Source of the DNA: Bacteroidota bacterium
GTDB lineage: Bacteria; Bacteroidota; Bacteroidia; Flavobacteriales; Flavobacteriaceae
DNA: 47,769 nt
Assembly (NCBI GenBank): GCA_024279425.1
Contig: JAJRRO010000021.1
Coordinates: forward strand, 1-47,769
Direction of reading: 5' to 3'
The position numbers and the translations under genes were made by a program. Under the pieces are notes generated by a model. The model ran no database searches and was not told where the DNA came from. It saw only the letters and a program-made list of their open reading frames with translations. Shown here piece by piece: positions 1 through 47,769 of this stretch; within the stretch, counting starts at the first letter, position 1, and each line of letters begins with the position of its first letter.

Positions 1-1
1 A

Positions 2-193
2 CAAGGTTTGGATGCTAAACAGTTTTATAATAAGGAAAATGGACTCTATTATGTTTATTTGGCAGATTTTAATTTCAAAAAAGATGCGGAAACGGCCTAT
101 GTTTCTAATCTAAACGGAAAATACCGGGATGAAAAATGGATTATGCAAGTTGATAGTCCCACAGCTACTGTCGACACCAACTATGAGGATTAG
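2..193 (+). CDS. C-terminal end of a SPOR-like surface protein (5' end outside window)
   Basis: The reading frame is open from the first bases and ends at a TAG at 191-193, so only the last 63 residues are present. The visible part reads GLYYVYLADF, then an acidic/lysine helix and KWIMQVDS. This is the pattern of the SPOR-like tail found at the end of large flavobacterial cell-surface proteins, often encoded near PorP/SprF genes. SPOR folds bind peptidoglycan glycans, so a role in cell-envelope anchoring is an inference. An internal TTG at 8 is a leucine codon rather than a start. The rest of the protein is needed to name the family. Confidence 0.55.
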   Translation, partial: QGLDAKQFYNKENGLYYVYLADFNFKKDAETAYVSNLNGKYRDEKWIMQVDSPTATVDTNYED

Positions 194-353
194 CCAAATT
201 AAATATAGATTGTAACCACATCTCTCAAACTTAGTAAATTTTACAGCTCACCTGTTAAAAGAATTGGGGAAACGATTACGATTTTCTCAGCTCTTCACTT
301 AAAAATCATAAACTTTATGTACTGTAATTTAGCTCCTTAGCATATAAACGCAT

Positions 354-834
354 ATGCCAACAAGCTATCCATATCTTCAACTTAAAAAAAAATGCATTGC
401 ATTGGGAGCATTTATTCTTCTGGGATTCGGAAGATTGCAGGCCCAAGAAGCAATATTAACTGCCGGGGGGGATAGCTTTGGGTAATGGAGGCTCTGCAAG
501 CTACTCAGTTGGACAAGTAATCTATATCACCAATACAGGAATAAACGACATTGTTGTACAAGGTGTACAACGGCCCTATGAGATTATAGTTGAATCAGGG
601 GGAGGGATAGATATAAATCTTGTCTTATCGGTTTATCCAAACCCCGCAACCGATTTTCTGACATTGCAAATGGAAGATTTCGAAGGGCAAAATTTACAAT
701 TTCAATTGTTTGATATGAGTGGCAGATTGACAGCGAGTGAACGAATCACAGGTAAAAATACCGATATAATGGTGGGACACTTTGACTCTGGGGTATATAC
801 TTTAAAGGTTATAGATATCAATAGCCCAATTGAA
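354..834 (+). pseudogene. Small T9SS type A sorting-domain protein, frameshifted
   Basis: From ATG 354 the frame encodes a signal peptide (hydrophobic LGAFILLGFG, then QAQEA). It stops at TAA 483, in the middle of the conserved SYSVGQV-type repeat that these proteins carry. The sequence resumes one frame over (GNGGSASYSVGQV), consistent with one extra G around 480-482. Downstream comes a classical type IX secretion sorting domain: VYPNPATDFL, the FDMSGRL strand and the GVYTLKV strand. Such domains send proteins through the T9SS to the surface. There is no stop at the usual end of the sorting domain: the frame runs into the next gene. It is a pseudogene unless the frameshift is an assembly error. 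Confidence 0.7.
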
Positions 835-2128
835 ACGAAAATATTTACATTTTTGGCAATGACGTGGTCAACTTTATACTTATTTGCCCAAGCACCTGAA
901 AGGATAGCTTACCAAGCTACAATATGGGATACAAATGGTAATTTGATGACTGATGCTACTATAGGTATTCAAATAAGTGTTTTACAAGGCTCCTTTACAG
1001 AATACCGGTATATATAGAAATACAAACCCCAAATACTAATGCGAATGGATTGGTAAGTTTTGAAATGGGAAATGGAATAGTGGTTTCTGGAGCTTTTGAC
1101 GCTATTGATCGGTCCTCAGGCCCTTATTTTATAAAAACTGAAATTGATCCCAATGGAGGAATTAATTGCTCCATAACAGGCTCAAGTCGAATAGTAAGTG
1201 TACCCCATGCCTTACATACCAACGCGGCAGACAGTATTACAGGTGTGATTAATGTTTTTGGTTCATCTATAGCCAATGGTATTACGGCTACCGACATCGT
1301 CAACTGGAACAACAGCAGCACGGACGGCCAGAACATCAGCGGCTCGGGCCTATCGGGCACCGACCTGACGATCGAGATCGAAGGGAGTTCCTCTGAGACC
1401 GTAGACCTTTCGAGTATTGCTAGCGCGGATAACCTAGGCAATCACACTGCGGCACAAAACATACAGCTTGGTATAAATTACCTCTCAGGTGATGGGGACA
1501 ATGAAGGTATCTATGTTGATGTGAATGGCAATGTAGGCATTGGTACAAGTAGTCCCACCGAAACCATGCAGGTAAATGGTTCTATTAAAATTATTAATAG
1601 TACGGAAGGTGCCTATAAAGTCCTGACTTCAGATGCCAATGGAGTGGCTAGTTGGCAAAGCCACCAACCAGTTTACCTACAATTATCGACAATACTACTC
1701 AACAGCCCAGCACAACAGACCCAACACCAATAACTTTTTCAACCCATGAGGTAGCGAGTAGAATAAGTCATGCTCCTGGGTGCAGTACAATAATTATACT
1801 TTCGTCTGGCGCGTATAATATTGTTGCCCAACCCCAAGTGAACAGAAATACAAGTGCTGGAACAGGACAGTTTCATTGTTGGTATCAAATAGATACTGGA
1901 AGTGGTTGGGTAAATGTCTCAAACTCGAATATATTTTTGGACATGCCCTCTGTAAATAAAGACGATGTTATCATTGTAAGTATAACACAATATTTTATTG
2001 CAAATGACAAACTACGTGTAATGATGTCGGTTAATGATATATCAAGAAATATTAAGTTAAAACCGGTACTCTCCATTCCAAATGAGCCGGATATTCCATC
2101 CATTATTTTTACTATGTTTAAAATATAA
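835..2128 (+). pseudogene. Fibre/adhesin-like secreted protein, multiply frameshifted
   Basis: The residues KIFTFLAMTWSTLYLFAQ look like a signal peptide whose ATG has become ACG at 835. They are followed by APERIAYQATIWDTNGN, the typical start of flavobacterial fibre-like surface proteins. The frame breaks near 1000-1015 and again near 1650, so three consecutive frames are needed to read it. The middle part (GNVGIGTSSPTETMQVNG) is the motif found before tail-fibre or chaperone domains in this group. The C-terminal part after 1652 has no recognised domain and ends at 2128. A surface or filament role is inferred from motif resemblance only. The reading frame is fused to the upstream sorting domain without a stop. 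Confidence 0.6.
1279..1453 (+). other. GC-rich mosaic segment inside the fibre-like pseudogene
   Basis: This stretch is visibly richer in G and C than the AT-rich coding sequence on either side. It encodes a module reading NISGSGLSGTDLTIEIEG and SSETVDLSS, which resembles short modules repeated in very large flavobacterial surface adhesins. The abrupt composition change inside one gene suggests that the module was swapped in by recombination. It is described from composition and motif only. Confidence 0.4.
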
Positions 2129-2568
2129 AATGGCAGCCTCCTAAAAATCAAGGAGTATAAACTGTAGGGTATTGATTTTATTAGTATTTTTAGAGTAGCT
2201 GAGCAGACGTTGTGGACCACACCTTCACCGGATTGCATTAGTAGGGTAAAAGAAGTGTCAATGGTTTTATATGGTTTAAAGCTCGTCGATAGATTTAACT
2301 TTAATTTGCAACATTACCCGCAGAAAAGAAGTTCGGGAATTATTATAAGGGCTAAACTAGAACGGGCTAAACCAAACGTTTAATCCACTTTTACTACTAT
2401 TATGTTACATCGGAAAATCTTGTGTCCTGTTTACTACTCTACTATTTGAATATTATATTGCATAATATTCAATAGCTCCAATTCGTGTTATGTACAATTT
2501 TTTCATCCGATATTAAAGAACCCATTTTAAAAATATAGGAAAATAGATTAAGCTTAAGTTTAAACCTA
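2129..2568. other. Intergenic region without a supported gene
   Basis: No open frame with family features is visible on either strand. It contains the perfect hairpin at 2446-2472, which is listed separately. Otherwise it is AT-rich and looks like decayed DNA. Confidence 0.5.
2446..2472. repeat. Perfect 11-bp inverted repeat with 5-nt loop
   Basis: TTGAATATTAT at 2446-2456 is exactly complementary to ATAATATTCAA at 2462-2472, with the loop ATTGC between. It lies about 100 bp upstream of the kinase pseudogene. It could be an operator or a transcript hairpin, but there is no T-tract, so a classical terminator is unlikely. Confidence 0.4.
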
Positions 2569-3727
2569 ATGCCTGTTCTCCATATTTTTCGATAGACTTA
2601 TTTTTTTCGGTTATTGTTTTGCCAGAACAATGTTCCTAATAAAGATCTTATCGAAAATAAGAATATAATTGAAGCCCAAAGCAAAATATTTAACCAAGTG
2701 CAACAGTTTGCTGATTTTGGCAGCTGGACTTGGGATATAAAAAACGAAAGGGTAACCGGATAAGAACAAGGCTATCGAATTTTCGGTATTGAAAAAGAAT
2801 CATCAAAACTATCTGCTGAAAGTTTAGTAAAACTTATACATTCAGATGATAAAGAAAATATCAAGCAAGTACTTCTTGACTTATTGGAAAAGGGCGAGAA
2901 TACTGAATTCGAATTTAGAATAATTCGCTCCAATAATATTGAACGTGTTTTGAGAGCTTGGTGCACAACTGAATGCGATTCCGCCAAAAATCCGATTAAA
3001 ATAATTGGAATCACAATGGATATTACGGAAATAACAAAACAGAAAGAAGTGACTAAAAAAATGCAACAATCAAAAGAAAAGCCTAGAGCTCTGGCTTCGC
3101 GAATTGAGAGTGCAAGGGAAGAAGAAAGAATTCATATAGCCCGAGAAATCCATGATGAATTAGGGCAAACATTGACCGCACTACTCATAGATTCTCATTC
3201 TTTATGAAATAATACACAATTTAAAAAAAGGGAATTGAACAAAGAATTAAAATCTATAATCAATTTGGTAAATCATTCTTAGAAACTATTCGGAAAATTG
3301 CCTAGGATCTTTGCCCCGCTATATTGGATAATCTTGGACTGGGAGCCACAATTGAATGGCAATTGGAAGAGTTTGAAAAAAGAAATGAGATTGATTGTAT
3401 TGCAGGTATACAAGATAGACTTCCAGACGAATTGAGTAAAGAAAAAGTAACGGCAATATTTCGTATATTTCAAGAAATACTTACCAATATTTCAAGACAT
3501 ACCAAAGCGAAGAAAGTGAAAGTAATCCTAAAAACAGAAAATAATAAAATAAAGCTATTTGCTAGTGATAATGGAAAGGGAATAGCAAAAGAAAACCTTG
3601 ACAATAAAAGATCTCTTGGCGTATTGGCATGAAGGAAAGGGCAAGCATGGTAGGCGGTGATTTTTCCATTTCAGAATTCATACGGGATGGAACCGAGATA
3701 AACGTATTGATACCCGTTAACAATTAA
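2569..3727 (+). pseudogene. PAS sensor histidine kinase (HisKA_3/NarX type), degraded
   Basis: The remnant reads in order as a short hydrophobic N-terminus, a PAS domain (FADFGSWTWD to ITMDITEITK), a HisKA_3 box with the phospho-accepting His in REEERIHIAREIHDELGQ-like context near 3150, and a HATPase with EILTNISRHTKA and SDNGKGI. It is broken by in-frame stops at 2593, 2761 and 3205, further stops near 3281, and frameshifts near 3290 and 3625. The last frame ends at 3725-3727, 14 nt before the response regulator at 3742. Both form a NarXL-like pair, so the regulator has probably lost its cognate kinase. The lesions are too many and too mixed to be assembly errors alone. Confidence 0.8.
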
Positions 3728-3741
3728 AACACTATTATAAA

Positions 3742-4371
3742 ATGTTAAAAGTTTTGTTAGTCGATGACCATGAAATATTAAGACAGGGGTTAAAAAAAAT
3801 AATTGATTACAACTTCACCAAAGTGGTGTACGGGGAAGCGGGAAATAGTGCAGAAGCCATAAAACTGGCATTTAAACAACCTTGGGATGTTATAATAATG
3901 GATATAAACATGCCCGGAAGAGATGGTCTGGACATTATTAAAGAATTGAAATCCAATGGTATTAAAACTCCGATATTAGCCCTAAGCATGCACCCTGAGG
4001 AGCAATTTGCCTTGAGGGCAATCAAAGCTAAAGCTTCTGGGTATCTAACTAAAAATAGTGCTCCAACAGAATTGGTAAAAGCCATTAACACGGTACTGAA
4101 CGGGAAACAATATATTACAGATTCCGTCGCCCAAATTTTAATCTCGGATATAAGGAACGAAAATCAGTTAAATTCCCATTCCATTTTATCCGATAGGGAA
4201 CTACAAGTATTACAATTAATTGGAAAAGGCTTGTCCGTGTCTCAAATTGGTAAAGAACTATCACTGAATGTGAAAACCATAAGCACCTATCGAGCCCATA
4301 TACTATCAAAAATGAACATGAAATCCAATGCTGATATTATTCTCTATGCAATAAAGAATGAGCTTGTGTAA
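3742..4371 (+). CDS. NarL/LuxR-family response regulator
   Basis: This 209-residue protein has the standard two-domain layout. An N-terminal receiver (LLVDDHEILRQGL, acceptor Asp in VIIMDINMPGRDG near residue 55, conserved Lys in GYLTKN) is followed by a C-terminal LuxR-type helix-turn-helix (LSDRELQVLQLIGKGLSVSQ to KTISTYRAHILSKM). Family members bind DNA as dimers after phosphorylation. The gene follows the kinase pseudogene by 14 nt and was presumably co-transcribed with it. The regulator is intact while its partner is destroyed, so it may now act unphosphorylated, through another kinase, or through acetyl phosphate. Confidence 0.93.
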   Translation: MLKVLLVDDHEILRQGLKKIIDYNFTKVVYGEAGNSAEAIKLAFKQPWDVIIMDINMPGRDGLDIIKELKSNGIKTPILALSMHPEEQFALRAIKAKASGYLTKNSAPTELVKAINTVLNGKQYITDSVAQILISDIRNENQLNSHSILSDRELQVLQLIGKGLSVSQIGKELSLNVKTISTYRAHILSKMNMKSNADIILYAIKNELV

Positions 4372-4474
4372 TAGTTATGACAAAATAATTCAATTCACAT
4401 TTTTCCGTTCGGCATTTTCTTTCCCTAGGTCTATCTCCTATACTTATTAGGCATGCACTTTTAACACATAATGT

Positions 4475-4615
4475 CTTAAATTAAAAACAAGCGGATATAG
4501 GACAAACACTGATTCTTATATGAAAAAGTCTGATAAAAGAATTAGACAAGTGATTAGAACATTTTCAGTTCTAATCTTAATAACTACCAACTATTTACAT
4601 AGTAATTTTACCTAT
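4475..4615 (+). repeat. Leader repeat copy A (inverted relative to copy B at 20022-20163)
   Basis: The sequence beginning CTTAAATTAAAAACAAGCGG matches the reverse complement of 20022-20163 over its whole length. The match is nearly 90% by eye over the first ~85 bp and lower afterwards, with one single-base indel. The copy sits 229 nt upstream of the receiver gene at 4704. Copy B sits 210 nt upstream of the gene at 19953, so each copy has the same orientation and nearly the same distance relative to its downstream gene. Both contain a related short ORF. Confidence 0.75.
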
Positions 4616-4639
4616 AAGATAAATAAAGTCAATGAGTGA
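4520..4639 (+). CDS. Short ORF in leader copy A (39 aa), related to 19959-20126
   Basis: ATG 4520 opens a 39-residue frame starting MKKSDKRIRQVIRTFSV and ending at TGA 4637-4639. The other leader copy encodes WKKSDERVRQVISIFSV in the same position. Several differences are conservative (K/E, I/V, L/F), as expected if the peptide was under coding selection. The central part is hydrophobic. It ends 64 nt before the receiver gene at 4704. The shorter C-terminus suggests that copy A is degraded or truncated. Function is unknown: it could be a leader peptide or a small membrane protein. Confidence 0.35.
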   Translation: MKKSDKRIRQVIRTFSVLILITTNYLHSNFTYKINKVNE

Positions 4640-4703
4640 TATTGAATGTTTAAATTTAATAACTAGACGAATATATATTCCAAGAATTTAATTCTCGACT
4701 ATC

Positions 4704-5096
4704 ATGAAAATAAAAAAAAGCACCATATTGTACATCGATGATGAAATCAGCAACATCTTTATTTTTAAAAAACTTTTTGATGGTTATTACAATATAATTA
4801 CGGCACTATCTGGATTCGAAGGGCTTCAAATGTTAGAAAAGCATCAAATAGAGTTGGTTATTACAGATCAGCGTATGCCAAAGATGTCGGGGCTGGAATT
4901 CTTAAAAAAGGTAACACAAAAATGGCCAAATATAAAAAGTATTATGTTATCGGCTTATTCTGATATGGACATAACATATTCTGTTATTAAAGATTTAAAG
5001 GTATTGCGATATATAACTAAACCCTTTGATCAAATAGAAATGAAATTACTTATCGATTGGGCCATTGAATTGCAACTAATAGAAATTGAAGAATAG
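4704..5096 (+). CDS. Stand-alone receiver-domain protein
   Basis: The 130-residue product is a single receiver domain. Acidic pocket residues are in YIDDE (12-14), the acceptor Asp55 is in VITDQRMPKMSG, a Ser is in LSAYSD and the conserved Lys is in YITKPFD. There is no output domain. The DQRMP and ITKPFD motifs put it closest to the RpfG-like receivers that precede PAS or HD-GYP modules. The receivers starting at 14607 and 14987 in the same block have the same signature. It is convergent with the six-gene operon ending at 5309 and preceded by leader copy A. It probably relays phosphate or binds a partner protein rather than DNA. Confidence 0.88.
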   Translation: MKIKKSTILYIDDEISNIFIFKKLFDGYYNIITALSGFEGLQMLEKHQIELVITDQRMPKMSGLEFLKKVTQKWPNIKSIMLSAYSDMDITYSVIKDLKVLRYITKPFDQIEMKLLIDWAIELQLIEIEE

Positions 5097-5177
5097 GGGA
5101 AGTGAATTTTCATTGTTTCATTTAACCATAAATTTAAGATTAAAAATATAACTTGACTTACTGTCCTAATTTCGGGG

Positions 5178-5208
5178 GGGGGAATTATAATCTACTATGA
5201 TTTCCCCC
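5178..5208. terminator. Possible bidirectional hairpin between convergent genes
   Basis: GGGGGAA at 5178-5184 can pair with TTCCCCC at 5202-5208 across a 17-nt loop, between the convergent genes ending at 5096 and 5309. The G run is nine bases long (5174-5182). There is no strong T-tract, so terminator function is uncertain. Confidence 0.25.
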
Positions 5209-5308
5209 ATTGTTAAGACTCAGTAATTCTCTAATTTTGACCTCCTTTTTTTGCTTATCGCAGCTTTAAGCACCTTCCTAGTAATGGGAAAAGATACAAT
5301 TTGGCTAA

Positions 5309-5743
5309 TCACCCATCCTTTTTCTTTAATAACCTGTCTGTAAAATATGCTTGTAATAGCTCATAAATTATATCTTTTGTCAGTGGTTTATTCCTAAAAC
5401 CCGAAACTTCCCCAATAGTTTCTGCTTTTGCATGATCCTCTGGATTTATAGATGTTGTGAGCATCACTATAACTATTTCATCTTTTTTGACCATCTTCAG
5501 TTTCTTGAATTCCTCTAAAAACTGCCAGCCATTCATATCGGGCATATTGATGTCAAGAAGAATTAAGTCAGGCCATGGAGATTTACCTACAATTCCGGAT
5601 TTTAGAAACTCCAGGGCCTGCTGACCACCTCCAGCCACCTGTATTTGTTCTGTACAGTCCGTTTTTTTGATTACATATTCATTTAAGAAGTTAGTTGCCC
5701 TATCATCATCAATAAGTAAAATACATTTTAATTTTATTTTCAT
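5309..5743 (-). CDS. Rcp1-like single-domain response regulator
   Basis: This 144-residue receiver has LLIDDDRATNFL at the start, acceptor Asp64 in LILLDINMPDMNGWQFL and a Lys in RNKPLT. The long alpha4-region insert and the NGWQFLEEF motif are typical of the Rcp1/CheY-like regulators that Bacteroidota and cyanobacteria pair with phytochrome-type kinases. It lies 6 nt downstream of the REC-kinase at 5750-6895, so it is most likely phosphorylated by that kinase. It is the last gene of the leftward signalling operon. No output domain is present. Confidence 0.9.
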   Translation of the reverse strand: MKIKLKCILLIDDDRATNFLNEYVIKKTDCTEQIQVAGGGQQALEFLKSGIVGKSPWPDLILLDINMPDMNGWQFLEEFKKLKMVKKDEIVIVMLTTSINPEDHAKAETIGEVSGFRNKPLTKDIIYELLQAYFTDRLLKKKDG

Positions 5744-5749
5744 TCCCTG

Positions 5750-6895
5750 TTACATTTTAATTGTAAAATAGAACTCACTTCCTTTATCGCGTATTGATTC
5801 CACCCAAATTTTCCCATTATGCAGTTCTACGATTTTTCTGCATTGGGCAAGACCAATTCCCGTACCCTCATAGTCTTGTTTATTGTGCAGGCGTTGAAAA
5901 ATAATAAAAATAGTTTCATAGAATTTTTCATCTATACCAATGCCATTGTCCTTAAATTTGAATTCCCAAGTATCATCTTGTTTTCGGGATGAAATATTGA
6001 TAATGGGAGAGACACCCTCTCTACAATATTTAAGAGCATTGCCAATAAGGTTCCCGAATAATTGCTTTAATTCAATAGGATAAGCGTTTAAGGTAGGGAG
6101 TGGTCCACTTTCAATTTCACCTTGACTTTCGGAAATAACTACCTGAAAATCTTCTAACACCAAGCGCAGTATTTCATGGCAGTCCACTCTTTCTGCAGCT
6201 CTTCCCTTACCTAGTATGGAATATTCGAGTAGCCCATGTATTAAATTTCTCATCCTATTGGTCGACTCAAGAATAAAACGAATGTATATATCGGCATTGT
6301 CATCGAATTTGCCTCTGTATTCCTGATCAAGGAGTTCAACAAAACTTGAGACCGTACGCAGGGGTTCTTGCAGGTCATGTGAGGAGATATAAGCAAATTG
6401 TTCCAATTCGTTATTTTTGCTTTCAAGTATTGCCATGGACTGCTCTAATTCAGCAGTTCTTTCAGCAACCTTTTTTTCTAGCCATTTGTTAGTGTTTTTT
6501 AATTTGTCCCTATTGGTTTTTAGTTCTATATGTGTCTTAACTCTTGCCAATAACTCATTACTGTTAAAAGGTTTGGTAAGGTAATCCTGTCCACCATGTT
6601 CAAAAGCTTTTTCAATGCTATCAATGTCAGTTCTAGCTGTAAGGAAAATTACGGGGATTTCATTTTTTTTCTCTCTCTCTTTAATTCTCTTACAGACCTC
6701 AAAGCCATCCATTTCTGGCATCATAATGTCTAGTAAGATGAGTGTGAAATCTTCAGAATTAATTAGATCTAATGCATCGAAACCATTTAGCGCATAGTCT
6801 ACATCGTAGTTTTCTTCAATAAGAAAGTTTGCCAATACTTGAATATTTTTGTCATTGTCATCAACAATTAGAATTTTGTGAGCGTTATTTTCCAT
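5750..6895 (-). CDS. Receiver-linked histidine kinase (REC-HisKA-HATPase)
   Basis: The 381-residue protein starts with a receiver (ILIVDDNDKNIQVL, Asp near 56 in LILLDIMMPEMDGFEV, Lys in YLTKPF). A coiled coil follows (about 125-165), then a HisKA domain with the phospho-His near 172 in ISSHDLQEPLRTV, and a HATPase with NLIGNALKYC, DNGIGI and GTGIGL. There are no membrane segments, so it is cytoplasmic. SHDLQEPL kinases usually donate to Rcp1-like receivers, which matches its 3' neighbour. Its start overlaps the 3' end of the hybrid kinase by 11 nt, which implies translational coupling. The receiver probably accepts phosphate from that hybrid kinase and gates the kinase part (inference). Confidence 0.92.
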   Translation of the reverse strand: MENNAHKILIVDDNDKNIQVLANFLIEENYDVDYALNGFDALDLINSEDFTLILLDIMMPEMDGFEVCKRIKEREKKNEIPVIFLTARTDIDSIEKAFEHGGQDYLTKPFNSNELLARVKTHIELKTNRDKLKNTNKWLEKKVAERTAELEQSMAILESKNNELEQFAYISSHDLQEPLRTVSSFVELLDQEYRGKFDDNADIYIRFILESTNRMRNLIHGLLEYSILGKGRAAERVDCHEILRLVLEDFQVVISESQGEIESGPLPTLNAYPIELKQLFGNLIGNALKYCREGVSPIINISSRKQDDTWEFKFKDNGIGIDEKFYETIFIIFQRLHNKQDYEGTGIGLAQCRKIVELHNGKIWVESIRDKGSEFYFTIKM

Positions 6896-9800
6896 TATGT
6901 TGAGAATTTAAATTTTCAATAAAATGGGGGAATTGTTGTATCAATTCCTTTTCTTTGGTGATGTTGAACAATTTACATGCCATATGTAAATCTTCTCCGT
7001 AGTTTATTAAAGGTGCCACTTTATATTTTTTACCTATTTCCAATAGCACGTTTGCCAAAAGAAGTACTTTTTTCTTTTGTCTAACGATTTTTATGTCTTC
7101 CCAAAGGGGCATTACCTTTTTCTCGATTTCCAATATCAAGTCCTCAAGATTGGCAATAGGTTTAAATATGATATTAGAAATAGTTTCTTTAGAATCAGCG
7201 ACAATAGAATATTTAATATATCTCTTTAGTGTATTAAGTAGAGCTGTTGCACTTACAGGCTTTCTAATAAAATCGTTAAACCCCTGATCAAGTGCTTTAC
7301 GCTCATCTTTATCAAATACTGAGGCAGTAAAGGCAACAATGGGAATATGGGACCACTCTGGAGTTTTCTTGATGGCATCATTAGTTTCAACACCATTCAT
7401 ATTAGGCATCCTTAGGTCTAGAAAGATTAAATCCGGGTTATGTTTTTTGATGGCTATAAGTGCTTCTTGTCCATTTTCAGCTTCTACTATATTAATACCA
7501 TAACCTTTTATGTATTCTTTTAAGAGGTCTCGGTTTGTTTTAATATCATCTACAATTAGAACTGTGGATTTTTCAAATTCAATCAAATTGGAATCAAATT
7601 CTATTTTTTCTTCCGCTTTTATATCCTCCTTACCAATGTTGACCTTCTCTAATGTAATTGTAAAAGTACTGCCTTCGCCTTTCTTGCTCGTTAATTCTAT
7701 CTTTCCGTTCATTAATTTTACAAATTGCTGCGTAATAGCAAGACCTAAACCTGTACCTTCATAATTTTTATTGTCCATCATATCCATTTGGTCGAAGGCC
7801 TGAAAAATTCTTTTGTGATCTTTTTTAGGTATACCAATTCCGGTATCTTTTATTTTTAGAATTAGATTCAAAGACTTGCCAGTATTGTTTAGGAATGTCA
7901 CTGCTACCTCTATAGACCCTTGATTCGTAAATTTTATGGCGTTGTTTATTAGGTTTATTAGTATTTGCTTTATTCGTAATTCATCAATGAACAATACCCT
8001 TGGAAGATTTTTATTAATTACCATATTTAATTCTAATCCTTTTTCTATTGCTTTTACTGTAAACATATTAACCACTTCCTGAACAAGTGTTTTAACATTT
8101 ATTGCCTCATAATTAAAGTCAAATTTTCCAGATTCAATCTTACTTAAATCTAAAATATCGTTAATAAGGGTTAATAGTGTATTACCACTGGATCGTATAG
8201 ATTCAATGTATTGAAGTTGCGTTTGATCTTTAATGTGTTTGGATAAAATTTCTGAAAACCCTAAAATAGCATTCATTGGGGTGCGAATTTCGTGACTCAT
8301 ATTGGCAAGAAAATTACTTTTTGCCTTATTGGCATTATTAGCTTCTATTTTAGATTTTTCTGATTCTTCAAAAAGTCTTGCATTCTTAACGGCAATAGCT
8401 GCATTCGAGGCAAATGCCGTAACTTGTTGGGAATGTTCTAGATTAAAGTAATCTACCTTGTTCTTATCCAATGTTATTCTGCCTATATGATTATCATCAA
8501 TAATTAAAGGAACTGCCATGGTCGAACGAATGCTCTTAGTTTGTGATAAATCTTTGAATAAATGGTGAGATCGAGTATCTTTTATGATTATTGTTTTTTT
8601 TTGATCTTTTTCTATTTTTGAAAAAATATCCGAGTCTAATCTAAAACTTTTATGAAGCACTTTCTCAGGAGAAAGAAATCCTGAAACGGCAACTATTTCG
8701 AAATAGTCTCCTTTTAAAACTTGAACAGTTCCACTATCAAATGAAAGTACATTCTTAAGTTCAGAAAGTACTAGGCTCAATACCTCCTTCAAAGATAAAG
8801 TACTACTTAATTCTTTGGAAACATGGTATAATGCTTCTACCTGTTCTTTAGATTTTATTAGTTCGTTTTCCAAAAGTTTCCGTTCAGTAATATCTTCTTT
8901 TACAGCAACAAAATGGGTGATTTCATCTTTATCATTAAAGATGGGCGAAATAGAAGTGCTTTCCCAATATTCTTCTCCCGACTTTTTCTTATTAATTATG
9001 TCCCCTCTCCAGGTTTTTCCAGATAAAATAGTTTTCCATAAATTTTCGTAAAACTCTTTCCCGTGTTTGCCTGACTTTAATATACTCGATGGATGTCCTA
9101 TACCTTCATCAAATGAGTATCCAGACGAAGTAGTAAATGCAGGATTAACATATTCAATTACTCCCGCTTTATCAGTAATAACAATTGTCGTTAAACTCTG
9201 CTCTATGGCATGGTTTAATTTTTTTATTTCTTCTTCTGTTTTTTTTCTATCATTAATATTAGCCCAATAACCAATTATTTCTCTCACGGTACCGTCATCG
9301 TTATAAATTAGTCGCATTTCATCATGAACCCACAGATAAGAACCACTACGATGTTTAAAGCGGTATTCAATTATATGGAAGCCATGTTTAAATAATTCAG
9401 GTATTTCCTCTAGAAACTTTTGTTTATCATCTGGGTGAACATTGTTTATCCAAAACTCACTATTGTCGGTAAATTTATTAGGGGGATAATCAAATAATTG
9501 CTTGACATTAGCACCTACAAATGTAATTCCAAAATCGCCCACTGTCTTGCTTGTATAAATGGCTACAGGATTAGAAGAGATAAGATAGTTCAATCGAGCT
9601 TCACTTCTTTGTAGAGAAATTTCAGTATTTTTTAGTTCACTAATATTTATGCCTGTTCCTATCCTATATTCTTTGCCAGATATTTCGGTTGGCATAATTG
9701 TGAAGAGATAAGGAGTAACTCCTTTAGTTGATTTTATTTTTAATTCAACATTAATAGCTTTAGTAATATTGGTAAAACTGTTAATTGCAAGCGCTCTATC

Positions 9801-12053
9801 CTCCTTGTCAATTATATCAAAAGCATGCGCTTTTATTATTTCATTGTGAGTGCGTTTAGTTAATCTTTCATACTGATTATTCCATCTAAATAATTTTCCA
9901 GTTTTATCACATATAAAAAAGATTCCTGGCATACTGTTAATTGTCTGCTCCGATAATTCTTTTTCTTCTGAAAACCTTTTCAAAGCATTTTCTGCCCTTG
10001 TCTTTTCGGAATTGGCGTCCTGCATAATGTTTAAAGCAGCTTTTTTAGATTTACTTAATTCTTTAATAGAAAGCTCTAATTCTTCCGAGCGTTGTTTTAG
10101 AATTTCTTCGGTTTTTTTTCTTAGTGTTATATCTTCAATAACAACAATGCGACCTTTAATGGTTCCTGATTTATCTTTAAGATTAGAAACCTTGACCTTG
10201 GCCCAAATTAAGTCACCATTTTTTTTGATATACCGCTTTTCTACTGTAAATCTACTAGACTCTCCTTTGTTTATATTTGCAACCTTTTCTATTGATTGTT
10301 GAATGTCATCGGGATGCGTTATGTACTCAATATTCAAGTTCATTAATTCTTCTCTAGAATATCCTAATAAAGCGCAAAAGGCCTCATTCATTTTATTTAT
10401 CCTAGAATCTAAATCAATAATAATAGTGGCTACCGGAGTCTGATTAAAAGACCATTTTAATGTTTCCTGAACTTCATGCAAGATTTTTTCTGTTTCTTTT
10501 TCCTTAGTGAGATCAGTAATCATTCCCATAAAAACTAACCTATTTTCAACATTAATTTCACTAATTCCCAAGCGCATAGGAAATAAGGATCCATCTTTTC
10601 TAACACCAGTTACTTCTCTACCTATACCAATAATTTTTGGTATTTTTGTTTCTAGGTAATTAAGCACATACTTATCGTGATGTTTACGATCATTTTTGTT
10701 GGTAAGCATTGATACATTTTTGCCAATTACTTCATCTGGTGTATATCCGAAAATTTGGGTTGCTGTTTGGTTAAAGATTTCAATAAACCCTTTTGTATTA
10801 ATTATTACAATACCGTCAATAGCATTGTTTAATAAGGAACGAAAATATCTCTCCTTATGTTCGATTACTTTGATATGCTTCAGATTATTTTTTAAATTAA
10901 AATAACCGATAACTAACATTAGAAAAACAGTTATCGACAATAAGCCAACGGTGAGAAATCTGGTATCCATATAGGGCTTCAAAACGTCATCTTCATCAAT
11001 CTCAGTAATAAAACCAATATCCAGATCATCATCCCAGTGCCATGCACCTAATACTTTTACACCTCTGTAATCGCGATACGAAATTTTGCTAAAACCTGTC
11101 TTCTCTTTTAGCATTTGTTCTAGAGCATAGGTAAATGGCAATTCTTTTTGTGTTCGTATAGGATTTGTGGATTCTAACAACTTAACTCCTGGGTCCCTTA
11201 TTTCTACGTTCAACATACTATATTCTCCACGCTCTAAAAGGCCTATTTTATATAAATGATCTCGAAAACGACTTTCAGTTAATAGCTTCCCATCTTTACT
11301 AACAATATAAGTTTCTCCTGAAGTTCCAAGTTGCATACTTTGTGTCATTAAAGTAAAATCGGTTAAAGGATTAAGTCGTATACTTAGTGCGGCGATAACA
11401 CTTCCATCGGTATCTTTAATAGGGACAACCACGAACATGGTAGGGTAATTGACTACTATATTACCTTTTTTATCCCGCAAAGGGATATTTGAAGCCATTG
11501 GAGGAATAATCTGATTGTGGCCCTTTAATACCTTCTCCAAACGGTCTTTGTGTTCTATTGCTATTAAATTGACTGCACCTACATTTTCATTGCGCATAGA
11601 AGCAAGGCTAATAAAATTAGGGGCAATAATAAAAAACCCCACCGCATTGTGCTGATTTAGCCTTTCTTTAAAATATGTCCTAACAGCAACCAATTCTTTA
11701 GATTGTAATAAGAGGCTAGGCTCTCCTGATTTTTTTAATAGCTCTTTGGTATTTTGTGTCAAATTCGGGTCCTTGGCCCAAATGGTTGCATCATTAAAAA
11801 GGCCTTTTGCCCAAATATCCTTTATCTCAATCGTTGAAGAATTAAGTGCTGTATGGAGGATATTGATTGCGTTTGTGCGAGTTTTATCTTCGAATTGATT
11901 AAGCACAACACTTAATATTACAGAGATTATTACAACAAAAATCGGAAAAGAAAGAAGCCATATAACGGCCTTTCTTTTTTGGTTATTAGTATTACTGGTT
12001 ATACTCTTAAACAGGCTATTTATAAAATTAGTCATTTTAAGGAATATTCTCAT
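6885..12053 (-). CDS. Giant membrane hybrid histidine kinase (Cache-PASx5-GAF-HisKA-HATPase-REC)
   Basis: At 1722 residues this is the longest gene in the window. Transmembrane segments near 29-51 and 368-388 enclose a periplasmic Cache-type sensor (about 52-365). About five PAS domains follow (roughly 405-1060, with HPDD and DIT motifs), then a GAF domain (about 1085-1225). HisKA has its His near 1253 in NMSHEIRTPMNA, the HATPase runs about 1350-1470 (NNAIKFTN, GTGLGLAI), and the receiver has its Asp near 1546 in LIFLDLRMPNMNG. The last ~90 residues resemble the helical tail of many hybrid kinases but have no obvious HPt His-x-x-Lys-Gly motif. It overlaps the next gene by 11 nt and lies 40 nt after the REC-PAS gene. 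The Cache domain implies sensing of a small extracellular ligand, which is not identifiable here. Confidence 0.93.
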   Translation of the reverse strand: MRIFLKMTNFINSLFKSITSNTNNQKRKAVIWLLSFPIFVVIISVILSVVLNQFEDKTRTNAINILHTALNSSTIEIKDIWAKGLFNDATIWAKDPNLTQNTKELLKKSGEPSLLLQSKELVAVRTYFKERLNQHNAVGFFIIAPNFISLASMRNENVGAVNLIAIEHKDRLEKVLKGHNQIIPPMASNIPLRDKKGNIVVNYPTMFVVVPIKDTDGSVIAALSIRLNPLTDFTLMTQSMQLGTSGETYIVSKDGKLLTESRFRDHLYKIGLLERGEYSMLNVEIRDPGVKLLESTNPIRTQKELPFTYALEQMLKEKTGFSKISYRDYRGVKVLGAWHWDDDLDIGFITEIDEDDVLKPYMDTRFLTVGLLSITVFLMLVIGYFNLKNNLKHIKVIEHKERYFRSLLNNAIDGIVIINTKGFIEIFNQTATQIFGYTPDEVIGKNVSMLTNKNDRKHHDKYVLNYLETKIPKIIGIGREVTGVRKDGSLFPMRLGISEINVENRLVFMGMITDLTKEKETEKILHEVQETLKWSFNQTPVATIIIDLDSRINKMNEAFCALLGYSREELMNLNIEYITHPDDIQQSIEKVANINKGESSRFTVEKRYIKKNGDLIWAKVKVSNLKDKSGTIKGRIVVIEDITLRKKTEEILKQRSEELELSIKELSKSKKAALNIMQDANSEKTRAENALKRFSEEKELSEQTINSMPGIFFICDKTGKLFRWNNQYERLTKRTHNEIIKAHAFDIIDKEDRALAINSFTNITKAINVELKIKSTKGVTPYLFTIMPTEISGKEYRIGTGINISELKNTEISLQRSEARLNYLISSNPVAIYTSKTVGDFGITFVGANVKQLFDYPPNKFTDNSEFWINNVHPDDKQKFLEEIPELFKHGFHIIEYRFKHRSGSYLWVHDEMRLIYNDDGTVREIIGYWANINDRKKTEEEIKKLNHAIEQSLTTIVITDKAGVIEYVNPAFTTSSGYSFDEGIGHPSSILKSGKHGKEFYENLWKTILSGKTWRGDIINKKKSGEEYWESTSISPIFNDKDEITHFVAVKEDITERKLLENELIKSKEQVEALYHVSKELSSTLSLKEVLSLVLSELKNVLSFDSGTVQVLKGDYFEIVAVSGFLSPEKVLHKSFRLDSDIFSKIEKDQKKTIIIKDTRSHHLFKDLSQTKSIRSTMAVPLIIDDNHIGRITLDKNKVDYFNLEHSQQVTAFASNAAIAVKNARLFEESEKSKIEANNANKAKSNFLANMSHEIRTPMNAILGFSEILSKHIKDQTQLQYIESIRSSGNTLLTLINDILDLSKIESGKFDFNYEAINVKTLVQEVVNMFTVKAIEKGLELNMVINKNLPRVLFIDELRIKQILINLINNAIKFTNQGSIEVAVTFLNNTGKSLNLILKIKDTGIGIPKKDHKRIFQAFDQMDMMDNKNYEGTGLGLAITQQFVKLMNGKIELTSKKGEGSTFTITLEKVNIGKEDIKAEEKIEFDSNLIEFEKSTVLIVDDIKTNRDLLKEYIKGYGINIVEAENGQEALIAIKKHNPDLIFLDLRMPNMNGVETNDAIKKTPEWSHIPIVAFTASVFDKDERKALDQGFNDFIRKPVSATALLNTLKRYIKYSIVADSKETISNIIFKPIANLEDLILEIEKKVMPLWEDIKIVRQKKKVLLLANVLLEIGKKYKVAPLINYGEDLHMACKLFNITKEKELIQQFPHFIENLNSQHNGK

Positions 12054-12093
12054 TTTGCAATTTTAGCTATGCGAGTTGAAAATTTATTTCTAA

Positions 12094-14607
12094 CTAATTA
12101 TTGTCTTTCCATAATTCAATATAAGGTGGTTTTTTGCCTAATTTTATAGAAAGTTTATTAACTTCTTCTTTCATTTCTATAATTCGCAATTCCCTGTCTA
12201 TCATCGCCTTATTGAAAATTTCTAGTTCAGTTGTTTTTTCTAAAAGCTCAGCTTCTGCTTTTTTACGTATAGAAATGTCTATTGCAGTACCGGCAACATA
12301 TTGTTGATTATCAATAATAATTTTAACTCCTGAGAAAAAATAAGGGATTTCTTCACCGCTCTTTGTCAAAAGCACTATTTCTAAGTTAATTTCTCCTTTT
12401 TCTTCTAATTGTATTATTTCTTTTATGATATTTTTTTTCGAAGTTTTGGAAAAGAAATCAAAGGCAGTCATATCTTTATATTCCTTGCCTGAATATCCTG
12501 TCACCTCTTCATGATTTTTATTCCATCTAATGTGATTTCCTTTCATGTCAATAAGTGAAAATATTCCGGGAAGACTATTGACAATATTGTTTGAGAAATC
12601 TTTTTCTAGTGTAAGTTCTTCAGTTCTGTTTTTAACCAGTTGCTCAAGGTTTTGATTGAGGTTCTTTATTTTTTCTTCAACCTGCTTGCTCTCGGTAATA
12701 TCTACATGAGTACCAACTATCCTTATTACTTCTCCAGATTTAGAGCGAATACCAAATGCTCTGGAAAGAATATTCAGGAAGTTACCATCTTTGTGCTTCA
12801 TTCTAAATTCAATTTCAAACTTTTTCACTAACTTTTTCTTGAAATTGTCTATATTTTGTAGGGCGGTCTGAAGATCGTCTGGATGAATTAAATTTGTCCA
12901 AGAGTCAAAGTTGTTTTCAATTTCGGAATATTTATATCCCAACATGCTTTTCCAACGCGGTGAAAAGTAAACCTCATTAGTTTCGACATTCCAATCCCAC
13001 AGGCCATCACTAGCACCTTCCATAGCCAGTTTAAACCGCTCTTCACTTATTATAAGTTTTTTCTGTATCTGCTTTTTATTAGTTATATCTAGAAATGCAA
13101 CTAGTATGGCTGGTTTATCTTGAAAATCAATTTTCGCCGCAGTAACAACTACATCTTTAATTTTACCAGATTTGGAAACCACTTTTATTTCATATTGAGA
13201 ATCAACAGGTTTGTCTTCAAGACGATCTCGATAGTTTTTAGTAACTAAATCGATATTATCTGGATGGATATATTCTGTAGCAGCTAAATTGTAAAGCTCA
13301 TTTTTAGTGTATTCAAGTAATGTTCCACATTCATTATTGGCGTAATGTATTTTCTCGCCTTGTATTAGTAAAACACTAATTTTGAGAGATTCCGTAAATG
13401 ATTTGAATTTTTCTTCACTTCTCTTAAGGGCTATCTCGGCTTCTTTTTGTTGGGTTATATCCTGAATAGTTCCAGTAGAATGAAATGGTTTTCCTTGTTT
13501 ATCGTACTCGGTTATACATTTTTCATTGACATATTTAATTTGCCCATCAGGTAGTTTTAAACGGTAATTGATATTAAGGGGTTGTTTTGTTTCTAGTGAA
13601 TCGTAATGAGATCTACGGGTACTATCACGATCATCCGGATGTACCCTGTTATAAAAAAAATCCGAAGTCTCCTCACTATCTCTTGGAGTAATACCAAAGA
13701 TTCTATACATTTCATCAGACCAAAGAAATTTCTTAGTATTAGTTTTGTAAGTCCAATGTCCAATAAGTGCTATCCGTTGGGCTTCTTTAAGTTTAGATTC
13801 ACTTTCATTGAGTTTGTTTTCGGCATTTAATCTTGCAGAAATATCTCTCATAAAAGCATGATAATAATATCCCGCACCCATCTTTTGCCTAGAGAGGGAA
13901 GTTTCTATGGGTATTTGTTTCCCTTTTGAGGTCCGCCCTGATACTTTAAAAGTTCTTCCATAGTTTATTAGGGGTTCTTTATCGTTTTTAAATGATTTGA
14001 TATATTTAGATTGGATAGTTTTTTCAACTTCTGGTATTAACATATTTAGAGGATTGCCTAATAACCCACCAGATTTATAATCAAACAGCTTCTCTGCCGC
14101 TTGGTTGGCCATTAATATTTTTTTATTATCATCGGCAGTAATAATAGCATCCATGGCAGTATCCATCATTTTCTCCAACATCTCTTTGCGGAATACCAGT
14201 TCGTCTTTAAGGTTTTCTTTATCGGTTTCTAAATCGTAAGTTTCAAGTGCCTTTTTTAGTACGGCCTTAAAATTTTCATAGTTATAGGGCTTATTAGTAT
14301 ACCACCAGAGGATTTCTTCATTAATGGCTTCTTTTAAAACGATATTATCGGTATAGGCTGTTAAAATGATACGCTTAACTTTTGGGTATTTATTTTTAAC
14401 TTCTTTTAAAAATTCTATTCCAGTTACCTCTGGCATTCGTTGGTCTGAAACAATCACTTTGATTTTCCTTTTAGCCAGAATTTTTAAACCTTCTTTAGCA
14501 GAACTAGATTTAATTACATCGAAATCCCTTTGAAAGTTATTTTCAAAAGCTCTTAAATTAATTTCATCATCATCCACATAAAGTATGTTATAGTTGTTAT
14601 CAGGCAT
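12094..14607 (-). CDS. REC-PASx5 protein without kinase or output domain
   Basis: The 837-residue protein has an N-terminal receiver (ILYVDDDEINLRAF, Asp near 53 in VIVSDQRMPEVTG, Lys in YTNKPYN). About five PAS/PAC domains follow: they contain the motifs IHPDD, DITQQKEAE and DITESKQVEE, and several lie downstream of coiled-coil linkers. It ends in a coiled coil (MIDRELRIIEMKEEVNKL) that normally leads into a HisKA domain, but here the gene stops after a few more residues. No His-box, HATPase, GGDEF or HTH is present. It may be a scaffold or an inhibitor for the neighbouring kinases, or a sensor that lost its catalytic half. The start overlaps the upstream receiver gene by 8 nt. Confidence 0.9.
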   Translation of the reverse strand: MPDNNYNILYVDDDEINLRAFENNFQRDFDVIKSSSAKEGLKILAKRKIKVIVSDQRMPEVTGIEFLKEVKNKYPKVKRIILTAYTDNIVLKEAINEEILWWYTNKPYNYENFKAVLKKALETYDLETDKENLKDELVFRKEMLEKMMDTAMDAIITADDNKKILMANQAAEKLFDYKSGGLLGNPLNMLIPEVEKTIQSKYIKSFKNDKEPLINYGRTFKVSGRTSKGKQIPIETSLSRQKMGAGYYYHAFMRDISARLNAENKLNESESKLKEAQRIALIGHWTYKTNTKKFLWSDEMYRIFGITPRDSEETSDFFYNRVHPDDRDSTRRSHYDSLETKQPLNINYRLKLPDGQIKYVNEKCITEYDKQGKPFHSTGTIQDITQQKEAEIALKRSEEKFKSFTESLKISVLLIQGEKIHYANNECGTLLEYTKNELYNLAATEYIHPDNIDLVTKNYRDRLEDKPVDSQYEIKVVSKSGKIKDVVVTAAKIDFQDKPAILVAFLDITNKKQIQKKLIISEERFKLAMEGASDGLWDWNVETNEVYFSPRWKSMLGYKYSEIENNFDSWTNLIHPDDLQTALQNIDNFKKKLVKKFEIEFRMKHKDGNFLNILSRAFGIRSKSGEVIRIVGTHVDITESKQVEEKIKNLNQNLEQLVKNRTEELTLEKDFSNNIVNSLPGIFSLIDMKGNHIRWNKNHEEVTGYSGKEYKDMTAFDFFSKTSKKNIIKEIIQLEEKGEINLEIVLLTKSGEEIPYFFSGVKIIIDNQQYVAGTAIDISIRKKAEAELLEKTTELEIFNKAMIDRELRIIEMKEEVNKLSIKLGKKPPYIELWKDNN

Positions 14608-14987
14608 AATTTCCCTTTTTCATTGATTCATAAATAATTTGACGTAAACTAACTTCTTCCCAAGGATTAGAAATGAATTTATAGAGATTATATTTTGAAT
14701 ATGTTTCTTCAATTTCCTTTGAATGGCTAAAACCAGAAAGTATTAATCTAGCAGGGGGTAAATGTGGAAATTGTTCTTTTATTATTTTCAGCAATTCAAC
14801 ACCTGACATTTCTGGCATATGCTGATCAGTTATCACAACATCTATATTTTCGTATTCAAGAGTTTTAAGACCTTCCTTTCCGGAAGTTGCTGTGTAAAGT
14901 TTAAACTCTATTAATAGTTAATTTAAAAAGTCTAAGGTTAATCTCTTCATCATCAACATATAAAATTTGCACTTTATTTTGTTTCAT
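14600..14987 (-). pseudogene. Stand-alone receiver, frameshifted
   Basis: ATG at 14985-14987 opens a receiver (QILYVDDEEINLRLF) that stops after about 30 codons at a TAA inside the repeat-like AGAGTTTAAAC around 14890-14900. In the next frame the domain continues as KLYTATSGKEGL, then the acceptor site VITDQHMPEMSG and a degenerate Lys region (FISNPWEE), to the stop at 14600. One or two missing bases would restore a complete ~128-residue receiver. It starts 8 nt after the Reg_prop kinase and overlaps the next gene by 8 nt. Either it is freshly inactivated or this is a sequence error. The downstream part could restart at an internal codon but would lack the acidic pocket. Confidence 0.75.
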
Positions 14988-14995
14988 TTGTACAA

Positions 14996-17900
14996 CTATT
15001 TAATGTTAGTTGGTATTTTCATTACAAATTCAGTTCCTTTACCCGCTTCACTTTCAACTTCAATCCTCCCTTTATGTTTTTTAATTATGCCTTGGCAAAT
15101 GGACAAACCCAACCCCGTTCCTTTTCCTTCGGTTTTTGTGCTAAAGAACGGGTCGAAGATTTTAGCGATAATATCCTCAGGTATTCCTTTACCTGTATCA
15201 CGAATTGAAATTATTAGTTCGCCGTTTTTCGACTGGGTATCTATGGATATAGTTCCTTTGTTGTCGATGCTATCCATGGCATTGTCCAACAAGTTAACAA
15301 ATACCTGGTTAAGCTGCCCCGGAAAGCAATTGATTTTCTTAATGTGGCTTTTATAATTTTTGATAATCTCTATTTTGTGTTTGTGTTTATCGGTTAACAA
15401 TAAAAGGGCAGAATCTATACTTTCATGTACGTCTGCCCGCTGTAGTTGCTCATCTTCAGAACGGGAATATAGCATGAGGCCCCTTATTATTATATTGGTT
15501 CTTTTAACCCCTTCATTGATATCTTCTATTGTTTGAGGTATGGTCCGAAGGATATCATCGAAGTAATGCTTTTCCTTTAATTCATTCATGACTTTGGCTT
15601 TTTCTATTAATTGTTCACCTTCTTCAGGAATGTCTTTACACACATTAATTATAGTTATGAGGTCTTTGAAATCCCTATCTAAATTATTAACGCCTACAGA
15701 GATGAAATTGATAGGATTGTTGATTTCGTGGGCAATACCGGCCGTAAGCACTCCCAAAGATGCCATTTTTTCGGATTCCACAAGTTGTGTTTGGGTTTGT
15801 TGGAGTTCCTTAAAGGTGGATTCGATTTCCTCCTTTTGCGCTACTACGGTAGCCGTCCGCTCAACAACTCTTGACCCAAGTGTCCTTTTTTGCCTTTCAA
15901 TTGATCGGGTTCTAAATTTTACAAAACTTATCAATAAGAATATACCCGCAATCACATAACCAATTCTTGCCCACCAGGTATGCCACCATGGTGGTAATAC
16001 AATAATTCTTACACTTGCACCTTCATTATTCCAGGTGCCATCATTATTTGAGCCCTGTACTTTAAAAACATACTCTCCGGGAGATAGATTTGTATAGGTT
16101 GCGGTACGGTCCTCTGCCGATTTATAATTCCAGTTTTTATCAAAATTTTCTAGGATATATTTATATCTATTATTTTTCGGCGAAACATAATCAAGTGCTG
16201 AAAACTCAAATGAAAACACATAATCTCTGTGAGTAAGAATTATTTCTTTGGTAATTGTTATGTGTTTTTTAAGTGGTGAATCAGCACCAATCTCTACCGA
16301 TTTATTAAACAACTGAAAGTTGGTAATAACAATTGAAGGAATGTGTTCATTTGTTTGAATGTCTTCCGGATAAAACTTAATAAAACCATTGGGACTGCCA
16401 AAATACATTTCTCCGTTACTACCTTTGAGGCTACTCCTTAAATTAATATGATTATTTAAAAGCCCATCTTGTTTTCCATAATTTTGAATCGTTTCTGTAT
16501 CAGGGTTGAATTTTGACAAACCATTAAAAGTTCCAATCCATAGGTTACCTTTGGCATCCTCCAAAATATTTCCAACCATATCACTGGGTAAACCATCTTT
16601 CGTGTTATATGTTTTGAAAGACTGTTTTTTATAATCATAAAGGCTAAGGCCACCAGGTGTCCCAAACCATAATCGTTCTTTGCTGTCCTCAAAGATTGTT
16701 TGTACTGTATTATTTGGTAGGCTGTAAGGATCATCTTTTTTATTCTTGAATATTTTGAACTTTTTATTATCCCTGTCAAATAAATTTAAACCATCGATTG
16801 TACCTACCCATAGGTTTTCTTTGTTGTCTTCGAAAATAACCCATACCCTATCTGAGCTTAATGCGGTCGTATCCGTATTATCCAGATAAAAAGGTGTGAA
16901 ACTATCTTCTATTCTGTTATAAAAGTGCAGTCCGCAATCATGGGTGCCAATCCAAAGATTTTTCCTACTGTCTTCAAATATGGCATAGATATTCTGGTCA
17001 CATGATGAGCCTGGGTCATTTGCATAAAAAAGATATCTTTTAAATTTCTGACCCTTCCTATCAAAACGGTTTACTCCCCCCCCCCAAGTACCTACCCATA
17101 AATAACCATAACTGTCTTCCCCGAAGGATAAAACTGCATTACTGCTTAAACTGTTTGGATTCTCCGGTTCATGAATAAAATGTCTGAAAGTATTTTTTTC
17201 TTTATTGAATAAGTTTAATCCCCCATGGTCAACCCCAATCCAGACTTCACTGTCCTTATCTTCATAAAATGCTAGAATCGATTTTTCTAATAACCCAGCT
17301 GAATTACCCTTTACATACTCAAAATGTTTAAAAGAATTGTAATGCGTATCAAATATATTAATACCGCCCCAATGTGTCCCTACCCATAAAAGCCCTGACC
17401 TGTCCTGGTAAATACTCCAAATCTGGTTATCACTTAAGCTTGTATCAAAAAGACCTTGCTTAAAATGAATAAATGCGTTATTTTCCCTATCAAATAAATC
17501 TAAGCCAGAATTAGTTCCAACCCATACCCTGTTTAGGTCATCTGTATAGACAATACCGATAGCTTTTTCACTTAAACTTTGGGGGATTGAGTCATTATGT
17601 ATGTAATGTTCAAAAATAACCTGTTCGTTATTCAGGTCAATCCGGTCTAATCCACTGTTGGTAGGTACCCAAAGGTATCCCTCATTGTCTTCCGAAATGT
17701 GCCAAAGAAAATTATCGTTTATACTGTTTTTGTCATGTGGGTCAAATTTGTAATGGGTAAACTTTTCTGTTTTTCTATTAAATAGGTTTAAACCACCGCC
17801 ATGAGTTGCTATCCAAAAGTTACCCTTACTATCTTCACAAATACTTATGACATAATTATTACTCAAACTATTTGCGTCATTTTCATCATAAAGGAGACGT

Positions 17901-18388
17901 GTAAAGTTATTTTTCTCCCGATCAAAAAGATTCAACCCAGCCCTAGTGCCTATCCATAACCTGTTATCATTATCTTCATATATTGCCCTTATTATATTGT
18001 GACTTAGGCTGTTTGGGTCATTTTCGTCATACTTGTAAGTTATAAAACTATCCGTTTCCCTTATATACTTGTTAAGGCCACCACCTCTGGTGCCAATCCA
18101 AAGGTTTTTGTTACTATCTTCAAATATCACCCATATCTCATTATTGCTTAAGGATTTTGGATTCTCCGGATCATTTCGGTATGTAGTAAATTTATAGCCG
18201 TCATATTTACATAAACCATCAACTGTCCCAATCCACATAAAACCCATTGAATCCTGGGTAATGAATGAAACAGATAAATTTGAAAGGCCATCTTCCGTTG
18301 AAATATGTTTAAATTTTATTTGGCCATTTTGCGCTGATAACGATAATGAAATAAGAAACAAAAAACTTATTTTAATAATTATGTTCAT
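14996..18388 (-). CDS. Reg_prop/Y_Y_Y two-component sensor histidine kinase
   Basis: The 1130-residue protein has a signal peptide (residues 1-19, ending SLSAQ). Two periplasmic beta-propellers follow, built of a dozen or more Reg_prop repeats with the motif DGLSNLSV / GFMWIGT (about 25-710). Then come a Y_Y_Y domain (about 720-790), one membrane helix near 810-830 (IGYVIAGIFLLISF), a coiled coil, HisKA with its His near 886 in AGIAHEINNPINFI, and a HATPase with NLLDNAMDSI and GTGLGLSI. It resembles the hybrid sensors that detect glycan fragments but lacks the C-terminal receiver and AraC domain. Phosphate must therefore go to a separate receiver, probably one encoded next to it. It is the first gene of the leftward operon and contains a G10 tract (17076-17085). 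Confidence 0.92.
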   Translation of the reverse strand: MNIIIKISFLFLISLSLSAQNGQIKFKHISTEDGLSNLSVSFITQDSMGFMWIGTVDGLCKYDGYKFTTYRNDPENPKSLSNNEIWVIFEDSNKNLWIGTRGGGLNKYIRETDSFITYKYDENDPNSLSHNIIRAIYEDNDNRLWIGTRAGLNLFDREKNNFTRLLYDENDANSLSNNYVISICEDSKGNFWIATHGGGLNLFNRKTEKFTHYKFDPHDKNSINDNFLWHISEDNEGYLWVPTNSGLDRIDLNNEQVIFEHYIHNDSIPQSLSEKAIGIVYTDDLNRVWVGTNSGLDLFDRENNAFIHFKQGLFDTSLSDNQIWSIYQDRSGLLWVGTHWGGINIFDTHYNSFKHFEYVKGNSAGLLEKSILAFYEDKDSEVWIGVDHGGLNLFNKEKNTFRHFIHEPENPNSLSSNAVLSFGEDSYGYLWVGTWGGGVNRFDRKGQKFKRYLFYANDPGSSCDQNIYAIFEDSRKNLWIGTHDCGLHFYNRIEDSFTPFYLDNTDTTALSSDRVWVIFEDNKENLWVGTIDGLNLFDRDNKKFKIFKNKKDDPYSLPNNTVQTIFEDSKERLWFGTPGGLSLYDYKKQSFKTYNTKDGLPSDMVGNILEDAKGNLWIGTFNGLSKFNPDTETIQNYGKQDGLLNNHINLRSSLKGSNGEMYFGSPNGFIKFYPEDIQTNEHIPSIVITNFQLFNKSVEIGADSPLKKHITITKEIILTHRDYVFSFEFSALDYVSPKNNRYKYILENFDKNWNYKSAEDRTATYTNLSPGEYVFKVQGSNNDGTWNNEGASVRIIVLPPWWHTWWARIGYVIAGIFLLISFVKFRTRSIERQKRTLGSRVVERTATVVAQKEEIESTFKELQQTQTQLVESEKMASLGVLTAGIAHEINNPINFISVGVNNLDRDFKDLITIINVCKDIPEEGEQLIEKAKVMNELKEKHYFDDILRTIPQTIEDINEGVKRTNIIIRGLMLYSRSEDEQLQRADVHESIDSALLLLTDKHKHKIEIIKNYKSHIKKINCFPGQLNQVFVNLLDNAMDSIDNKGTISIDTQSKNGELIISIRDTGKGIPEDIIAKIFDPFFSTKTEGKGTGLGLSICQGIIKKHKGRIEVESEAGKGTEFVMKIPTNIK
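17076..17085 (-). repeat. G10 homopolymer tract in the Reg_prop kinase gene
   Basis: Ten consecutive C on the + strand (G on the coding strand) encode the Gly run in GTWGGGVNRF, inside a propeller blade. The frame is currently on. Long G runs in coding sequence are prone to slippage, so this could switch the sensor on and off. It is also a place where sequencing errors occur. Confidence 0.45.
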
Positions 18389-18423
18389 GATTCTTGCTTA
18401 ATCTTCTTAAATATATTTTCATG

Positions 18424-18856
18424 CTTGTTCCTTCGCGAACTTCACTTTCAACTTCACTTCTCCCTTTATGTTTTTTAATTATGCCTTGCAAATGGACAAA
18501 CCCAACCCCGTTCCTTTTCCAACGGATTTTGTGGTAAAGAACAGATCGAAGATTTTAGCGATAATATCCTCTGGTATTTCTTTACCTGTATTATAAATTG
18601 AAATTATTAGTTGGCCGTTTTTCGACTGGGTATCTATGGATATAGTTCTTTTGTTGTAGATGCTATCCATGGCATTGTCCAACAAGTTAACAAATACCTG
18701 GTTAAGTTGCACCGGAAAGCAATTGATTTTCTTTATGTGGCTTTTTCTATTAATTGTTCACCTCCTTCAGGAATGTCATTAAGTACATTAATCATAGCTA
18801 TGAGATCTTTGAAATCCCTATCTAGATTATTAGTGCCTACAGAGATAAAATTGATA
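18424..18856 (-). pseudogene. Partial second copy of the Reg_prop kinase 3' end, internally deleted
   Basis: On the minus strand 18424-18741 repeats the HATPase part of the previous gene (QLNQVFVNLLDNAMDSI, EIPEDIIAKIFD, GKGTGLGLSIC), matching about 15025-15350. The region 18742-18850 matches 15595-15708. The intervening 250 bp present in the intact gene are missing. In the intact gene this stretch is bounded by the direct repeats TGGCTTTT at 15345 and 15595, so slippage or recombination between short repeats explains the deletion. It removes conserved kinase sequence and shifts the frame. The copy is then cut off by an IS3-type transposase fragment at about 18857. Confidence 0.85.
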
Positions 18857-19163
18857 GATAGAGGGTCACAATATGCCAGTTACAATTTTGCCAATATCAT
18901 TAAAAGTTATGGTGGGATTGTAAAACAGAGTATGGGCAGAAAGGAAAATTATTGGGACAATGCAGTGGCGGAATCATTCTTTTTAGAGCTTGAAAGTGGA
19001 ATGGGCATATAAACACAATTACAGTCTTAGATCGGAAGCCGAACTGTCCATCCTCCAATGAATAGAGACTTGGTACAACAAAAGAAGAATGCATTCTTCT
19101 TTGGGATATAAAACCATAGAAGGATTTGAAATGGAAACATTTATTCAAAAGGTAGCAGTATGA
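18857..19163 (+). mobile_element. IS3-family transposase (OrfB) C-terminal remnant
   Basis: The sequence encodes DRGSQYASYNFANII, then MGRKENYWDNAVAESFF and WYNKRRMHSSLGYKT. These are the second Asp region, the catalytic Glu region and the tail of IS3-family OrfB integrases. A frameshift lies near 18995 (stop at 19010-19012), and there is an in-frame TGA where a Trp codon is expected. The first half of the transposase and OrfA are missing. The left junction sits inside the duplicated kinase fragment, so the element probably inserted there and was later deleted together with kinase sequence. Confidence 0.85.
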
Positions 19164-19284
19164 CTCTTATCCAAATGGCCACTTTTATGTTGCAAGTCCA
19201 ACTTACTTTATGTTTCACTTAAAGAACGATCTTGATAGGTCAATCTTTGTGGTTGGGCATTGTCAATTCCTAATCTTAACATAC

Positions 19285-19953
19285 CTAATAATTAAGCATG
19301 TTCACATCTGTGTAAATAATAGATGACTTTTTTAAGTCATAGACGACGGCATCATCATTGAAATCAAAATATAACCCCCAATATTTGAAATAGTCACCTT
19401 CAGTATTGTCCGAGGACATGATACCCAACATTTTTGCGCTGTTTTCAGGGGAATCATCTTCAAATACAGGTATGTAAATCTCAAAAGGAACTTCTTGAAA
19501 CTGTTTTGTGTAATACTCATAATTATTACCTATGGCATTTAAAATATTCCTTAATTGGCCCGGAATACTATTTTGATATACTCTTTTAACGATTATGGAT
19601 ACATTGTTTAAAAAAAAAGAAAACTCCTCAATATCAATGGGTAAACTATTGGACTCTTGTAATTTGGAGAACGCTTTGGAAAACGTCGTCGCTATTTTAT
19701 TGGTATTCTTACCAGCTGTATCTCTCATTATTTTATTTTTTAGAAAATAAAGCGCTTCGTTCAAATTAAAGTTGGTGTTCATTTCTATTACCAAATTCAC
19801 AAAATTCTTGTCTGATGAACAATTTCGAATGGAGACGTCAGAAAAAAAATGTTTCTCCAGGCATTTTCTAAACACGTTCAACCCCTCTATTTTAGGGTTG
19901 TCATCGAACTTTATTTTTAAGCAGTTTCCCAATCCGAATATATCTTGATCCAT
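19285..19953 (-). CDS. Hypothetical protein, 222 aa
   Basis: I do not recognise a family. The protein starts MDQDIFGLGNCLKIKFD, has no signal peptide or membrane segment, is rich in Asn, Asp and Phe, and looks like a soluble alpha/beta protein. The segment FEIYIPVFEDDSPENSAKM near residue 155, followed by YWGLYFDFNDDAVVYDLKK, looks like packed beta-strands near the end. It stands alone, transcribed leftward, 5 nt downstream of a 55-residue ORF in leader copy B. The base composition is like that of its neighbours. Because it shares its leader with the receiver gene at 4704, joint regulation is likely (inference). Confidence 0.7.
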   Translation of the reverse strand: MDQDIFGLGNCLKIKFDDNPKIEGLNVFRKCLEKHFFSDVSIRNCSSDKNFVNLVIEMNTNFNLNEALYFLKNKIMRDTAGKNTNKIATTFSKAFSKLQESNSLPIDIEEFSFFLNNVSIIVKRVYQNSIPGQLRNILNAIGNNYEYYTKQFQEVPFEIYIPVFEDDSPENSAKMLGIMSSDNTEGDYFKYWGLYFDFNDDAVVYDLKKSSIIYTDVNMLNY

Positions 19954-19958
19954 AAATG

Positions 19959-20126
19959 TTAAAAAAATGAGCGGGTTATTATTAGTTTGACAAAATTGAT
20001 TTTTGTGCTAAATATTACATAATGGACCAAATTACCAAGTTCAAAGTATGTTGCTATTAAGAGAAAAACTGAAAATATGCTAATCACTTGTCTAACTCTT
20101 TCATCAGACTTTTTCCATACAAGCAT
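19959..20126 (-). CDS. Short ORF in leader copy B (55 aa), small membrane protein candidate
   Basis: ATG at 20124-20126 opens a 55-residue frame reading MLVWKKSDERVRQVISIFSV, then a hydrophobic stretch LLIATYFELGNLVHYVIF and a basic tail ending RSFF. The TAA is at 19959-19961. The stop lies 5 nt before the start of the 222-residue gene at 19953, as in an operon. The N-terminal half is related to the 39-residue ORF at 4520. One membrane helix flanked by basic residues is plausible. Confidence 0.45.
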   Translation of the reverse strand: MLVWKKSDERVRQVISIFSVFLLIATYFELGNLVHYVIFSTKINFVKLIITRSFF

Positions 20127-20163
20127 AAGTGTTTGTCCGATATCCGCTTGTTTTTGATTTAAG
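20022..20163 (-). repeat. Leader repeat copy B (inverted relative to copy A at 4475-4615)
   Basis: The reverse complement starts CTTAAATCAAAAACAAGCGG and follows copy A for about 140 bp. Homology stops exactly where the DUF1028 reading frame opens on the other side (about 20161), so this boundary is a rearrangement or insertion point. No target-site duplication is visible next to either copy. Confidence 0.75.
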
Positions 20164-20868
20164 AGAGAGTCACATTACAGACAAGTTTCTGGTATCGATG
20201 CCAAGGAGACGGTATATGCCTTTACTGGTAGAGCTTTAAAATATTGGAGCGGTAATGCTGCACATCAATATGGAAAAAATTACGTCGTCATTGGAAATCA
20301 ACTAGTCGATAGTGTTTTGAGTAAAATGGCCGAAACCTATGAAAAATCTAGGGGGACACTTGCAGAACGTCTTTTAGAAAGTTTGATAGCTGGTCAAAAA
20401 GCAGGTGGGCAGGTTACATGAAAACAGTCTGCGGCTTTAGCTGTAAAAGGAAATAATCATGAATGGTTCAACCAAATTGATTTACGAGTAGATAATTCCA
20501 AAACACCCTTTAATGACTTACAAGTTTTGCTGAATTATCATTATGGGAGAATTAGAGTAAATCAAACAATTTATGCGCTCAAAATGAACAATGAAAAACG
20601 AGCACAAGATCTAATAAAAAAGGCCCAATCAATCACTTGTATTGTGTCAGCAAAAAGTGAACTCTTTTAGGTTAAATTACAAGAGAGTGTTTATAACCCA
20701 TATAAACACTTAAATTTAACCACAATAAACCCAAAAGAGGTATTAAGTTTAGGTCAAAAAGAAGAGATTGACAGGGTTTATACAATATATCCTGAATTGA
20801 ATGACGATAATTTTGTAACTGAAAATATTGACAGGTGGCTGGGTTTAAACAAAGAAGAACTATCTTAA
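20158..20868 (+). pseudogene. DUF1028 (Ntn-hydrolase-like) protein, 5'-truncated with two in-frame stops
   Basis: The frame opens inside the edge of the leader repeat and encodes HYRQVSGIDAKETVYAFTG, then ALKYWSGNAAHQYGKNYVV, TLAERLLESLIAGQKAGG and IDLRVDNSKTPFNDL. These are the hallmarks of DUF1028 proteins, which belong to the Ntn-hydrolase fold. The N-terminal third, which should hold the nucleophile, is absent. The rest stays in one frame but carries TGA at 20419 (before KQSAAL) and TAG at 20668, and ends at TAA 20866-20868. The C-terminal ~65 residues after the TAG match the extension present in some family members. It was the first gene of the catabolic operon before truncation. Confidence 0.82.
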
Positions 20869-20882
20869 TAGGATTTCAAATT

Positions 20883-22010
20883 ATGAGGAAGAGTAGATAC
20901 AAAAAAGTAAAGAACATAAGGTTCATATTGCTTAGCGCTTTTTTATTATATCAAGGTCTTTTTTCACAAGTACAAGTGGAAGAGAAAAAAACAGTAATTC
21001 CTACATGGGAATTAGGACTATCTGAAGAGAACCCTGCATTTCCAGGTACCTTTGCCAATCATCAAATCAATAGGAAAACACACCCTTACCCTTATAAAGT
21101 AAATCTTACACAGAATAAGGTTGATAGAGAATACTTGGGATATTGGCAAGAAAATGAATTTATTCAAGTTTTAATAACACTAGAAATGGGTGGGAGACTT
21201 TATGGAGCTAAAGATAAATCTAATAATCATAATTTCTTTTATTGGCAGCCTACAGTAAAACCTGCATTAGTAGGATTGACAGGCGAATGGGTTTCAGGTG
21301 GTACTGAATGGAATTTTCCCTCTTCACATAGACATACTTCTTTTAGTCCAGTTAGTCATCGTGTAGTTCATAATCAAGATGGTAGTAAAACCGTTCGGGT
21401 TGGAGAGACCGAATGGGTTAATGGGCTGAGATGGATTGTTGGAACAACGGTCTTTCCGGGAAAAAGTGTTATAGAAGCAAAGATTAGATTGATGAAGGCT
21501 ACCTCATTAAACCATTCTTTTTATATGTGGGCCACAACTGCTCAAAACATCAATAAGAATGTAAAGTTGATTTATCCAACTCGTTTTATGACTAATCACG
21601 GAGAAACACAATATAACATTTGGCCAGTTGAAAACGGAAAAGATTTTTCCTTATGGAAAAATACAGCGAATGCTAGAAATTATTTCTCTGTGGATAAAGG
21701 CGGATTTTTCGGAAGCTATGATCTCGCAAAAAACGTAGGTACTGCTATTATCGGCAATGAAAGTATAGTGATTGGTAAAAAATTCTGGACTTGGGGTACT
21801 TCACCATCAGGTAGTATATGGGATACTATTCTCTCTGATGGTAAAGGTCCATATATTGAACCGCAGGCTGGAGCTTATGCCAATAATCAACCAGACTTTC
21901 ACTGGATTGAACCCGAAGATCTCAAGTCTTTTAGTTTATACTTTTTACCTGTTAAAAGTATTGGAGCATACAAATACGCCAATGAAAACAAGGCTTTTAA
22001 TATGGAGTAG
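20883..22010 (+). CDS. DUF5107 domain protein, shorter than usual
   Basis: ATG 20883 is preferred over upstream in-frame codons because it gives a clean signal peptide (basic MRKSRYKKVKNIR, hydrophobic FILLSAFLLYQGLF, cleavage after SQ). The body matches the DUF5107 domain: EYLGYWQENEFIQVLITLEMGG, FFYWQP, LTGEWVSGGTEWNFP and HRHTSFSPV are typical. DUF5107 is a galactose-mutarotase-like beta-sandwich. In Bacteroidota it usually heads a protein of about 1000 residues with TPR repeats, but this one stops at 375 residues, right after the domain. The gene follows the DUF1028 pseudogene by 14 nt. A role in glycan or sugar handling in the periplasm is inferred. Confidence 0.8.
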   Translation: MRKSRYKKVKNIRFILLSAFLLYQGLFSQVQVEEKKTVIPTWELGLSEENPAFPGTFANHQINRKTHPYPYKVNLTQNKVDREYLGYWQENEFIQVLITLEMGGRLYGAKDKSNNHNFFYWQPTVKPALVGLTGEWVSGGTEWNFPSSHRHTSFSPVSHRVVHNQDGSKTVRVGETEWVNGLRWIVGTTVFPGKSVIEAKIRLMKATSLNHSFYMWATTAQNINKNVKLIYPTRFMTNHGETQYNIWPVENGKDFSLWKNTANARNYFSVDKGGFFGSYDLAKNVGTAIIGNESIVIGKKFWTWGTSPSGSIWDTILSDGKGPYIEPQAGAYANNQPDFHWIEPEDLKSFSLYFLPVKSIGAYKYANENKAFNME

Positions 22011-22034
22011 CTTAAAATAATTCAACTATTAATT

Positions 22035-22040
22035 AAGGAG
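22035..22040 (+). promoter_or_regulatory. Shine-Dalgarno-like AAGGAG before the enolase-superfamily gene
   Basis: AAGGAG lies 3 nt before ATG 22044. Such sites are rare in Bacteroidota, where initiation depends mainly on A-rich leaders, and the spacing is shorter than optimal. It supports this start codon but may be chance. Confidence 0.3.
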
Positions 22041-22043
22041 ATC

Positions 22044-23447
22044 ATGAATTCAAATCCTAAATCCAGCCGAAGAAATTTTGTTAAAAACATGACAATTCTT
22101 TCAGCTGGTATAACCACAGGAATACCAACTATTATGACAGCACAATCAAATAATAATTTAAATAAACAATTGATAATTGATTCAGGAGAACTTGCATTTG
22201 AAAGAGAGCCATTAATCCATTCTTATGGGTTTAAAGGAGGTTATATAACTCGATTATGGCAAGTTATATCAAAACTAAATGATGCATCAGGGAATAGTAC
22301 TATTGGATTGGGTGTTCAAAGTCCTTTATGGTCCGATTCAAGAATCGCATCCGCTTGGGGCGAAAGTGGAAGTAGTGCTCTAATGTATAATCTCAGCAGC
22401 AGAGCCATTCAATTAATAAATGGGCAAAGTTTTGCATCACCAATTGAAATGGTCGATAATATATTAGATGAAGTCCTAAAATATGGTGCGAAAATAACCA
22501 ACACGCCTGATTTACGAAAAACTTTTGCTCTAAATGCATTAGTATCTGTAGATAATGCCGCCTGGTTATTGTATGCCAAACAAAATGGGTTCACATCTTT
22601 TGATGATTTGGTTCCGAATGAGTATAAAAAAGGACTCTCCTATAAGAATACCAAAGTAGCCAGTGTGCCCGCTATTTCGTACTCTACCTCCGAATCAGAG
22701 ATTGCCAAGTTAGGAGATCTAGGCTATTATGTTATAAAAATAAAAATAGGTTCGCCAGGGTCTCAACAAGAAATGTTGGAAAAAGACATGCAGAGAATGA
22801 GCCTCATTCACAAAAAATTGGCTACTGTACGATCTGAGAATTCACCCACCGGAAAAATTCTATACTATTTAGATGCAAATGGTCGCTACCAATCAAAAGA
22901 TACTTTGATGCGCTATTTAGATCATTGTAAAAAAATAGGGGCATTTGATCGATTATTGATTGTTGAGGAACCATTTCCTGAAGATCTAAAAGAAGATGTA
23001 TCAGATATTGAGGTAAAACTGGCGGCAGATGAAAGTGCCCATACAGATAAAGATGCTTTAGAAAGAATAGAAATGGGTTATTCGGCCATAGCCTTAAAGC
23101 CAATAGCCAAAACCCTGAGCATGACCATGAAAATAATAAAAGTGGCACATGAGCATAATACCCCTTGTTTGTGCGCAGATCTTACGGTAAACCCTGTCTT
23201 GGTAGATTGGAATAAATCTGTTGCGGCCCGACTTGCCCCAGTACTGGGCTTAGAAGATGGTCTATTAGAAACCAATGGCGCCCAAAATTATAAAAACTGG
23301 AACACTATGGTCGATTACCACCCCAAGGGCAAGGCTTCATGGAACAAACCCGTAAATGGTATTTTCAATCTGAAGGAAGACTTTTATTCTGAAAGTGCCG
23401 GCCTTTTTTTGCACTTAGATCACTATGCCGACTTATTCAAACATTAG
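22044..23447 (+). CDS. Enolase-superfamily enzyme (muconate lactonizing/epimerase type), Tat-exported
   Basis: The 467-residue protein starts with a twin-arginine-type signal (SRRNFVKNMTILSAGI). The barrel domain shows the superfamily residues in order: the Lys pair in VIKIKIG (near 232), metal ligands Asp in YYLDANGRY (near 276), Glu in VEEPFP (near 307) and Asp in AADESAH (near 329), and the opposite-face Lys in ALKP (near 352). The KxK and K pair fits the muconate cycloisomerase/dipeptide epimerase subgroup, which removes an alpha proton from a carboxylate. Substrate cannot be read from sequence. Tat export implies that the enzyme folds before transport to the periplasm. It is co-oriented with the Gfo/Idh gene 23 nt downstream. 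Confidence 0.9.
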   Translation: MNSNPKSSRRNFVKNMTILSAGITTGIPTIMTAQSNNNLNKQLIIDSGELAFEREPLIHSYGFKGGYITRLWQVISKLNDASGNSTIGLGVQSPLWSDSRIASAWGESGSSALMYNLSSRAIQLINGQSFASPIEMVDNILDEVLKYGAKITNTPDLRKTFALNALVSVDNAAWLLYAKQNGFTSFDDLVPNEYKKGLSYKNTKVASVPAISYSTSESEIAKLGDLGYYVIKIKIGSPGSQQEMLEKDMQRMSLIHKKLATVRSENSPTGKILYYLDANGRYQSKDTLMRYLDHCKKIGAFDRLLIVEEPFPEDLKEDVSDIEVKLAADESAHTDKDALERIEMGYSAIALKPIAKTLSMTMKIIKVAHEHNTPCLCADLTVNPVLVDWNKSVAARLAPVLGLEDGLLETNGAQNYKNWNTMVDYHPKGKASWNKPVNGIFNLKEDFYSESAGLFLHLDHYADLFKH

Positions 23448-23470
23448 AATTTAAAAAAAATGAAATCACT

Positions 23471-24502
23471 ATGAAAAATATCAAAAGACGAAATTTTATC
23501 AAAACAGCCTCTATGTCAGGTTTAGGACTTAGTATCGAAGGTTACACCTCCAAGTTGACAAAACAAATTATGACCAAGGTAACCCGAGTAGGTATTATCG
23601 GGTTGGATACTTCACACAGTATTGCGTTCACAAAACTACTGAACGACCCGGCCGTAGAACCCGAACTGGCCGGTAACCGTGTGGTTGCCGCATACCCTTG
23701 GGGCAGCAAAGATATCGAGTCAAGTAGCAGCCGTATTCCCAAGTACACCGAGGAAATGAAAAGTATGGGGGTACAGATAGTGGCTTCAATAGCCGAGCTT
23801 TTAGACAAGGTAGATGTTGTACTTCTCGAAACCAATGATGGCCGCCCCCATTTAGAGCAGGCCCTACAGGTATTCAAAGCGGGCAAACCGGTATTTATCG
23901 ATAAGCCCATAGCAGCTTCCTTTTCTGATGCCCATGCGATTTTTGAGGCGGCAAAAAAATACAATGTGCCCGTATTCTCTTCTTCCTCTCTGCGATATGT
24001 AACAAAGGCCCAAGAAATCAGGCGAGGCAGCACTATCGGTAAAGTTCTTGGGGCAAATACCTACAGTCCGGCTTCCCTTGAAAAAACACACCCAGATTTA
24101 TTTTGGTACGGCATACATGGCGTAGAATTGCTATTCACCGTTATGGGTCCTGGTTGTAAAAGTGTAAGCCGTACCCACACGGCAGATACCGATGTGGTAG
24201 TTGGTATTTGGAGCGATGGTCGGGTAGGCACTTTTAGGGGCGGACGCTCGGGTAAGATCGGTTTTGGGGGCACGGCATTTGGTGAGAATGGCAATGTGCA
24301 GATAGGCCCTCATGAAGGGTACAAACCGTTATTGGTGCAGATCATTCAGTTTTTTCGAACGGGAAAATCACCCGTAAACCCACAAGAAACACTAGAAATT
24401 TATGCTTTTATGGAAGCTGCTGATGAAAGCAAACGTAACGAAGGAAAGTCAGTACAATTAGACACCATATTTTTACAATCAAAGAAAAACCATAATAAAT
24501 AA
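23471..24502 (+). CDS. Gfo/Idh/MocA-family oxidoreductase, Tat-type signal
   Basis: The 343-residue protein begins KRRNFIKTASMSGLGLS, a twin-arginine signal. The Rossmann domain has GIIGLDTSHS near residue 40, a variant of the usual GxGxxG NAD(P) loop in which the last Gly is Thr or Ser. The catalytic Lys follows in FIDKPIA near 144. The C-terminal domain contains YGIHGVELLFTVMGPG, where the His aligns with the usual catalytic His. Family members oxidise or reduce sugar derivatives with a bound or free nicotinamide. The Tat signal suggests a tightly bound cofactor as in periplasmic glucose-fructose oxidoreductases (inference). Its stop overlaps the next start by one base (TAATG). Confidence 0.9.
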   Translation: MKNIKRRNFIKTASMSGLGLSIEGYTSKLTKQIMTKVTRVGIIGLDTSHSIAFTKLLNDPAVEPELAGNRVVAAYPWGSKDIESSSSRIPKYTEEMKSMGVQIVASIAELLDKVDVVLLETNDGRPHLEQALQVFKAGKPVFIDKPIAASFSDAHAIFEAAKKYNVPVFSSSSLRYVTKAQEIRRGSTIGKVLGANTYSPASLEKTHPDLFWYGIHGVELLFTVMGPGCKSVSRTHTADTDVVVGIWSDGRVGTFRGGRSGKIGFGGTAFGENGNVQIGPHEGYKPLLVQIIQFFRTGKSPVNPQETLEIYAFMEAADESKRNEGKSVQLDTIFLQSKKNHNK

Positions 24503-27500
24503 TGAAACACACCGTACTATATTCTTGCTTTTTCATTGTTTTTTTCTTAGTTTCTTGTGCCGATAAGAAAAAAGAATCTAATGATTTAGAGGATATCGTC
24601 GGGAATGATGATGTAGCAAAATACATGAAATCATTTGAGGTAAGAGGAGCTCTTACAGACAATTCTAAACTCACACCGCCAGAAGAAGCCGAAAAAAGAT
24701 TTCGTTATCCCACAGACCTTGAACTCGACTTGGTGCTTGCAGAACCAAGAGTTCGTCAACCTGTTGAGCTTAATTTTGATCACCGAGGGAGGTTATGGGT
24801 TGTACAGTATAGCCAATATCCATACCCAAAGGGATTAAAAGTTATGGGAATGGACAATCATTTACGAATTAAATATGACAAAACGCCCAAGCCACCTCCT
24901 TATGGAGTATCCGGAGCAGATAAAATTACTTTTTTTGAAGATACTAACGGTGATGGGATTTTTGATAAATCCACTGATGCTATTACGGGTCTAAACATAG
25001 CAACGAGTGTAACTTTCGGAAGGGGAAAAATATGGGTTCTGAACCCTCCTTATTTAATAGCTTATCCAGATAAACAAGGCGATGGAATTCCTGATGGATC
25101 TCCTGAGGTTCATTTAGATGGCTTTGGTTTGGAAGATACCCATGCCGTGGCCAACAGTTTGCGGTGGGGCCCCGATGGTTGGTTGTACGGGGCAACGGGC
25201 AGTACCGTAACTTCCAATGTCAGTTCTGCCGTATCAAAAAACGTACAGTTCAAGGGGCAGTCTATTTGGAGGTATCATCCCGAAACAAAGACTTTTGAAG
25301 TATTCGCAGAAGGCGGTGGCAATACCTTTCATGTTGAGATCGATGAAAAAGGAAGAATATACTCGGGAGACAACGGATCGAGCAGGGGCCCCTATTACAA
25401 ACAAGGGGCTTACTACGGCAAAAACTGGGGCAAACATGGCGCATTAACCAACCCGTATGCTTTTGGGGTTTTGGGCAATATGAAATTAGAAGGTGACCAG
25501 AAGAGGTTTACCCATGCCTGGATCAAATATGAAGGAGGCGCCTTACCTTCAAAATACAGTGGTCACATGTTTGCGATCAATCCGCTTCAAAATTTTCTTC
25601 AGTTAAGCAAATTTGAGAATAACGGCTCAACTTTTAAGGTGACCGATGAATCTCGAATTCTGGAAACCGACGATAAATGGTTTCGTCCGGTCGATATAAA
25701 GGCGGGACCTGACGGAGCGGTGTATATGGCCGATTGGTACGACAGCCGCTTATCGCATGTGGACCCCAATGATACTTGGGACAAAAATACGGGCCGGGTG
25801 TACCGGTTTCGAAGTACAGAGCGTACTGTCGTGCCGAAATTTGATATAAGCACCTATACGAACGGCCAGTTGATCGAACTGTTGTCGCATAAGAACAAAT
25901 GGTTTCGCCAACAGGCACTCCGTCAGTTTGGCGATAGAAAAGATAAATCGGTCCTTTCTCCCTTAAGAGATATTTTAGTGAATGAAAAAGGCCAATTAGC
26001 ACTTGAAGCACTGTGGGCCATTCATGTAAGCGGTTTTTTCGATGGTGGGATCGCTCAAATAGGTCTGACCCATATCGATCCATTTGTTCGTATGTGGAGT
26101 GTAAGGCTATCTTGTGATCTTGGCAGGGTATCGTCAAAAATTTCATCGAAAATAACTGAAATGGCCCGAACTGAAACAAATCTTGAAGTCAGAAGTCAAA
26201 TCGCCTGTTCTGCAAAACGCCTGCCGGGCAGCGATGCGATTCCTATTATCAAAGGTTTGATGATGAATGAAGACGACGCTGAGGATCCAGATATTCCTTT
26301 GTTGATCTGGTGGGCACTTGAATCAAAAGTAGAAAAGAACCGTGACCTTATTCTAGATTTATTCAAGAATTCATTGTTATGGAAAAAACCAATCGTAAAA
26401 GAGAATATCTTAGAGCGTCTCATGCAGCGTTTTGTTCTGGCCGACGGATCTGAAAATCTATATGGCGCAACCCGTTTGTTTCAGATGGCATCCTCTAATG
26501 AACATGCCAAATTGCTTTGGAATGGTCTCCAAGAGGGTATGTTGGGAAAAGATATGTCTGATTTGCCCATTGATTTGGTGGCAGCCATGAATCCATATTT
26601 ATCAGAATTTGGTAGTGGCCGATTAAGTTTTTCTGTTCGGCAAGGTGACACCAATGCGATAGAAAAATCATTGGCGATCATTGAAAATCAGAAGGAAGGC
26701 TTAGATGATAGGCTGACCTATATAAAACTTTTGGGCGAACTTAAAATAAGTAAGTCGATTCCCGTATTGCTAAAGATTGTAGAAGGCAACCAATTTAGGA
26801 TATCCGTTCGAACAACAGCATTAAAGGCACTGTTGAATTTTGAGGGTGACAAAATTGGTGTTCGTATGGCTAAGGCATATCCAGATCAACTTAGTGCCGA
26901 TCTTGATTTGAGAAACGCCGCTCAAGAGTTATTTGCAAGCCGTGTTTCTTGGGCAAAAGAATTTTTGAAACTTATACAGGTCACGAAACAAGTCGGCCCT
27001 GATGATGTACCCGTTCAAACTGTTCGGCAATTTCAGATGCTTGGCGATTCAGGTATTTTGGAAACCGTCAAAACATTGTGGTCAAACGCGCAGCCGGTTT
27101 CGTCTACGGGCAAAGAAGAACGTATGGCAAAAGTCGCATCTATACTTTCATCAGGCACCGGGAATCAACAGTTGGGCAAAAAATTGTTTCAAAACCATTG
27201 TGGGGCATGTCATCGCCTTTTCGATGAAGGAAGTAGCCTTGGCCCTGATCTGACAGGCTATGATAGGAACAACACCGATTATTTGGTATTCAGTATCGTC
27301 GACCCTAACGCTGACATTCGAGAAGGGTATGTCAATTATCAAATCATAAAAAAAGATGGCCGTACTTTGGTAGGCACCATAACCGATAGAAGCGGTGAAA
27401 CGATAACACTCAGGTCATATAGCGGCGAAGAATCCATTGTACCAACAAATCAAATTGAAAGAATGCAAGCGCAAACGACCTCTCTAATGCCCGAACGTAT

Positions 27501-27570
27501 ATTGAGCAGCATGTCAGATCAGCAAATTCGAGATCTTTTTTCATATATTATGAAGGCTGCTAAGGAATAA
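24502..27570 (+). CDS. PVC-type haem-binding lipoprotein (propeller-HEAT-cytochrome c)
   Basis: The 1022-residue protein has a lipoprotein signal (FFIVFFLVSC, lipobox Cys near 19). An NHL/sorbosone-type propeller covers about 65-440 (DTNGDGIFD, RWGPDGWLYGATGS, AGPDGAVYMADWYD). A HEAT-repeat region follows (about 450-860), then a C-terminal cytochrome c/haem-binding domain with CGACH near 900, GPDLTGYDRN and VDPNADIREGY. This is the layout called PVC-type haem-binding CxxCH protein, first noticed in Planctomycetes and common in glycan-degrading Bacteroidota. It probably takes electrons from sugar oxidation at the membrane (inference). It is translationally coupled to the Gfo/Idh gene. Confidence 0.92.
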   Translation: MKHTVLYSCFFIVFFLVSCADKKKESNDLEDIVGNDDVAKYMKSFEVRGALTDNSKLTPPEEAEKRFRYPTDLELDLVLAEPRVRQPVELNFDHRGRLWVVQYSQYPYPKGLKVMGMDNHLRIKYDKTPKPPPYGVSGADKITFFEDTNGDGIFDKSTDAITGLNIATSVTFGRGKIWVLNPPYLIAYPDKQGDGIPDGSPEVHLDGFGLEDTHAVANSLRWGPDGWLYGATGSTVTSNVSSAVSKNVQFKGQSIWRYHPETKTFEVFAEGGGNTFHVEIDEKGRIYSGDNGSSRGPYYKQGAYYGKNWGKHGALTNPYAFGVLGNMKLEGDQKRFTHAWIKYEGGALPSKYSGHMFAINPLQNFLQLSKFENNGSTFKVTDESRILETDDKWFRPVDIKAGPDGAVYMADWYDSRLSHVDPNDTWDKNTGRVYRFRSTERTVVPKFDISTYTNGQLIELLSHKNKWFRQQALRQFGDRKDKSVLSPLRDILVNEKGQLALEALWAIHVSGFFDGGIAQIGLTHIDPFVRMWSVRLSCDLGRVSSKISSKITEMARTETNLEVRSQIACSAKRLPGSDAIPIIKGLMMNEDDAEDPDIPLLIWWALESKVEKNRDLILDLFKNSLLWKKPIVKENILERLMQRFVLADGSENLYGATRLFQMASSNEHAKLLWNGLQEGMLGKDMSDLPIDLVAAMNPYLSEFGSGRLSFSVRQGDTNAIEKSLAIIENQKEGLDDRLTYIKLLGELKISKSIPVLLKIVEGNQFRISVRTTALKALLNFEGDKIGVRMAKAYPDQLSADLDLRNAAQELFASRVSWAKEFLKLIQVTKQVGPDDVPVQTVRQFQMLGDSGILETVKTLWSNAQPVSSTGKEERMAKVASILSSGTGNQQLGKKLFQNHCGACHRLFDEGSSLGPDLTGYDRNNTDYLVFSIVDPNADIREGYVNYQIIKKDGRTLVGTITDRSGETITLRSYSGEESIVPTNQIERMQAQTTSLMPERILSSMSDQQIRDLFSYIMKAAKE

Positions 27571-27590
27571 GTTAATAAATTCAGATACTC

Positions 27591-28727
27591 ATGAAAAGAC
27601 TAAAATCAAAAGTAGTACTATTACTTTCTATAAGCTGTTTTATCTTTAATATGACAGCTAGGGCTCAAGAAAGAACAGTTACCAAAGAGATGCCCGAGCT
27701 CTTGAAAGAAAAACGCGCTGTAGCCTATAAAGGCCAACTTGAAAAGTACCTGCAAGAATGGATCGTTGAAGGCTACGAGAAAAGATCTGCAAAAGCATGG
27801 AACAGGGATTATAGCGCTATCGAGGCTTTTAAGAGAAGTGTTGAACCCAATAGAGAACGGTGGAGAGCGGTACTTAACCCTCCCCGATTAAGAAAGACCG
27901 GCCCGCTGAAAAGAACTCCACATCCATATCTTCAAGGTGTCAACGCGGAATGGGTGGAACTGCCATTGGGCCCGATTTCGGCCCAGGCTATTCTTGTGTT
28001 TCCAGAGGGTGCAAGTAAAGACAACCCTGTTCCGATTGTTATTACCCAACACGGAATTGGATCCTATCCTGAAACGCTTTTTTCAGTAAACAGTGTGAGT
28101 TATAAGGCCTATGCCCGAGAATTGCTCAAGGCGGGCTTTGCGGTCTTGGCACCTATGAATTTACCTTCCATACCATTTAGAAACCATATTGAGCGTTATA
28201 ATCGCCTTATTGGCACAACGCTTCCGGGAATAGAACTGGCGCGATTGCAACACCTGTTGGATGTGGTTTTGACAGACCCACGAATAAATGCCGATAGCGT
28301 TGGTATGTGGGGGCAGTCCTTGGGCGGAATGGCAGCAATGTTATGGATGCCTCTTGAACCTCGTATCAAAGTGGGTGTAGTAAGTAGTTGGTTTAACCAT
28401 CGACTTACCAAAATGGCCGTTTCCGCTGAGGATTATGTTAGCTTTATGGATGTGGACGAAGAGTATGTGTTTTTAAAAGGGTGGTTAACAGAGTTTTCAG
28501 ATAAGGACATTGTAGCGTTGATCTGCCCGAGACCTTTGATGATACATCACGGTAAGAAAGATAGAATTGCTCATTGGCCCAGTGTTGTTGAGGAATTTAA
28601 TATTTCAAAAACACATTATGAAAAATTAAATATCAGCGATAAAATTGAAATCGAATTGTTCGATGAAGGCCATGCAGTTTGGCCAGAAAGTGCTATCCCT
28701 TTTTTGACACGATGGTTAAAGCCGTAA
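27591..28727 (+). CDS. Exported alpha/beta-hydrolase (esterase-like)
   Basis: The 378-residue product has a signal peptide (LLLSISCFIFNMTARAQ). The catalytic triad is clear: nucleophile Ser near 243 in GMWGQSLGGMAAML, Asp near 324 in HHGKKDRIAHW, and His near 361 in DEGHAVWP. The fold and the spacing match dienelactone-hydrolase/acetyl-xylan-esterase-like enzymes. It lies 20 nt after the haem lipoprotein in the same operon, so it probably removes an ester group from the substrate that the dehydrogenases handle. The exact substrate is unknown. Confidence 0.88.
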   Translation: MKRLKSKVVLLLSISCFIFNMTARAQERTVTKEMPELLKEKRAVAYKGQLEKYLQEWIVEGYEKRSAKAWNRDYSAIEAFKRSVEPNRERWRAVLNPPRLRKTGPLKRTPHPYLQGVNAEWVELPLGPISAQAILVFPEGASKDNPVPIVITQHGIGSYPETLFSVNSVSYKAYARELLKAGFAVLAPMNLPSIPFRNHIERYNRLIGTTLPGIELARLQHLLDVVLTDPRINADSVGMWGQSLGGMAAMLWMPLEPRIKVGVVSSWFNHRLTKMAVSAEDYVSFMDVDEEYVFLKGWLTEFSDKDIVALICPRPLMIHHGKKDRIAHWPSVVEEFNISKTHYEKLNISDKIEIELFDEGHAVWPESAIPFLTRWLKP

Positions 28728-28896
28728 TTATTCGATTTTCTCTGGATGGTTCTACGATGGCTGGGGGAATTCAGTGATTTTCTAAACGGAATAACAATAA
28801 CTCAAACAAACTGAATATATAAAATTCAACTATTTGAGTTTGTTTTTACCGCCTTTTCAACCCTTGATTCCCATTTATAATTTAAATCCAAAAAAT

Positions 28897-31239
28897 TTGA
28901 AATTAGCAAATTTTAAAGTTACTAGAAATGGAATTTTACTTCTTTCCTTTATTATTACTCTTCTCTCATGCAACGTGGAGGACCCTACGCAACATCTCCG
29001 ACCAGATGATGTTTGGATTATTCGGTCCGTTTTAGACGATCAACCACGTATGATTTCTTTGGCTCTTGATCAGGAATGTTATATGGCCTACGATCTAGAA
29101 CGATGTGGCGTATATAAGGTTTGGAAAGGAGGAATTGTTTGGAAAGGCTCTGTTTTCTCGGATGATAAAAATGTGCAGCCCACCACATGGGGTAAAGCCT
29201 ATTATCCGGAAGTGTCTACTGATAAAATCTGGTTTATCGAGAAAGAAGGTGACATATTCTTTCCGGAAATTAAATACACGGGATATATTCTTAAGAAAAA
29301 TCAGATTTATTTTCAATACATTTTGACCCTTCCCAATGAAGAAAAAATTCATATTGAAGAATGCCCGGAATTTGTAAAAAATAATAAAGGAAATCCGGGA
29401 ATCGAAAGATCGTTTAAAGTGTCCCATTTTGATCCAAGTTATGCTATTAAGCTCAAAACATTTGGAGAAACTGTAAAATTACAGAGTAATAATACCGTTC
29501 GCATTCTTAAATATTTTGATCCAATAGAGGAACAAATTGAACCCAAAGAAAGTATTGCATATGATCATATGGGAAAATATTGGATGGAGAAAAGCGATTG
29601 TTTTACATGTCATGAATTGGAAAATACGACTGTAGGGCCTTCTTTGCTAGAAATTTCATTGCGATATCCAAAAGATAAAGCTGTAATCAAAGCATTGGCA
29701 CATAAAATAAAATCAGGAGGAAAAGGTGTTTGGGGTGAAGCCATTATGAATTCCCACCCAACACATACTGAAAAAGAACTGATTACAATGGTTGAATATA
29801 TTCTATCATTAAATCCAGAAAAAAATATCGAATCAAAAATAGATTTAAAACCTGAAAATAATCCGAATGAATTAATTCTCAAACCTGGTTTTGGAATTGC
29901 TCTTAATGGCTTGCATCCCAGCTATGATATTAGTACGATACGAAATAATAATTTTAAACCTAAGGTTGGTGGACTTGCTTTTCTTCCAGATGGAAAACTC
30001 CTTGTAACCACATGGAATCAAATGGGAGAAGTATACCTTCTTGATGGAGTGGAAAAAGGAAATTCTGAGCAAATTACCATTCAGCGTATCGCTTCCGGGC
30101 TTGCAGAGCCTTTGGGAATTGAGGTTGTTGATAATGAAATTTTTGTTCTTCAAAAACATGAACTAACCCAATTAATCGATCTGGATGGAGATGGTATAAT
30201 TGATGAATATAAGGCAATTTGTAATGGTTTTGGAGTTACTGCCGATTTTCATGAATTTGCTTTTGGTTTGGTCTATAAAGAGGGATATTTTTATGCAAAT
30301 CTTTCCCTTGCTATGCGCCTTTTAAAGAATGAAAAACAGCATCCTGATCGGGGCAAAACAATTAAAATTGACAGAAACGGCAACTTTGAATGGATTAATC
30401 ATGGGCTTCGACAACCAAATGGTATAGGCCTTGGAGTGAATGATGAAATATTTATTACAGATAATCAGGGAGAATGGTTTCCCGCGAATAAATTTATTCA
30501 CCTTAGAAAGGGTGATTTTCACGGTATGCGATGGGCGCTAAAAGATTCCTTGCCTAATCTAAAAATGACATCTCCCACAGTTTGGCTTCCCGAACATGAA
30601 ATTGCAAATTCGCCATCCGAGCCTGTTTTGATGAAAGATGCCCCGTTTAAGGGACAGATGCTTTATGGCGATGTGAGTCATGGAGGGATTAAAAGAGTTT
30701 TCTTAGAAAAAGTCAACAATTCTTTCCAGGGTGCTGTCTTTCGGTTCTCGCAAGGATTTGAAGCGGGAATCAATCGTATGCGCTGGGGTCCTGATGATGC
30801 ACTTTATATTGGAGGAGTAGGTATGGTTGGGGGCTGGAGCTGGAAGGAAAATAAATATGGACTGCAGCGTATAAAGCACAATGGTAAATCAACATTTGAA
30901 ATGCTAGCTGTAAGAGCAAAAGACTATGGGTTTGAAATAGAATTTACAATACCATTGGGAGAAGAACAAGGGATAGATGTATCGGATTATTTGATTCAAC
31001 AATGGCACTACGTCCCTACAGCAAATTATGGCGGACCAAAAATAGATCTGGAAAATTTAAAGATTTCAAAAATAAAAATTTCAAAAGATAGAACCAAAAT
31101 ATCCCTGCATATTCCAAATTTAAAAGAAAAATATGTGGTTTATATTCTCTTAAAGGACCATATTAAAAGTGTATCTGATCAATCTCTTTGGTCCGGAGAA
31201 GCGTGGTATACTCTGAATAATATACCAAAAAGTCCTTAA
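28897..31239 (+). CDS. Cytochrome c fused to a sorbosone/glucose-dehydrogenase-like propeller, lipoprotein
   Basis: The open frame begins upstream, but TTG 28897 gives the only sensible export signal: MKLANFKVTRNGILLLSFII followed by the lipobox LLSC. There is no in-frame ATG nearby. The N-terminal ~200 residues are of unknown fold. A cytochrome c domain follows (CFTCH near residue 235, VGPSLLEIS), then a sugar-dehydrogenase-like propeller (FLPDGKLLVTTW, DLDGDGIIDEY, RQPNGIGLGVND, RMRWGPDDALYIGG). The combination of haem and propeller in one chain suggests direct electron transfer from sugar oxidation. It is separated from the hydrolase by about 170 nt and may have its own promoter. Confidence 0.82.
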   Translation: MKLANFKVTRNGILLLSFIITLLSCNVEDPTQHLRPDDVWIIRSVLDDQPRMISLALDQECYMAYDLERCGVYKVWKGGIVWKGSVFSDDKNVQPTTWGKAYYPEVSTDKIWFIEKEGDIFFPEIKYTGYILKKNQIYFQYILTLPNEEKIHIEECPEFVKNNKGNPGIERSFKVSHFDPSYAIKLKTFGETVKLQSNNTVRILKYFDPIEEQIEPKESIAYDHMGKYWMEKSDCFTCHELENTTVGPSLLEISLRYPKDKAVIKALAHKIKSGGKGVWGEAIMNSHPTHTEKELITMVEYILSLNPEKNIESKIDLKPENNPNELILKPGFGIALNGLHPSYDISTIRNNNFKPKVGGLAFLPDGKLLVTTWNQMGEVYLLDGVEKGNSEQITIQRIASGLAEPLGIEVVDNEIFVLQKHELTQLIDLDGDGIIDEYKAICNGFGVTADFHEFAFGLVYKEGYFYANLSLAMRLLKNEKQHPDRGKTIKIDRNGNFEWINHGLRQPNGIGLGVNDEIFITDNQGEWFPANKFIHLRKGDFHGMRWALKDSLPNLKMTSPTVWLPEHEIANSPSEPVLMKDAPFKGQMLYGDVSHGGIKRVFLEKVNNSFQGAVFRFSQGFEAGINRMRWGPDDALYIGGVGMVGGWSWKENKYGLQRIKHNGKSTFEMLAVRAKDYGFEIEFTIPLGEEQGIDVSDYLIQQWHYVPTANYGGPKIDLENLKISKIKISKDRTKISLHIPNLKEKYVVYILLKDHIKSVSDQSLWSGEAWYTLNNIPKSP

Positions 31240-31312
31240 TGTGAATCTTGTTATAACGAAGGGTTCTCATGGTCAACGTGTAAGGAATTCGAAGTAAACA
31301 ATTATAATATTC
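31240..31312 (+). pseudogene. Possible 5' part of a small gene interrupted by IS982
   Basis: Left of the insertion the frame reads CYNEGFSWSTCKEFEVNNYN with no start visible. Right of it an open frame continues at 32305. The two parts may be one gene, but no family is recognised. Confidence 0.25.
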
Positions 31313-31327
31313 AACCCGTTGTGCATT
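31313..31327 (+). repeat. IS982 left terminal inverted repeat
   Basis: The 15 bp AACCCGTTGTGCATT are the exact reverse complement of 32277-32291. Confidence 0.88.
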
Positions 31328-31400
31328 ATGATTTAGACCAAAAGAAGTTGTGCAAACTGCTAAATAGCAGTAAATTGAAATAACGACAAATCAATCATCA

Positions 31401-32276
31401 ATGCACAACTTTAAAGCAAATTACGAGATAATTTTGACAGTACTCAAACAAATATCACAAGAGACCCTGTTGCCGTACCAAAGGCGTAAGCCTATGTTGT
31501 CGGACATTGAGGTTTCCATGAATCTTGCGGCGGAGTATCTGGGAATCGATAGTGAGTGCGACCTGTTCAGAAAATTGCCCCCGGAACTATCCTCTGTCAT
31601 CGAACGCAGTGTTTATAATCGTAGACCCCGCAGGCTCTTTCCCTATCTTGAGCAAATAAGGACAAAACTATCGGGCCTTCTCAATCAAAATGAAGACCAC
31701 TTCATTATAGACAGTATGCCTCTCGAAGTATGCAAACTGTCAAGGAGCGGTCGGAGCAAGATATGTCGAAATGCTTTTTACAGCGCGCCCAATAAGGGTT
31801 ATTGTACTTCACAATCGATACATTATTACGGTTACAAGCTTCACGCCACCTGCTCGGCATCAGGTGTTTTTCAGAGTATTGACATAAGTCCGGCATCGGT
31901 ACACGACATACACTATCTTAAAGACATAAGGGCCCGACTTAAGGACTGTACACTCATTGGCGATAGAGGCTATCTCTCGGCAGAGTACCAGCTAAACCTA
32001 TTCGAGACCTGTAAAATCAAGTTGGACACGCCAATGCGAAGAAATCAAAAGAATTACAGGCAACAACCTTATATCTACAGAAAATCAAGAAAGAGAATAG
32101 AGACTCTTTTTTCACAACTTTGCGATCAATTCATGATAAGAAGAAACTATGCCAAGTCTTTTGAGGGATTTAAAACAAGGATACTCTCCAAAATATCAGC
32201 GCTCACAATTGTACAGTATATCAATAAGACCATTTTCAACAGAAACATCAACAACATAAAAATCAGCATTATTTAA
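31401..32276 (+). CDS. IS982-family transposase
   Basis: The 291-residue transposase is full length for the family. The DDE residues are in HFIIDSMPLEVC (Asp near 103), IGDRGYLS (Asp near 188) and KRIETLFSQL (Glu near 233). The N-terminal helical region starts MHNFKANYEIILTVLKQI. The gene ends exactly at the right terminal repeat. It is higher in GC than its surroundings, which suggests recent arrival, and it is probably active. Confidence 0.93.
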   Translation: MHNFKANYEIILTVLKQISQETLLPYQRRKPMLSDIEVSMNLAAEYLGIDSECDLFRKLPPELSSVIERSVYNRRPRRLFPYLEQIRTKLSGLLNQNEDHFIIDSMPLEVCKLSRSGRSKICRNAFYSAPNKGYCTSQSIHYYGYKLHATCSASGVFQSIDISPASVHDIHYLKDIRARLKDCTLIGDRGYLSAEYQLNLFETCKIKLDTPMRRNQKNYRQQPYIYRKSRKRIETLFSQLCDQFMIRRNYAKSFEGFKTRILSKISALTIVQYINKTIFNRNINNIKISII

Positions 32277-32291
32277 AATGCACAACGGGTT
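32277..32291 (-). repeat. IS982 right terminal inverted repeat
   Basis: AATGCACAACGGGTT is the perfect complement of the left repeat and directly follows the transposase stop codon. Confidence 0.88.
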
Positions 32292-32304
32292 CAAACCACT
32301 ATAA

Positions 32305-32490
32305 TTCAATTCTCTGGAATATAGCAAGAAAGATACACTCCATCCGAACCTGAAATCTAAATTAAAAGATGCTTTGAAAAACAGTCAATTCTCACCTTAC
32401 GAATTTGCTTTGACAGACGAATGGTATCTTTCAACTAAAGCTGACTTTTGTTGCAATGCACAATGCTTGCTCCCACCACTAATGAATTAG
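32305..32490 (+). pseudogene. 3' part of a disrupted small gene beyond IS982
   Basis: A 61-codon open frame without a start reads FNSLEYSKKDTLHPNLKSKL, then NSQFSPYEFALTDEWYLSTK, and ends at TAG 32488. The HPxLKxKLK...SPYEFAL pattern looks like a real helical protein segment, faintly like DUF6624 proteins, but I am not sure. It directly follows the IS982 copy and may belong to the fragment on its left. The remaining bases to 32688 hold no visible gene. Confidence 0.3.
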
Positions 32491-32688
32491 ACTCGTTGAT
32501 ATCGGCCTCCAAAAAGTATTCTGATTTATACCCTTTGATAAATTGAGCTGATATTATTGAGATTGAAATGAACAATTCAATCTATATTGTATTTCTACTA
32601 AAACAGACCCTTTTTATAAAATAAAAAATTGTTTCTCTGTTTTTATTTTCTTAGGTTAACTGCTTCTATAAAATAATTATTAAACCCT

Positions 32689-33828
32689 ATGTTCAGATAC
32701 TTTTATTTATTCCTTTTTATTGCACTCCTTTTTGGTTGTGAGAGAGCTCAAAAAAAAGGAATCAGATCATCCGAAAGTTGGGGAAAGATTGAAACTTACT
32801 TTTCTTCTCCGACTAAATTTATCGACAAGTATGGTGACTTTCGTTCCCCTTTAAATTTTTATGATGGGAGTCCCGTAAAAACACCTGAAGATTGGCAGAA
32901 GCGCAGGGTAGAGATTTTAAATAAATGGCATAAAATGATGGGCGTTTGGCCGGAATTTACTGAGGATCAAACCCCTGAAGTTATTGAAGAGGTTATTAGG
33001 GAAAATGGAATAAAACAATACAAAATCAAGTTTTTTTGGGCACCAAATGAGTCTACAAGTGCATACTTATTGATTCCAGAGGGCTCAGAAAAAAAGCCGG
33101 CAGTATTAAACGTATATTATGAACCGGAAACCGCCATAGGTTTGGGAAAGCCTAACCTTGATTTTGCCATTCAATTGTCAAAACGTGGCTTTGTAACCCT
33201 TTCCGTAGGTACATCTGAAGCCACTCGGGCCGAAATTTTTTCGTTGTACTATCCAGATATAGATAACGCTGAGGTGCAACCTCTTTCTATGCTTGCTTAT
33301 GCCGCGGCAAATTCATGGTTTGTACTAGCCAACCTGGCAGAAGTTGATTCTACCCGAATAGGCATTGTTGGACATTCATTTGGTGGAAAATGGGCCATGT
33401 TTGCATCCTGTTTGTTTGATAAATTTGCTTGTGCAGTCTGGTCAGATCCTGGAATCGTATTCAATGAAAAACGTGAAAGTGTAAACTATTGGGAACCGTG
33501 GTATTTGGGATATCATCCAAAACCATGGCGTAAACGTGATATGATTACATCCGAAAACCCGGCAAGAGGTTTATATCCAAAACTTGTAGAGGAAGGATAT
33601 AATCTCCATGAACTGCATGCACTCATGGCTCCACGGCCTTTTTTGGTTTCTGGTGGCTCTGAAGATCCGCCTTCTCAATGGGAAGCATTGAATCACACTG
33701 TTGCAGTTAATAAACTGCTTGGATTTGATAATAGAGTTGCCATGACCAACCGTGAATTGCATGCCCAAGATTCGCTATCTAATGACCAGATATATACATT
33801 TTTTGAATATTTCTTGAAAACACAATGA
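32689..33828 (+). CDS. Alpha/beta-hydrolase lipoprotein
   Basis: The 379-residue protein carries a lipoprotein signal (YLFLFIALLFGC). The hydrolase core shows nucleophile Ser near 230 in GIVGHSFGGKWAMF, an acidic residue near 325 in SGGSEDPPSQW and His near 357 in RELHAQD. The GxSxGGK motif with the following Trp recalls CE15 glucuronoyl esterases and related acetyl-xylan-esterase-like enzymes, but the overall match is not strong enough to assign CE15. It stands alone between an IS982-disrupted region and an IS5 remnant. A role in removing ester decorations from a glycan is inferred. Confidence 0.85.
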   Translation: MFRYFYLFLFIALLFGCERAQKKGIRSSESWGKIETYFSSPTKFIDKYGDFRSPLNFYDGSPVKTPEDWQKRRVEILNKWHKMMGVWPEFTEDQTPEVIEEVIRENGIKQYKIKFFWAPNESTSAYLLIPEGSEKKPAVLNVYYEPETAIGLGKPNLDFAIQLSKRGFVTLSVGTSEATRAEIFSLYYPDIDNAEVQPLSMLAYAAANSWFVLANLAEVDSTRIGIVGHSFGGKWAMFASCLFDKFACAVWSDPGIVFNEKRESVNYWEPWYLGYHPKPWRKRDMITSENPARGLYPKLVEEGYNLHELHALMAPRPFLVSGGSEDPPSQWEALNHTVAVNKLLGFDNRVAMTNRELHAQDSLSNDQIYTFFEYFLKTQ

Positions 33829-33883
33829 AGTGTAGGTGGTTTTTGTTAGCAAATCAAATTCGATGACATAAAATCGATAAAAA

Positions 33884-34285
33884 AACCTAAGTTTTCTAGG
33901 AGACACTTTAGAGGATCAACTGAACCCTAAACATGAACTTTACCATTTAACCAATGAAATAGATTGGGCTTATTTTGAAGAATCATTCAAAAATTATATT
34001 CAGACAAAGGAAGACCTGCACATCCTATTCGATTAATGGTTTCTTTATTGATTTTAAAATCTATGTACAATTTGTCTGATGAAAAATTAGTAGAAGAGCA
34101 TTGGGAAATGAATATTTATTTTCAATATTTTTCAGGTAAAGAACACCAACATTGGGGCAGCCTTGTGAAGCAAGTGATTTGGTTTGCTTTAGAAAACGTC
34201 TTGAAAAAAAAGGAATTGAAAAAATATACAAGCACTCAATAGACACACACGGTAAAGATGACTCAACACAAAAAGTTGTGGAGTA
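33884..34285 (+). mobile_element. IS5-like transposase N-terminal remnant
   Basis: The residues LTNEIDWAYFEESFKNY, then in another frame GRPAHPIRLMVSLLILKSMY and NIYFQYFSGKEHQHW, form the N-terminal helical domain of IS5-type transposases. Frameshifts lie near 34010 and further on. The last recognisable part, KHSIDTHGKDD, reaches about 34285. The catalytic domain is absent. Confidence 0.75.
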
Positions 34286-34607
34286 AATAAAAATGGTTGA
34301 ACTTTGATGCTTAAAATTTTATATCTCTATTTTACGCTTCCTCTTGTTTGTAATTGAACATTAAAAGAAATACAAGTACTATTAGTATGCATAGTTTATC
34401 TTGATTTATAACTCTCTTGAACATCAAAAATTCAATTCGATTATTTTTCATTTTACTTAAAGGCACACCTATTGTGTGTTATTCTCTACAGAATCAACGT
34501 ATGATTCGTTTTTTTCAATTAAACAACGAGTATAGTAATTTTACAATAATATGCTCGAGAACATTAATAATTTCACTAACTTAAATGACTAATAAACTTC
34601 TATTCCT
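34286..34607. other. Intergenic region upstream of the tandem hydrolase
   Basis: About 320 bp of AT-rich DNA with no supported gene. It presumably contains the promoter of the gene at 34608, but I cannot point to a clear TAnnTTTG box. Confidence 0.4.
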
Positions 34608-36776
34608 ATGAGGAAATGCTTGTTTTATATTGGAATAATTCTCTATGTAGGTATTAGTTCATTACATGCTCAAGAGGATTTAGATTTGTACAATAATTGG
34701 CAATATTATTCAGATGCCGAAAACTCCCTATACAAATATTTCTGTTCTGTTGCTTTTGAGCAATTGAATTCCAGAAAAACGGCAATTCAAGAATTAGAAA
34801 CAAAAATGGACTGGCAGGAAAGGCAACTTTTGATTCGAAAAAAATTATTGAATAGTATTGGACCCTTTCCATCAAAAACACCGTTAAATGCTCAAATTAC
34901 TGGTGTGATTCAAAAAGAAGATTACCGGGTAGAGAAGATCATTTTTGAGTCTATGCCGGGTTACTTTGTGACAGCCGCCATTTTTATTCCGGAAAACATT
35001 AAGGGCAAAGCACCTGCTATTCTCAATGCAATTGGTCATAGTGCTAAAAGTTTTAAGAGAGATATTTATCAACGTTTTATAATTAACCTTGTAAAAAAGG
35101 GCTTTATAGTTTTAGCATATGACCAGATTGGTCAGGGAGAGCGCTTGCAATACTATGATAAGAAATTGGAGAAATCCAGATTCACTTCAACGAGTGAGCA
35201 TACTTATCCTGGTGCTCAATGTTTTATTTCCGGTTATTCCCCGGCAAAGTATTTTATATGGGATGGGATTCGTGCTATAGATTATCTTTTGACAAGAAAA
35301 GAAGTCGACCCACTAAGGATCGGAATGACAGGCCTGTCTGGAGGAGGTACATCCACGGCTGTTATTTCGGCCATAGATGATCGGATTGTAGCGGCGGCAC
35401 CTTCCTGTTATATAACAAATTATGAATACCTTCTTAAGACCGTTGGACCTCAAGATGCCGAACAAAACTTATATCATTTTCTTGCAGAAGGAATGGATCA
35501 TGCGGATTTTATTGAATTAAGGGCGCCAAAACCTACTTTGATAGTGAGCACGACCCGTGATTTTTTCAGTATTCAAGGTGCCAGAAAAACGTTTGCCGAA
35601 GCGAAGAAAGCTTTTATAGCATTTGACAAAGAGGATAATTTACAGATGACGGAAAGTGATTATATCCATGGTTTTACTAAGAAGAACAATGAAGCAACAT
35701 TTGCTTTTTTTCAGAAATATTTGGATAATCCCGGTTATTCCACGGATGAAGATGTGGAGGTAATTCCTGAAATAGAATTACAGGTAACAGAAACAGGTCA
35801 ACTTTCTACATCCCGAAAAGGAGAAACTATATTTTCTTTAAATAGAAAGTTGGTTGAAAAACAGATGAGTCAACTTGAAATTACCAGAAGTAATATTGAT
35901 GAACATTTGCTCAAAATAGAAGATGCGGCTAGAAATATTTCAGGATTCGAAACCCCAAAGGCATATGGTAAAGTGATATTTTCAGGGCGCTTTGTAAATA
36001 AAGAGTATAGTTTGGAAAAATACTTGATTTCTGGAAGTGGTGAGTATTTACTTCCTTTGGCCTTACTTATTCCCAAAAAAAATAAAAAGAGAAAAACAGT
36101 CCTATTATTACATGAAAAAGGAAAAGGTTATGCTGTAAATAAGACCGGTATGGCTAAAGAGCTAGTAAAGGATGGTTATACGGTTTTAGTAGGAGACTTA
36201 CCGGGTATTGGAGAATTAGGTGGCGGTTATTTAAAAGGGAATGCTTTTATTGATGATGTTACCTTTAATCTTTGGTTTACCGGTATTCTCACGGGGAGAT
36301 CAATAGTGGGATTACGGGCAGAAGACATAATTAGAATGGTACATTTTTTAAAGACAAAAATTTCCGATTCTGACTCAATTTCAGCAATTTCTGTTGGAGC
36401 ACTTGGTAGTGAATTACTTCATGCAGCGACTTTTGAAAAAGATATTCAAAAAATATGTATGATTAACTCATTTTTAACTTTTTCAGAAATTGCACTGGAA
36501 AAGGAATACAATCCCACAATTATTCATTCTACCGTTGCCGGTGCGATCGAGAAATATGACCTCTCTGATCTGATGGCATTAATATATCCAAGAAAATTAA
36601 TAATTATTAACCCCATTGCGTGTGACGGTTCATTATCGAACGAGGTAAAAACTAATAAGCTCATCCAGTTTCCGAAAAAAATTTATCAGTCAAAAGATAA
36701 GATTCAAAATTTTAATTTAATTTATCTGGCAGATGAAAAAATGATTTTAGATCAGTTGCTTTTCTGGTTGAGGTAA
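34608..36776 (+). CDS. Tandem alpha/beta-hydrolase, second domain probably inactive
   Basis: The 722-residue exported protein (signal IGIILYVGISSLHAQ) contains two hydrolase domains. The first (about 60-380) has a full triad: Ser near 245 in GMTGLSGGGTSTAV, Asp near 317 in STTRDFFSI, His near 354 in YIHGFTK. The second (about 470-720) begins KTVLLLHEKGKGYAVN, but at the nucleophile elbow it reads SVGALGSEL, with Ala where the Ser should be. No clear His follows. The family is acetyl-xylan-esterase or dienelactone-hydrolase-like. The second domain may bind substrate or be structural. The gene is convergent with the SGNH pseudogene. Confidence 0.87.
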   Translation: MRKCLFYIGIILYVGISSLHAQEDLDLYNNWQYYSDAENSLYKYFCSVAFEQLNSRKTAIQELETKMDWQERQLLIRKKLLNSIGPFPSKTPLNAQITGVIQKEDYRVEKIIFESMPGYFVTAAIFIPENIKGKAPAILNAIGHSAKSFKRDIYQRFIINLVKKGFIVLAYDQIGQGERLQYYDKKLEKSRFTSTSEHTYPGAQCFISGYSPAKYFIWDGIRAIDYLLTRKEVDPLRIGMTGLSGGGTSTAVISAIDDRIVAAAPSCYITNYEYLLKTVGPQDAEQNLYHFLAEGMDHADFIELRAPKPTLIVSTTRDFFSIQGARKTFAEAKKAFIAFDKEDNLQMTESDYIHGFTKKNNEATFAFFQKYLDNPGYSTDEDVEVIPEIELQVTETGQLSTSRKGETIFSLNRKLVEKQMSQLEITRSNIDEHLLKIEDAARNISGFETPKAYGKVIFSGRFVNKEYSLEKYLISGSGEYLLPLALLIPKKNKKRKTVLLLHEKGKGYAVNKTGMAKELVKDGYTVLVGDLPGIGELGGGYLKGNAFIDDVTFNLWFTGILTGRSIVGLRAEDIIRMVHFLKTKISDSDSISAISVGALGSELLHAATFEKDIQKICMINSFLTFSEIALEKEYNPTIIHSTVAGAIEKYDLSDLMALIYPRKLIIINPIACDGSLSNEVKTNKLIQFPKKIYQSKDKIQNFNLIYLADEKMILDQLLFWLR

Positions 36777-36792
36777 TATGTATTCTTATCTA

Positions 36793-38087
36793 TTACAATA
36801 TTTCATTAATTTTAATTAATAAGGCTTCACCAATTCTGTAGGAACCCAGATCTGAAGGATGAGATCCATCTAGCGTACATTCATAATAATCATCACCAAG
36901 AACAATTGAACCAACCAAAAAATAAATATTATTATCGCCATTTGTTCTTCTGTTTATGACCATATTTTTTTGAAAATTACGATTACTGATCGGTAATACG
37001 TACGCCTTACTCCATTCCGTAGCAGAGGCATACCTGGTTTTTGACATGATTAATAAAGGTGTATTGGGATGATTCTTTCTAAGTACATTTACCAAGGGAA
37101 TTATTGTTTTCTGTATTGTTTCATTTGCATCATAATCAAAAATTATTAATCGATAAAATTCTCCGACGCTCTGTGTCGGTGGTCTAGAGGAAAGTTTGAA
37201 AACCTAAGGTTTTCATCAAACTAAAAATAAAGCTTCTTCCGCTTGATGCCTCGATGGCTCTGCCTCGAGGTAGTTCATTTTGACATCCGAAATTTCATTG
37301 ATCAGATGCGCCAACTCCGGTTCTCCTTTACCGTTCCCTGAAAACCCAAGATTTATAAATTCCATACCTAATTTTCGGCTAAGGATATTTGAATAGACTA
37401 TTTCTGGTCGTGAAACGCATCCTCCTTGTGTGATAGAGGTTCCATAAATTATTATTTTTCCTGAAGTTGAAACCATTTCTGGATTTTCCAGCTTTGAATT
37501 TTCGTCAATTCCAATATATATGGATTTAACACCATTATAAAGAGGGAAATTCAAGGTGTAATTATGCGTTTTTTCAATTTGCCAGCTTGGAAAGTAAATT
37601 AATATTGTATTGTATCATGAGGAAACCTCGTTGTTTTAACATACCTCTCAATTCCATTCTCTTTCCTGTAAAGATCAAAACTACTCTATCCTGTTGCTGG
37701 CATATGATACATTCCTGATCTTTCTGATAATTCAACTTTTATCAATATTCTATAGCTGTTGGTTCTAAAGTGTAATTGTCCGCCTGCAGTATGATTTGCC
37801 AATTGATCAACTGATTCAGGTATGTCTCATTTTGGATTTACCGGCAACCTCTTAAAAACACTATCGTGCTGAAACCATTCAAATCCAATTAAATCAAATG
37901 TTTTTTTTTGAATCCAGCCAAACAATATTATCCGAATCAGTTTTTCTATGAACATGGCTTTCTCCAGTTTTTGATCTGTTGAAAAACGAACTTCACTTTC
38001 GTAACATATGGCATCGGTAGTAATACTATGGGTGTCTTTTATGTACGCTCGCCAATGATTATAAAGTATAGACTCCTGTTTTATCAA
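36793..38087 (-). pseudogene. SGNH/GDSL hydrolase with SGNH_hydro_N domain, inactivated
   Basis: Reading leftward, the N-terminal domain is recognisable in pieces: FDLIGFEWFQHDSVFKRLP, then LHFRTNSYRI, SSFDLYRKENGIERYVKTT and THNYTLNFPLYNGVKSIYIG. The catalytic block IYGTSITQGGCVSR follows (Ser). After an inserted element at 37150-37275 come LIIFDYDANETIQKTI, NTPLLIMSKTRYA and the catalytic LDGSHPSDLG (Asp, His). In-frame stops and a frameshift damage the N-terminal domain. Removing the 126 bp element restores the frame around ISDVKM/LIIFDYD exactly. Members remove acyl groups from carbohydrates in the periplasm. Confidence 0.85.
37150..37275 (-). repeat. 126-bp hairpin-rich (REP/MITE-like) insertion in the SGNH gene
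   Basis: The element contains three strong hairpins: CCGAC/GTCGG (37163-37179), GAAAACCT/AGGTTTTC (37198-37214, extended by GTTT/AAAC), and CCTCGA-GGC/GCC-TCGAGG (37249-37270). Excising exactly 37150-37275 leaves GATGTCAAAATG joined to TTAATAATTT in frame, recreating the conserved hydrolase sequence, so it is an insertion. Its leftward translation (NYLEAEPSRHQAEEALF) ends at a TGA inside the element. It resembles the palindromic intergenic repeats of flavobacteria, but this cannot be verified from one copy. Confidence 0.75.
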
Positions 38088-38102
38088 TTTTTAATTTAGA
38101 AG

Positions 38103-38312
38103 CTAATTCACAGCGGATTTGACCACAATTTTATAATTCTCTAGCCTATTATAACCTAAGTATAGGTCACAAAAAAACTGATAATCAATATTGGCGTTGA
38201 GTTGCTCGATTAATCTCTTGTCGGAACAACAAGCATAGTGTTTTAAAAACATCACTGCAAATTTGCCTTTAGGGTTAAAATAATTCTTTGTCCCTTTGAT
38301 AGGTTCTTTTAG
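38103..38312 (-). mobile_element. Transposase N-terminal remnant (IS1182-like)
   Basis: The leftward frame encodes KGKFAVMFLKHYACCSDKRL, then IEQLNANIDYQFFCDL. This is the helical N-terminal part of DDE transposases related to IS1182/ISNCY types. It is cut off by TAG at 38103-38105 after about 70 residues. No terminal repeats are visible. It lies between the SGNH pseudogene and the GMC gene. Confidence 0.55.
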
Positions 38313-38435
38313 TTATTAAGATTTAACATAGATTAACTGAATTAAACAAACTCTGAAGATGAATACGACTAATCCATCAAATTGGGAAAGAAAATAATTT
38401 ATTAGGGAATTCAAATATTCGGCTATCACCCACGA

Positions 38436-40124
38436 TTAGAATTCTCCATTCTCCATCTTTTTTATTGCATAATCAGCTGCTCTCGCTGTTAAGGCCATAA
38501 AAGTAAGAGAAGGACTTTTATAAGATACGGAAGGCATACAAGCCCCATCTGTTATAAAGAGGTTTTTGATATCATGACATTGATTATACCCATTCAAAAC
38601 TGAAGTTTTCGGATCCTTACCCATTCTTGCTGTTCCCACCAAATGAGTTGAATCTCCCATGATAGGTGTACCTGCATGGACTTTAATGTCATCTAGACCC
38701 ATAACATTCAGCATTTCTTTAATTTGTTCTTTCATATCCTGCCTCATTTTCATTTCATTCTCTTTAAATTCAGCAGTTATTTTCAGAATGGATAAACCCC
38801 ATTTATCATTCTTTTCCAAATTCAATTCCACTTTATTCTCATAGTAAGGTAAACATTCACCATAGGCTGAAAGTCCCATTTTCCACGCTCCTGGCTTTGT
38901 GAGTTTATCTTTAAAATCCTTGCCGACTCCTACTTGATTGGGGTTGATTCCAACTCTATAAGCACCTCCCCACACTCCATAACTGCGTGAAAAATCCTTT
39001 TCCTTTTTCTTGATATTTCTAAAACCGGGGATTGCCAAACCAGCGGGTCTAAATCCTTTATAATACTTATTTTCAAATCCTTTCATAATTCCGGAACCAC
39101 CTACATTTTTATGATGGTCCATTAAATAATGTCCCAATACACCACTTGTATTAGCCAAGCCATTAGGAAAAGTATCATTTTTTGAACGCATTAAAATACC
39201 TGTTGTAGCCAATGTTGAAGCGCAAAGAAATATAACCCTGGCATAATATTCTGTCTTTTCATTAGTAAGGCTATCTATTACTTTGACACCAATAACTTTG
39301 TTTTTCTTCTTATCATAAATAAGAGTATTTACTATGGAATTAGAGATATTGGTTAATTTTCCAGTTCTTTTTGCTGCAGGCAAAGTGGAACTGTTACTTG
39401 AAAAATAGGCTCCAAATGGACAACCGGTATGGCACATGTTTCTCGTTTGACATTCCGATCTTCCTTGAAATTGACCAGGTTTAATTTTTGTAAGATGAGC
39501 CACCCTATTTGGTACAAGTTTCCTATCCGTATAGTGATTCTCTAACCTAATTTTAGCTTCTTTTTCCACAGCATTCATATCAAATGGTGGGAGATATTTG
39601 CCATCCGGGTATTGATCTAAATTCTCATTTGTTCCACTAACTCCAATATATTCTTCTATATAATCATACCATGGCGCAATGTCTTTATATCTAAAGGGCC
39701 AATCCGATCCATTTCCATCTTGAACATTTCGTTCAAAATCATAATCGCTCATGCGATAGGTTCCTCTTCCCCATAACAAACTTCTTCCTCCGCTTTGATA
39801 TCCTCTAAACCATTTTGCAGGTTTATCTTTGGGGCTTTCTATGGGATGATCTTTATCATTTACAAAGAAGTATTTACTTGCCTCATCAAAATTATATTTT
39901 GTACGTTGCATATATTGCTCTTCCTGCACCTTTTTCGAATCGTAATTGCGATGTTTAAATTCCCAAGGTGCACTATTGGTAGTTTTATAGTCTTGGATGT
40001 GTTCGACCTCTCTACCTCTTTCTAGAATAAGAGTCTGATATCCTTTTTCAGTAAATTCTTTTGCTGCCCATCCTCCGGTCATACCAGCACCTACAACAAT
40101 TACATCATATGTGTTTCCCCCCAT
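38436..40124 (-). CDS. GMC-family oxidoreductase (large subunit)
   Basis: The 562-residue flavoprotein starts with the FAD Rossmann motif VVGAGMTGGWAAKEFTEKG and continues with ILERGRE, the GRGTYRM region, GARNMCHTGCPFGA-like Cys-rich stretch (RNMCHTGCPFGA) and the C-terminal DSTHLVGTARMG that supplies the catalytic His. The family usually has an NP(S/T)LT motif near the end. Here it reads KSPSLTFMALTARA, so Asn is replaced by Ser. Such enzymes oxidise sugar hydroxyls and pass electrons to a small subunit and cytochrome c. Its partner starts 5 nt upstream. There is no own export signal, so the pair is probably exported together by the signal of the small subunit. Confidence 0.9.
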   Translation of the reverse strand: MGGNTYDVIVVGAGMTGGWAAKEFTEKGYQTLILERGREVEHIQDYKTTNSAPWEFKHRNYDSKKVQEEQYMQRTKYNFDEASKYFFVNDKDHPIESPKDKPAKWFRGYQSGGRSLLWGRGTYRMSDYDFERNVQDGNGSDWPFRYKDIAPWYDYIEEYIGVSGTNENLDQYPDGKYLPPFDMNAVEKEAKIRLENHYTDRKLVPNRVAHLTKIKPGQFQGRSECQTRNMCHTGCPFGAYFSSNSSTLPAAKRTGKLTNISNSIVNTLIYDKKKNKVIGVKVIDSLTNEKTEYYARVIFLCASTLATTGILMRSKNDTFPNGLANTSGVLGHYLMDHHKNVGGSGIMKGFENKYYKGFRPAGLAIPGFRNIKKKEKDFSRSYGVWGGAYRVGINPNQVGVGKDFKDKLTKPGAWKMGLSAYGECLPYYENKVELNLEKNDKWGLSILKITAEFKENEMKMRQDMKEQIKEMLNVMGLDDIKVHAGTPIMGDSTHLVGTARMGKDPKTSVLNGYNQCHDIKNLFITDGACMPSVSYKSPSLTFMALTARAADYAIKKMENGEF

Positions 40125-40129
40125 TATAT

Positions 40130-40705
40130 TTACATTCTGTTACCGATAATAATTTTGTCTTCCGGTTTTAAATCAACTTCACCCACATAAGATCCGGGAA
40201 TTGGCATATAATTCAAATTTTGTTTTACTCCTTGTTCCGTTGTGAAATATATTGTTATCGTAAGATGTTTAAAAGTATAATAAAAGGGTGCCAAGTCATC
40301 GTATTCTTGTTCCATTATTTCCTTGTCAATTTTTTCAAGATAATCATATCGTTCAGATTCTTTTAAATCTAGAAAACTACTTCCCGTACTGTTTTGGCAG
40401 TCAGAATCAAATTGGGAGAGTCCTTGTAGAAATTTTTGCTTTACATCGTCTTCAAAAACATCTTGGAGTAATAAATCAATAAATCTATCCACTTTCACAT
40501 CCGAAGCACTGGGACTACCTGTTCTTGGTAGTATGGTGTCTGCTATTGCTTTTATAAGGTCATCTTGTTCATCATTCAGGACCAATAAATCTCTCGAATT
40601 TAAAACCTTGTCCTGACAACTCTGTAAAACGGTTAAAATAGTTGGTGCCAAAAATGCGGATTTTAATATCCATGACATTTTTATCACTGCTTCTCGTCTT
40701 TTCAC
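40130..40705 (-). CDS. Gluconate 2-dehydrogenase subunit 3-family protein
   Basis: The 191-residue protein begins MKRREAVIKMSWILKSAFLA, with a Tat-like RR pair, and has a possible lipobox (TVLQSC near 30). The body shows the family pattern AIADTILPRTGSPSASDVKV, then FIDLLLQDVFEDD and the C-terminal YTFKHLTITIYFTTEQGVKQNLNY. These small subunits escort the GMC flavoprotein to the periplasm and stabilise it. It lies upstream of the GMC gene by 5 nt in a two-gene leftward operon. Confidence 0.9.
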   Translation of the reverse strand: MKRREAVIKMSWILKSAFLAPTILTVLQSCQDKVLNSRDLLVLNDEQDDLIKAIADTILPRTGSPSASDVKVDRFIDLLLQDVFEDDVKQKFLQGLSQFDSDCQNSTGSSFLDLKESERYDYLEKIDKEIMEQEYDDLAPFYYTFKHLTITIYFTTEQGVKQNLNYMPIPGSYVGEVDLKPEDKIIIGNRM

Positions 40706-41187
40706 AATTGATTAGGGTTTTTCAAAACCTTAAAGTTACATTAATATTAATTACAACAAACTACTTATGTGAATCAAGGGTTGAAAAAAGTTAGATACTG
40801 ATTTCCAAGGATAAGGGGTGGAAGTTAATATGAGCATCCCCCGATCTTTAGGACAGGTTTTGTATTAAATCAAGTTCCGGTTAGTGTTCATTATGCTGCT
40901 TTTCGTTGTTTGATCAAATGGTATACTATGACCGTTTTTTGCACTTGCTATTCACCCTTAGTTTTTTTAATGGTTTTCACAAAACTTTAGGCTCTGTGTT
41001 AATCATTGACTTATAATCTGGGAGAAAGAGCTTCCATGTAATCACTGCCAATAATGATTTTTTAGGCATGGATTATATAATTATACAAAAAAAAGTCCGT
41101 TATGAGGTAGGGATTTTGTTATCTCGGTTGTTTTTAAATAAAATCCCCAAATCTTAAATCATAAATAACCTTTGACCTAACACCCCA
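40706..41187. other. Divergent intergenic region (about 480 bp)
   Basis: No gene is supported. Several short stretches suggest decayed coding DNA, but I cannot assign them. It should contain the promoters of both the leftward GMC operon and the rightward DUF2490 operon. Confidence 0.4.
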
Positions 41188-41901
41188 ATGAGCATATCAA
41201 GAAAAGCATTAACCATTATTTTTATAATGGCAAGCGGTATAACTAATTCCCAAGATCTAACGGATAATTTAAAAGTCTGGACGGGAATTAGTTTGAAATA
41301 TGAAGTTTCCAAAAATTTGGACGTGAAGGTCAGCCAACTGTTCAGCCATAATGTTTCCCCTATGGAATTTAGCTTTGCACAATCTAAAGTGGCATTGTCG
41401 TACAAGATAAAAAGAAGAACCTATGTAGAGACTGGCTATGCAAATGGCTTGTTCAATGATTCACGATCATTAAGGGACCAGGGAATCAATACTGTTTTGT
41501 TCAACAAATTGGCAGTTGGCCGGATTTACGCAAATTTTTCCTATAAGCATGATATAGTCAAAAGACTCTCACTTAGGCATAAGCCAGAGATACAATACTT
41601 TTTTACATCGTTGGAGAAATACCAAGTTCGTGCAATCTATGCGGCAAGATTAAGTTATAATGTAAGAAGGTCTAGTTTAGCGCCCTATCTGGAAAATCAA
41701 TTTTTCTATTATACGGGAGGTGATATAAGTAGTGGGGTAAAAAGGTATCGCTTAAAACCGGGAGTGAATTTTAAACCTTTTGATGATTTTCCTATGGGAG
41801 TCTCTATCTATTATATTATTCAAAAAGAATTCAATACAGATAATCTACCCGAAAATGACTATAATGTTTTGGGATTCAATCTTTCATTCACCTTAAAATA
41901 G
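41188..41901 (+). CDS. DUF2490 outer-membrane protein
   Basis: The 237-residue protein has a signal peptide (ALTIIFIMASGITNSQ). It consists of amphipathic beta-strands with alternating charged and aromatic residues (NLDVKVSQLFSHNVS, TYVETGYANGLFND, YANFSYKHDIVKRLSLRHK), which fits the DUF2490 family of outer-membrane beta-barrels common in Bacteroidota. It ends 9 nt before the P-loop gene, so they form an operon. Role unknown: it may be the outer-membrane part of an export or sensing unit with the ABC protein. Confidence 0.82.
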   Translation: MSISRKALTIIFIMASGITNSQDLTDNLKVWTGISLKYEVSKNLDVKVSQLFSHNVSPMEFSFAQSKVALSYKIKRRTYVETGYANGLFNDSRSLRDQGINTVLFNKLAVGRIYANFSYKHDIVKRLSLRHKPEIQYFFTSLEKYQVRAIYAARLSYNVRRSSLAPYLENQFFYYTGGDISSGVKRYRLKPGVNFKPFDDFPMGVSIYYIIQKEFNTDNLPENDYNVLGFNLSFTLK

Positions 41902-41910
41902 CCCATTCTC

Positions 41911-43011
41911 ATGAAACGTCATAAAATAAATGCAGCCAGTATCAAAAAATCAATTATTTGTAAAAATGTTACAAGTACATTGGTCAATAAGGATATAAAA
42001 AGAAACTATCTCCCAAAAGCGGGGGATGTGGCCATATTTCGGGTAAAGGAAATTGGCAAGCATACCCGTATACAGACTATAAATGGAAATAACAGGTATA
42101 TTTTACCAGGGGATCTTATTATGGCTACATTTGGTAATAGGTATGCTACAGAACAACTTGAGGGATATGTCCCCACAGCATATCATTCAAACTATCAAAT
42201 GCTTGGTCAAGGAGGTGTTGTGGGAATAATGGCCTCTATACACAATAAATTTGAGTTGATCGGCCCTACCACTTTAAGTCTAGTTGGTTATGTAGTGGAT
42301 GAAACTGGACAGGTGATCAATACAAAATACTTGAATCATGAAGCCCCGTCGGAATATATCTCCACACTTTCAATACCGGTCCCGAAAATAATTCTTTCTT
42401 TGGGGACAAGCATGGACAGTGGAAAAACCACCACTGCAGCCTTTTTGGCACGAGGACTAAAGCAAGCAAAGAAAAAAGTAGCTTATATTAAGTTGACGGG
42501 CACTGCTTATACCAAGGATAAAGCAATGGTAAGGGATTATGGAGCGAAAATGTCCTTGGATTTTTCAGATTTCGGATTTCCTTCTACGTATATGTGTTCG
42601 ATTAGAGAGCTGTTGATCTTGTACAAATACTTATTGGAGAAAGCAAAAAGCATTCGTCCTGACGTAGTCATTGTCGAAATTGCGGATGGATTATTGCAAA
42701 GGGAAACGGCTGCATTAATTAATAACAGTGTTTTTGCGCAAAATGTTTTTGGGGTGTTGTTTTCGGCGACCGATAGTATGAGTGCCATACATGGAGCAAA
42801 TATTTTAAAAGGGCTTAATTTTAAAGTCATCGGCGTCACAGGACTTTTTACAACAAGCCCTTTGTTAGTGGATGAAGTAAGGAGGCAATCTGAACACCAT
42901 GTCTTGGTAGGGGAAGATTTGATGTCAAAAAAAATATTCGAGACTTTAGAACAACGTATAAAACCTGAAATTCTTGGAAACAAAATGGCGGCTAATAAAG
43001 GTATTTGCTAA
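41911..43011 (+). CDS. DUF1611-like P-loop NTPase
   Basis: The 366-residue cytoplasmic protein has an N-terminal beta domain (GDVAIFRVKEIGKHTRI, LPGDLIMATFGNRYAT) and a C-terminal P-loop domain. The Walker A is GTSMDSGKTTTAAFLARG near 164-181, followed by VIVEIADGLLQRET as a Walker-B-like strand. This matches DUF1611-type proteins, relatives of MobB/BioD-like P-loop enzymes. Some members (DgcN type) act on D-glutamate-related amino acids, but this subgroup has an extra N-terminal domain and no assigned function. It overlaps the ABC gene by 38 nt, a strong sign of coupling. Confidence 0.8.
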   Translation: MKRHKINAASIKKSIICKNVTSTLVNKDIKRNYLPKAGDVAIFRVKEIGKHTRIQTINGNNRYILPGDLIMATFGNRYATEQLEGYVPTAYHSNYQMLGQGGVVGIMASIHNKFELIGPTTLSLVGYVVDETGQVINTKYLNHEAPSEYISTLSIPVPKIILSLGTSMDSGKTTTAAFLARGLKQAKKKVAYIKLTGTAYTKDKAMVRDYGAKMSLDFSDFGFPSTYMCSIRELLILYKYLLEKAKSIRPDVVIVEIADGLLQRETAALINNSVFAQNVFGVLFSATDSMSAIHGANILKGLNFKVIGVTGLFTTSPLLVDEVRRQSEHHVLVGEDLMSKKIFETLEQRIKPEILGNKMAANKGIC

Positions 43012-44668
43012 GAACAACAATAAGCTGTTCCTAGCCACATTTTTGAGTGGTCTGTGCTACAATGTACTTACACTTTTAATCCCTATTAGTATAGGGAGGT
43101 TTTACGAATTTAATTTTGGGTTTTCCTCACATAGGTTACAGATAATTAAATCGGTCCCTTTTATAAATACCAACGACTTCACCATTTTTTTAGTTTTCTT
43201 TTTCAGTATTGTGGGTATTCGCTTTGTGTTCGAATACCTTAATAAATATCTCATTGCCCTTATTTGCGAAAAGTTTGCGAAGGATCTTAGGGAAAAATTA
43301 TTTGCCCATCAGTTGCAAATTGCTACGGAGGTCTATGATCTAAAAGGCATTGGGAAATATTTGCTCCGGTATAGTGGGGATTTAAAAAGTATTCAGAATT
43401 ATATTTCTAGGGGACTGTTGCGATTTCTACAGGATGTATTTTTAATAACCATTTTATTGATTACCATAGCTTATATAAATATCTACTTAGGACTTATTTT
43501 GAGTGGGTCCATTGTTTTGTTCTCCCTCATCCTGTTCTTTATCAACAAATTTTTGTACTCTATTTCCGTAGAGCGAAGAAATAAACGCTCGGGAATGTTG
43601 ACCTTTATAAACACCCGCCTACGGGGAATCCATACCATAAAGGTCTTCAATAAATATTCTCCGGAAGAAAAGAGATATCGAAAACGCTCCGAGGAACTTC
43701 TGGAAATAGGAAAACAATATCAAAAAGTGGCTAGTTTAATTCAATCGATCATTCCTGCATTGACATATCTAATGCTCGGGATTTTAATGTGGTATGTGTA
43801 TTATATAAAAAGTTTTAATGATAAAACTGTGGACCAATCTGTTCTATTGATATTAATACTTTTAATAATTTCTTTCCTTCCTATATTAAGAAGGGTATTA
43901 CGTGTGAGCATTGTTTGGAAATTAGGAAATATCTCGTTCGATAAATTGATAAACATTTTCTCTTTAAAAGCGGAAAACACCCTAGACTTTCAAAACATAA
44001 ATTTAGCAAATGAGAAACTGGTTTTCAAGGACATTTCCTTTAGATACCCTAGTTCGGAACAAGAGGTTTTTAAAAACACTACTTTAACAATACCTGCGAG
44101 GAAAACAACGGCCATTATCGGAAACTCCGGCGCGGGTAAAAGCACTTTTGTCAATCTATTGCTGAAAATGTACCATCCCAATAAAGGGGATGTCAAATAT
44201 GGGACTTACTCCAATGACCAGCTATCGGAAAAGACCATTCGTAAGAATATTGCAGTTGTATCCAAGGATTTCCCACTTTATGGCAAAGACGTTTATGAAT
44301 CTATTGTATATAGCCGAAAAAACCTTAAAAAACATAAGGTAGCTGCTCTTTTAAAAGATCTTCAACAATTTGAACATCCAAAAGATGTTTTGAGGCTGGA
44401 TGATCGCATTGGAGATCTTGGCGGTGTTTTAACCAAAAGTCAACAAAAAATATTGATCTATTGCCGTGCTCTTTTAACTAACAAGCCAATATTGTTGATT
44501 GACGAACCTTTCACAGATTTAAATTCAAGGACAGCCGACTACCTGAAATCGTTATTGAATGGATTGAAAAATAAAAAGACCTTGATCGTACTAGACACTA
44601 GATTACCTGCGGGACTGAGTTTAGATCATTATTATGAGATAAATGAACGAGAATTCATCAAATCTTAA
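42974..44668 (+). CDS. ABC exporter half-transporter with atypical ATPase domain
   Basis: The 564-residue protein has a membrane domain of about six helices (for example LFLATFLSGLCYNVLTLLIP, FTIFLVFFFSIVGIRFVF, FLQDVFLITILLITIAYI) and a C-terminal ATPase domain. Walker A GNSGAGKSTFVN (near 384) and Walker B ILLIDEPF (near 505) are intact. The Q-loop reads VSKD with no Gln, the signature reads LTKSQQKIL instead of LSGGQ, and the H-loop position reads VLDTRLP with no His. ATP could bind, but normal hydrolysis is doubtful unless it pairs with another subunit. The start is TTG 42974 inside the preceding gene. No other ABC gene is in the window. Confidence 0.87.
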   Translation: METKWRLIKVFAKNNNKLFLATFLSGLCYNVLTLLIPISIGRFYEFNFGFSSHRLQIIKSVPFINTNDFTIFLVFFFSIVGIRFVFEYLNKYLIALICEKFAKDLREKLFAHQLQIATEVYDLKGIGKYLLRYSGDLKSIQNYISRGLLRFLQDVFLITILLITIAYINIYLGLILSGSIVLFSLILFFINKFLYSISVERRNKRSGMLTFINTRLRGIHTIKVFNKYSPEEKRYRKRSEELLEIGKQYQKVASLIQSIIPALTYLMLGILMWYVYYIKSFNDKTVDQSVLLILILLIISFLPILRRVLRVSIVWKLGNISFDKLINIFSLKAENTLDFQNINLANEKLVFKDISFRYPSSEQEVFKNTTLTIPARKTTAIIGNSGAGKSTFVNLLLKMYHPNKGDVKYGTYSNDQLSEKTIRKNIAVVSKDFPLYGKDVYESIVYSRKNLKKHKVAALLKDLQQFEHPKDVLRLDDRIGDLGGVLTKSQQKILIYCRALLTNKPILLIDEPFTDLNSRTADYLKSLLNGLKNKKTLIVLDTRLPAGLSLDHYYEINEREFIKS

Positions 44669-45280
44669 GGGTTCGACATGATAAAAAAATCCAAAATTTA
44701 AATCTCGGAATTCCCACTATATATCTGGTGTGGTCGGCTCTGTTATTTAACCTGTTTGGGAAAACGCAGGCCGCAGATGATTATAGGAGAGGTCAATGTC
44801 GCCAATATTGGTATTTCAATAGTAGGTCTTCCCCTGTTGTACTTATAAACGCTTATTCTTTGGGGTTAGTTTATCCATGCCTCACTTTCGGATACAGGGC
44901 AATATAATATGTTAAGGGAGAAGATTTAGGGATTGCAGTGCAATATTTGAATAGGGAAGGGGTATTTAATTTATTATCAATGGGACAATGAGCAAAAATT
45001 GTTTGTTTTTACACAACTCGAAAAGTATGACGCCCATATCAATATAAAAATAGCCTTGGCATAAAATAGATTTTATGGGAGTTCCCAATTACTCATCAGG
45101 ACTTTGCTAATCGAATTGTACCGGGTGTTGTTATAATAAGGTATTATCGGTTTAAGACAGTACACTTTAAGGGATATGTAAAAATAAGATTGAATTTAAG
45201 AATTGGGGAGCGGTTCTAAACAAACTCTGATTTCAGGGCTAAAATTGATTCTAAATTAAGTTACATCTACTATGATTGAA
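44669..45280 (+). pseudogene. Decayed coding DNA downstream of the ABC operon
   Basis: Protein-like fragments appear in changing frames: a hydrophobic start (IYLVWSALLFNLFGKTQAAD), VNVANIGISIVGLPLLYL, and YYQWDNEQKLFVFTQLEKYD. Stops interrupt all frames. It probably is an eroded fourth gene of the DUF2490/P-loop/ABC operon or an envelope protein. No family could be named. Confidence 0.35.
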
Positions 45281-46170
45281 ATGACCCAAAGAAATCAAGG
45301 AATACGTTGGCTTAAGGAGAAAACTAACCATTCTCGATTATGCTAAAGATATTGGATCCAATATAGAGGCAATCAGAACTTTTAGAACCCCAAAATCCAC
45401 CTTCTATAAGTGGAAAAAATTATTTGATAAAAAGGGCCCACAAGGATTGTTGAGAAATAAGCTGAATGCTAAACATCATCCAAGAACAATCAAACCCGAA
45501 GTAATTGAAAAAGTATTGTGTCTTCGAAAGGAATATCAACTTGAATCTTGACGGATCAAATGGTATTTGGAACGATATCATGGAATAGTGGTTTCAGAAT
45601 CAAGTGTTTACCCTATCCTTAAGAAGCATTAAGTTGAACGATTTCACAAGCATGCCTCCCGAAGAACAGTTCATACCAAGAGATATTCAAAACTTGCTCC
45701 TGACCACCATGTCCAAGTAGACGTCAAGTTCTTCTAATGGTAGAACTATCAGACACTTTCAATACACCACCATTGATGATGCAACACGGGTTCGTGCGCT
45801 TAAAATATACCAGCGCCATACCCAAGCCAACGCGATTGATTTCATAGATCATATGATCGGTAAATTTCCATTTCATATCAATGCGATACGAACAGATCGA
45901 GGACATGAATTTCAAGCTAAATTTCATTGGCATGTTGAAGATCAGGGAATGAGACATCAGTATAACAAATCCGAAACCCCTCAGTTCAATGGAAAAGTTG
46001 AACGCTCCCATTTAACCGATCAAAGAGAGTTTTACCAGTTGCTTACATACACTGATGATGTTGATTTGAACAAAAAATTAAAGACTTGGGAACATTTTTA
46101 TAACTTTGATAGGCCGCATGGAAGTTTTAAAGGAAAAACTCCATATGAAATACTAAAACTAACTAAATAA
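45281..46170 (+). mobile_element. IS481-family transposase pseudogene
   Basis: In shifting frames the sequence reads ILDYAKDIGSNIEAIRTF, STFYKWKKLFDKKGPQGLL, RIKWYLERYHGIVVSESS, then HVQVDVKFF, IRTDRGHEFQAKFHWHVEDQ and KVERSHLTDQREFYQLLT. These are the helix-turn-helix and DDE core of IS481-type transposases. Breaks include one early base change near 45284, in-frame stops near 45549 and 45630, and a disrupted first-Asp region around 45720-45790. The last third (from 45853) is open to TAA 46168-46170. Terminal repeats are not visible. Confidence 0.85.
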
Positions 46171-46335
46171 CTGTTTTAGTCCATCAAGGTCTGAAGTACG
46201 ACACTCATATCCTTTCTTTGCCAAAATATCACCAATTCAACCAACGCTACATATAATCCATGTCGGCGAATCTCGAATCGCCATTTTTGAGTAGTCCTTA
46301 ATAGGCAAGACCTAAATTATTGTAATTAGGGATTA

Positions 46336-46440
46336 TTAATAAACGTACATCAACTGTAGCAAAACGGCAATACCAAAACAAGATAGGGTCAACCCTAAAA
46401 CATAATTTTTAATCAAAAACTTCCACATATTCCAAATCAT
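46336..46440 (-). CDS. Tiny hydrophobic protein, 34 aa
   Basis: ATG at 46438-46440 starts MIWNMWKFLIKNYVLGLTLS, continues with CFGIAVLLQLMYVY and stops at TAA 46336-46338. One membrane helix covers about 13-32. It begins 5 nt after the stop of the small gene at 46446-46616, so the two look like an operon. No family is known to me. Confidence 0.4.
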   Translation of the reverse strand: MIWNMWKFLIKNYVLGLTLSCFGIAVLLQLMYVY

Positions 46441-46445
46441 GGGTT

Positions 46446-46616
46446 TTAAGAAAATGCGAAACCCGTGGACAGCCTATAAATAAATGCGTAAAGTGCCATT
46501 GCGAATAGCACAAAACTTACCACCGCAAAACCTTTAAAAAAATTCTTTACAATAATGTGGCCCAAATTTCTAAATCCCTCCGCATAAATCTCCTTTACAA
46601 GTAATAATGTCTTCAT
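46446..46616 (-). CDS. DUF6747-like small membrane protein, 56 aa
   Basis: ATG at 46614-46616 opens a 56-residue frame: MKTLLLVKEIYAEGFRNLGH, then IIVKNFFKGFAVVSFVLFAM and ALYAFIYRLSTGFAFS. The arrangement of an amphipathic N-terminus, a single hydrophobic helix and a short tail matches the flavobacterial DUF6747 proteins as I remember them. Function is unknown. A TATCTTTG box lies about 46 nt upstream, which supports a real gene. Confidence 0.6.
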   Translation of the reverse strand: MKTLLLVKEIYAEGFRNLGHIIVKNFFKGFAVVSFVLFAMALYAFIYRLSTGFAFS

Positions 46617-46661
46617 TCAATCTTCATTTATTAAATTTGTAATTTGGTAGTGCCATGGCTA

Positions 46662-46669
46662 CAAAGATA
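46662..46669 (-). promoter_or_regulatory. TAnnTTTG -7 promoter element for the small membrane genes
   Basis: On the minus strand the sequence reads TATCTTTG, an exact match to the Bacteroidota -7 consensus, 45 nt before the start at 46616. A clear -33 TTTG is not seen at the usual spacing. Confidence 0.4.
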
Positions 46670-47183
46670 CCAGAGGATTATAGGACGAGCATATTTTTTT
46701 TGATAAAGTCTGCCTTTTTATAGTTCATCTACGCTATTGTTATTTTGTGTTCTTCGAGTGGTTGGAAATAATCGTTATACGGTTCTTAAGGCAATAGCTC
46801 CAGCAGAGTGATTCATCCAGTTTTGTTCAAATTTTGTAGTTTCCGTTTTAGCTGCATCGCTAAGTCATAATAGCATCCCTGTACCGTAATACAAGATTTA
46901 CCACATCTGCTTTTATAAACAAAAGAGTAACCAGTTTTATGAAAAATGGCATTTAGGCGGAGATTCCTTTAAGGATAATCATTATTTGAAGTCAGCAAAA
47001 AGTGAACCTTTATGGAGTTAAATCTTAGAGGAAAATTTAAGGAATAATAATTTTGACAAAGTTACTTTGATAGTTCAACGTACATAAAGTTTCCGTTGAA
47101 ACAGGTTAAAAGAAGAAGCTATACATTGATTACGAAAATTTAATTCTGTTTTTTCAAAGTTAATTATAAAAGCGAACACGCTC
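46670..47183. other. Intergenic region without a supported gene
   Basis: About 500 bp of AT-rich DNA with stops in all frames. I see nothing beyond the promoter element at its left edge. Confidence 0.45.
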
Positions 47184-47219
47184 TTGTCTTTATGTCCAGT
47201 TAAATATAGTAAGTCCACC

Positions 47220-47417
47220 ATGGCCACTGATTTTTTTGTGGAGGGCACAGAAAGACCTTTAATATGGTATTATAAAACCAAAGAAGAGGAAATAGAATAT
47301 TTCACTTCTCCTGGTTTGCACCCTACAACGGGAGAAACGCTGCGAAAGATAACCCCATACATCATTCAAACCTATGTGCCAAAACATATAGATAGAAAGA
47401 GTTCTTTTGTACAATAA
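47220..47417 (+). CDS. Small hypothetical protein, 65 aa
   Basis: ATG 47220 is preferred over the upstream TTG 47184 because the conserved-looking part starts there: MATDFFVEGTERPLIWYYKT, then SPGLHPTTGETLRKITPYII. The sequence is hydrophilic, has no signal peptide and looks like a small beta-rich domain. The PGxHPxTGxxLxxIT stretch has the look of a conserved motif, but I cannot name a family. It stands alone before a strong terminator. Confidence 0.5.
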   Translation: MATDFFVEGTERPLIWYYKTKEEEIEYFTSPGLHPTTGETLRKITPYIIQTYVPKHIDRKSSFVQ

Positions 47418-47551
47418 GGGTATAAGATCCCTCTGAAATGTTAAATGGTGAGCCTCGCGGTGAGTCCAAAAAACGACCCTTTGGCAGGCCTTTGATACAG
47501 GGCATTTTAAAGAAAAGTTCGAGTCCCGTCCAGACCGCTTAATAAACATGG

Positions 47552-47576
47552 GCCTTCGAGAAATCGAAGGCTTTTT
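47552..47576 (+). terminator. Strong intrinsic terminator hairpin
   Basis: GCCTTCGA (47552-47559) pairs perfectly with TCGAAGGC (47564-47571) around the tetraloop GAAA and is followed by TTTTT. It would end transcription from the gene at 47220. Confidence 0.8.
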
Positions 47577-47769
47577 GTGTTTAAAAAAACGCACACTTTT
47601 TGAATTTTAACAATACATTAATATTTTTTTGTATGTCCGTTTAATGTCCATTAGCTGCGATGCTTGCTATTACGAGCCTATCGAAGATTTTATCTCCAAA
47701 GTACCTTCTGTTGAGCTTATAAATGAATTCATTTAAATAAAGCTGTAGATATTTGGCTTTGATCTTGTG

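Follow-up and report, generated by a model that had tools for sequence, protein, structure and literature searches.

A short element repeated upstream of signalling and secretion-cluster genes in a Flavobacteriaceae genome is a candidate shared promoter or leader

In a Flavobacteriaceae genome (assembly GCA_024279425.1), two inverted copies of a short sequence frame a block of signalling genes, each copy standing ahead of a different and unrelated gene, which raises the question of what such a sequence does: whether it encodes a peptide, promotes rearrangement of the DNA between its copies, or places the genes behind it under common control. A first-pass annotation of the window (here, the whole stretch of DNA analysed, 47,769 nucleotides, which is the complete contig C38) had described this pair and read it as a duplicated leader peptide or small membrane protein, or else as a recombination substrate. 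The pair itself is confirmed, with BLASTN aligning 20029-20164 to 4608-4474 at 83.8% over 136 positions (E 2e-34), and repeat finding recovering it as two adjoining arm sets, I1 (87 nt, 82%) and I2 (54 nt, 89%). The distances given for it to the downstream ATG codons also hold, at 229 nt (4475 to 4704) and 210 nt (20163 to 19953).

Across the host genome (140 contigs) the pair is not alone, since three further copies bring the number to five. Four copies are strongly supported (C38:4460-4640, C38:20029-20164, C51:25054-25217 at 76%, and C128:3233-3366 at 72%), and the four matches besides these all have E ≥0.44. A sequence model built from these four full copies (copy 1, copy 2, C51 and C128; hereafter R1) adds a fifth, partial copy at 251-339 (35.4 bits, E 4.5e-8), its remaining 14 genome matches (E up to 10) all having E ≥0.43; run on the window with filters off, R1 gives three matches at E <1e-9, the next one being at E 0.09. 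The annotation was therefore right about the pair but incomplete in its count, as one missed copy (251-339) lies inside the window itself. A degenerate 22-base pattern based on the two copies and allowed up to three mismatches matches both sites and has no match in 100 shuffles, a control that is partly circular because the pattern derives from the copies themselves. The window holds the following copies:

251-339, plus strand: decayed partial copy without its 5' part, covering R1 positions 66-154 of 158; outside the R1 training set.
4468-4619, plus strand: copy 1, before the lone receiver gene; R1 115.6 bits over model positions 3-156; part of the R1 training set.
20018-20170, minus strand: copy 2, before the gene for a 222-residue protein; R1 125.5 bits; 84% identical to copy 1 by BLASTN.

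All five copies are co-oriented with the gene that comes next, three gene families are represented among these genes, and the edges of the element are common to the copies while the flanks are unlike between gene families (BLASTN). Within the window, the genes concerned are:

354-1017, plus strand: broken gene for a protein sorted by the type IX secretion system (T9SS), 3' of the decayed copy; two frames match the C128 protein, with PF18962 in 478-1017.
4704-5096, plus strand: lone response-regulator receiver of 130 amino acids, 3' of copy 1; PF00072, E 4e-20.
19285-19953, minus strand: protein of 222 amino acids, family unassigned, 3' of copy 2; no Pfam match at 0.01 and no NCBIfam match at 0.1.

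The element precedes both the lone receiver gene and its closest paralogue, on C51, which is 51% identical over residues 1-109. In this paralogue VITDQRMP has become VIVNKIKP and ITKPF has become TSNPF, substitutions that remove the phospho-acceptor aspartate and the conserved lysine; it has no Pfam match at 0.001, and its frame is still open (L066, 8578-8979). None of the 15 other receiver-like places in the genome (of 17, at E up to 1e-5 and ≤38% identical) stands directly behind any of the five copies. The C128 copy lies directly before a gene whose 169-residue product has a T9SS sorting domain; this protein has two genome places at E up to 1e-6, both of which carry the element. The 222-residue protein has one paralogue in the genome (40%, on C140), and this one lacks the element, with nothing above 7.9 bits in the surrounding 12 kb. 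As a separate observation, a receiver-like stretch at 14633-14905, 34% identical to the lone receiver, lies in a 105-codon open frame immediately 5' of a receiver-PAS gene.

Evolutionarily, block duplications carried element and gene together in the receiver pair and in the T9SS pair. Aligned outwards, the receiver pair shows an identity of 116/152 within the element, against 32/64 ahead of its 5' edge; the spacer follows with 59/83, the coding sequence with 251/376 and the stretch beyond the coding sequence with 61/102. Because the alignment starts at that 5' edge, the element forms the leading end of what was duplicated. Neutral drift after duplication also fits these values, since the element is just slightly better conserved than spacer and coding sequence. 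Over the first 109 codons of the receiver pair, 18 changed codons are synonymous and 53 are not (31, 30 and 36 differences at codon positions 1, 2 and 3), which points to constraint weakly, if at all. Certain copies may be relics, because the C51 receiver is degenerate and the copy at 251 is decayed with its gene broken. Three further likenesses were seen around these genes. The stretch 256-1244, which takes in nearly all of the decayed copy and, at 354-1244, the broken T9SS gene with the beginning of the gene behind it, aligns to C128 over 1032 columns at 71% identity; 6446-6942 is 86.7% identical over 497 nt to C128 486-982, where a second receiver-kinase-like gene starts; and, read by eye, a similar inverted repeat GGGGAATTATAAT...TTCCCC stands behind each of the two receiver paralogues, in the window at 5160-5215, and may be a terminator.

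The agreement among the four full copies changes along their length. In alignment columns 1-105, copies 1 and 2 share 90/103 positions and copy 1 shares 73/103 with C51; in the final 50 columns the figures are 42/49 for copy 1 with C51, 30/49 for copy 1 with copy 2 and 35/49 for copy 2 with C128. There are 17 gap-free sites that split the copies two against two: eight group copy 1 with copy 2, seven pair copy 1 with C51, and thereby copy 2 with C128, and two divide the third way. With the two third-way sites omitted, the 15 ordered sites open with seven that are all of the copy 1-copy 2 type, and of the eight that follow, seven belong to the copy 1-C51 type, a clustering around one breakpoint (between alignment columns 84 and 94) that has a permutation p of 0.0024 when the breakpoint is left free in every permutation. 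A wider alignment including gaps and flanks gives the same mosaic trend. As the simplest reading, this pattern suggests gene conversion between the two inverted window copies, upstream of the breakpoint.

Structurally, RNAalifold on the four full copies predicts one 7-bp hairpin and one 3-bp stem, the former falling in the window at:

4528-4547, plus strand: possible hairpin or palindrome GTCTGAT-6 nt-ATTAGAC in copy 1 (RNAalifold on four copies).
20090-20109, minus strand: matching possible hairpin in copy 2 (RNAalifold).

Pairing is possible in 26 of 28 cells across the four copies, as against 25-43% in six controls slid by 1-3 columns, and the alignment energy of -7.5 compares with a column-shuffle mean of -2.4 (z -2.8, with 7/500 shuffles as low) and with -2.1 on the opposite strand; 4/300 shuffles match the best 7-bp stem. 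The changes in the stem are a U-A/C-G exchange in one of the seven pairs and several G-U changes, and in a pair-dealing control on the 3' letters, 83/500 trials reach the covariation score and 406/500 the count of doubly changed pairs. Folded singly, copy 1 beats its own shuffles (z -3.2) and the other three do not, the minimum-energy fold of the C51 copy being one without the hairpin. The hairpin pattern with up to two mismatches has 18 genome matches, four of them the elements, against 12 for a reversed control, and is not clearly enriched; the Rfam 15 covariance models at gathering score have no match in the window. For the arms, a palindromic operator in the DNA is as good an explanation as a hairpin in the RNA.

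As far as sampled, the element is confined to this genome, with no convincing copy elsewhere. BLASTN of copy 1 against 39 other relatives gives a single match of 25-43 bases in each of four genomes (E 0.003-0.007). R1 gives nine weak matches in six of 11 other genomes of the genus at E up to 0.1 (best 8.5e-4), matches in two of 396 other genomes of the family at E up to 0.001 (22-24 bits), and one match in each of three of 394 other genomes of the order at E up to 0.001; these draws of genomes overlap, and weak matches are lost to the stricter filters applied at the family and order levels. Eleven of the 14 weak R1 matches (two from the family, nine from the genus, three from the order) lie inside an open frame of at least 175 codons that covers more than 80% of the match, and three do not. 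Both family-level matches fall within a reading frame that we take to be ccoG; an origin of the element from ccoG was considered and set aside, as the common GGACAAACA is read in another frame there and the match was treated as chance. No close relative of the lone receiver was found in the 11 other genomes of the genus at 1e-14, and a genome contig collection gave one distant match to it, from Planctomycetota.

Functionally, we consider the element most likely to be a shared promoter or leader that was copied along with its genes, a reading drawn from sequence comparison. Among the possible functions, common control of these genes through such a promoter or leader ranks first, at what we judge to be about an even chance, with neutral debris as its main rival. 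The roughly 150-bp noncoding upstream module would then be the promoter region and/or the transcribed 5' leader of a few genes of the signalling and secretion cluster; it would carry a transcription start or an operator or leader hairpin, by virtue of which its genes would share control, perhaps exerted by a neighbouring two-component regulator, and ectopic gene conversion would have homogenised the upstream part of copies 1 and 2. A LuxR-type regulator gene lies nearby, at 3742-4371. In favour of this reading are the contexts of the copies, the joint duplication of element and gene, the mosaic, the hairpin pairing and the noncoding character of the element. Against it, no promoter consensus was identified: the consensus of Bacteroidota promoters is TTTG-N15-23-TANNTTTG, and its strict pattern has four exact matches in the window, where 5.1 are expected, with none inside a copy of the element. 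Also against it are the small margin by which the element is better conserved than its surroundings, the weak support for the helix, the many receiver domains and the C140 paralogue that lack the element, and the possibility that some copies are relics. In Porphyromonas gingivalis, a two-component pathway, PorY-PorX-SigP, is reported to control T9SS component genes (PMC4800418); the likeness lies in a two-component pathway linked with T9SS genes, whereas in the present genome the T9SS-linked genes resemble secreted cargo and their tie to local regulators is positional only. Duplicated promoter or 5' regions of paralogous bacterial genes that undergo ectopic gene conversion are also similar, in that an upstream region duplicates with its gene and short patches are homogenised, but here the most alike pair (84%) fronts unrelated genes and is inverted and 15.5 kb apart. 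The earlier idea of a leader regulating unrelated genes is thus kept for its duplicated, leader-like region upstream of unrelated genes, but not for its encoded peptide.

The reading that competes best with a shared promoter or leader is that the copies are neutral debris, that is, upstream remnants that a decaying locus was left with after rounds of duplication, rearrangement and conversion, and that now serve no shared function, and we regard this as a tentative but serious possibility. Signs of decay are plentiful: kinase fragments at 18427-18857 are 90-92% identical to 15033-15352 and 15595-15714, a broken DUF1028 gene adjoins copy 2, the T9SS gene is broken, the C51 receiver is degenerate, and the element of the receiver pair is about as conserved as the neighbouring spacer and coding sequence. 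Debris would sit less easily with five copies each of which stands ahead of, and points the same way as, a gene from one of three unrelated families, with edges that are common while flanks differ between families, and with four copies that can form one and the same hairpin. Of the damaged genes, the kinase fragments match the 3' part of a Reg_prop sensor kinase gene and look like a truncated, internally deleted duplicate, and the DUF1028 gene (20158-20667) lacks its 5' part and adjoins the upstream edge of copy 2, its pieces, searched separately, matching PF06267 at E 1.5e-19 and 0.0018.

We think it improbable that the copies stem from a small, MITE-like mobile repeat inserted ahead of unrelated genes. 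Common edges between unrelated flanks are what such a repeat would leave, copy 2 adjoins the truncated DUF1028 gene, the C128 copy carries, close to the edges of the element, an imperfect inverted repeat of 11 nt, and a frame ending 18-32 nt before that copy resembles, by eye, what we take to be the end of an IS transposase. However, no terminal inverted repeat is common to the four full copies among the pairs listed (for copy 1, the five longest of nine), and orientation to the genes is constant. Neither plasmids nor phages match copy 1 with its flanks (4400-4703) at 0.01, and exact-pattern scans of species-genome and viral collections, from which the host genome record may be absent, found nothing.

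A conserved leader peptide or small membrane protein is a very unlikely alternative to the shared promoter or leader, and we dropped it on account of stop codons, a 1-nt deletion and codon-position counts. The short open reading frame reported for the two inverted copies is present between them, but in copy 2 the KKSD is preceded by TGG rather than ATG, so that its start must come from further upstream, at the ATG of MLVWKKSD. Copy 2 has 71 uninterrupted codons between stops, a forward frame of at least 70 being open in just 2.2% of first-order random sequences of its make-up, and the proposed frame is the least interrupted of the six in copies 1 and 2. Against this, the frame is interrupted by one stop in C51 and by two in C128, and copy 1, whose own frame is open from its ATG, has a 1-nt deletion relative to the other three where the frame starts, so that codons upstream of that point cannot be common to all copies. 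Between the two inverted copies, 14 of 28 codons differ, 13 of them non-synonymously and one synonymously, and the likeness of the two short frames is therefore a likeness of DNA. Differences at codon positions 1/2/3 in the six pairs are 16/6/10, 13/12/11, 16/14/13, 20/17/14, 17/15/12 and 18/19/9, with position 3 the fastest-changing in none, and neither peptide matches Pfam or NCBIfam. The arrangement recalls leader-peptide attenuators in that a short stretch ahead of a gene may contain a hairpin, but differs in that no reading frame is preserved across the four full copies.

An inversion substrate, through which the 15.5 kb between the copies would flip and switch gene order or promoter use, is likewise highly improbable: the copies are inverted and bear the signature of exchange, but they share no exact run longer than 16 nt and the 17 window proteins scanned with Pfam include no site-specific recombinase. 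Exact identity of 16 nt is short for homologous recombination, and because identity never exceeds this, frequent inversion of the 15.5 kb is unlikely; an invertible segment would be bounded by long, near-identical inverted arms, and here the arms are 84% identical over 136 positions. The sole mobile-element protein among those 17 is a DDE transposase at 31401-32276. The invertible promoters of Bacteroidota are alike in having inverted copies near regulatory genes, whereas the copies here are 15.5 kb apart and imperfect. From the proposal of a recombination substrate, then, probable sequence exchange between the inverted copies is retained, but inversion of the 15.5 kb is unsupported.

Returning to the shared promoter or leader, its most specific form would be a new structured 5' leader or operator, confined to this genome within the sampling, that serves one small regulon (the lone receiver, the secreted T9SS-sorted protein and the 222-residue protein) and whose inverted copies are kept alike by gene conversion; put together in this way, the claim is a doubtful one. 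More generally, the locus cautions that reading frames common to two noncoding repeats can mimic a conserved peptide. If the element is regulatory, it would show the birth of a small regulon, in which an upstream region spread with duplicated genes, its copies across a signalling cluster later being made alike through gene conversion.
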